Shown here piece after piece: positions 1-35,651 of a DNA stretch of 35,651 nt (position 1 is the stretch's first letter; every line of letters begins with the position of its first letter). The notes under the pieces were generated by a model that had not been told where the DNA came from, searched no databases, and saw nothing but the letters and a program-made list of their open reading frames with translations. The position numbers and the translations under genes were made by a program. Origin of the DNA: a virus. The stretch spans positions 1-35,651 of the IMG/VR virus record IMGVR_UViG_3300010413_000095, one strand, 5' to 3'.

Positions 1-37
1 TGCATAGGGGGGGTACATTCTGCGAGACCCCCCCCTA
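1..37 (-). terminator. GC-rich hairpin at end of the 35-376 gene, with a promoter-like element in it
   Basis: A run of seven G (7-13) faces a run of eight C (28-35). With flanking bases this gives a near-perfect stem of about 9-10 bp and a loop of about 12 bases. The left arm region includes the TAG stop of the gene at 35-376. This looks like a transcription stop or RNA-stabilising hairpin, but the window ends before any T-tract can be seen. The loop side carries GCGAG at 22-26, and TGCATA sits at 1-6 exactly 15 bases away. That matches the spacing of the promoter-like family described at 3940, 15404, 16910, 17250 and 17603, so it may be a degenerate sixth copy. Confidence 0.45.
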
Positions 38-376
38 CCGTTGAACTATCTCTACAGTGGGGAAGGTCGTCGACTTTGAACGATCTTTGAAACTTTCTTT
101 TGTTACGGCAACGTAAATTCCTAAAACGTTGAGGGCCAGTATTTCATCAATGGCTTCGTTTATGGCCATGGTCTCTTGAAATTCTGTTAATTCATGAGAA
201 CTTTTAACAATTCTTGCTAAGTAAGCAGAAGTATTGTAACCTTTGCCGGAGTCAAAAGCAAACCATTGATCCCATTGTGTAAAAGGATTAAAAGGATTGT
301 CAAGAGTTGTTAACATTCTTTCTTCAACAACATCATCTTTCTCTTCTATAATAATAATCTTATCACCAGTAGCCAT
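35..376 (-). CDS. Conserved small phage protein of unknown function
   Basis: The product is 113 residues and starts at an ATG with GGAG 8 bases upstream. It is acidic at the N-terminus (IIIIEEKDDVVEER), followed by a block beginning at about residue 21 (MLTTLDNPFNPFTQWDQW) and a helical, acidic second half (about residues 64-90). I recognise this pattern (LTT-DNP--PFTQ--W-AFD--KGYNT---LAR) as a small protein common in siphophages, often beside the terminase and beside homologues of the next gene, but its function is not known to me. It begins 11 bases after the RNA polymerase-like gene, in the same operon. Terminase would be expected further left, outside the window; that is inference from gene order only. 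Confidence 0.85.
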   Translation of the reverse strand: MATGDKIIIIEEKDDVVEERMLTTLDNPFNPFTQWDQWFAFDSGKGYNTSAYLARIVKSSHELTEFQETMAINEAIDEILALNVLGIYVAVTKESFKDRSKSTTFPTVEIVQR

Positions 377-387
377 AGCTATTCTCC

Positions 388-3024
388 TTATCCTTCAAGG
401 GCGCTGGTCACTGTTGATACAGCTACCCCTAGGGCGTCTGCAATTTCAGATGGCGTGTAGCCTGTTGCTGCCATAGTGCGGGCCCTAGTCATCTTAGTTG
501 GGGTCATTACTGTCCTTTTACGAGGTAGGGCTCTTTCTTTTAGCTTAGCGGTATCGGTATTAGCAAGGATGTTTCGTAGTCGGGTGGGGGATACGGCGCC
601 TGCTTGAATTGCTAACCACTCCCGGTCTGTTATCTTTATGGAGGGCTTCTTGGCACCGTATCTTGTTCGCGATTCCTCTAAAGCTTGAGCCTTGATCTTT
701 TTAAGCTGGTCATCTGTTAGCTGGGGGTTGTCCCTCTTCTTAGCCTTGATGATCTTGTTTGCTGCAATCTGTGCCTTTCTTTCTTTAGGGGCGTTTCTTT
801 CAGCATCTACCAGCTTCTTCTTTAAAGCACGTACCTCTGGGTCAAAAGTTTTAGCAGCAGAGGGCGAGTATGGAATGTCCTTTGTAGATAGCGTGGCTTT
901 CCTTGCCTTGTTTGCTAATGCCTTTAAACTATTAGAATGATCAGCATACAAACTCTCCATCTTTGTACCAGATGACAACTTGTATGCATCATCAACTTCT
1001 GCTAACTTATAGGACTTCTCTGTTCTTTTAACTATCTTACCTTTAGAATCAACATAGGTCTCACCAGTCTCTTCATAAATCTTTTTACCTGTCTTGGGAT
1101 CTATCTTATAGTTTTGTTTCCTAACAGGTACTCTTACTGTAGACTTAGCACGTGAGATCAATGTTGTTGCGCCAGAGACAGGCGATCCTTGATACTTTTC
1201 TTTTAGCTGACCTATACCATTATCTATAGCTGATTGCCTATAGTTAAGACTATGCTTTTCGGCATCAATGATTACCATTGAGTGTCTAACAGCGCGAGCT
1301 ATCTCATCTGGCGAGGCACCTCTAATAGTCATGTCGGTTATTAGGTTCGATACTTTACCCATCTCCATTTGTTTTGCATGGGGACTTATCGTTTTCATAC
1401 CAGGATAGCCTGGGTATGCAGCCTTAGTATCAAAGTCTTTTAATCCATCTAATGCTTTTGATGTTCTTATACGACCAGTGTTATTAGGTATAACTAATAC
1501 AGTATCACCATCAAAGTCAGCACCAGATAGAATGTTAGCTACTTTAGGATTAATACCAACTGCATCTTTAGCAGCACCGATTAATCCTTTAGCTTCTGCA
1601 TTCTTGTTGTTTACAGTTAGTGTGGGTATTTCAAACGTTCCACCATGGGGGTGTCTGATCAATACTACTGTTTCTCCATTACGAAAATTAGGAGCATAAA
1701 CTTCATTATCTTTAATTGAATTGAAGGGTAGCAATACTTGATTAGCTTGTCTTGGTAATGCAGCCGCTTTCAAATGAACCGATGCAGAATCAGCTTCATC
1801 AGCATAAGCATGCAATAAAGCTTTCTTTATTGTTGGATTTGTCAAAGACATAATCTCATCAAGTTCTTCTTGTTTAAGTTTTAATGCTAAACCAAGTTGT
1901 TGCTTTGCAAGACCAGTTGATTGTTTAGAAAGTATCTGAGAAGAAAGGGTTCTTGACCAATCAGCCCAAGCACCTTCCTCTCCAGCGCCTGGCTTAGACC
2001 CAACTAAATTTAATGCTGATAATTGTTCTTTTCCGTTAGCATCAATATAGTGCTTCTGCCTAAGCGTAGACCCAAAAGGATTATCTGGATCATCAGACAT
2101 TTCTTTATAAACTTCGTTTACTGGCGTACCTCTTTTTTTAGTGGTGTTATATACAATATCATAGCCTGCAGGAATGTCATTAGAATACATAGACATTCCC
2201 TTCATGTAATATTTTCCGTCAACGCCAACTCGAACTTGAGCATAACTAGCATCGCCCATGTCCAAATCTTCTACACCTCTTCGAAGTTCTATAACACCAT
2301 CTTTATTAGAGCCACCTTCTTCTCCATAACGAATATAAACTCTATTTCCGTCAACACTACGAATTGGCTCAAGTCCTAAGAAGGTACGTCCACCATCTTC
2401 GGAATATTCATCAATCAATGAGATTTTATCTCTATTTCTTGATAATTCACCAAATGTAGTACCTGGAGGACATAAAACCTTTACGGTTGTAAGTTTGCCA
2501 GTTCCTAATTGTGGAACTTTTAGTAAATATTCTTCATAGCCTTGTTCTCTTAGCATTGCTGCGGCTGTTAATAATTTAGTTCTTGAAACACCAAGGTGAT
2601 GCTCAACGCCAACACCTATATCGATATACTTTTTACTATCAACCGCTTCTTTAAGAACATCGGCTGTAGCAGCTACAGAATTAGCTTTTTCTTGTAAAGA
2701 AGGATCTAAAAGGGAACGAACGGAAGATTCATTAATCCCCATTCGTTTCCCTATAGCCACATTAGAATATCCCTTTTCTTTAAGTCTATAAGCTAATGCT
2801 GCATCAGCAGCACGTTTTTCGGCATTAGCAATAGATCTTAGCTGTCGCATCTCTCTAGTATTCATGCCCATACCAGCAGCGATTTCAGTTTGAGATAGAC
2901 CTTTAGCTTTCAGTTCATTGTAAACACTTAGAAAATCGCCACCACTTTGATACGGATCTTTACCAGATCCCCAAGGATATCTACCTGAGCGTCGTTTTAT
3001 ACCATAGTGCTTTATTGTTGCCAT
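388..3024 (-). CDS. RNA polymerase-like double-psi beta-barrel protein with several HTH segments
   Basis: The product is 878 residues; its ATG has GAGGAG about 8 bases upstream. Residues 502-507 read ADFDGD inside SGADFDGDTVLVIP, the metal-binding loop of RNA polymerase beta-prime barrels (D503, D505, D507). The upstream segment 450-473, with R457-H-P459, resembles the beta-prime strand that carries R-P before this loop. A candidate lysine-bearing first barrel lies at about 265-302 (YMKGMS, then NTTKKRGTP). Helix-turn-helix-like segments occur at about 41-66, 83-106 and 850-876, with weaker ones near 141-165 and 801-822. The N-terminus has KRRSGRYPWGSG, a motif I know from this phage family, which is usually annotated as hypothetical or HTH protein. 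Single-chain relatives in other phages are YonO and the crAss-like gp66. By inference it is a phage RNA polymerase or a derived transcription factor. It overlaps the nuclease gene upstream by 13 bases. Confidence 0.7.
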   Translation of the reverse strand: MATIKHYGIKRRSGRYPWGSGKDPYQSGGDFLSVYNELKAKGLSQTEIAAGMGMNTREMRQLRSIANAEKRAADAALAYRLKEKGYSNVAIGKRMGINESSVRSLLDPSLQEKANSVAATADVLKEAVDSKKYIDIGVGVEHHLGVSRTKLLTAAAMLREQGYEEYLLKVPQLGTGKLTTVKVLCPPGTTFGELSRNRDKISLIDEYSEDGGRTFLGLEPIRSVDGNRVYIRYGEEGGSNKDGVIELRRGVEDLDMGDASYAQVRVGVDGKYYMKGMSMYSNDIPAGYDIVYNTTKKRGTPVNEVYKEMSDDPDNPFGSTLRQKHYIDANGKEQLSALNLVGSKPGAGEEGAWADWSRTLSSQILSKQSTGLAKQQLGLALKLKQEELDEIMSLTNPTIKKALLHAYADEADSASVHLKAAALPRQANQVLLPFNSIKDNEVYAPNFRNGETVVLIRHPHGGTFEIPTLTVNNKNAEAKGLIGAAKDAVGINPKVANILSGADFDGDTVLVIPNNTGRIRTSKALDGLKDFDTKAAYPGYPGMKTISPHAKQMEMGKVSNLITDMTIRGASPDEIARAVRHSMVIIDAEKHSLNYRQSAIDNGIGQLKEKYQGSPVSGATTLISRAKSTVRVPVRKQNYKIDPKTGKKIYEETGETYVDSKGKIVKRTEKSYKLAEVDDAYKLSSGTKMESLYADHSNSLKALANKARKATLSTKDIPYSPSAAKTFDPEVRALKKKLVDAERNAPKERKAQIAANKIIKAKKRDNPQLTDDQLKKIKAQALEESRTRYGAKKPSIKITDREWLAIQAGAVSPTRLRNILANTDTAKLKERALPRKRTVMTPTKMTRARTMAATGYTPSEIADALGVAVSTVTSALEG

Positions 3025-3584
3025 GGGTTATACTCCTCGGATTTGAATTCCTCTATCTTTTTGTCAAAGAATATAATCTTCTCCATGATGCGACGAATCG
3101 CTATGTGTTCTGGTTCGTGTACTATAATTTTACTAGATTGATAGATTCGCAACTCAATGTCTATATTCTTAGGAAGATGATCATACTCTAGACAAAATAA
3201 GGCAGTGTAAACTTCGAGCTGATCCATAGAAACTCTGGACAACCCTGTCTTTAAATCGTGAATGCGTAGCAAGTTGTTTCTAAAACTTATAGCGTCAGCA
3301 GTCCCGAATGCATTATATGAATAGAATAAAATTTGCTCTGGAGCCATACGATACCCAATAGCATCATTAACAAACTGATTTAATGGATTTTTTAGCTTAG
3401 GCAACTTAATTCCTAATAAGATAGCATCTTTAGCAAACTCATGAAGAGCTGTGCCTCGAAATTGAGCTTGCGATTTCGCATAGGCATTCCTAAGCTTCTC
3501 TTCGTCATAGTTTAACCAATGATAATTAGAAGCAGATAAGAAAGCGTGGCGATCGATAAGTTCGTAGTGTGGATTAAATTTCAT
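3012..3584 (-). CDS. PD-(D/E)XK nuclease, Cas4/RecB-like
   Basis: The product is 190 residues. I start it at the ATG at 3584, whose ATGA overlaps the stop of the VRR-NUC gene and which has GGAG 12 bases upstream. A GTG at 3602 has no binding site. Visible motifs are RGTALHEF (H48), GTAD (D97), HDLKTG (D110, K112) and QLEVY (Q122, Y126), the standard order for RecB/Cas4-type nucleases. It probably acts on DNA ends during replication or recombination, like the DUF2800-type nucleases found with DUF2815 genes in other phages. It is shorter than typical DUF2800 proteins and lacks an obvious Cys cluster, so an iron-sulphur site is unlikely. Confidence 0.8.
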   Translation of the reverse strand: MKFNPHYELIDRHAFLSASNYHWLNYDEEKLRNAYAKSQAQFRGTALHEFAKDAILLGIKLPKLKNPLNQFVNDAIGYRMAPEQILFYSYNAFGTADAISFRNNLLRIHDLKTGLSRVSMDQLEVYTALFCLEYDHLPKNIDIELRIYQSSKIIVHEPEHIAIRRIMEKIIFFDKKIEEFKSEEYNPWQQ

Positions 3585-3889
3585 TTTGGATTCATACTCC
3601 ACATGTGGGCAATAGATAATTCTTCTAATACGTCATCCAAATTACTAGGATAAACGAATCTCGAATATGACATAAGATTTAGTCGTTGTACCCAATACTC
3701 TTGATTGGGTTGACGTGCAGAGTTACGAGCTCTTTTAACTTCTAATGCTGCCCAGAACGTATCTTGTAAAAGTAAAAGATCTGGAAATCCCTGAATATAG
3801 TTAGGATCTGTTTTAATTACTACAGCTCCAGGAAATTCAGCTTCCAATTCTTCTATTAATCTGGCCTGAAACTTACTTTCTAATGCCAT
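3581..3889 (-). CDS. VRR-NUC domain nuclease
   Basis: The product is 102 residues, the usual length for phage VRR-NUC proteins. Residues 34-52 carry the family signature: GFPDLLLL (D37) followed by ALEVKR (E50, K52), with an upstream glutamine and glutamate in the first helix (E4, Q8). Family members are structure-specific DNA endonucleases related to Holliday-junction resolvases. In phages they commonly sit beside an SNF2-type helicase, as here. The ATG is preceded by AAGG about 10 bases upstream, directly after a terminator-like hairpin, so its expression may depend on the promoter-like element at 3940-3965. It is coupled to the next nuclease gene through ATGA. Confidence 0.85.
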   Translation of the reverse strand: MALESKFQARLIEELEAEFPGAVVIKTDPNYIQGFPDLLLLQDTFWAALEVKRARNSARQPNQEYWVQRLNLMSYSRFVYPSNLDDVLEELSIAHMWSMNPK

Positions 3890-3902
3890 ATTTTTTTTCC
3901 TT

Positions 3903-3941
3903 AAAAATAGAAGGAAAATGTAAAAATCATTCTCCTTCTAT
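3903..3941 (-). terminator. Rho-independent terminator after the SNF2-like helicase gene
   Basis: Arms 3928-3941 and 3907-3920 form a 14-bp stem with one G-U pair and a 7-base loop (3921-3927). On the minus strand the stem is followed by TTTTT and AAGG. The stem begins inside the last codons of the helicase gene and overlaps the -10-like part of the promoter element at 3940-3965. A transcript started there would lack the outer part of the 5' arm, which might let it pass. Confidence 0.75.
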
Positions 3942-5132
3942 TATAGTCTTTGTATTTGCTGCGAGTGAAAATTTATACTCGTTAAAGTTTTTTTTGTTTG
4001 CAATTGCTTTTTTTATCGCTAAATCAATCCAAGATGTTGACACTATTCTATAATAATATAGATTAGCAAAAGGCGTATTCATTCTGTCTATACGACCAGC
4101 TGCTTGTGTCATTATTCGATATGAATAATTCAACGAATAAAATACAATTACGTTAGTCTCAATGCAATTCCAACCTTCACTACCTGCCAAGTACTGTACT
4201 AAATATAACCATTGTTCACCTTTTGGTAATGGTTCATGTTTATGTCCATTCCATTCGGCTATAGCTACATCCTCTTTAAACTTGCGCAGTATGTCCAGTT
4301 CATAATTGAAATTATAAAAGACTATTAGTTTTCTATGTTTCTCTAATAAATCTTTAACTATGTCAAAGCGTGAAGGATCACTATTAACTACACGCCTAAC
4401 AGCAACAAAGAGTTCGCTTACTTGTTTTATTGGTTCATCTGTAAATGGATTCCATCTTTTCTGGGTTACAAGTTTTAATTTTTCTTTATCGTATTCTGCA
4501 AAGAGATTGTTATATACGCTAGTAGTTGGTTTCTTATATTTCATAGTAACAAGAATCTCGCGCTTTAATCTAGCTAATCGACTTTCTTCTATATAACGAT
4601 CAATTTTTGGAAAACGAACAAAAGCGTTATATACAACATGACGTCGTATAAACTCTGTTCTGTTTTTATAGAATCCATTAGCGATGAATACTGGAATATA
4701 GTCCATCCATGTATCACCAGGCGTCGCACTTAACAATATCCAATTGTTCTGTTTGGTAATCTTTAAGAAAGATTTTACCCACGCTCCAGAACCTACAACT
4801 CTTTGTTCATCAAATATGAAGAATGCATCTTTGACATCGATGTACTTTTTAATGTTATTCCAGGAATCAACTTTAACAAGAATATTATTTATGCTCGCAT
4901 CTCTATTAGTCGATAACGCAAATCTTGCACACTCGCGTTCCCAGTCAAGTGAATCACGTTTCTTAGCTGTTGTGATTATATACAAGTCTTTACCAAACTC
5001 GTGTTGCGTATAGTAATATATCGACGTTATAGATTTACCAGAACCGACCCCGCCACAAAGGACGGAGCCGGTTTTCAACTGGTTTACCGCATCAAGCTGA
5101 TAAGGGAAGAGTTTACTCTTCGAACTCGTCAT
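3927..5132 (-). CDS. SNF2/DEAD-like superfamily 2 helicase
   Basis: The product is 401 residues from the ATG at 5132. A longer reading would need a TTG at 5189 and adds a hydrophobic leader that does not belong to the fold. Superfamily 2 motifs are clear: Walker A GGVGSGKS (27-34), DEQR (108-111, in place of DEAH), SATP (135-138) and motif VI QAAGRIDR (343-350). It is an ATP-dependent DNA translocase or helicase expected to serve replication or recombination together with the VRR-NUC protein next to it, a pairing known in many phages. It overlaps the end of the DUF2815 gene by 20 bases, so translation is probably coupled. A terminator and a promoter-like element overlap its 3' end. Confidence 0.85.
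   Translation of the reverse strand: MTSSKSKLFPYQLDAVNQLKTGSVLCGGVGSGKSITSIYYYTQHEFGKDLYIITTAKKRDSLDWERECARFALSTNRDASINNILVKVDSWNNIKKYIDVKDAFFIFDEQRVVGSGAWVKSFLKITKQNNWILLSATPGDTWMDYIPVFIANGFYKNRTEFIRRHVVYNAFVRFPKIDRYIEESRLARLKREILVTMKYKKPTTSVYNNLFAEYDKEKLKLVTQKRWNPFTDEPIKQVSELFVAVRRVVNSDPSRFDIVKDLLEKHRKLIVFYNFNYELDILRKFKEDVAIAEWNGHKHEPLPKGEQWLYLVQYLAGSEGWNCIETNVIVFYSLNYSYRIMTQAAGRIDRMNTPFANLYYYRIVSTSWIDLAIKKAIANKKNFNEYKFSLAANTKTIIEGE
3940..3965 (-). promoter_or_regulatory. Promoter-like element (copy 1), upstream of VRR-NUC
   Basis: On the minus strand it reads CTCGC, then 15 bases, then TATAAT. The spacer contains TAC at the position shared with the other copies. It lies in the last codons of the helicase gene and points at the VRR-NUC gene (ATG at 3889). 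It belongs to the family with copies at 15404, 16910, 17250 and 17603. A start site would fall near 3933, inside the 5' arm of the terminator. Confidence 0.55.
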
Positions 5133-5613
5133 CTGGATCAGACCCGCTAACAGGAACGTTACGATACTTCTTAGCGAGCTCGTCTTCAATAATGGTTACA
5201 TACATGGTTTTCAGATATGCTTTTACACCTGTCTTCCCATTTAGTTCCCAATTGTAAGGACGTACGATCAGATCAACGTTTTCAATCTCAGCCCAATCGA
5301 GAATGTTTACTGTATCTTCGTCAAGAATTGTCATTCCGCCGCCAGTAATTATTGTAATCTTTGGGGGGAAATTCAAGTATTTAACTTCTACAGGCAAATA
5401 TGCTTGTTTGTCTTCATCTGGGTCTCGAGGATCGAGGTATTTAACATTCCACCCATCACTATCCAAAGCTTTTGCCAATTCGGGTTCCAAGAATATACAG
5501 AAGTTGCGAGAGCCAGCTCTATTGAACTGGCTTTCTTTTCCTGTAAAATTTCGGAATCCAATCCGGGCATTCTCAATTGTTATGTTGGACGTTACATCTT
5601 TCTGCTTAGGCAT
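5113..5613 (-). CDS. DUF2815-family ssDNA-binding protein
   Basis: The product is 166 residues, with AAAGGAG 6 bases before the ATG. The sequence matches the DUF2815 pattern: an N-terminal strand region (RIGFRNFTGKES-FN), a central GGGMTILDEDTVNILDWAEIENVDL segment (about 103-127), the VRPYNWELNGKTGVKAYLK block, and an acidic tail (DPDDEFEE) at the C-terminus. Acidic tails are typical of ssDNA-binding proteins that recruit partners, such as T7 gp2.5. It is encoded directly after the polymerase fusion and before the helicase and nucleases, so it very likely coats single strands at the phage fork. DNA binding is inferred from the family, not shown here. Confidence 0.85.
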   Translation of the reverse strand: MPKQKDVTSNITIENARIGFRNFTGKESQFNRAGSRNFCIFLEPELAKALDSDGWNVKYLDPRDPDEDKQAYLPVEVKYLNFPPKITIITGGGMTILDEDTVNILDWAEIENVDLIVRPYNWELNGKTGVKAYLKTMYVTIIEDELAKKYRNVPVSGSDPDDEFEE

Positions 5614-5631
5614 TTCAAACTCCTTTCAAAT

Positions 5632-8600
5632 TTACTTGATTAAATCTTCATACTCAATGAACTCGGATAAACTTGCTTTTGCCTTTTCAACTAATTCATC
5701 GAAATATCGCTGGTCAATATCTCGTTCTCTTTTAGCTTCTAAGACAGTAGCCGCCTGTAACCATCGCCAACCTTTTGTTCCCGAAGCAGCGTAATACTTA
5801 TCTTCTTTAATTCTCATAAGTTGTCCGCCACCAAGACCTGGTTTTATTGGAACAAAACTACCAGCTCTACCCACAAACTGATAATTATGTTCTCCCTCAG
5901 GCAAGTCTTCGTTCATGTCCAAATATAGCGCTGTGGTTACAGACTTGGTTTCACACATGTCATCAAACACTATTGGTTCATGACTGAACAAAGTTTTGAA
6001 AATATACGGATGTTGGAACTCAGCACCAACAGCAACCCAATGCCCATCTTCAGCGTCACGAGCCACATAAACTGCATCATTTACTAGACACATAACGTCA
6101 TAAGTAGCTTCGTGTTCAAACGTATAACCATACTTCTTACCAAAATCTTTAACAAAACTAATTGCTTTCTTTGTTGCATTTGGTAACTTTACACTGTCTG
6201 TCTTAATATGAGCAAGAGGAATGCCTTCTTGCTGAAGAGCATGCTTTAAATCAATCATAAACAAACTACCACGTTTCGCAACGATATTATCTTTGTTTCT
6301 ATTATCTCTGAATTTATTCGCAAACCTTGCCGAGGTTAACCCATAGACAATATTAATTACAATCTTCAAAGCGTATGCCAAATCTTCAGCGTCTTCTTCG
6401 GAACCTAAATATTTATCTAGTACTCCACCAAGCATGGTGCGAGCCTTATTGAAGTCCTTATGCTTAATGGCTAAACGAGCATCCATGATTTCAGCATAAT
6501 TTCTTGTGTATGGACCAAATAAGTCAAGCAATACAATACTTGTTGGGTGCATAGATGCAATATCTAAAAGTGCTACTTTTCGATATACTCCAGGAACCGC
6601 GTATACATAACCGCCTTCTTTTGGATCCTCAAATAAGTAATCACTCTTTCCAGCATCAAACGTATAACCAGGAAACATTTCACTAAGATCAGTATAGATA
6701 AAACTATTCTGAGGATTAGGATCATTGCCAAATATAATTTTGGCAGTATGAGACTGTGTTGAGTCATTCACAGATAATCCACTTAAGTCTGCTAGAATCT
6801 GTCTTGCGACAAAGTCTTGTTTTCTTGCTATGAATACCAGCTCTGTGGATATAACATCATTATCACAGTACTCGATTGCTTGAGGCCAATTCTCTTCTGC
6901 TAATGGTTGATCCCACGGAAACGGAAGCTCCAAATGGTGAATCCCCAATTCAATCTGAAACTTTTTCAAACTCTGTTTCTTAGAACTGAAATCAAACACG
7001 TCGGCATAAGATATATTATAAGCCTCTCCAAACAAGTCGCGTTTTCCACCTCCAATTATCTTTGAGCTCAGCTCAAATAACTGTTTATTATCATACCCAA
7101 TATACCTTGCATAAAGCATATGATTGTCGTATCTACGATTGTTAAATCCAACTAACCGAAGTTTAAACAATGCTTCTATTTCTTGTGCCGTTGGATTAAT
7201 CATGTGGATTGGTGCATTCTCTTCACCTTCATACTTCCAGTTTACTAGAAACAGGTTGGGGAAGACTTCCACATCAAAGAAGGCAAGGCGTTCATCTTCG
7301 TAGGTCGTCACATCTACGCTTGGTTCCTCGGATGCAAACTTCATCTGAGATACAAGCTTAAGGCAATATTGAGCTTGGTTAGTGCTATTTACAGCAAACG
7401 CAAGAATCGCTGGACGCATGTCTCGAACGTCATACGGCTTTCCCGATTCATACATCTCTTCAAGGATCGAATATATAAAGTCAATACTAGGCTTCGTTCC
7501 GGGATGAATCTCCTTACGAAGGTTTCGCTTGATCAATTCTCTTAGACCCTTTTCACTTGCTACGGATTCGAAGTTTATCATTTTTTTCTTCTTTAGCGGT
7601 AGACCAGTTGAAATATGCGCAATAGGATTACTATTGCATTTGCTAAGTTGACGGCGTAGAGCCGCATCCCCAACAAACACCTTTATCTCTATGCCCTCAT
7701 CGTATACACGATCAAGAAGCATAGGATCTTCACCATCATAAATATAGTGAAGGTGTATACCTTTCTCAGATTTACTGAATTCGGCATATGTTGGAGGCCA
7801 TTTAGTCGCAGCTTCTAAGTTCAATTCTGGCGACTTGTTCCCATTGTCATCACGAATATCGAAGTCTATCACAATGTGGTTTAATGGTAGTTTCACAAAG
7901 TGAAGCTTATTGGTCTTTAGATCCGATAATATAGTTTTGACTAAACTCCATTTCTTTTGTGGTGTCTCGTATTTAACAGATGCATACTGCGCTGGTTGTT
8001 CTGCAGCTACTTCGTCAAATATAGATTCTGTTTCATCCAATGACAGCCAACCAGGAGGCGGCTGTTCAAATGGTTTCTCAAAATTTTTGAACTTTGACTG
8101 TATTAAACCAACATAGTAATTACGAATGCTAGATCCGTCAACATACTTTCGTTCATGAAACTCTTCGAAATAGTTCTTGAGTTCGTCTCGAAACTTATGC
8201 TTGGGCATCTTGAAGTCTATTAGTGCTTCTTCACAGAATTCTTTATACATCCGCCAAGCTTGTGTTAGAGAAACTCCGCCTTGTTCAACAAAAGTATAAT
8301 AATTTGTTTCAACAAAGTTGAAGAATATATCAGTTTGCCAAATCATGTCCAAAGGACGATATGTAGCATAATGATTCTTACCCAACTTTCTATAGACATC
8401 TAAACAATGCTGCGCAATTGCACCAAGTTCAAAATCTACTCTTGAAACTAAACTAAAATATTCATTGACGGGTATTGTTCGTCCACTAGGCTTGACGTCG
8501 ATCAACCGCCGAATAATACCAGACTTTGCATCGGTTATTCGAACGGGTTTATTTGTAGCCATGATAAGAAATGCATTAGCACGAGCCATATAGCTCGGCT

Positions 8601-9381
8601 TATACTTTTCGTTCATGGTCATCTCTTCATGTGAAATAAGACTGTTTAACTTCGTGTTGTCTTTAATACCAGATAAGTCGCCATCATGCTGAATAGCAAC
8701 CAACGGATTATTACGAAACACTTCTGTTGAAAACGTATTTGACGTGGACGTTAGAGCCTTCGCTTCGAATGCAGTATAATATCCAGGAAATAACTTTTGC
8801 ACTATGTTCAAGAAAGTGGACTTGCCTGTTCCACCTTCACCATATAGCACAATAAACTTCTGAATATCTTTACCTTCTCCTGCGATGATTGCTCCAAGCG
8901 CCCATTCAAGTTTCTCACGTTCTTCTGGATTGAATAACGTAGACATTAACTTGTCGTAAGCTTCTGTTGGTCCATCCTCCAAAGAATAAGGAAGGCGTCG
9001 ACTAACGTAGTCTCGCTTCTTTACTTTTGTATTTTGGAACGTTAAACTCTCGTCAAGCTGTTTTGCGTTGTCGGATATGTTATTCATATATGTCCGAAAG
9101 TTCTTCCACGCATTAGTGGAAAAGTCAGACATAAACTTGACATGAACTCTTGCGTCTGGGTTGCGTGCTAACAGTTTGTCTCGATACTCCATTAAGTCAT
9201 TATCTAGCAGGCGCTGGACATCGTATTCGTCAGTAGACCACAAACCACGCTCTTCATCCCACACAGCATAGAATCCTTTACCACGAACCATCAAGTCATT
9301 AGAACGCGCAACTTTAAAGTCGGGGAACACCTCGATCGTATTGTTCTTAGCGATGCGCTCTTTTATTCGATAAAAGTCCAT
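5632..9381 (-). CDS. SF3 helicase - AEP primase - family B DNA polymerase fusion
   Basis: The product is 1249 residues. The start is the ATG at 9381 with AAAGGAG 5-6 bases upstream; a TTG at 9396 lies ahead of the binding site. An SF3 helicase comes first: Walker A GEGGTGKST (181-189), Walker B VAIQHDGD (228-235), motif C FLIMATNKP (271-279) and an arginine-finger region GIIRRL (288-293). An archaeo-eukaryotic primase domain follows: DFD (506-508), KGIHLH (540-545), EIKVF (565-569), STG (591-593). Then comes a 3'-5' exonuclease (DVE 703-705, GFNNRRYD 745-752, Y838 and D842). Last is a family B polymerase: motif A DIASMHP (940-946), motif B KIVINIVYG (1006-1014), motif C KTDS (1060-1063). Unwinding, priming, synthesis and proofreading are thus on one chain. 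The helicase precedes the primase, the reverse of usual primase-helicase proteins. Motif C has Lys at the first Asp position but keeps D1062. Confidence 0.9.
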   Translation of the reverse strand: MDFYRIKERIAKNNTIEVFPDFKVARSNDLMVRGKGFYAVWDEERGLWSTDEYDVQRLLDNDLMEYRDKLLARNPDARVHVKFMSDFSTNAWKNFRTYMNNISDNAKQLDESLTFQNTKVKKRDYVSRRLPYSLEDGPTEAYDKLMSTLFNPEEREKLEWALGAIIAGEGKDIQKFIVLYGEGGTGKSTFLNIVQKLFPGYYTAFEAKALTSTSNTFSTEVFRNNPLVAIQHDGDLSGIKDNTKLNSLISHEEMTMNEKYKPSYMARANAFLIMATNKPVRITDAKSGIIRRLIDVKPSGRTIPVNEYFSLVSRVDFELGAIAQHCLDVYRKLGKNHYATYRPLDMIWQTDIFFNFVETNYYTFVEQGGVSLTQAWRMYKEFCEEALIDFKMPKHKFRDELKNYFEEFHERKYVDGSSIRNYYVGLIQSKFKNFEKPFEQPPPGWLSLDETESIFDEVAAEQPAQYASVKYETPQKKWSLVKTILSDLKTNKLHFVKLPLNHIVIDFDIRDDNGNKSPELNLEAATKWPPTYAEFSKSEKGIHLHYIYDGEDPMLLDRVYDEGIEIKVFVGDAALRRQLSKCNSNPIAHISTGLPLKKKKMINFESVASEKGLRELIKRNLRKEIHPGTKPSIDFIYSILEEMYESGKPYDVRDMRPAILAFAVNSTNQAQYCLKLVSQMKFASEEPSVDVTTYEDERLAFFDVEVFPNLFLVNWKYEGEENAPIHMINPTAQEIEALFKLRLVGFNNRRYDNHMLYARYIGYDNKQLFELSSKIIGGGKRDLFGEAYNISYADVFDFSSKKQSLKKFQIELGIHHLELPFPWDQPLAEENWPQAIEYCDNDVISTELVFIARKQDFVARQILADLSGLSVNDSTQSHTAKIIFGNDPNPQNSFIYTDLSEMFPGYTFDAGKSDYLFEDPKEGGYVYAVPGVYRKVALLDIASMHPTSIVLLDLFGPYTRNYAEIMDARLAIKHKDFNKARTMLGGVLDKYLGSEEDAEDLAYALKIVINIVYGLTSARFANKFRDNRNKDNIVAKRGSLFMIDLKHALQQEGIPLAHIKTDSVKLPNATKKAISFVKDFGKKYGYTFEHEATYDVMCLVNDAVYVARDAEDGHWVAVGAEFQHPYIFKTLFSHEPIVFDDMCETKSVTTALYLDMNEDLPEGEHNYQFVGRAGSFVPIKPGLGGGQLMRIKEDKYYAASGTKGWRWLQAATVLEAKRERDIDQRYFDELVEKAKASLSEFIEYEDLIK

Positions 9382-9396
9382 TAAAACTCCTTTCAA

Positions 9397-9593
9397 TACA
9401 ATTTTGCTGGATTTGCCACTTTTTTTTCTAAAACTAAAAACTTTTATAATATATATAAATTTTGAAATTCTAGAAAAGGTAGGAAAGTTTCAAAATAATG
9501 GCAAATCCAATGCAAAATCGCTAAAAGCGCTTAATTTACGCTATACAGAGCGAAATTGGTTCGGGCACTTTTCGGGCACTTTTCCAATTTCGG
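9397..9593 (-). promoter_or_regulatory. AT-rich intergenic region with inverted and tandem repeats before the polymerase gene
   Basis: I see no gene in these 197 bases. An 11-bp perfect inverted repeat (TGGATTTGCCA, 9408-9418, and its complement at 9499-9509) brackets an AT-rich stretch with TATATATATT. Further right, CGAAATTGG (9551-9559) and CCAATTTCG (9584-9592) form a 9-bp stem whose loop is a tandem repeat of TTCGGGCACTT (9560-9581). A small CGCT-AAA-AGCG hairpin lies at 9519-9529. The region follows the stop of the gene at 9594 and precedes the replication gene. It could be a promoter/operator, a termination structure or a replication origin; sequence alone does not decide. Confidence 0.5.
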
Positions 9594-9848
9594 TCAGTTT
9601 TTCCAACGTTTTATACGTTTTCGGTTGATTCTATTTGATTCTTTTGCCATCAAATATCGTACTTTATCACGTTTTTGCCCGTGATTGTTCGAACCAGCAT
9701 GCTTTGACCCTTCTCTTTTTTTCTGCGTCCGAACGACCTGAGCAACCTGGGGAGTTAACTTTTCAGCTACCGCTCGAATCGCTGCCAGCCCGTTGTCGTA
9801 GCTTTTCTGTATCTTGTCGGTCACGCTCGCATCGTTCTCTGAAGTCAT
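9594..9848 (-). CDS. Small basic protein, unknown function
   Basis: The product is 84 residues with GAAAGGGAG about 7 bases before the ATG. The first half is helical and slightly acidic. The second half is strongly basic (QKKREGSKHAG, then KESNRINRKRIKRWKN at the end), suggesting nucleic-acid binding. I recognise no family. It overlaps the membrane-protein gene upstream by 86 bases in another frame, an unusually long overlap. It is the last gene before the intergenic region ahead of the polymerase fusion. Confidence 0.6.
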   Translation of the reverse strand: MTSENDASVTDKIQKSYDNGLAAIRAVAEKLTPQVAQVVRTQKKREGSKHAGSNNHGQKRDKVRYLMAKESNRINRKRIKRWKN

Positions 9849-9957
9849 TTAGTATCTCCCTTTCTTTGAATTTTCTTAAATATACGGCGGCTAAGTGCCC
9901 GCACAAAGACAGGCATATGCCGCACATAGTTGTAACCAGCCATTGCCATACGTTCAT
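9763..9957 (-). CDS. Small single-span membrane protein with charged helical tail
   Basis: The product is 64 residues from the ATG at 9957, which has AAGGAAGG about 6 bases upstream; an ATG at 9975 has no such site. Residues 4-27 form one membrane span, followed by a highly charged helix (RKFKEREILNDFRERCERDR) with coiled-coil character. Small proteins of this shape are common in phage lysis or membrane modules, but no specific family is evident. It starts 11 bases after the zinc-ribbon gene ends and its 3' part overlaps the next gene by 86 bases, so the exact C-terminus is the least certain part. Confidence 0.6.
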   Translation of the reverse strand: MNVWQWLVTTMCGICLSLCGHLAAVYLRKFKEREILNDFRERCERDRQDTEKLRQRAGSDSSGS

Positions 9958-9968
9958 TTCTGCCTTCC

Positions 9969-10163
9969 TTAGCATAACTTAATACCGCGAAGGCGAATGC
10001 GTAAACGAGATATGAAGTCCATGTCGGCATCTTCATCGTCTCCGTTGTCCAAACAGATTTTGCAGTACCAGCGTTTTCCAAGTTTAACTTCTCCCGGATA
10101 TCCGCACTTGCAATCAGGATTCTTTTGGGGAGTCATCGTCGCTCGAATATTCAGTGAAACCAT
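9969..10163 (-). CDS. Zinc-ribbon mini-protein
   Basis: The product is 64 residues from the ATG at 10163, chosen because GGAGG lies 6 bases upstream; ATGs at 10169 and 10136 are worse placed. CKCG and CKIC, about 16 residues apart, form a four-cysteine zinc ribbon. An acidic stretch (DNGDDEDADMD) and a short basic C-terminus follow. It is possibly a nucleic-acid- or protein-binding adaptor; no family is recognised. It overlaps the upstream gene by 50 bases. Confidence 0.7.
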   Translation of the reverse strand: MVSLNIRATMTPQKNPDCKCGYPGEVKLGKRWYCKICLDNGDDEDADMDFISRLRIRLRGIKLC

Positions 10164-10431
10164 CGTCATCCTCCGGTTCGTCAGGACCAACGTATTCTAA
10201 GCTATCGCCAAATCCGACATACTCACTTTCCTCTGCTTCTTCAAAAGGAACAATGTCGACCAACATACATCCAATAGGAATATACTTGTTGTACCATATG
10301 CTGACGGACAATGGGCTGTTGTTGAGATTCTCTGGCAAAGTTACAAGTTCTTGTAAAGCTTCGCCGTTTTCGTCAACCATATGTACTTCGTATTGTCTTG
10401 TGGGTGAAAACCCACCACCTAAATATGTCAT
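10114..10431 (-). CDS. Acidic-tailed protein, unknown function
   Basis: The product is 105 residues. Its ATG overlaps the TAA of the preceding gene (TAATG) and has GGAG 8 bases upstream. An N-terminal beta-rich part (about 1-65) has no family that I recognise. The C-terminal third is strongly acidic (EEAEESE, DEPEDDDG, SSDDDS). Such tails occur in DNA mimics and in partner-recruiting proteins; neither role can be assigned here. It sits in a run of overlapping genes from 11634 to 9594. Confidence 0.7.
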   Translation of the reverse strand: MTYLGGGFSPTRQYEVHMVDENGEALQELVTLPENLNNSPLSVSIWYNKYIPIGCMLVDIVPFEEAEESEYVGFGDSLEYVGPDEPEDDDGFTEYSSDDDSPKES

Positions 10432-10970
10432 TAGTAATTCTCCATTACATACGCTTGCATCTGATACCAGATTTCAACTTTCCTCTGGTCTTCTCTAGGA
10501 TTTTCAAGAGGAAATAACCCGCCTCTACCGCTGGGAAAATATTCACGTTTGTTTACAACGGCTAGTTTCTTATAGTTAGTACTATTTGGTTGTAGTTCTA
10601 AATTGTTAACCAAAGTCCAAAAGCAACCAGGAATTAACTCCTCAACCGTTTGATCTAACGCTACAATTTCCCAAGCAAAACGATGTGCCAAAGCAATCAT
10701 CATTTCAAGGAAGTTACAATCGCTAAAATATAAACGCCTGCTAATATCTTTACGAGTTTCGTTCTTATATCGGTCTCGGAGCCCTTGGCCTTCAGAGGCC
10801 CGGTTGTCGTCATTTGGAACCCAAGCTACAAAAGGTTCAGAAAATAGACCATTCATCAGATCCATACTACTTCGTAATCTATCTTCATATTCAAAGTCAA
10901 CAACCAGGCCACATAACCATAAGAAATATAACTCGTCTGACTCGTCCCTACCCGTCAGATTCCGGATCAT
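10431..10970 (-). CDS. Conserved phage protein, unknown function
   Basis: The product is 179 residues from the ATG at 10970. The open frame extends upstream to 11093, but that part lies inside the previous gene and is basic and low in complexity. The core has a pattern I recall from other siphophage proteins: ELYFLWLCGLVVD, then a PNDDNRASEGQGLRDRY segment (about 53-70), then YFSDCNFLEMMIALAHR. The function is not known to me. It may be soluble, with no signal peptide or clear membrane span. It is translationally coupled to its downstream neighbour through TAATG and overlaps the upstream gene by 23 bases. Confidence 0.75.
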   Translation of the reverse strand: MIRNLTGRDESDELYFLWLCGLVVDFEYEDRLRSSMDLMNGLFSEPFVAWVPNDDNRASEGQGLRDRYKNETRKDISRRLYFSDCNFLEMMIALAHRFAWEIVALDQTVEELIPGCFWTLVNNLELQPNSTNYKKLAVVNKREYFPSGRGGLFPLENPREDQRKVEIWYQMQAYVMENY

Positions 10971-11634
10971 CCGTCCCGCCCAGCTCTTCTGCTTCTTTCT
11001 CGGTCTTGGAGCCACTTGGGGAATCTGGCTTCTTCCGAGAACGGCGTGCTTTTTTTGGTTTTTCCTCTTCCTCAGGCTGTTCTCCGAGAACATCTACCTG
11101 GTAAGAGGATTTTACGCGCAGGATTTCATACATTTCACTCAAGCTAGGATTGCAAATATAGACTACGTCTGGATCTTCGCTTCCTTCGCCAAAATGCAGA
11201 AATGGATTGGGACCAAACTTGTTTATTACGTCGTCTTCAATTTCCTCCTGTTCATTGGCATAAACGCCATCTTGTTCATAATATAGAATGGTTTTGCGTT
11301 CGAACCCCTTAACAGAGTCTTCCCATTCATCCAGGGTCATAACATACGGTTCTTTTTCTTCGTGATATGGTCGAACCAATTCTTCCAGACTCGGCTTCTC
11401 TTTGATCAGTTTTTTCACAGGGCCAGTATAATCGGTTCTATCGTTTTTGCTCTTTTCGAATTCATAGAGCTCTTTGTCCATTCCTCCAATCTGAGGCTCG
11501 AGCTCTTGCAGTGATTCCCTTACTTCCTTTTCGAAAGCTTTTTCGTCCAGGTGATACGCAAGGTAATCTGCTATCAAATATCCAAGTACGCCGCCTGCAA
11601 TGCCGCCGACGCCAACTAACACTATCTTATTCAT
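10948..11634 (-). CDS. Membrane-anchored phage protein with charged tail
   Basis: The product is 228 residues with AAGGAAGGA before the ATG. Residues 3-23 are one glycine-rich membrane span, next to an acidic helical linker. The middle (about 98-170) has a pattern I recall from other phage proteins: TLDEWEDSVKGFERKTILYY, D-GVYANE-EEIED, FG, then VYICNPSLSEMYEILR. The C-terminus (180-228) is a low-complexity Lys/Glu/Ser tail. It probably sits at the cytoplasmic membrane; the function is unknown. It overlaps the upstream mini-gene by 8 bases and the next gene by 23. Confidence 0.75.
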   Translation of the reverse strand: MNKIVLVGVGGIAGGVLGYLIADYLAYHLDEKAFEKEVRESLQELEPQIGGMDKELYEFEKSKNDRTDYTGPVKKLIKEKPSLEELVRPYHEEKEPYVMTLDEWEDSVKGFERKTILYYEQDGVYANEQEEIEDDVINKFGPNPFLHFGEGSEDPDVVYICNPSLSEMYEILRVKSSYQVDVLGEQPEEEEKPKKARRSRKKPDSPSGSKTEKEAEELGGTDDPESDG

Positions 11635-11713
11635 ATTCCTTCCTTCCTTTCAAAAGTTTTGGGTTTTGCCAACGACCCTGATCGTGATTGTACCAATCAG
11701 GGTCTCGTTTCAT
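11627..11713 (-). CDS. Possible 28-residue mini-protein
   Basis: The ORF runs from an ATG at 11713 to a TAA at 11627 and overlaps the next gene start by 8 bases, as real genes here do. The product is rich in Trp, Asp, Lys and Arg (DPDWYNHDQGRW). No good ribosome binding site precedes the ATG; the nearest is GGGAG about 20 bases up. The frame is the same as the preceding gene (11756-12694) beyond its TGA, so stop readthrough is another option. A 9-bp inverted repeat (GACCCTGAT 11674-11682, ATCAGGGTC 11696-11704) lies in it and could be the real feature. Confidence 0.4.
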   Translation of the reverse strand: MKRDPDWYNHDQGRWQNPKLLKGRKEYE

Positions 11714-11755
11714 AGCTGCAATTTGGTCGTCTCTCCCGTTGAGGAAATTCCGCAG

Positions 11756-12694
11756 TCAAATGAGGTCAAATATAACTCCATCAACATTGAAGTCTAATAG
11801 GAGAGAGTCAACCGAAGGTCCAGTTTCCCATTCACCGTACGGAGCATTATAGGGATTGTAAATATCAAAGTCTATAAAGTCATCTCCGTGGTCTTTTACC
11901 CAGCCGACAATTGCGCCTTCTTTTGTTCGATTAACTCCGAGCATGTCGTATACTTCATTTAAGAAGACATGTCCAGTCATCTGAAGTTTTTGGTTTGCGT
12001 AATTTTGCTGGGATTTCAGAAAGAATTCATTGAAACTGTTATCGGTTCTCCATTGAGGAGAGTCACTATCGAAGAATACGGCATATTGAGAGGGCATTCC
12101 AAGAATTCGATCATCCTCTGTATCAGTTAATTCTCCAGGAAGATCAATCTGTTCTTCGTCCCATTTTATTGGTTTCTTCTTAGAATCCAGAACCTGCATG
12201 CCACCTTCACGACGTTTCATGTACCTGAAATATGTGTCGACTTCTTCTCCAAGCTCTTCGCGTACTCGACCGCGGTATCGCTTGAACGCTTCGTCGACAG
12301 CCTTGTACATTCCCACCAGAGCGGCATTTCGTCTACTGAGAATGCGATTCGACCCGACTAGCATACCAATCCCAGCAGTCATTAAGATTACACTGGGCGC
12401 ATACAGTCGAGCAAGTCCAAACCCGTATTCCACTCCAAGTACTACTTTTGCTTTTTTTACTTCTGATGGCGTATTCTCTGGATTATCAGGTTCATTAGCA
12501 GCGATAAGATCTACCGCTTTCATCATTGTCTTCGCCTCTTTAACCAGGTCAGGCGCTTTCAATGTTGCACGACATGCCAATACTGTTCCACCTAACACGC
12601 TTGCAATTCCACCAGCTAATAGAATTTCTGGTGAGTGTTTGTGGAATAATAGCTTAGCTCGTGCTGTTTTTACACTTAACATTTCGGTGTTCAT
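11756..12694 (-). CDS. DUF6353-like membrane protein, paralogue 1
   Basis: The product is 312 residues, with AAGGAG before the ATG. It has two membrane spans (about 24-42 and 97-114), then the family hallmark SRRNAAL (120-126) followed by a long charged helix (MYKAVDEAFKRYRGRVREELGEE) and a C-terminal part ending in FLNEVYDMLGV and IVGW. The gene at 15874-16617 shares this order and wording (SKRNAAL, PLNEFYDMLGL, NTGW), so the two are paralogues. This copy is longer, with an insertion around 60-90 and an extended C-terminus. The family is widespread in siphophages and of unknown function. A membrane location is inferred. Confidence 0.8.
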   Translation of the reverse strand: MNTEMLSVKTARAKLLFHKHSPEILLAGGIASVLGGTVLACRATLKAPDLVKEAKTMMKAVDLIAANEPDNPENTPSEVKKAKVVLGVEYGFGLARLYAPSVILMTAGIGMLVGSNRILSRRNAALVGMYKAVDEAFKRYRGRVREELGEEVDTYFRYMKRREGGMQVLDSKKKPIKWDEEQIDLPGELTDTEDDRILGMPSQYAVFFDSDSPQWRTDNSFNEFFLKSQQNYANQKLQMTGHVFLNEVYDMLGVNRTKEGAIVGWVKDHGDDFIDFDIYNPYNAPYGEWETGPSVDSLLLDFNVDGVIFDLI

Positions 12695-12708
12695 TGTTCT
12701 CCTTCCAA

Positions 12709-13110
12709 TTACTTAATCTGATTCGTATAACCGCCGTTCTCAATATAACGGGACATCTGCTTCCAAGTTGAAAGCTTTTCCTTAGGAAATGCGGTTATCT
12801 CTTCCAATTTATTATTTATGTACTCACTGATCCGTACTCCGTACTTACCATTTTCCATAAAACAAACTTCCAAATACCGTTGTGTATTTGGGTTAAAGAA
12901 TATATGTAATGATCCGTATTTGTCAAAGCAATTACGTACTGTCTGCGCTGATTCCGGATGTGTCTGATCTGCATGCCCATTCGCGTGTACAGGAGGAAGT
13001 TCTACCAGCGACCAATCGGGTGAGTTGATCGCTAGTAGAAACATACCAGCCGCAACTAGGAGTGCTAAGAGTAACAAGAATATGGTTCTAGGTGCAGCAG
13101 TCTCATTCAT
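12709..13110 (-). CDS. Signal-anchored protein, possibly of Chloroflexota origin
   Basis: The product is 133 residues. The N-terminus is a membrane span or signal peptide (about 9-28). The exported part contains HANGHADQTHPES, two cysteines (NCFDKYG, EVCFMENGKYG) and EITAFPKEKL. I recall short proteins with this order (HADxHPES, NC, xCxxxxGxFGI, EITAFxKEK) from Chloroflexota genomes. The match is from memory and points to gene exchange with such a host. The function is unknown; the two cysteines could form a disulphide outside the membrane. The start overlaps the preceding gene by 8 bases, with GAAAGG upstream. Confidence 0.7.
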   Translation of the reverse strand: MNETAAPRTIFLLLLALLVAAGMFLLAINSPDWSLVELPPVHANGHADQTHPESAQTVRNCFDKYGSLHIFFNPNTQRYLEVCFMENGKYGVRISEYINNKLEEITAFPKEKLSTWKQMSRYIENGGYTNQIK

Positions 13111-13333
13111 GGTGATACCTTTCAGCTACCGCCTCATTCAGCTCAAATATTAGATCATGCACTGCGAGGTCTCGCGCTTTGTTTAGAAAATATATGTTTT
13201 GCACGCCTAGAAGAAGCCGTACAAAATCGGGTCTTGGTTCTGGAACTTTCTCACATAGCTCATGAATCTCTTCAAGAGTGAGAGATCGTTCTAACCGTCC
13301 GAACACCCACGCAACTAATATAAGTAGTTCCAT
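13103..13333 (-). CDS. Small protein, unknown function
   Basis: The product is 76 residues with GGAG before the ATG. The N-terminus (1-13) is hydrophobic but short for a membrane span. The rest is helical, with mixed charge and no motif I recognise. Its last 8 bases overlap the next gene start, so the two are probably co-translated. It lies 8 bases after the gene at 13342-13959. Confidence 0.65.
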   Translation of the reverse strand: MELLILVAWVFGRLERSLTLEEIHELCEKVPEPRPDFVRLLLGVQNIYFLNKARDLAVHDLIFELNEAVAERYHHE

Positions 13334-13341
13334 CGTTTCTC

Positions 13342-13959
13342 CTATTCAAGAGGTTCTGGTTTTGGTAATACTATTGTGTATCCAAATCGATCTCGTTTCA
13401 CATATGCAGACGATAAATTATACCATCCCCATTTGTGATCAGTGAATTCGGGAGGAAGCCCTACAGCTTCATACAGATCCGCGACCGAACAACTGTCATA
13501 CATTTCAACAGCTTCTACAAGCACTGTTAGGACTTCCTCCGCCTCCGCCTTGGATTCGATCACAATATCATCGAATTGATGTCGATTTCTAGGAGCCTTT
13601 TTTGAGGGGCGCCGAGACCGCTCACGACTGTACATACTATTATAAGATACATATGATCGATCACGATCTCGACTGATTCCCCTACGCCTCCTATATGGGG
13701 TCGACCCCGATTCGCCATATAGAATCATCTCAATGCCATTGGTAATTATCTCACTGATAGTGCTCTTTGCTGTTGGGACTATTACATCCCACAGAATATA
13801 AGTACCAATGTCAGACATGTGCTCTCCGAAAATGCGGGCAAGTAGAGGTTTCTGTTTCTCTACCACTACCGCGCTTGTTACCTTCTTTACTTTCTCCGGT
13901 TCCTCCTTCTTTGGTGTTATGGAGTTACTCGGATAATCTTTCTTATCAATTTCAGCCAT
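13342..13959 (-). CDS. Conserved phage protein, unknown function
   Basis: The product is 205 residues with GGAGG 8 bases before the ATG. It has a charged Lys/Glu-rich N-terminus, a helical segment (about 50-80: ILWDVIVPTAKSTISEIITNGIEMILYGE), an Arg/Ser/Tyr-rich basic stretch (90-120: RRRRGISRDRDRSYVSYNS), and an ordered C-terminal domain (128-205) with DDIVIESKAEAEEVL, SVADLYEAVGL and DHKWGWYNLSSA. I recall this architecture from siphophages, where it is annotated as hypothetical. The basic stretch suggests nucleic-acid or membrane-surface contact. No catalytic motif is visible. Confidence 0.75.
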   Translation of the reverse strand: MAEIDKKDYPSNSITPKKEEPEKVKKVTSAVVVEKQKPLLARIFGEHMSDIGTYILWDVIVPTAKSTISEIITNGIEMILYGESGSTPYRRRRGISRDRDRSYVSYNSMYSRERSRRPSKKAPRNRHQFDDIVIESKAEAEEVLTVLVEAVEMYDSCSVADLYEAVGLPPEFTDHKWGWYNLSSAYVKRDRFGYTIVLPKPEPLE

Positions 13960-13985
13960 TCATAGGCCTCCTCTGTTGTCTCCTT

Positions 13986-14258
13986 TCAAGAGACGATTAA
14001 TGTTCCATTCTTACGAAATCCTTGCATGTGCTGTATGTCTTTTACGTAAATATAACCACGATCATTTCTCATTATCCAGACTCTATCCCATGCTCCGAGA
14101 ATAGCTTCCCAGCCGCTAGGATATAATGGATGGATCCAAATCTCTGTGGCTATGGGAATATCGCGCGCTTCGAACCATTTGCGTACATCTGCTTGTGGTC
14201 GTTTAAATTGTAATTGATTTGCAAGCGCGTTCTTACGAACATCTCGGATCTTTCGCAT
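13986..14258 (-). CDS. Small protein, unknown function
   Basis: The product is 90 residues with AGGAG before the ATG. The N-terminal third is basic (RKIRDVRKNA, KRPQADVRKW) and the remainder beta-rich and aromatic (WIHPLYPSGWEAILGAWDRVWIM). No family, signal peptide or membrane span is recognised. It starts one base after the stop of the zinc-finger gene and is 26 bases from the gene downstream. Confidence 0.65.
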   Translation of the reverse strand: MRKIRDVRKNALANQLQFKRPQADVRKWFEARDIPIATEIWIHPLYPSGWEAILGAWDRVWIMRNDRGYIYVKDIQHMQGFRKNGTLIVS

Positions 14259-14259
14259 A

Positions 14260-14448
14260 TCACTCCTCGGGATTATCTCTTAAATATCGCTCTGCTACAT
14301 CCGTTATAACTCTGCGCATTCTTGTAAGATCCCAGTTAATTTCTTTGCAATGACTGCATCGCCAGGCTTTAGCTTCGGGATCCCAAATATGATCTCGGCG
14401 AGTCCAACAATGTATACAGTGCGTCCAATTATCTATGCTAGTCTCCAT
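14260..14448 (-). CDS. Zinc-finger mini-protein
   Basis: The product is 62 residues from the ATG at 14448. In-frame ATGs at 14454 and further up are possible because no strong binding site decides; coupling to the preceding stop at 14438 is likely. CIHC and CSHC, about 20 residues apart, form a CxxC-CxxC zinc site, followed by a charged helix (DLTRMRRVITDVAERYL). It is possibly a DNA- or protein-binding adaptor. No named family. Confidence 0.65.
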   Translation of the reverse strand: METSIDNWTHCIHCWTRRDHIWDPEAKAWRCSHCKEINWDLTRMRRVITDVAERYLRDNPEE

Positions 14449-14545
14449 CGTCATTGTCCATGGCATCTGCCATATCGCCGTAGTGATTATCGTCGGCGTC
14501 TTGAAGTATTTGTTCTGCTGCGTCGTGTCCTGGATCATCAGACAT
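14438..14545 (-). CDS. Acidic 35-residue mini-protein
   Basis: The ORF runs from the ATG at 14545 to TAG at 14438. AAAGGAG sits 7 bases upstream of the ATG, as strong as in the large genes. The product is very acidic: 13 of 35 residues are Asp or Glu and there is no Lys or Arg (begins MSDDPGHDAAEQILQDADD). It overlaps its neighbours by 8 and 11 bases. A DNA-mimic or inhibitory role is possible but not supported by any motif. Confidence 0.6.
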   Translation of the reverse strand: MSDDPGHDAAEQILQDADDNHYGDMADAMDNDDGD

Positions 14546-14711
14546 CACTTTCTCCTTTCCATAATTCTACTATTAGGATTGCGAACAGCGCCATAAATCC
14601 TACATTGGCTGCGATCTGACCTTGCAATAGCGCTTCCGCGCGTATAAGAATATAACCTAAGCCCAAACCAATCAGAGCTATCACTATAAGTAAACCTTGC
14701 AGTTTTGCCAT
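14538..14711 (-). CDS. Small two-span membrane protein
   Basis: The product is 57 residues. Its ATG at 14711 overlaps the TAA of the gene upstream (TAATG), with GGAG 8 bases before. It is almost wholly hydrophobic, with spans at about 4-25 and 33-50, a short connecting loop (RAEALLQGQ) and a charged C-terminus (WKGESDV). It resembles small phage membrane or holin-like proteins in shape only. Confidence 0.65.
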   Translation of the reverse strand: MAKLQGLLIVIALIGLGLGYILIRAEALLQGQIAANVGFMALFAILIVELWKGESDV

Positions 14712-15016
14712 TAGTTTTCTCCTTCACAAGGAAATGGATTCATGGTTGGGGCAGGCGTAGGTAAAGGACCATAATATGGAACACTAGGATCATGTTCCAC
14801 ATACACTAGTGGTAGATATACCTTAGCTGCTGGTTCTTGCGTTGGCATTGGAGTTGGAGGCGGCGGTTGTACGCACACCCTCATTGTTGGGGCAGGCGTC
14901 GGAGTCGAAGGCAATTCAACAGCACCAGCAACGCCCACCCAGCCAACACAAAATATACACACTACGAATAGGATCAGCAGCATAAGTGCAAATCCAGTTT
15001 TCATTTCGAGCTTCAT
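14711..15016 (-). CDS. Secreted or lipid-facing Pro/Thr-stalk protein with VYLPLV motif
   Basis: The product is 101 residues; GAAAGGAG precedes the ATG. It has a positively charged start and hydrophobic signal segment (about 9-33) with an AGA-VE cleavage-like site, then PSTPTPAPT and PPPPTPMPT stretches, then KVYLPLVYV (about 65-73) and a second PTPAPT stretch. Pro/Thr stalks with a YLPLV sequence are a pattern I associate with secreted proteins of Anaerolineae (Chloroflexota). This suggests that the phage places a host-like protein at the cell surface, for instance to block adsorption. The role is inference. It heads the run of genes that follows the terminator at 15040-15074. Confidence 0.7.
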   Translation of the reverse strand: MKLEMKTGFALMLLILFVVCIFCVGWVGVAGAVELPSTPTPAPTMRVCVQPPPPTPMPTQEPAAKVYLPLVYVEHDPSVPYYGPLPTPAPTMNPFPCEGEN

Positions 15017-15039
15017 CTTAGACTCCTTTCAAGAGTTAT

Positions 15040-15074
15040 AAAAAGAAAATATCAAGCGATTGCTCGCCTGATAT
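15040..15074 (-). terminator. Rho-independent terminator
   Basis: The arms 15064-15074 and 15049-15059 pair over 11 bp with one G-U. The loop is GCAA on the minus strand, and the stem is followed by TTTTCTTTTTA. It lies just after the stop of the gene at 15082-15369, closing that gene's unit. Confidence 0.85.
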
Positions 15075-15081
15075 TCAGCTT

Positions 15082-15369
15082 TCAATTTTCAAGTAGATTT
15101 ACCTCAATGTCATCGTTCCATAAGTTGTTATCAATTGCGTTATGAACAACGGTTGCGGCTGCACCAGCTACCACTGCGATTCCGATGGTTACTCCAACCA
15201 ACTTTACGGCTTGAATAGCTTTCTCTTTTCGAGTCCACTCTTCATTCCATTCAGTTATGCTGGGGATAACCTTCGTGACGCCGCGGTTTAGCATGCTGCT
15301 AACTGCGAATGTTATTGCAACATCGCTTGATGCCAATAATACGGTTTTTCCAATAGATTTGGGGGTCAT
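15082..15369 (-). CDS. Small two-span membrane protein
   Basis: The product is 95 residues from the ATG at 15369, which has AAGGAG 7 bases upstream; the frame is open further up without a binding site. Two hydrophobic segments (about 6-25 and 56-78, the latter Val/Ala/Gly-rich) flank a charged loop with EWNEEWTRKEKA. The C-terminus is acidic. It has its own promoter-like element (15404-15429) and its own terminator (15040-15074), so it can be expressed independently. No family recognised. Confidence 0.7.
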   Translation of the reverse strand: MTPKSIGKTVLLASSDVAITFAVSSMLNRGVTKVIPSITEWNEEWTRKEKAIQAVKLVGVTIGIAVVAGAAATVVHNAIDNNLWNDDIEVNLLEN

Positions 15370-15403
15370 TTTAGTTCTCCTTAAATATGAATTTTTGGGT
15401 TTC

Positions 15404-15429
15404 ATTATAGGCTATGTAATTGCTGCGAG
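15404..15429 (-). promoter_or_regulatory. Promoter-like element (copy 2)
   Basis: CTCGC, 15 bases with TAC in the shared position, then TATAAT followed by GAAAC. It overlaps the last codons of the gene at 15405-15560 and drives toward the ATG at 15369. The segment after TATAAT (GAAACC, then an A-run) is also shared with copy 4. Confidence 0.65.
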
Positions 15430-15560
15430 GTTTGCCCTAAAATCACATAATGTACCTCTTTTTGGGGCTGATAAACGGCAATTACCGTAATAGCGACTAT
15501 AATTATAACCGCAGATAAGGGGATTTCAATGTCGCCCAAGCGTTTTAGTCGTTCGAACAT
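15405..15560 (-). CDS. Small single-span membrane protein
   Basis: The product is 51 residues, from the ATG at 15560 with GAAAGGAG 6 bases upstream to the TAA at 15405. After a charged start (MFERLKRLGDIEIP) there is one membrane span (about 15-30) and a polar tail. Its last codons contain promoter-like copy 2. The binding site and span support a real gene; no function can be assigned. Confidence 0.6.
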   Translation of the reverse strand: MFERLKRLGDIEIPLSAVIIIVAITVIAVYQPQKEVHYVILGQTSQQLHSL

Positions 15561-15583
15561 CGTTTACTCCTTTCAAGAAATAT

Positions 15584-15625
15584 GAGGGCACCACCGCGGA
15601 CCATTTATAGCGCTGTGGCACCCTC
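15584..15625 (-). other. Hairpin in the leader of the 15405-15560 gene
   Basis: Within the 119-base gap 15561-15679, GAGGGTGCCAC and GTGGTGCCCTC (minus strand) pair over 11 bp with two G-U pairs around a 20-base loop. The hairpin ends about 10 bases before the ribosome binding site. No T-tract follows, so it may be an RNA processing or stability element rather than a terminator. I see no convincing gene in the gap. Confidence 0.45.
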
Positions 15626-15679
15626 AATCCCATCAAATATCACATGCATTCCAATTGTTCTAGGCGGGGACCTCCTTTC

Positions 15680-15850
15680 TTAGTCTTCTTCTACAGGTTC
15701 GGCTTCAAATTCAAACTCAGCGCTTTCTTCCATCAACGCTAAGGCTGCCAGGACCAAAGCACCACCAATTAGTGCACCTAAAAATGCACCAGCGGCTTTC
15801 AAGGGCAAATGGTTCTTTTCGGCATCGAAAACCTTGATTTTATCTAACAT
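15680..15850 (-). CDS. Small membrane protein with acidic tail
   Basis: The product is 56 residues from the ATG at 15850 with TTGAAAGGAG upstream. A short charged N-terminus is followed by one Ala/Gly/Leu-rich span (about 19-40) and a tail that is almost entirely acidic (EESAEFEFEAEPVEED). It starts 23 bases after the stop of the DUF6353-like gene. No family recognised; a membrane location is inferred. Confidence 0.65.
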   Translation of the reverse strand: MLDKIKVFDAEKNHLPLKAAGAFLGALIGGALVLAALALMEESAEFEFEAEPVEED

Positions 15851-15873
15851 CGCTTACTCCTTTCAAATATAGT

Positions 15874-16617
15874 TTATAGGAATCTTGGTTCTATTGAATA
15901 GCCAAGAACAATACAGGGTTCACCATCAGCAGCAATCTTTGCGCTGAATTTAATGTCCAACTTGCCTTTCTGAACATCCCACCCAGTATTGCGGCCCATC
16001 TCGGTGCCTTCTAGTCCCAGCATATCGTAGAACTCGTTCAAAGGAACGAACATATCGTTGAATAACAATTCATTAAAATCGTTCTGAACACGCCGTACAG
16101 TCTCTACATCAGATCTGAAATATCGTCCTGACAATGCGTCAAAGAACAGATGTTCACCTTTGCTTGTGATGATTATGTCATGTACTGGATTCTCATCTAG
16201 TTTATCTTGAGCAATCTCGTCTCGCACCTTGGCTTCTTTTTTTTCGCCAAACATTTCGATAACTTTATCTTGGTATTCTTTAAGTGCGGAGTCTGCCACA
16301 GAATATAAACTCATCAGAGCAGCGTTTCGTTTAGAACTTATATGATTCGATCCAACAATAGCAGCAATTGTAATGATGCCCGAAGCAGCGGTCGGTAAAT
16401 ATAGTTTCCAGACCAGCTCTAGTTTTTCTCTATTTGTGAACTTTCGTTTTGCATAGGATTCTTCGTCATCAATAACTTCTACTGCCAGGATCGTTCCTTT
16501 AATCGCAAGTGCCGTCGTAGATATAACACCAGTTACACCTATTCCGGTTAGTATTGTCGGAGAGTTTTTGTTTATTGACTCTCCGGTCGTACGTACAAGC
16601 CTTTCAATTTTGTTCAT
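15874..16617 (-). CDS. DUF6353-like membrane protein, paralogue 2
   Basis: The product is 247 residues from the ATG at 16617 (GAGGAGG upstream). It has two spans (22-45 and 73-91), then SKRNAAL (95-101), a charged helix (SLYSVADSALKEYQDKVIEMFGEKKE), VRDEIAQ, LFFDALSGRYF and a C-terminal PLNEFYDMLGL---NTGW block. This matches the typical DUF6353 length and order better than the 312-residue paralogue at 11756-12694. The function is unknown; conservation across siphophages suggests a general role at the membrane. It overlaps the 52-residue gene upstream by 14 bases. Confidence 0.85.
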   Translation of the reverse strand: MNKIERLVRTTGESINKNSPTILTGIGVTGVISTTALAIKGTILAVEVIDDEESYAKRKFTNREKLELVWKLYLPTAASGIITIAAIVGSNHISSKRNAALMSLYSVADSALKEYQDKVIEMFGEKKEAKVRDEIAQDKLDENPVHDIIITSKGEHLFFDALSGRYFRSDVETVRRVQNDFNELLFNDMFVPLNEFYDMLGLEGTEMGRNTGWDVQKGKLDIKFSAKIAADGEPCIVLGYSIEPRFL

Positions 16618-16762
16618 CGTCCTCCTCGTATGCATCTGGATGTAAATAATAGTCTGCAAGACGACATATAATGAGCAAATATATAACTATGCCCAGTAGT
16701 CCTGCGCCGATTAGATATAACAAACAGGTTATGGTTGCTAGCTCCTTTATTGCCTCCCACAT
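16604..16762 (-). CDS. Small single-span membrane protein
   Basis: The product is 52 residues from the ATG at 16762; GAAAGGAGG lies about 12 bases upstream, slightly far. One long span (about 8-33) is followed by a CRLADYYLHPDAYEEDD tail. It overlaps the DUF6353-like gene by 14 bases, which supports co-translation. It is the first gene after promoter-like copy 3. Confidence 0.6.
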   Translation of the reverse strand: MWEAIKELATITCLLYLIGAGLLGIVIYLLIICRLADYYLHPDAYEEDDEQN

Positions 16763-16829
16763 GCGTTATACAAACCTCCTTTCAAGAATGTTTCCCAAAA
16801 TTTTACCCCCAGGAATTTTTTGGGTTTGA

Positions 16830-16910
16830 AAAACAAAAATAGAAGAATACGTCCATGCCTCTAATCTCGGGGATAGCGTTCTTGTTTAACCTCTGTTTAC
16901 GTTTCTTCTA
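16830..16910 (-). ncRNA. Structured leader or short RNA with terminator-like end
   Basis: A transcript from promoter-like copy 3 begins near 16903. Its first bases (arm 16899-16910) can pair with 16840-16852 over about 12 bp with one bulge, enclosing 46 bases. The right arm is followed by TTTTTGTTTTTC. This could be an attenuator in the 5' leader or the end of a short RNA of about 75 bases. No open reading frame with a binding site lies inside. A further CCCAAAA/TTTTGGG inverted repeat follows at about 16795-16825. Confidence 0.4.
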
Positions 16911-16935
16911 TTATACAGTGTGTAATTCTCGCGAG
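16910..16935 (-). promoter_or_regulatory. Promoter-like element (copy 3)
   Basis: CTCGC, 15 bases including ATTACA, then TATAAT. It lies in a true intergenic space, directly downstream of the terminator at 16936-16965, so the layout is gene, terminator, promoter. It faces the genes from 16762 downward. Its spacer differs from copy 4 at only two or three positions. Confidence 0.7.
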
Positions 16936-16965
16936 GATAAAAAGAATAGGAGACTTTCGTCTCCT
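16936..16965 (-). terminator. Rho-independent terminator
   Basis: AGGAGAC and GTCTCCT (16959-16965 and 16948-16954) pair around a GAAA tetraloop, followed on the minus strand by ATTCTTTTTAT. It lies 12 bases after the stop of the gene at 16978-17214. Confidence 0.88.
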
Positions 16966-16977
16966 TATCTTTACAAG

Positions 16978-17214
16978 TTATCTCCAAACTCGTTTTCCTG
17001 TATCATGTATAGTTCCATCATAGTGTCTTTCGGCAACTGCGTATTGTAGTTTACCATAGTGTAGTAATTCTTCAGCTTTTCCTGCAACTGTTTTCGTCTT
17101 GGCTATTACGCCTTCAACAATCTCATCTGCATGATTAGCTACATAAGTTACTGCAACTACTGTAATCAACAATCCAACTATGCTTTTAGCATTTGATGTA
17201 TTAGTGTATAACAT
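16978..17214 (-). CDS. Small membrane-anchored protein
   Basis: The product is 78 residues with GGAG before the ATG. One hydrophobic span (about 11-27: SIVGLLITVVAVTYVAN) is followed by a charged helical region (DEIVEGVIAKTKTVAGKAEELLHYGKLQ) and a basic end (GKRVWR). It forms its own transcription unit, with promoter-like copy 4 upstream and the terminator at 16936-16965 directly after. That layout is typical of moron genes. No family recognised. Confidence 0.75.
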   Translation of the reverse strand: MLYTNTSNAKSIVGLLITVVAVTYVANHADEIVEGVIAKTKTVAGKAEELLHYGKLQYAVAERHYDGTIHDTGKRVWR

Positions 17215-17249
17215 TTTAGTTTCTCCTATTTGGGATAGTTTTTGGTTTC

Positions 17250-17275
17250 ATTATACACTGTGTAATTCTCGCGAA
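17250..17275 (-). promoter_or_regulatory. Promoter-like element (copy 4)
   Basis: TTCGC (one change from CTCGC), 15 bases including ATTACA, then TATAAT and GAAACC. It is intergenic, just after the terminator at 17281-17318 and 36 bases upstream of the ATG at 17214. Confidence 0.7.
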
Positions 17276-17280
17276 TTTGG

Positions 17281-17318
17281 TAAAAAGAAAGAGCGTGTTT
17301 TAAGCGCTCTCTCTTTCT
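17281..17318 (-). terminator. Rho-independent terminator
   Basis: AGAAAGAGAGAGCG (17318-17305) pairs with CGCTCTTTCT (17295-17286), with a four-base bulge and a 9-base loop. TTTTTA follows on the minus strand. It closes the gene at 17325-17588. Confidence 0.8.
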
Positions 17319-17324
17319 AAGGTG

Positions 17325-17588
17325 TTACCTGGGTCGTATGAAGCTCATCGCTTTGGTCGTTACGACGTTGAACTGTTCATGTCGTAGTATTAGAACAATT
17401 CCTAATAGATTTACTCCAGCGGTAATCAGCACTTCTGGCTCTATAGTAGACGCGGCTTTCTTTGCCCGTGCCTCGCATAGAGTTTTCAAGTTCTGAACTG
17501 CATGAGTATAGCTCTCAGAATCTGGATCTTGACTACTCAAATATAGTACAACGCGGTCGACCTCATCATTCAAGTTCTTAGGTTCCAT
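17325..17588 (-). CDS. Conserved small phage membrane protein
   Basis: The product is 87 residues with AAAGGAG before the ATG. The N-terminal half is helical (VDRVVLYLSSQDPDSESYTHAVQNLKTL) and the second half has one span (about 53-68: ITAGVNLLGIVLILRHEQ). The wording DSE-Y--AV-NLK-L then NLLGIVLIL--E is a pattern I recall from many siphophage genomes, near lysis genes, without a known function. It sits between promoter-like copy 5 and its own terminator. Its position straight after the holin gene makes a lysis or membrane role plausible but unproven. Confidence 0.75.
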   Translation of the reverse strand: MEPKNLNDEVDRVVLYLSSQDPDSESYTHAVQNLKTLCEARAKKAASTIEPEVLITAGVNLLGIVLILRHEQFNVVTTKAMSFIRPR

Positions 17589-17602
17589 GGCAAACTCCTT
17601 TC

Positions 17603-17628
17603 ATTATAGACTGTGTTTATAATGCGAG
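17603..17628 (-). promoter_or_regulatory. Promoter-like element (copy 5)
   Basis: CTCGC, 15 bases with a weaker spacer match, then TATAAT and GAAAGGAG. It fills the gap between the holin stop (17630) and the ATG at 17588. The ribosome binding site follows TATAAT so closely that a transcript starting here would have an extremely short leader, so this copy is the least certain promoter of the intergenic ones. Confidence 0.5.
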
Positions 17629-17629
17629 G

Positions 17630-18085
17630 TTACTTTGCTTGGTCATACTTTGCTTTACTGACGCCTAACACTACACCAAAGAAGGTCGTGATGGCGGCAA
17701 CTGTCGCTGCGATTTGCTCTCCATAAGGGAAGCCCCAGAGGGCTGCCAGGGTAAAATATAACGCGCCTGAAGCAGGCAAGAAAGCCAGGGTAATCCACTT
17801 TAGTATGTTATACGAAAATGCATTTAACCCAAAAGGCGCACCAGGAACTTGCACGACATCCTCGTCGTCCCATTTCAAGCTGTCAATCATTATAGCCTGC
17901 CACTGTGCATTACTCACAGCTAACAGAGCTGAGAGCCATACGTTAGTAGCAACAATCGTACCAACTATCTCCTTTTGATAGGGTAATCCCCAAATGCCAG
18001 ACACTGCAAAATATAACGTTGCACTGCCAGGGAGGATGTACTGCGCAATCCACTTACCATAATCATACACTTTGTTATTTAGCAT
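17630..18085 (-). CDS. Holin, Dp-1 type, internally duplicated
   Basis: The product is 151 residues from the ATG at 18085 (GGAG 6 bases upstream). It contains two copies of a holin unit: residues 5-62 (YDYGKWIAQYILPGSATLYF, GIWGLPYQKEIVGTI, LSALLAVS) and 89-148 (YNILKWITLAFLPASGALYF, ALWGFPYGEQIAATV, FFGVVLGVS). The unit matches the Dp-1-type holin family, which I know as proteins of about 70-90 residues with one unit, so this is a tandem fusion joined by a charged linker (about 63-88). Holins form membrane lesions that time lysis. Four spans are expected instead of two. No endolysin is recognised next to it. Confidence 0.8.
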   Translation of the reverse strand: MLNNKVYDYGKWIAQYILPGSATLYFAVSGIWGLPYQKEIVGTIVATNVWLSALLAVSNAQWQAIMIDSLKWDDEDVVQVPGAPFGLNAFSYNILKWITLAFLPASGALYFTLAALWGFPYGEQIAATVAAITTFFGVVLGVSKAKYDQAK

Positions 18086-18434
18086 TTTTATCTCCTTCAA
18101 GATTGAAAGTTTTTTGCGGAGTTTCTATTGGTAGTGTATTTACCTCTTGCATCAGACGCTCCACAGAACCATTGCCTCCTAACTCTTTGTAGGGGACATA
18201 TAGAAACACGAACAAGTTTTCGTGTTCTTCTTGCGTAATGCATCCGCGTCGAATATAACGCAGACTCATTGTTACGATACGATCGTGTGCAAGGCCGATA
18301 AGAAGTTTCTTGGTTAGGGATTGATCATTTCGTTTACGATTAATAAACGCCCAAAAACCAGACGACGCTAATATAGCAGTAAGAGCCGTTATGACGATTT
18401 GAAATATAACTATCGTCTCATGTGTCGGTTCCAT
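18075..18434 (-). CDS. Phage membrane protein of the lysis region
   Basis: The product is 119 residues. One N-terminal span (about 8-30) is followed by a basic turn (NRKRND) and a helical domain with LIGLAHDRIVTMSLRYIRRGCITQEEHENL and YKELGGNGSVERLM. I recall this GLAHDRI---Y--RG-IT-EEYENL--YLY-PY--LGGNG wording from proteins encoded beside phage holins. It may be a holin partner or structural membrane protein. Its 3' end overlaps the holin start by 11 bases. The ATG has only a weak upstream site (GGACC). Confidence 0.75.
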   Translation of the reverse strand: MEPTHETIVIFQIVITALTAILASSGFWAFINRKRNDQSLTKKLLIGLAHDRIVTMSLRYIRRGCITQEEHENLFVFLYVPYKELGGNGSVERLMQEVNTLPIETPQKTFNLEGDKNAK

Positions 18435-18435
18435 G

Positions 18436-19728
18436 CTATTCAGGTCCTATTGCTATCCAGTGACATACAACAGTTTTACCGGATGTAAAGTGTGTGTATC
18501 TAAACGCCTCGGCAAAGCTTGACCCAATTGGGAAACTAACTTGTGAGTCTACTTCTTCGGAATCTTGAATGGATATCAAGAGCCACGGTCTATTACTAAA
18601 TGCTGGACTATAGGTAACATCTACCTGAGCAAAGGCTGCACATGAGAAAGACCCAAACTGCATTCTAACACTATCTACATTATAGGAAGTAGTCCCCTGT
18701 GCATCCCAGTTAGAGTTATCACCACCAAATCTACGCAGGGTACCCATAACGTTAAAGCCCAAATGAATATCAGATACTACATTGTCTCCAAGTTTATTCG
18801 CATCAACAGCATCGTTTTGAAGCTTAGCCGTTGATATCGAACTAGATGCAATCTTAGATTCTGTAACAGCAGAAGTTTGTAATTTGGCTGAACTAACACT
18901 GTTAGTTTGAAGGTGATATTCGGATATTGTCGCGCCTGCTAGTTGTGCACCAGTTATAGTACCATTAGCAATCTTTGAGGCAGTTACGGCTAAATTTGCT
19001 ATTCCAGCTGTGGGAATTTGTGGATGATTACCATTAGAGTGATTATGTGCTGCTAATGTCACCATGTCATCTGCATAAGGCGGTGCACCCGAGACCACAC
19101 CAGCTAAGTCCCAGATTTGATTCTGAAGATTTGTCTCTGCCTCTGTTGATAATTGATCTGTAATGTCTTGAAACCATTGATCCCATTCCGCTTCCCATTG
19201 CGCAACGATCTCATTAGTTGTGACATAATCAATAATACCAGCAACAAAAGGAGTTGATGTTGTTCCAACTTTATTCGTAATATTAGCTTGCGTAATCTCT
19301 GTAACAGCTGCACCAACATAAATATATGCAAGTGGATATTGATGTATTACTGAAGTGTTAGTAAGCGTTGGAGTTACAGGCGTACTTGCAGGTGTTCCCG
19401 TAAGAACGTTTATTGAGTTTGCCCTTGTACCGGAATCTTCATTGACTTCCAAATATACAACATCGATACGATTCAAAAGTGCGTCCGCAGTAGCAATTGT
19501 CTTAACGAGATTTGCGTCGTTTAAAGTCCAAGTGTGGTCAAACCATGCACGACCAGATTGAACTATAACGCTCATCCCGGTTGGCGAATTCTCAATAACC
19601 ATGAGTTTTCCACCAATACCAGCATAAACTCCATCTTCTATGATGCCATCAAATATGCTACCGAATTGCTTAGCATTATAGACTCTATCAGAAGAACTGG
19701 AGTCGTAAAATCCATATGTTAATGTCAT
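18436..19728 (-). CDS. Receptor-binding tail fibre with H-type lectin-like end
   Basis: The product is 430 residues with GGAG before the ATG. The N-terminal part (1-175) looks like the baseplate-anchoring domain of siphophage fibres (YGFYDSSSSDRVYNAKQFGSIFDGII, GRAWFDHTWTL, RIDVVYLEV). Next come a helical section (about 176-215, WDQWFQDITDQL) and short fibre repeats (about 240-320: AVTASKIANGTITGAQLAG, SVSSAKLQTSAVTESKIAS, STAKLQNDAVDANKLG). The C-terminal 95 residues have V-V-YSPAFSNRPWLLIS and CHWIAIGP, which resemble an H-type lectin fold. This suggests binding of a host glycan. It follows the Gp37-like tail protein by 9 bases. Confidence 0.8.
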   Translation of the reverse strand: MTLTYGFYDSSSSDRVYNAKQFGSIFDGIIEDGVYAGIGGKLMVIENSPTGMSVIVQSGRAWFDHTWTLNDANLVKTIATADALLNRIDVVYLEVNEDSGTRANSINVLTGTPASTPVTPTLTNTSVIHQYPLAYIYVGAAVTEITQANITNKVGTTSTPFVAGIIDYVTTNEIVAQWEAEWDQWFQDITDQLSTEAETNLQNQIWDLAGVVSGAPPYADDMVTLAAHNHSNGNHPQIPTAGIANLAVTASKIANGTITGAQLAGATISEYHLQTNSVSSAKLQTSAVTESKIASSSISTAKLQNDAVDANKLGDNVVSDIHLGFNVMGTLRRFGGDNSNWDAQGTTSYNVDSVRMQFGSFSCAAFAQVDVTYSPAFSNRPWLLISIQDSEEVDSQVSFPIGSSFAEAFRYTHFTSGKTVVCHWIAIGPE

Positions 19729-19737
19729 TTGTTTCTC

Positions 19738-20811
19738 CTATTCTACAGTCTCAAACGTGGGAAAGATTGAGATACTGGCTTCATCTTGTGAATATGTCAT
19801 CTCTACAACACGTGAATCAGTTTCATGACCATAATCGTCTGCGATTTGCAGAATATCGCCCATACCAAACTCATCTCCATAGTTGTACATTGTAGGATCG
19901 ATTTCGCCATCGAATGCTTTCAAATATACATTCTTTGCTAGCTCCTCTTCTCCACGTCCTTCTAACTGTGAGACATACTCTGCTTCCGATAGTTCTCCAT
20001 CGGGAGTGTTTCTTGAAACGTTAGCTTCGAAATATAACTCTCTTCTTGCAAGTCCAGACAACGCAGAAGCACCAGGAGCAAAAACAGTTGTTGTAGTTCT
20101 TATACTTCCAACTCCTTGCGATCCTGCCACTAGACAAACCGTTCTTAGTGGCCGAACACTTTCTATGTAATCGGCATTTAACAAGTTATCTAAGTTAGAT
20201 GTAAACGCAACATAAGGGTTCGTGCTTTGCGAATAGGATCTGTCTACACCAGCATATAGTTCGAAATCCCATTGGTCATTTACACGATCTCTAAATATGC
20301 GAAATCCTATACCTTTTGCTTTACATAATTGCGATAGAACATCATATACCGATTCGCCGTTAAATTGTGTATCAACCGTTAATGCGGTTATTGCTGGATC
20401 TGTAGAAGTGTTAAATACGAAATCGCTAATCGTTCGTAAAGAATCTGTAGGGCTAATAACATTATCGTCTAATAGCCGCTCCACTTCAGTTTGAAGATTA
20501 CCGCTCATAGCTATGGCGTTCCATACAATTCTATAATCTAGTATTGCTTCTATAGAACGCCCAGTAATGAGTAGTTTATCACCTTCTTCTATGTCAGAAT
20601 GAATGTTGAAATCTTCTAACATCATGTGATGAGGAGATTCTGCCAAATATAGATATTTTGTGGCTGTTAACATACTTAACAACTCTGAAGTTGGAGCTGA
20701 TGTGATTTCAAAATCTCCAGCTTCCCAATATCTATCAGTCCATATGAGGGACTTAAACGTATCTAGAACATAAATTTCTTCAAAGTTTGAATCTAGTAGA
20801 AGTAATTCCAT
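19738..20811 (-). CDS. Siphovirus ReqiPepy6 Gp37-like tail protein
   Basis: The product is 357 residues. It starts MELLLLDSNFEEIYVLDTFKS and continues with WTDRYWEAGDFEI, GDKLLITGRSIEAILDYRIV, and GIGFRIFRD..WDFELYAGVDRS, the recognisable order of the Gp37-like family, which forms the base of the tail tip (Tal-like N-terminal role). The C-terminal part (about 270-357) includes GDEFGMGDILQI and SRVVEMTYSQD. The family has no enzymatic activity known to me. It lies between the distal tail protein and the receptor-binding fibre, as expected. Confidence 0.85.
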   Translation of the reverse strand: MELLLLDSNFEEIYVLDTFKSLIWTDRYWEAGDFEITSAPTSELLSMLTATKYLYLAESPHHMMLEDFNIHSDIEEGDKLLITGRSIEAILDYRIVWNAIAMSGNLQTEVERLLDDNVISPTDSLRTISDFVFNTSTDPAITALTVDTQFNGESVYDVLSQLCKAKGIGFRIFRDRVNDQWDFELYAGVDRSYSQSTNPYVAFTSNLDNLLNADYIESVRPLRTVCLVAGSQGVGSIRTTTTVFAPGASALSGLARRELYFEANVSRNTPDGELSEAEYVSQLEGRGEEELAKNVYLKAFDGEIDPTMYNYGDEFGMGDILQIADDYGHETDSRVVEMTYSQDEASISIFPTFETVE

Positions 20812-20814
20812 CGT

Positions 20815-21720
20815 TTAAATCCCTTCATATGCTATGTCGTTAAAGACTTCAAATTCCAAATTAGAAACACCAACAGTAGCAGTATAAGCAAATACGTTGT
20901 CTCCCTTTTCTAATTGGAACCAAGTCGGAGTTGTACCCAAACAATTTAATATGTTATAGGTAGTTGAACCTCGAACTAATATAGCAAACTTATTGCCCTT
21001 TACAGTTGAGATCCAAATATCATCGCCAGCGGTGATATCAGCTCCAGTTGTAGCAATTAACTTAGTACTATCAATTGCCAGTTGATCTAACGTTATGGTT
21101 TCCGTTATAGTAACATTACTTGCTGCACCATTAGCATGAATGTGCATTAATATACCTATTGCGGGACCACCTTCATAAACTATTGATTTAGTAGTTTCGA
21201 TTACAATGTCTCCAAACTCTATCAATGGAGATACCAAAGATTCATTAGAAAATGGAAACTCAAACGACGGTGTCGTAAATGAAAAGACAGTTATTTGTCC
21301 TAGATAATTATACAAATATGAATCTGGAAATAGAAGAGAGATAGAACATCCTTCTTCGCCGCTAAATATGTCTGGTTCATTTGATTCGACATACGCAGTT
21401 CCTTTAGCAATTCTATTGTCTGTTTCTATTTGCAACGTGATTTCTCGTTTGAGAGGAAAATATTTGTAAGATTTTTGTCTTAATGTTTCAATGTCTTGTC
21501 CTGGGTAAAACCGCAACATTAAAACCACATTTCTCGGAGAGGTTCTAGCTGAATTATAAAATGATCCATCAACACCTGCTCTTTCCGTAAGCGAAATATC
21601 CGCCTTTGCAGGACCAAGACCTTCAGCGCTAAGAACTATGAACCCCGATTTCTCGGGGCTCGTTAGTTCTATAGTTAGCGATTCACCTAGGTGGTTCGTG
21701 ACTGTAAAGTTTTTTATCAT
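20815..21720 (-). CDS. Distal tail protein (Dit)
   Basis: The product is 301 residues; its ATG overlaps the tape measure stop as ATGA. Residues 30-100 carry SAEGLGPAKADISLTERAGVDGSFYNSARTSPRNVVLMLRF and YFPLKREITLQIETDNR, wording typical of siphophage Dit proteins that form the hub at the tail end. The C-terminal part (about 150-301) is beta-rich and suggests a galectin-like domain. It connects the tube to the Gp37-like protein encoded next. Confidence 0.85.
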   Translation of the reverse strand: MIKNFTVTNHLGESLTIELTSPEKSGFIVLSAEGLGPAKADISLTERAGVDGSFYNSARTSPRNVVLMLRFYPGQDIETLRQKSYKYFPLKREITLQIETDNRIAKGTAYVESNEPDIFSGEEGCSISLLFPDSYLYNYLGQITVFSFTTPSFEFPFSNESLVSPLIEFGDIVIETTKSIVYEGGPAIGILMHIHANGAASNVTITETITLDQLAIDSTKLIATTGADITAGDDIWISTVKGNKFAILVRGSTTYNILNCLGTTPTWFQLEKGDNVFAYTATVGVSNLEFEVFNDIAYEGI

Positions 21721-24700
21721 GAGCCTAACAGTCCTTTCACACCACGTAATTGATTTCGCGTTTGTCTGTAAATCTCGATTCTAGACAACGCCTTTGGTGA
21801 GTAGTTGTTCTGAGTCATTTGGATAGTTGTTGCGCCTACAGGATTACCTTCGTTATCAACTATCGAAACAGGAACCTTACTTGATGTTGCAACCGCAGCA
21901 GTCGCCAAAGTCATAGACTTATTACCAAATATGTCATCGACCATCAACCCACTTTGAATGACGTCTGACATGTCAACGATCGGACGAATTGTTGGATTCA
22001 TGTCCATGTTTGCGTCTACACCATCTGTAATTGCACTAACAGCTTTTGACATGGCAGTAACTGTTGCATCCGCAACCTTCTTAGCTTCTCTTGGTACTTG
22101 ATGACCAAGATTTTTGACGCCTTTTACAACACCTTCGACCATAGATTTACCAATAAGAATAAACTTCTTAGCTGGTGATTCCATGCCGATTGCTTTTTTA
22201 GCAGCGGTCCAAGCATTAAGAACAAGATCTACTAACGTTTTGACTATTTTACCAGCACCAGCAACAAGACCTTTAACCATGCCATCTATAATTGCCGCTG
22301 CAAGTTCTCCAATCTTAGTTAGTAGTTTTTCCATGTTATCTTCAACGCTATCGATCATGGCATCAAGAAATGAAAGTATCAAATTCCAACCAGATTCAAC
22401 AATATCAGGTAACTTTTCAGCAATAGCATCTATAAAGTTGGTAACAATATCAACTGCTACTATAACTACTTCGCCAATATTGTCCCGAATTCCTTCTAAG
22501 AATCCTATTAGAATATCGAAACCTGCCTGTATAAACTCGGGAAGTCTTTCTGCAATTGTTTGCAGTAGAGTGACGAGTAAATCAACAACAACTTCGATAA
22601 AATCTGGAACGTGATCTGATATTAATTGAATAAGCGCTGTAAGAAGTCCGTCAAGAGCTTTATACAATTTTGGTGTTGTTTGGATAATAATATCCAAGAC
22701 TTCCATTAGTAAGCCGAGTATAGCTTCTCCTACAACAGGCGTTGCCCGAATAATCCCTTCAGCAAAGACAATTAATGTATCTATGAGAGTATTGATTATA
22801 ACAGGCACGAGCCCTAATATAGTAGTAACCATACCGACAATAGCTAATGCTGCAGCCATACCACTAGCCGCTAGTAAGGATAAGCCAGTTGCAAACAGAA
22901 ATAGACCTGCGCCTATTAATGCTGCAGCGGCACCGATTAGAAACATAGACGCGCCCAAACCAAGTAGAGTTGGCACCAGAGGTGTAAGTAATAACCCAGC
23001 AAGACCGAGGACGACAAATATGCCGACCAAAGCAAGTAAGGCAATACCAATCTCTGCCAGACCCATGTTACCTAGTGTTTGCATAACGCCAGCCAGTACC
23101 CATAAGGCACCAGCAGCTACTAGAAGTGCCGCACTACCAGCGAGAGTTCCAGACATGGCATAAAGAGCTACTGTGATTATCAGTAAAGACCCAGCTAAAG
23201 CTACGAGTCCTTTGCCCAGTTCGATCCAGTCCATCTGTCCCATCTGTTCGAGCGTCTTTCCTAATATAGCTATAGCACCAGCTACGGCAACAAGCGCTAT
23301 ACTTTGCAAGAGCATGTTTGATGGTAACGCCCGTACAGCTAAGGCAATTATCAATAATGCTCCACCAATTCCCGCTAATCCCTTACCAATCTCTTCCCAG
23401 GACAATCTACCTAGTTTTTCCATAACATCTACCAGAATATACATGGCAGCGGCTATGATAGTCACTGAGAGAGCAGTAGAGATCATACGTTTTGGATCAC
23501 CAACAAGTCTGGTAAATGCAGCTATCTCTGCAAATATAACACCCATGGTGAGTAGACCTTGCTGTAGTACAGCAACATCCATCTCGCCAAACTTTTGCAC
23601 AGAATTAGCCATAAGCATTATTGCTGCTGCCATACCAATCATGGCTATACCAGCTTTAACACTTGCTCCGCCTTCTCCTACTATGCGCATAAAGACTGCA
23701 ATTTCAGCTAGTAGGGCACCAACTCCGAGTAATCCACGCGTTAGTTCAGCTTGATCTATAGCTCCTAGCGACTTTACAGATTGTGCTAACAATAAGATAG
23801 CAAATGAGTATACACCAAGAGCTACTGCTCCTTTGATTACATTTGCAGTGGAAGTACCACTCATCAACTTGCTAAATATAATCATGGTAGCAGTTAAGGC
23901 ATAGATTGCCCCTAAACCGTTTTGCATTGCTTTAGCGTCTATAGCTGCTAATCGTCCTAGCGCTACAGAAAGAAGTAGTAAAGCCGAAGCTAAAGCTATT
24001 AAGCCAAAAGACTGTAGTATACCACCTCCGCCAAGCTTACCAAATGCCGCCATAGCAGCGATTAGATCTACAAATAGACCAGTCACAATACCAAGCGCCA
24101 ATGTAAGTTTTGCAGAGTCAATCAAAGATATAGCAACGAGAGCCGCAGCAAGAATACCAACTGCTATAGCAATCATTAATAATGTCTTTGCTTTGAGATT
24201 TTGTTGATAGGCTTCGAGTGAACCTCGAACACCATCTAAAATATCAGTAACACCTTCGAACACACTACCAGCAGAATCTAGTAATCCGCCACCAGAATTT
24301 ACAAAGTTACGAATTGCCAAAAGTAAAGCGCCGATTAGACCAGTATTTATAACATCAAACACCTTTACAAAATCGATGCTTTTCATTCCTTCGTAGATAG
24401 AATCTGCTAATCCACCGATAAACTCACCGACAAAACTAGCAAATCTAAATATGTATGGAATTGCTGCTGCGATAGCTTTTAACATTAAACCCAAGATACC
24501 AACAGTACCTTTTGCTAATGCTGTAAACGGCTCGAAGCGTAGTTCAACCTTATCAAAGAATTCACTTACTGGAGAGAAGTCAACACCTTCAAATATGTCA
24601 TTGAACCAATCTCTTACTTCTTGAATCTTTTCTTTGACAAACTCTAATGCATAGTATACTTCTACTCCAAACTCTCGAACCTTTTCGATAAGAGAATATA

Positions 24701-26219
24701 ACCCAGTAGATACGGATTCTGCAATGTTTCCAGTATTACGAAACTCGGTTATACGATCTGCAAGTCCATCTAGAAAATCTAAGACACCTCCGCCATCAAC
24801 ACTTATACCACCAACGAATTGTTGTAATGGACCAAGCAATCCTTCTAAAATATCTTTGCCAATGCCGAGTATAGAGAATAGACCTTGAAATATGTTCTGT
24901 ACTTTATCCGCAGTCTCTTCGCTCATGATTAATCGAGCACTAAAAGCCTCTATAGCTTTGGTAATTTGAGCTAGTTTCCCCCCAAGATCCCCCGGGGGAA
25001 AAACCGATCTCCAAGCATCACCAACTACTCCCATAGCAGTAGTAAGTGCCTCGAAGGCGTTTCTTAATGTTTGAATGGCAGCATCTCTACCACCTTGATC
25101 TCTCCAGCTTTGCACTACGGCATTCCTAGCATCCGAGCTTGCTTGGATCATTGCGCCAAGTTCATCACTTATCTCGGTAAATAACGCTTTAGCTTCCTCA
25201 AAGTCACCTATGATAAGTTGCCAAGTTTGGGTCCAACCAGATCCCAAAGCCTCCTGCAATGTGTCTTTTAGCTGGGTGAAAGTCTTTACTTTCGTAGCGG
25301 CATCATTAGCAGTCTGACCGAGTCGCATAATTGCTTCTATTTGATCCTCGGTGTATCCCATAGCTTCTAATTGCTGTTCATTCAAATCGCCAGTAAACTT
25401 TTGTAATGTATCAAGCAATACTTCACTTGTAAGCCACCCACTTGCAAGGGTTTCTCTAAATGAACCTTCTTGCTCAATCATGTCATCAATGGCAATTCCA
25501 TGAATTCTAGCAGTTTCTTTTAAAGCTTCTTGGAATACTTGACCACCCATACCAGCATTAACCACCGAGTTCCAGTCCATAAGCTTTACTGTACCAGAGG
25601 ATAGGGCTTGCGATAACTGATACATTGCCGTAGCCGCTTGTTGTGAGTTCGAACCAGAAACAGCTGCCAGGTTAGCGATACCTTTAATAGCGGCAACCGA
25701 TGTTTCTAGGTCTACACCCGCGGCGGTAAATGTACCTATGTTACGCGTCATCTCGGTGAAGTTGTAAATGGTCTTATCTGCGTAAGTATTCAACTCGTTC
25801 AGAGCTTCTTTCACATCATCAAGAGTTGTACCTTTAGATTCAGTGTTAGCTAACACAGTCTGAATCGCATTCATTTGAGTCTCATACTCTGCAAAGCCCT
25901 GCTTCATTGGCTCTAAAAAGCCACTAATCATCTTCTTGCCATATGCTATTGCAGCATTTGTAAGATTCATTAATACTGTCATACCAATAACGCCCAATGC
26001 AGAGAATCTTCCTTTTACTTTATCAACTCCTTCTGCAATATGACTAATATCAACTTTCTTACCAGCGGCATCTAGATTACTAAGATTCTTAGCTCCTTCT
26101 GTAAGATCCAGGCTTTTCTTTAGTTGGTCAAGAGACTCTGTACTTTGCTTTACGCCTTTTTCGAACTGAGCATTGTTGAAGCCCATTTCAACAACACGAT
26201 TATCAACAGTAGAGCTCAT
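21717..26219 (-). CDS. Tail tape measure protein
   Basis: At 1500 residues it is the longest gene, which predicts a tail of roughly 200 nm by the usual 0.15 nm per residue rule. The N-terminal third is helical, with coiled-coil character and a typical tape measure segment (FAEYETQMNAIQTVLANTESKGTTLDDV at about 100-127). A very hydrophobic block spans about 680-1156. It includes six repeats of about 43 residues (such as MDW-ELGKGLVALAGSLLII), probable membrane-inserting parts used in DNA delivery. A second repeat zone follows (about 1160-1330: PEFIQAGFDILIGFLEGI, PDIVESGWNLILSFLDAM), then the SPAKKF--IGKSMVEGVVKGV element near 1370. No lysozyme or peptidase motif is visible. ATGA overlaps link it to both neighbours. 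Confidence 0.92.
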   Translation of the reverse strand: MSSTVDNRVVEMGFNNAQFEKGVKQSTESLDQLKKSLDLTEGAKNLSNLDAAGKKVDISHIAEGVDKVKGRFSALGVIGMTVLMNLTNAAIAYGKKMISGFLEPMKQGFAEYETQMNAIQTVLANTESKGTTLDDVKEALNELNTYADKTIYNFTEMTRNIGTFTAAGVDLETSVAAIKGIANLAAVSGSNSQQAATAMYQLSQALSSGTVKLMDWNSVVNAGMGGQVFQEALKETARIHGIAIDDMIEQEGSFRETLASGWLTSEVLLDTLQKFTGDLNEQQLEAMGYTEDQIEAIMRLGQTANDAATKVKTFTQLKDTLQEALGSGWTQTWQLIIGDFEEAKALFTEISDELGAMIQASSDARNAVVQSWRDQGGRDAAIQTLRNAFEALTTAMGVVGDAWRSVFPPGDLGGKLAQITKAIEAFSARLIMSEETADKVQNIFQGLFSILGIGKDILEGLLGPLQQFVGGISVDGGGVLDFLDGLADRITEFRNTGNIAESVSTGLYSLIEKVREFGVEVYYALEFVKEKIQEVRDWFNDIFEGVDFSPVSEFFDKVELRFEPFTALAKGTVGILGLMLKAIAAAIPYIFRFASFVGEFIGGLADSIYEGMKSIDFVKVFDVINTGLIGALLLAIRNFVNSGGGLLDSAGSVFEGVTDILDGVRGSLEAYQQNLKAKTLLMIAIAVGILAAALVAISLIDSAKLTLALGIVTGLFVDLIAAMAAFGKLGGGGILQSFGLIALASALLLLSVALGRLAAIDAKAMQNGLGAIYALTATMIIFSKLMSGTSTANVIKGAVALGVYSFAILLLAQSVKSLGAIDQAELTRGLLGVGALLAEIAVFMRIVGEGGASVKAGIAMIGMAAAIMLMANSVQKFGEMDVAVLQQGLLTMGVIFAEIAAFTRLVGDPKRMISTALSVTIIAAAMYILVDVMEKLGRLSWEEIGKGLAGIGGALLIIALAVRALPSNMLLQSIALVAVAGAIAILGKTLEQMGQMDWIELGKGLVALAGSLLIITVALYAMSGTLAGSAALLVAAGALWVLAGVMQTLGNMGLAEIGIALLALVGIFVVLGLAGLLLTPLVPTLLGLGASMFLIGAAAALIGAGLFLFATGLSLLAASGMAAALAIVGMVTTILGLVPVIINTLIDTLIVFAEGIIRATPVVGEAILGLLMEVLDIIIQTTPKLYKALDGLLTALIQLISDHVPDFIEVVVDLLVTLLQTIAERLPEFIQAGFDILIGFLEGIRDNIGEVVIVAVDIVTNFIDAIAEKLPDIVESGWNLILSFLDAMIDSVEDNMEKLLTKIGELAAAIIDGMVKGLVAGAGKIVKTLVDLVLNAWTAAKKAIGMESPAKKFILIGKSMVEGVVKGVKNLGHQVPREAKKVADATVTAMSKAVSAITDGVDANMDMNPTIRPIVDMSDVIQSGLMVDDIFGNKSMTLATAAVATSSKVPVSIVDNEGNPVGATTIQMTQNNYSPKALSRIEIYRQTRNQLRGVKGLLGS

Positions 26220-26593
26220 AAACGAGATACCTCCTTCCAGATTTCTTCTGCTATTTCGTCAAATATAGGTCGCATGGCGGGATTTACATAATCATACGGA
26301 GGCACATACCCACCAGTACCTGTACCATGTCCATACTGTATAAGAATGGCTATGTTTGCAGAACCATTCCTATGCGAGTTACTCCAGGTTATCTCATACC
26401 CCCAGTTGGTTTTACTTATACTATAGTCCCACGACATGGCAGTTAAACCAGTATCATATGGAGTGGCATTAGCTAAGGCTTGTACTCCTCTGTCGCCATA
26501 ACGTTGTAGAATGTTCATAACCTGGAGGTCTTTTGCTTTAGAAAGAAATCTCTCTGTGTTTTTGAAACTTCCTTTATGTTTAAAAGTTATCAT
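26216..26593 (-). CDS. HK97 gp10-like tail protein
   Basis: The product is 125 residues from the ATG at 26593 (GAGGGT upstream); the upstream extension to 26635 lies inside the preceding gene. The pattern KAKDLQVMNILQRYGDRGVQALANATPYDTGLTAMSW and NIAILIQYGHGTGTGGYVPPYDYVNPAM is that of HK97 gp10-type tail completion proteins, which usually sit before the tail tube. Here it is placed after the chaperone-like genes and directly before the tape measure, a variation on the common order. Confidence 0.75.
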   Translation of the reverse strand: MITFKHKGSFKNTERFLSKAKDLQVMNILQRYGDRGVQALANATPYDTGLTAMSWDYSISKTNWGYEITWSNSHRNGSANIAILIQYGHGTGTGGYVPPYDYVNPAMRPIFDEIAEEIWKEVSRL

Positions 26594-26597
26594 TGTA

Positions 26598-27140
26598 TTA
26601 CCCTCGCGTGTTAAGTTGTTGCTTGCGTTGGGCATTGAGAGCTCTATTACGGCTTAGAATCTCTGCTTTTGACATCTTTTTAGGCTGATTCTTTATATTA
26701 CATACATTAATTAAAGTTAATAAACGATTTAAATGCCACTTCTGACATTCCATTGGAATCTGCAAAGCTATCATCCAGTAATAGATAATTTCTGCAGTTA
26801 TTATATCTCTATTAACTTTTTTCTTCTTTTCATCTTCTGTAAATGTCGTCGCTGTCATAGGGTTTTCTATGTAAGCGCTGACTTGATTAATTGTTTGAGC
26901 GTCGATCGCCTTAAAGATTGTGTCTGGCACGTTTTGCGTTATGGTCATACACTTGATATAATTAAGCGTCTCGCTTCTAGTTTTCTCTTCTCTAGTCAAG
27001 AATGGTTTGTGATACATACTTTCCCACTTAGACAAGGAGACTAGAGAATGTTCCAGGGTTATGTCCCGGCCTTTTATGTCTACAAACTCTTGAGTAACAT
27101 CGTTGAACCATTCTTGGTCAGGAATCGTAATTGTTAACAT
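26598..27140 (-). CDS. Conserved tail assembly protein, chaperone-like
   Basis: The product is 180 residues with GGAG before the ATG. Key segments are LEHSLVSLSKWESMYHKPFL (29-48), MTITQNVP, YIENPMTATTF and IIYYWMIALQIPMECQKWHLNRLLTLI (118-144), then a basic end (SRNRALNAQRKQQLNTRG). I recall this as a conserved siphophage protein encoded between the tail tube and tape measure genes, the place of tail assembly chaperones. The gap of 29 bases and separate binding site argue against a frameshift fusion with the preceding gene. Confidence 0.75.
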   Translation of the reverse strand: MLTITIPDQEWFNDVTQEFVDIKGRDITLEHSLVSLSKWESMYHKPFLTREEKTRSETLNYIKCMTITQNVPDTIFKAIDAQTINQVSAYIENPMTATTFTEDEKKKKVNRDIITAEIIYYWMIALQIPMECQKWHLNRLLTLINVCNIKNQPKKMSKAEILSRNRALNAQRKQQLNTRG

Positions 27141-27169
27141 TCCCTAATCTCCTTCCATTTTGACGGTTT

Positions 27170-27532
27170 TCAATCAGCTTCTGGAACGATTCCATTGAAG
27201 AAAGTTGCAGCAGCATCAGCATCTGTAGCTAATTCCATAAACAACTCTTCAAAAGCTCCAGTTTCAGAAAAGTCTTTGCTGAGTTCCTCACTTTTAATGA
27301 ATCGTCGACCATCTGGGGACTTTTCACCATAGGACTTGAGGATCACCTCTTTGAAGATCTTGATTAATTCTGGCTCACTCTGAGCCTCAACCACTTTCTG
27401 GACCCAAGCAACCCATCCACCAGAGACAGACATCTCCATCTCGGCTACTTCTACCTTACTGAGATTGAAGTAAAAGGTCTCTTCTCGCTCGGTGCCATTA
27501 AAGTCTTTGTACTTAATTACTTTCTTTAACAT
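27170..27532 (-). CDS. Tail assembly chaperone
   Basis: The product is 120 residues from the ATG at 27532, with AAAGGAG 6 bases upstream; a TTG at 27547 lies before the binding site. The pattern IKYKDFNGTEREETFYFNLSKVEVAEMEM, IIKIFKEVILKSYGEKSPDGRRF and FMELATDADAAATFFNGIVP is characteristic of siphophage tail assembly chaperones that coat the tape measure. It lies just behind a terminator-like hairpin, which may reduce its expression relative to the tube protein. Confidence 0.85.
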   Translation of the reverse strand: MLKKVIKYKDFNGTEREETFYFNLSKVEVAEMEMSVSGGWVAWVQKVVEAQSEPELIKIFKEVILKSYGEKSPDGRRFIKSEELSKDFSETGAFEELFMELATDADAAATFFNGIVPEAD

Positions 27533-27550
27533 TAGAACTCCTTTCAAAAT

Positions 27551-27588
27551 TTTATTAACGACCCCCCAGATCGGCTCCAGGGGGTCGT
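27551..27588 (-). terminator. Terminator-like hairpin after the tail tube gene
   Basis: A 9-bp perfect stem (ACGACCCCC and GGGGGTCGT, 27580-27588 with 27558-27566) has a 13-base loop and is followed on the minus strand by TAATAAAATTTTG. The T content is modest, so it is probably partial. It separates the abundant tail tube gene from the chaperones and tape measure. Confidence 0.7.
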
Positions 27589-27615
27589 CGAGGAGGAGTG
27601 AACGCCTAATAGGTA

Positions 27616-28278
27616 TTAGGGCGTCATCGCCGTGATGACGGCATCGGGCAGGGGCAGGTTCGGGTCTGTGGCTACGTCGCCAAAGAGAACCAATTCAAAC
27701 GCTGCCAGAGCTGTCGGGTCGGCGGTGCGGCTATCGATAATGATCTGAGCCGTAGGCTGGAACCCGGTTACACTGGGAGGAGTTGTACTAACTTCCCAAC
27801 TAAAAGTAATGGCTTCTGGTGAGTCATTGACTGACTGGTAATTCTTTTCAGAAGGTGAAGCCAAGCACCCGTAAATCAGGTGAAGTTTATACGCAAGATC
27901 TCCGTCAACATCATTTCCGACTTTCGTGCGGAAAACGAGACCAAAGGCTTGTCGAGTTTGCTGACCAAGGAACGTGCCAGGAGTAAGGGTAGCGTGTACC
28001 TCTACTGAACCGTCGCAAGCGGCGAATTCGTCTGGATACGTATAAGCCTCGATTGTGCAACCGAACTCTTCGGCTGAAACCAGGGTTAGGTACTTAATGT
28101 TATCTGCGTACAGAGCAGTTGGCTCTGCACCGGAAGGACTCTCGGTAACACTTACGAGACCGTTCCAAGCGACACCCAAAGGATAATCGCCATTGGAATC
28201 CATAGGGTATAAAACACCCTTATCGATACCGGTTTCGAAGAAGCGTTCACCAGATCCATCCCATGTTAATACTGCCAT
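27616..28278 (-). CDS. Major tail tube protein
   Basis: The product is 220 residues with AAAAGGAG before the ATG. The pattern FFETGIDKGVLYPMDSNGDYPLGVAWNGL, LYADNIKYL, GCTIEAYTYPDEFAACDGS, FGLVFRTKVGNDVDGDLAYKLHLIYGCLASPSEKNY and LPLPDAVI is characteristic of siphophage major tail proteins. Many copies stack into the tube around the tape measure. The stronger use of GC-rich codons here than in nearby genes fits high expression, as for the capsid gene. Confidence 0.9.
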   Translation of the reverse strand: MAVLTWDGSGERFFETGIDKGVLYPMDSNGDYPLGVAWNGLVSVTESPSGAEPTALYADNIKYLTLVSAEEFGCTIEAYTYPDEFAACDGSVEVHATLTPGTFLGQQTRQAFGLVFRTKVGNDVDGDLAYKLHLIYGCLASPSEKNYQSVNDSPEAITFSWEVSTTPPSVTGFQPTAQIIIDSRTADPTALAAFELVLFGDVATDPNLPLPDAVITAMTP

Positions 28279-28291
28279 GATCTATCTCCTT

Positions 28292-28591
28292 TTAAAAGTA
28301 GATTGTAAAAGCGTAATGGTTTAGATTGTCTGCCGTATAGAATCGATCAAACGATGCCTTCGGCAACCTTGCAATTTGCTCTGGTATAGTAGACTCAGGA
28401 TTCGGATCGATTACCGTAAGTTTATACCCTTTTTGCAAATTGTAAGGAAAGTTGTTGGCAAAGTCAGTATCGATGTCATCTAGTTGATAGACAATACAAG
28501 GATACGTCATGTTAACGGAAGCAGGAGGCTGGAAGTATGCATTGGGCACAATTCCAGTAAGCAATGTGTGAAGATCTAATCTACTACCCAT
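28292..28591 (-). CDS. Tail terminator/completion-like protein
   Basis: The product is 99 residues. Its ATG overlaps the preceding gene by 8 bases. Segments YPCIVYQLDDIDTDFANN and KGYKLTVIDPNPESTIPEQIARLP match the small proteins encoded before the tail tube in siphophages that finish the head-proximal tail end. Size and position agree with that role. Confidence 0.75.
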   Translation of the reverse strand: MGSRLDLHTLLTGIVPNAYFQPPASVNMTYPCIVYQLDDIDTDFANNFPYNLQKGYKLTVIDPNPESTIPEQIARLPKASFDRFYTADNLNHYAFTIYF

Positions 28592-28898
28592 TGTATTCCC
28601 CCTTAACCGTTAATATCATGCGCGGCCTTTTGATTTCGACACCAGTAACCTTCCAGGCAACATCCATCCAACGAATGAATCGGATGCGAGAATAATGTTC
28701 ATACGCATAAGCATCTGACACTATACTAAAGCGGTTATTGATGGTGAAATCATCATTGAGATGTTCGCTATCTTGCCACGACTGAGTGTTGCGGAGAATA
28801 TCACCCTTATAGGGTCTCTCCACAACATCCTCAGCGTGGACACCTGGCGAAGTTTCAACGTAGTCTATAAATCCAACCGTTCCTGAAAACTTTGCCAT
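28584..28898 (-). CDS. Head-tail connector (head closure) protein
   Basis: The product is 104 residues with AGGAG before the ATG. The wording GTVGFIDYVETSPGVHAEDVVERPYKGDILRNTQSW, LNDDFTINNRFSIVSDAYAYEH and WKVTGVEIKRPRMILTVKGEYNG is highly characteristic of a conserved siphophage neck protein that lies between capsid and tail tube genes. It probably joins the portal-adaptor ring to the tail. Confidence 0.85.
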   Translation of the reverse strand: MAKFSGTVGFIDYVETSPGVHAEDVVERPYKGDILRNTQSWQDSEHLNDDFTINNRFSIVSDAYAYEHYSRIRFIRWMDVAWKVTGVEIKRPRMILTVKGEYNG

Positions 28899-28917
28899 GT
28901 TAAACTCCTAAATATGA

Positions 28918-30687
28918 TTAGGAAGTCAGTTGTTCGAGAACCACTGCGCTCTTGGGGACCGTCAGGGCACCAGAGATGCGGGTTTCGATCAGGTACTTCT
29001 GCTGGTTGTAATCAATGTCGAAGTCATCAAACATGTTGATTTCTCCGCCCTTGTCTGCACCAATGGTGTAGTCCTGCAGGTTAACGATAATTGCGCGCAA
29101 AGCGTACTCAGTCGCAACTGGGGTGTGAACCAAACCTTCCATGATAGGAACTTCGACGATGTTGGAAACGCGCAGTTCGGCTGCCAACTCGGAAAGAGTC
29201 TTGTACATGCGATAGCCCTGGGTGTCGCGCAGAAGCAACATGGCAGTTACCAAACTTGGAGCCATGAAACAGGTTGGCGATCCAGAACCACGATACTCGA
29301 CGCGAGCGCCGATAATATCATCGATCAGGTCTTCGGTTGTGTCAGCAAATGCCGCAATTTCCTGGTGAATATAAACAGAGTTATCATCCGTCCAAATTGG
29401 GCGAATATTGGTCTCACTGATTTTGTCAGTGGCAACACCAGAACGACCATCACCAACGAGGACCGCCCGAGCGAGTTCCTCGTCCAGCATGACACGCATT
29501 TCGCGCTTCAGCCAAGCTACAACATTGAAATCTGTGATGTCGATGATGTCATCGCGATCCAGTTTCTGTTTCTTGTAGACGGTTGTTGGGGTGGTGATCC
29601 GGCGAAGTACGGGGAACACTTCCTCGACTTTCAGGTCGCCAGTCACATAACCCTTGGCGCGTGCTTCGTCTGCGGTGATATCAGCATGCAGGGATTTGAT
29701 GCGAGAGAACGGGGAATGACGAGTGCCATTCATAACAGCAGAGACCCACTCCATACGACGTGCGATGAAGGTAGGTTCATTGGTTACATTCTTTGCATCG
29801 GGGAACAGGAGTTCCAGGTTGGCGCGATCACTACCAATACCATAGGTACCAGCGTGAATAAGTTCCTGAGTTTCTGGGGGTAAAGTAGCGACATGAGCTT
29901 CCCAGCCCTTACGCAGGGAACCCGCCTGGCGCCCTTTTTCCATGATGGCATTGAAATCAGCATGGCTCAGGACTGGACCGCTTTCGGTTGCGCGGTTGTC
30001 AAACACATTCTTTTTCATGATTTGAATATCTCCTTTAGGGGATGAGGTTTCTTCTTCTTCTTCGGCGCTTGCTTTGATCTCGCCGGTTTCTAAAAGTTGT
30101 CCGATGATAGCATAAACTGCGTTCTTTTGCTTTTCATCGAGAGTTTCGAAGACGTCGCCAACAGTTTCCTCTTCTTCGTCGGCATGTTCAAGATCTTCGT
30201 CTTCATGCTGCAGTTCAGCAACTTCCAGTTCAATACCAGTGTAGATCACGGCTTCTTCTTCCGATTCAATGACCTCACCATCAGCATGTTGTACTGCAAC
30301 GTAGTCAATTAATGCGCCAGGATTTGCGCCTGAAAGAACCAAGCTAACTTCGCGGATAACACCGTGCATAACTTGCTTGGATTTTTCAATCAATTGATTT
30401 GCATAAATCGATAAGAACGAAACGTCTTTATGTTTAACTAATTCCTTCGCCTCAACCGCAGCGGGTGATTCGTTGAAATATGCATAAGCATAAACGCCGT
30501 CTTCACGATTTTCGAGGACTGCATGACCGAGTACATTGGCAGGCTCATCGTGTAGATGTTGCCACACCAAGGGAACAGTCACACCGTCTTGGTGCTTAAA
30601 TGCATCACGCATAATAACACGCCCATCGGTGCATTTAAGATCGTTTTTGGTAGCATAACCACCAAAATCGAAATTAGGGTTTGGCAT
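28918..30687 (-). CDS. Fused prohead protease and major capsid protein
   Basis: The product is 589 residues. Residues 1-130 are an HK97-type prohead protease: VPLVWQHLHDEPANVLGHAVL gives the catalytic His (H44), FLSIYANQL the probable Ser (S93), and VLSGANPGALID is the end motif. Residues 138-215 form a very acidic linker (EEEE runs), probably the scaffold (delta) part. Residues about 224-589 are an HK97-fold major capsid protein (RMEWVSAVMNGTRHSPFSRIKSLHADIT, MLDEELARAVLVGDGR, TVPKSAVVLEQL). Fusions of protease and capsid occur in other siphophages. An internal start at M224 has AAAGGAG upstream and may give free capsid protein. The gene start is an ATG with GGGAG, overlapping the portal gene by 14 bases. 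Confidence 0.92.
   Translation of the reverse strand: MPNPNFDFGGYATKNDLKCTDGRVIMRDAFKHQDGVTVPLVWQHLHDEPANVLGHAVLENREDGVYAYAYFNESPAAVEAKELVKHKDVSFLSIYANQLIEKSKQVMHGVIREVSLVLSGANPGALIDYVAVQHADGEVIESEEEAVIYTGIELEVAELQHEDEDLEHADEEEETVGDVFETLDEKQKNAVYAIIGQLLETGEIKASAEEEEETSSPKGDIQIMKKNVFDNRATESGPVLSHADFNAIMEKGRQAGSLRKGWEAHVATLPPETQELIHAGTYGIGSDRANLELLFPDAKNVTNEPTFIARRMEWVSAVMNGTRHSPFSRIKSLHADITADEARAKGYVTGDLKVEEVFPVLRRITTPTTVYKKQKLDRDDIIDITDFNVVAWLKREMRVMLDEELARAVLVGDGRSGVATDKISETNIRPIWTDDNSVYIHQEIAAFADTTEDLIDDIIGARVEYRGSGSPTCFMAPSLVTAMLLLRDTQGYRMYKTLSELAAELRVSNIVEVPIMEGLVHTPVATEYALRAIIVNLQDYTIGADKGGEINMFDDFDIDYNQQKYLIETRISGALTVPKSAVVLEQLTS
30016..30036 (-). promoter_or_regulatory. Internal ribosome binding site and start for capsid-only product
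   Basis: Within the protease-capsid gene, AAAGGAG lies 11 bases before an in-frame ATG at 30018 (residue 224, MKKNVFDNR). The site is at the junction between the acidic linker and the capsid domain, exactly where a separate capsid start would be useful. The product would be 366 residues, or 40 kDa. Confidence 0.45.
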
Positions 30688-31921
30688 TATCTGTACTCCC
30701 TTCTTTAATAGGTTTTGATTTCGATTCCTCTCCTGTAGCTGCCTCGTTTAGGTTCTTGTTACGCAGTTCATCAGCTCTCGGATCTTTGCTGGGCTTCATA
30801 CCAAGCACTTGACGGAACTCATTACTGGAAACAATCTCATTTCGAGTGAACTTGTCAGCCATTTCAGCTAACAGCGAAGCAGGTACGAGTCTGAACGGAT
30901 CTCTCACAGCCATAATCTTTTGGCCTTGAGTTCGAGCGGTCTTTGTGAGGAACGTGCGTGACATAGCATCCGTGATAGCCGACAGAAACGGTTCGATAGT
31001 TCTACTCCAGTAGTTTATCATCGCTGTTTCATCCGCGGTCCCATCGAAGACTTCCTTCGTCAATCCTAACTGGCTCCATAGCATACTCGTTAAGTATTCG
31101 ATTTGTGCCATTAAGTTGTTCTCGGCTGGTCTGTTTAGTTGTGTAATCTTTTCAGTCGCATCAACATAAGCAATACCATATTGGGAACCCCTTAATTGCT
31201 CTTCAATCATCTCGCGGCGGTTCTCGGCCTGCTGTATTCGCTTTTCTGTCTTGAGAACGTATGGTAACTGGATAAGTAAATCTAATTTACCAGAACCACT
31301 TTGTTTATCAATGACATCTAAGAGGTTAATCTTTTCGATTAGACGTCGTAATGTTGAGTTTGGCTCATTCATTACAGAATATAACGGATTCTCTATAATA
31401 GCAACCATAGTCTTGGGCAAAGTAATTGGTTGATACATCCCAGTTGCTTGGTTGTAAAGGTCTACTTGCACATGTTCTGGATACCATTGTAGTATCTTTG
31501 CAACTCTCATTGTGAGAATATCGTAAGAACCCGTAACTGCGGGATTAAGAGTCGTATCTACAGGTACTATAGCAATAGAACCTTCATCGCATAGTGACAT
31601 TACTACGTCTTGTATAAACGCACGTCCACTTTGATCAATGTTCGCTTCAGTGGTTAAACAGTTGTTTAAACCGGAGTCAATAACATCGAGGTATTTGCCA
31701 TTCTCGTCAGTACGGACGTGCTGTATACCGACTGCGGCCACATCAATCCCAATTCGGTTATAGATAGAGGTAATCATCGATCCTTCGCTGTTATAAACCA
31801 TGCGAAGTAGCCTATCTTGTCTATAACCATAACCGGAGCCAATGTCTTGGAGATCGTAGTTTTCTCCAAATCTAAATATGTTCCAGGCCCGTCTAATTCT
31901 AGTAAGAATTGTATCTGGCAC
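30674..31921 (-). CDS. Portal protein
   Basis: The product is 415 residues and starts at GTG; AGGAGG lies 9 bases upstream and the nearer ATG runs straight into TAG. The wording SIYNRIGIDVAAVGIQHVR, LDVIDSGLNNCLTTEANIDQSGRAFIQDVVMSLCDEGSIAIVPVDTTLNPAVTGSYDILTMRV, IENPLYSVMNEPNSTLRRLI, QSGSGKLDLLIQLPYV, and QIEYLTSMLWSQLGLT is characteristic of HK97-type siphophage portals. Twelve copies should form the DNA channel at one capsid vertex and dock the terminase. The polar C-terminal tail (about 380-415) is of low complexity. It precedes the capsid gene as usual, but no terminase gene precedes it here. Confidence 0.92.
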   Translation of the reverse strand: MPDTILTRIRRAWNIFRFGENYDLQDIGSGYGYRQDRLLRMVYNSEGSMITSIYNRIGIDVAAVGIQHVRTDENGKYLDVIDSGLNNCLTTEANIDQSGRAFIQDVVMSLCDEGSIAIVPVDTTLNPAVTGSYDILTMRVAKILQWYPEHVQVDLYNQATGMYQPITLPKTMVAIIENPLYSVMNEPNSTLRRLIEKINLLDVIDKQSGSGKLDLLIQLPYVLKTEKRIQQAENRREMIEEQLRGSQYGIAYVDATEKITQLNRPAENNLMAQIEYLTSMLWSQLGLTKEVFDGTADETAMINYWSRTIEPFLSAITDAMSRTFLTKTARTQGQKIMAVRDPFRLVPASLLAEMADKFTRNEIVSSNEFRQVLGMKPSKDPRADELRNKNLNEAATGEESKSKPIKEGSTDNAKP

Positions 31922-31945
31922 TACATTATACCTCCTTCCTTTGTT

Positions 31946-33196
31946 TTAAATAAAGGCTACAGGCTTATAAGAGTCCCAATCGAATTGACCTTTTGTGCTA
32001 CGCACAAGATCTTCAAATCGATCACGTCCCTTAAAGCTGCTACCTCTAAATATAGCAGTGTCTCCATGAATCTGAATGAATTCTGGGAAACCAACAAAGC
32101 CACTGGCATCGTATTGCACAATCATAGCGCCTTTTTGCCAATTCCTATCTTTTGTTGACCCTGGAACTCGTCCATCTAAGTGGCATAAACAACCAGGACT
32201 AGCCGCCCAAATATGACGATCTTCATACATACCAAGAACACGTTCTGATACAATCTCTTGTCTATGAATATGACCAAAGATTTGACTTACAGTCGCGTTT
32301 TGGATTATTGTACTAGCTGTTGCACCTGGTCGAACTCTTGCCACTGAGCCATGAACGACTTTTAAGTGTTCATTTAACCACCATTCACCATCTGGATACT
32401 CTCCGACATAGTGAACGCCCATTCTTGATAAACCAAGTAGATTGTCAACCTCCATCATTGAGTCTAAATATAACTGATCTGCTGGGCGGATCATGTAAGC
32501 TTGTCTCATGTTCTTAATCATGTAGTTTTCTAGGCGATCATCATGATTGCCTATCATGGCTACTTGTTCTGCGAACGGAAAACTAGCTACAAAGTTGCCA
32601 ACATACCACGCAGCTTCTATTAAAGCGGCTTGCGTTGTCATTTGGAACTCTGGTCGAAGCACGTAATGTGTTGACCATTCTGAAAGATCTAAAATATCGC
32701 CAGCCCAAACGATTGAGTCTGGTTTTACTTCTAATGCTACTTGATGAACGGCATCTATTGCAATTCTATCATGTAGAGGAACCGCGCCAGGCTTATTAAC
32801 TTGCTTGAGGAATCCAAATTGCGGATCTGGTAATACTAGAGCCGTTTTCGTTTTTGTTCCTCTAGGTTTTCTAGCAGTTGTTTTGCGTATGTTGACAATT
32901 ACGTTGTGAATTGGTACCTTTGATGGAACTAATTCATGTCTAGAGAGCCACGCCTTAGCTTGATAAAGCCTTTTTGTATTAATCTCCCCAAAACTTTTAA
33001 CGTGTCCTGTCATGACGCCATTAACAAACTCTATGTCTTTGTCCTCAACTTTAACACCAATCGGCCAAGAATTTGGAAGGAATCTATCCACTTTCCAAAC
33101 GGTTAAATCGACCTTAAATAAGGCTAAAAGTTCGTCCAAAGACATAGGTTCGTCACCTGGTGGAGCGATTATGGTTCTATGGTTTTTAGAAGTCAT
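31946..33196 (-). CDS. Calcineurin-like metallophosphoesterase
   Basis: The product is 416 residues; the ATG overlaps the preceding TAA. The N-terminal 110 residues are of unknown fold and include a basic stretch (RKTTARKPRGTKTK). The catalytic domain then shows DPQ (D124, where a DxH is usual, with Gln replacing His), GDILD (166-170), GNHD (216-219), HG (282-283) and GHIH (308-311). This set defines two-metal phosphoesterases acting on phosphodiesters, including nucleic acids. Its location between virion genes and next to the portal is notable: it may be a packaged or assembly-related nuclease or phosphatase. The substrate is unknown. Confidence 0.85.
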   Translation of the reverse strand: MTSKNHRTIIAPPGDEPMSLDELLALFKVDLTVWKVDRFLPNSWPIGVKVEDKDIEFVNGVMTGHVKSFGEINTKRLYQAKAWLSRHELVPSKVPIHNVIVNIRKTTARKPRGTKTKTALVLPDPQFGFLKQVNKPGAVPLHDRIAIDAVHQVALEVKPDSIVWAGDILDLSEWSTHYVLRPEFQMTTQAALIEAAWYVGNFVASFPFAEQVAMIGNHDDRLENYMIKNMRQAYMIRPADQLYLDSMMEVDNLLGLSRMGVHYVGEYPDGEWWLNEHLKVVHGSVARVRPGATASTIIQNATVSQIFGHIHRQEIVSERVLGMYEDRHIWAASPGCLCHLDGRVPGSTKDRNWQKGAMIVQYDASGFVGFPEFIQIHGDTAIFRGSSFKGRDRFEDLVRSTKGQFDWDSYKPVAFI

Positions 33197-33543
33197 TAGG
33201 CTTCACCAACGGGAATTGTTATTGTTTGCGAGAGTGTTCTCCCGTCACTTAATGTTACAACACAAGTCAAATCATAACTACTTTTAGCTATACCACCAGA
33301 CAACCAAATAGTTGTTACTGTATCTATTGGGTAGTCTATACCAGCAATAGTTACAGCTGCTTGACTCTCGCTTTCTTTCGTTAAATCTGTAGGAACTGTC
33401 CAGGTAGCTGATGTAATCGTTGCTCCTTGGAGAATTCCACTATCTTTCTTACTTCCATCGTTTAATCCAGTTGGTTTATCGCACCATACAATGAAATATG
33501 GCTCTATATCATCTGGATCTTTAGTAGGTAATAGGATTGTCAT
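33196..33543 (-). CDS. Ig-like virion protein
   Basis: The product is 115 residues; ATGA overlaps the preceding gene, with AAAGGAGG upstream. It is beta-rich: a short N-terminal part, then ATITSATWTVPTDLTKESESQ, TVTTIWLSGGIAKSSYDLTCVVTLSDGRTLSQTITIPV. This is the pattern of small Ig-like phage proteins (WTVP-GLT---TIWLSGG--G--Y-VT--I-TS-GRT) usually encoded among head or fibre genes. It is probably a surface or joining protein of the virion. Confidence 0.7.
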   Translation of the reverse strand: MTILLPTKDPDDIEPYFIVWCDKPTGLNDGSKKDSGILQGATITSATWTVPTDLTKESESQAAVTIAGIDYPIDTVTTIWLSGGIAKSSYDLTCVVTLSDGRTLSQTITIPVGEA

Positions 33544-35147
33544 GATCCTCCTTTTGCACGTTTATCTCTAAATATAACGCCAAAGCGTTTATCTCGAAAC
33601 CGTACAGCATATACATTAGCATCACCAACTTTCTCAATTTCGAAATTCGAAGTTGGAGTGGCAAGCATAAGTAATGCTGTCAGCAAAGTAATATCATCGA
33701 ACAATACTACATTATCTAGTAACGATATACCATTAGTTTTAGCTAAAGTTACGGATTCTGCTCCACTTAGTAGTTCTGTCGAGCTTAAACCATAAGTTGA
33801 AGACATACTCACTACGTGATCGATAATTGCATCTTGCGCGGAGTTTGCTCCAAATATAACATTAACGTTAACGGCATCGTTTACCAAACCTTGAGAAATT
33901 GATGAAATTCCTAACAGTTTATTAAGAATTACAGTTTCATAGATAGCTCCTTGAACTTCTTCTAGGGTTGTAAGTCCACCAAATCTATTAAGAATTACGG
34001 CTTCTTCTGTTGTTCCTTGGGCTTCTTCTAGAACACTTAACGTGTCTATTAAGCTAAGGCTAACTAGATCAAATATAGTACCAAGCTCTCCAGTTGGTAT
34101 CGTGTTTATACGGTTTAAACTCGTAGAATCATTAACATTTACCTGAGAATTCTGCGCAAGTCCTTTAAATATAGCAAGAACTACGCTCTCATTTGTCTGT
34201 CCTTGAACAGTTTCTAAAGCCGTTAGTCCGTCAGTACGATTAAGATTAAGTAGATCGTAAAGCGTTCCCAAACTTGCTGATGGGATAGTATTAATACGGT
34301 TTAAACTCGTAGAATCATTAACATTTACCTGAGAAATTTGGGTAACACCTGCAAATCTGGCTAGATTTACACTCTGGAAGATGTCCAGCACTAATGATGA
34401 ACTAAGCCCCAAAGCTTTTGCAAGAGATACGCTCTCTTCCACGGGTGCTACCCAAATAACTTCTAGAACAGTTAAGAATGCTGATTTAGCTAGGCTGACA
34501 GATTCGAATTCAGACGTTATAGACGCCGAAGTCGTAAATATCTGCTTAGCTTGTAATACAGATTCTTGTACGTTTGCAAGGGTTGTCGCACTTTCACCAA
34601 CAAACTTTGCAAGGGAGGATGCTCCTGGCACGCTGGCATAATTTGCATCTGTAACGCCTTTAAATACAGCTAAAGATACTGATTCTTCTGTGGCTGTAAC
34701 AGCGTCTGGAATCTCAAGTTCGGTCCAAGCCGCATAAACATATGCGTTTGCTGTACCCGAACCATCAACACGAATGCGTAAAGCCGTATAATCGCTAATG
34801 CTATCTGCTTCTGTACCGGTTAACGTATAAGAATATGTCGTAAACGCAGTTGCAAGATTTCCAGGAATAGCATAACTAGCAATTAACGTGGTTCCTTGAT
34901 AAAGGTAAATATTACCAGTACCATTGTTAGCTTTATCACAACGCAATCGTGCCCGTATAATGTGTCCAGCACTAGAAGAGGGATCTGACAATGTGCTAGT
35001 TAATGCGTTCTCAAACGTATCAGCGGTTGGGTTCTTTGATGAGGTTATAAAATCTGCGTCATCGTTATCGTCTAACTTTGACCATAACGGAGTAGTACCC
35101 CAACCACCTGTAGATATGTCTGAGATTGGATAACCAAACTGTGCCAT
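33540..35147 (-). CDS. Repeat-rich fibre-like virion protein
   Basis: The product is 535 residues with a strong AGGAGG site. Residues about 30-150 look like a beta-sandwich domain (TFENALTSTLSDPSSSAGHIIRARLR, YTALRIRVDGSGTANAYVYAAWTELEI). Residues 152-490 consist of about twelve imperfect units of roughly 28-33 residues with the core ESVSLAK--GL, often with Asn or Arg variants (NLAR, SLNRINTIP). The C-terminus is basic (RFRDKRFGVIFRDKRAKGGS). Two units share an identical 42-base DNA segment. The repeats may form a beta-solenoid or extended fibre on the head or tail; the role is inferred from composition and place beside the Ig-like protein. Confidence 0.7.
   Translation of the reverse strand: MAQFGYPISDISTGGWGTTPLWSKLDDNDDADFITSSKNPTADTFENALTSTLSDPSSSAGHIIRARLRCDKANNGTGNIYLYQGTTLIASYAIPGNLATAFTTYSYTLTGTEADSISDYTALRIRVDGSGTANAYVYAAWTELEIPDAVTATEESVSLAVFKGVTDANYASVPGASSLAKFVGESATTLANVQESVLQAKQIFTTSASITSEFESVSLAKSAFLTVLEVIWVAPVEESVSLAKALGLSSSLVLDIFQSVNLARFAGVTQISQVNVNDSTSLNRINTIPSASLGTLYDLLNLNRTDGLTALETVQGQTNESVVLAIFKGLAQNSQVNVNDSTSLNRINTIPTGELGTIFDLVSLSLIDTLSVLEEAQGTTEEAVILNRFGGLTTLEEVQGAIYETVILNKLLGISSISQGLVNDAVNVNVIFGANSAQDAIIDHVVSMSSTYGLSSTELLSGAESVTLAKTNGISLLDNVVLFDDITLLTALLMLATPTSNFEIEKVGDANVYAVRFRDKRFGVIFRDKRAKGGS
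34108..34335 (-). repeat. 42-bp direct repeat pair inside the fibre-like gene
   Basis: Positions 34108-34149 and 34294-34335 are identical over 42 bases and lie 186 bases (62 codons) apart, so two of the protein repeats are in frame copies. They encode QVNVNDSTSLNRI in both. The near identity indicates a recent duplication or ongoing gene conversion. Confidence 0.85.
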
Positions 35148-35161
35148 TGCTCACCTCCTGG

Positions 35162-35651
35162 TTAGGACGCGGCGGCTGTACAAGTAATTGTTACATTCAA
35201 CACGTCGTTATCGATTAATGCGCGATCTTGACTGAACGCTCCACCACCATACAGAATACCGGTCGATCCGCCTTTGGTGCTGTTGTCAACAACGAATGCT
35301 CCACCAAAAGTTGCAGTACCACTGATTGTGAAGACTGCTTTGCTTGCACTATTATCAACGCTTTTACCGGATACAGTTCCAAGAACTAATGTCTGCCGAA
35401 CGGCTTCATCGTATGTTTGTTCTTCGGTCCAACCAGCGTGACCACCACTCATAGTATCACCAGGTGCAAATGAGGGTGTACCATCGGTCAGCCCCACATA
35501 CCACGCTGCTGTATAGGCTGAACCTTTTAAATGTTTATCAAGCGAATCATCTAGTCCTGCATCGACCACCAGGTTATCAAATTCTTCAACCCATAACAGT
35601 TCTCCGTCACGAAATGCTTCAACTTTGTAATGTGTTGATAGTCCTTTCGTT
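35162..35651 (-). CDS. Virion-type protein, 5' end beyond the window
   Basis: The frame stays open to the right edge (TKGLSTHYKVEAFRDGELLW and onward), so the start is outside; a GTG at 35569 is not a convincing start because coding wording continues upstream. Visible product: about 162 residues ending in TITCTAAAS. The pattern FDNLVVDAGLDDSLDKHLKGSAYTAAWYVGL, DTMSGGHAGWTE, YDEAVRQTL, VDNSASKAVFTI and KGGSTGILYGGGAF is one I recall from conserved phage proteins near head or fibre genes. It is probably a capsid-surface or tail-associated protein. TAA stop at 35162. Confidence 0.7.
   Translation of the reverse strand, partial: TKGLSTHYKVEAFRDGELLWVEEFDNLVVDAGLDDSLDKHLKGSAYTAAWYVGLTDGTPSFAPGDTMSGGHAGWTEEQTYDEAVRQTLVLGTVSGKSVDNSASKAVFTISGTATFGGAFVVDNSTKGGSTGILYGGGAFSQDRALIDNDVLNVTITCTAAAS

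Follow-up and report, generated by a model that had tools for sequence, protein, structure and literature searches.

The window, by which we mean the whole stretch of 35,651 bases analyzed here, is a linear virus record whose ends are probably incomplete. Near its first base it carries, on the minus strand, an ATG-initiated open reading frame at 388-3024 encoding a protein of 878 aa, which confirms the gene proposed at this position by an earlier sequence-only reading. That reading had also placed the gene beside replication nucleases, and the operon indeed begins with a gene for a VRR-type endonuclease (3581-3889; PHROG 93) and also includes an exonuclease gene (3012-3602; PHROG 3953) and, past the 878-aa gene, a partner gene of 113 aa and unknown function (35-376; PHROG 4303), all on the minus strand. 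Elsewhere on this strand, two membrane proteins (11756-12694 and 15874-16659) appear paralogue-like, sharing a GSN.I.S.RNAAL..Y..D.A motif recognized by eye, and a metallo-phosphoesterase gene (31946-33196) is situated between the portal and upstream structural genes.

The 878-aa protein belongs to a family that was already annotated as a polymerase before the present analysis. It matches the PHROG 4291 profile over its full length (residues 3-877, 1230 bits, E=0), and the database name of this group, "RNA-dependent RNA polymerase", is also used in many RefSeq records. Searches with tblastn recovered homologues in 250 of 50,697 phage records, 249 of them covering 80% or more of the query and all below 60% identity, in phages of genera that include Arthrobacter, Gordonia, Streptomyces, Lactococcus, Rhodococcus, Curtobacterium, Microbacterium, Faecalibacterium and Bifidobacterium. 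Among 2.9 million viral contigs those bearing this RNA polymerase (RNAP) number at least in the hundreds. In the phage records the homologues are variously labeled as HTH protein, RNA-dependent RNA polymerase or hypothetical; the first reading named the HTH and hypothetical labels but missed the polymerase name. One contig (L091), whose RNAP is ~71% identical to that of the window, is binned to the archaeon Candidatus Bathyarchaeum, reflecting either mis-binning or an archaeal virus.

When the PDB was searched by sequence, the protein by itself and a 9-row profile gave either no match or just HTH, designed-repeat and chance matches; hence, a fold search was required. An AlphaFold2 model generated with 107 homologues (pLDDT 85.7, pTM 0.75) was compared with the PDB using Foldseek. 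The best match was QDE-1 (7y7r; E 5.5e-9 over 871 columns), with a low global TM-score (0.34) that counts against the assignment but is to be expected if the two proteins have only the core in common, followed at E <1e-4 by maize RDR2, Thermus phage P23-45 gp64 (E 3.7e-6), P74 gp62 (Thermus phage P74-26) and Arabidopsis RDR2. All 6 matches with E<=0.001 are two-barrel RNA polymerases, as is the remainder of the 50 matches listed, among which those other than the RDR, QDE-1 and Thermus phage enzymes are multisubunit RNAPs (cellular beta-prime). This combination of structure prediction and fold search had been named beforehand as a check, and among the significant matches the predicted whole-protein model resembles two-barrel polymerases only. 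Among 119 long ORFs of the phages P23-45 and SPbeta examined by profile comparison, the P23-45 polymerases gp96 and gp64 took the first two ranks (E 5e-4 and 1.2e-3), aligned at the aspartate triad, with the third-ranked ORF at E 0.026. The similarity to YonO in this type of comparison (hhalign E 0.042, over an unrelated 19-residue stretch) was indistinguishable from background. The Pfam RdRP profile PF05183 scores 14.4 bits on the window protein, below its gathering cut-off of 23.8, and is weakly matched in 8 of 9 family members (best 7e-5). We assign the family to the two-barrel polymerases with good confidence, this being a well-supported prediction.

The stretch SGADFDGDTVLVIP (residues 500-513) includes D503, D505 and D507, the aspartates of the predicted catalytic loop D503-F-D505-G-D507 (1504-1518; this and all other segments of the protein lie on the minus strand). 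The sequence-only reading had singled it out as a beta-prime-type loop, and the three aspartates are never lost: together with K275 they are invariant in 170 of 170 aligned homologues (K296 in 169), a count somewhat biased for the triad as the loci were partly collected via GADFDGD or SNLITDM patterns. The triad is likewise found in 7 of 7 homologues chosen by plain tblastn without any motif pattern. Given its invariance across the 170 aligned homologues, the triad is not a chance occurrence. A candidate lysine-bearing barrel had been placed ~210-240 residues ahead of the loop, and the conserved K275 and K296, 228 and 207 residues N-terminal of the triad, are plausibly spaced for this role. 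In the model they fall into a predicted barrel A (DPBB-1; residues ~261-341, 2002-2244), whose approximate boundaries we draw from the model strands, while the triad lies in a predicted barrel B (DPBB-2; residues ~427-513, 1486-1746), which aligns by profile with the barrels of P23-45 gp96 and gp64. Past barrel B a long model helix with near-invariant residues (548-567, ..MGKVSNLITDM.., 1324-1383) is a candidate for the bridge helix.

At both ends the catalytic region is flanked by HTH units. The Pfam profiles HTH_23, Sigma70_r4_2 and HTH_3 exceed their cut-offs on the window protein, and HTH families are present in all 9 diverse members scanned. The model shows helical units at residues ~31-57, ~79-107 and ~842-877. 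The two N-terminal ones (residues 31-107, 2704-2934) correspond to matches to HTH_3, Sigma70_r4 and other HTH profiles, and the C-terminal one (394-501) to HTH_23 and Sigma70_r4_2. A helix-helix-strand-strand unit at residues ~137-185 (2470-2616) is likely to be winged-HTH-like. By Pfam matches and model units taken together, the original estimate of "three to five" such segments was a fair one.

Intergenic regions show recurrent TTACACAnTGTATAAT elements, the full form of which is a promoter-like pattern of 29 bp, TCGCnnnnATTACAnnnnnTATAATRRAA. In the window, where such a family had been noticed before, it occurs at five sites with <=3 mismatches on the gene strand (minus) versus 0.025 expected from shuffles: at 3936-3964 ahead of the nuclease-RNAP operon (1 mismatch), at 15400-15428, 16906-16934 and 17246-17274 (0 mismatches each), and at 17599-17627 (3 mismatches), where a Shine-Dalgarno sequence abuts the TATAAT. 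The first of these is directly followed by a hairpin (3890-3964 in the window; 73 loci), with its 5' arm starting right after the TATAAT and, in many loci, a T-run behind it; such a structure may form at the 5' end of the mRNA, act as an attenuator or terminate the upstream operon. At 15082-15405 (minus strand) the called ATG lies inside the TATAATG of a promoter, and the ATG after AAGGAG, ~40 bases downstream, is the likelier start.

Across the RNAP loci, the pattern with <=3 mismatches is found at 143 sites on the RNAP-coding strand (126 distinct sites, as some loci overlap) versus 1 on the opposite strand, the reversed-pattern control giving 2 and 1; with <=2 mismatches the counts are 66 and 0, against 0 and 0 in the control. 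A version with the spacing TCGC-6-TTACA displayed no strand bias (52 versus 61) and was discarded; the signal comes with the 5-base spacing. In 12 named phages with the RNAP a relaxed pattern yielded 76 sites on the RNAP strand, none on the opposite strand and none in the control, 3 of the 12 having no site at this threshold. In ReqiPepy6, 14 sites cluster in the small-gene region past the tail genes, with a further one 0.95 kb upstream of the RNAP; a site ~0.92 kb upstream of the RNAP start is present in 52 of 159 loci when up to 3 mismatches are allowed and in 73 loci when up to 4 are. The commonest form of the -10 block is TATAAT. Clostridial prophages mostly have TTTTAT or TATTAT as the final block (35 sites versus 0 on the other strand), and the geometry of the element is constant in phages of Rhodococcus, Arthrobacter, Streptomyces, Lactococcus and Clostridia, spanning high-GC Actinobacteria and low-GC Firmicutes.

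The earlier suspicion that this promoter family belongs to the RNAP is strongly supported by their co-occurrence. An exact motif scan of the 2.9 million viral contigs found 43 with the element, of which 26 encode the RNAP (in one case the match is weak and at the contig end); against a background of at least hundreds of contigs with the RNAP in this set, the enrichment is very large. Among motif contigs of >=38 kb, 22 of 24 encode the RNAP, and the two that do not carry a protease-capsid gene of the window type and are probably incomplete relatives. Ten whole host genomes (37 Mb) contain 18 sites, 17 of them within ~27 kb of the RNAP prophage, and no copy of the control pattern, whereas a set of 150 genomes from a single host family contains just one site, which is inside the RNAP prophage. 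An origin as a general host promoter was accordingly rejected: being nearly confined in hosts to the surroundings of the RNAP prophage, the element is a phage element. Moreover, 7 changes of the -10 variant suffice on the RNAP tree, versus at least 22 in 200 shuffles. Co-occurrence and co-divergence could partly reflect hitch-hiking through the shared phage ancestry of RNAP and promoter, and we regard the element as probably the RNAP's own promoter. A parallel is seen for the partner gene, which tblastn detects in 250 phage records with genus counts equal to those of the RNAP, the two being compared at the genus level. We used tblastn counts here since a strict sequence pattern recovers the partner in 53 of 132 loci. 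The partner protein displays the motif LTTxDNPxxPFTQxDxW...GYNTxxYLAR, and is modeled as a small alpha/beta fold (pLDDT 84) that yielded no match in the PDB; it may serve as a specificity factor or an additional subunit.

The extreme N-terminus of the RNAP, IKHYGIKRRSGRYPWGSG (residues 4-21, 2962-3015), is disordered in the model (pLDDT <50), yet its H and G are kept in 98% of the 170 homologues. Its general form, [DE]..LxHYG[TIV]..R.SGRYPWGSG, begins with the same Lx-H-Y-G as a tag found on other proteins of these phages and has a different continuation, the comparison covering a short segment in which KWG is missing at the corresponding place in the RNAP. The tag, LxH[HY]G[IV]xG[MQ][KR]WG, occurs in 151 other ORFs of the RNAP loci and in no shuffled protein; all 151 are on the RNAP strand and 132 have the tag <=40 residues from their start. 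Phage Pepy6 has eight KWG-tagged proteins around TerL and the portal, and gp07 of phage 1706, annotated as a structural protein, has two tag copies. A tag query matched 196 of 50,697 phage records (Gordonia 55, Streptomyces 53, Rhodococcus 4), nearly the RNAP counts, and of nine records sampled from these, eight carry the RNAP, the ninth being a match without the tag. The KWG tag is absent from the window and from its closest relatives, which leaves the RNAP, with its tag-like segment, as the sole carrier there. In the record EU081845.1 the RNAP of phage 1706, orf75, was deposited as "structural protein", a label repeated in the ReqiPepy6 record. We put the odds that the RNAP is packaged in the virion somewhat above even. 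At many loci (e.g. L172 10681-19932; L171 2501-3886) an LxH[HY]GxxGxKWGxRR tag sits on otherwise unrelated proteins near TerL and portal, some of which resemble ADP-ribosyltransferase or 2H-phosphoesterase effectors by eye and are candidates for injection with the phage DNA. Separately, the protease-capsid fusions (28918-30687, minus strand, in the window; 19 relatives) contain 169 [ILVMTA]xH[ASGND] sites versus 46 in shuffled sequences. These are possible cleavage sites of the maturation protease, and the tag likewise begins with LxH.

As a whole, these features are best explained, in our judgment with fair assurance, by an RNAP that serves a phage promoter read by its HTH domains, probably free of sigma factor and probably packed in the virion. 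The enzyme would be a single-chain two-barrel DNA-dependent RNAP of a siphophage lineage typified by Lactococcus phage 1706 and ReqiPepy6. Its HTH domains would recognize the 29-bp element, probably without a host sigma factor, and its barrels would provide the Asp triad and the lysines for RNA synthesis. The promoters precede the early small-gene region and the operon of nucleases, RNAP and partner, and the RNAP, probably packed via its N-terminal tag and injected, would transcribe from its own promoters at an early stage of infection. In its most complete version, namely a virion-delivered, self-contained system widespread among siphophages and prophages with a sigma-free, HTH-read, three-block promoter, an obligate partner and a tag shared with injected proteins, the proposal is tentative, and we hold it at somewhat less than even confidence.

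An alternative for the promoter is that the element serves host sigma-A with a phage activator bound at TCGC/TTACA, the two-barrel RNAP being used elsewhere, for late genes or replication primers. The main -10 form, TATAAT, equals the sigma-70 consensus, the TCGC lies near the position expected for a -35 box or an activator, and common ancestry could tie the element to the RNAP. Yet no TTGACA -35 is present at the promoter sites scored, and sigma-70 needs an A at the second position of the -10 block (-11 A), which the clostridial TTTTAT lacks; the clostridial forms TTTTAT and TATTAT are poor for sigma-A. Further, in 26 of 68 scored sites the Shine-Dalgarno begins 0-6 nt after the TATAAT, and a start at the sigma-70 position would remove it from the transcript. 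The same geometry is also retained across phages of Rhodococcus, Arthrobacter, Streptomyces, Lactococcus and Clostridia. We therefore consider this alternative unlikely. The other alternative of some weight is about delivery alone and partly coincides with the polymerase claim: the RNAP might be a non-virion enzyme made early by the host RNAP for middle or late genes, with a tag that has nothing to do with packaging and a carried-over label "structural protein" for orf75. We hold this to be less likely than virion delivery. In its favor, the RNAP gene resides in a replication-nuclease operon outside the head module and its tag is unlike the KWG form. Against it, the RNAP operon itself carries the promoter, tagged proteins are almost restricted to phages with the RNAP, and 1706 orf75 was deposited as a structural protein.

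The existing annotation suggests instead an RNA-dependent RNA polymerase with phage or host RNA as template, drawing on the PHROG 4291 and RefSeq names, the weak PF05183 matches and the rank of QDE-1 as best PDB match. However, this name is based on distant homology, the QDE-1 structure 7y7r itself has a DNA template, and DNA-reading HTHs with linked promoters suit a DNA template, as does the precedent of YonO, which is DNA-dependent (PMC5467207); such an activity is accordingly quite improbable. Even less probable is a two-barrel relic that has lost catalysis and serves as a structural protein or, by binding DNA, as a repressor. The many HTHs would suit such a role and catalysis is a prediction from sequence and model, but triad and lysines remain invariant (K296 in all but one) across homologues of 42-92% identity.

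If the preferred reading of an HTH-guided, promoter-specific RNAP holds, sigma-free promoter recognition by such a compact enzyme would offer a simple model of how two-barrel RNAPs find their start sites, and would explain the early-gene expression of these phages in very different hosts. As a matched pair, RNAP and promoter might serve for orthogonal expression in Actinobacteria and Clostridia and, if the tag is a packaging signal, the injected proteins of such phages would become predictable. Carriers of the RNAP number ~250 among named phages and several hundred or more among environmental and prophage contigs, where it is mostly labeled HTH or hypothetical. In the literature searched, with most subscription papers outside its scope, we found no description of the promoter, partner or tag of the PHROG 4291 RNAP, nor the KWGVRR and promoter strings, and neither a promoter nor an RNA polymerase comes up in a paper on 46 Arthrobacter phages. 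New here, as far as this literature goes, are the 29-bp promoter, the co-occurring small gene and the tag likeness, single-chain two-barrel phage RNAPs being already known from YonO, gp66 and P23-45.

Among known systems, the window protein is a full-length member of PHROG 4291, whose annotation is silent on promoter, partner, tag and DNA-dependence. QDE-1 and RDR2 are the best structural match across the whole chain, at 12-14% identity, but are eukaryotic enzymes of RNA silencing without phage promoters. We know of no HTH arms on QDE-1 or RDR2, nor on gp66 of the crAss-like phage phi14:2. That gp66, which is of the same single-chain two-barrel type and delivered with the virion according to PMC10770324, is absent among the 50 PDB matches listed. 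YonO of SPbeta (PMC5467207) is likewise a single-chain phage RNAP with an Asp triad, of ~100 kDa and DNA-dependent; its promoter sequence is unknown, and it has no detectable profile similarity to the window protein. The sections of PMC10770324 and PMC5467207 consulted describe no HTH arms on single-chain RNAPs. A close parallel is P23-45, reported in PMC10770324 as a siphophage with two single-chain two-barrel RNAPs, the virion gp96 and the non-virion gp64. Like the window protein, both are single-chain two-barrel enzymes of a siphophage with a DFDGD/DYDGD loop and phage-specific promoters, whereas gp96 is fused to the tape measure, the P23-45 promoters are unlike those of the window, and the two polymerases there stand against the one gene found here.
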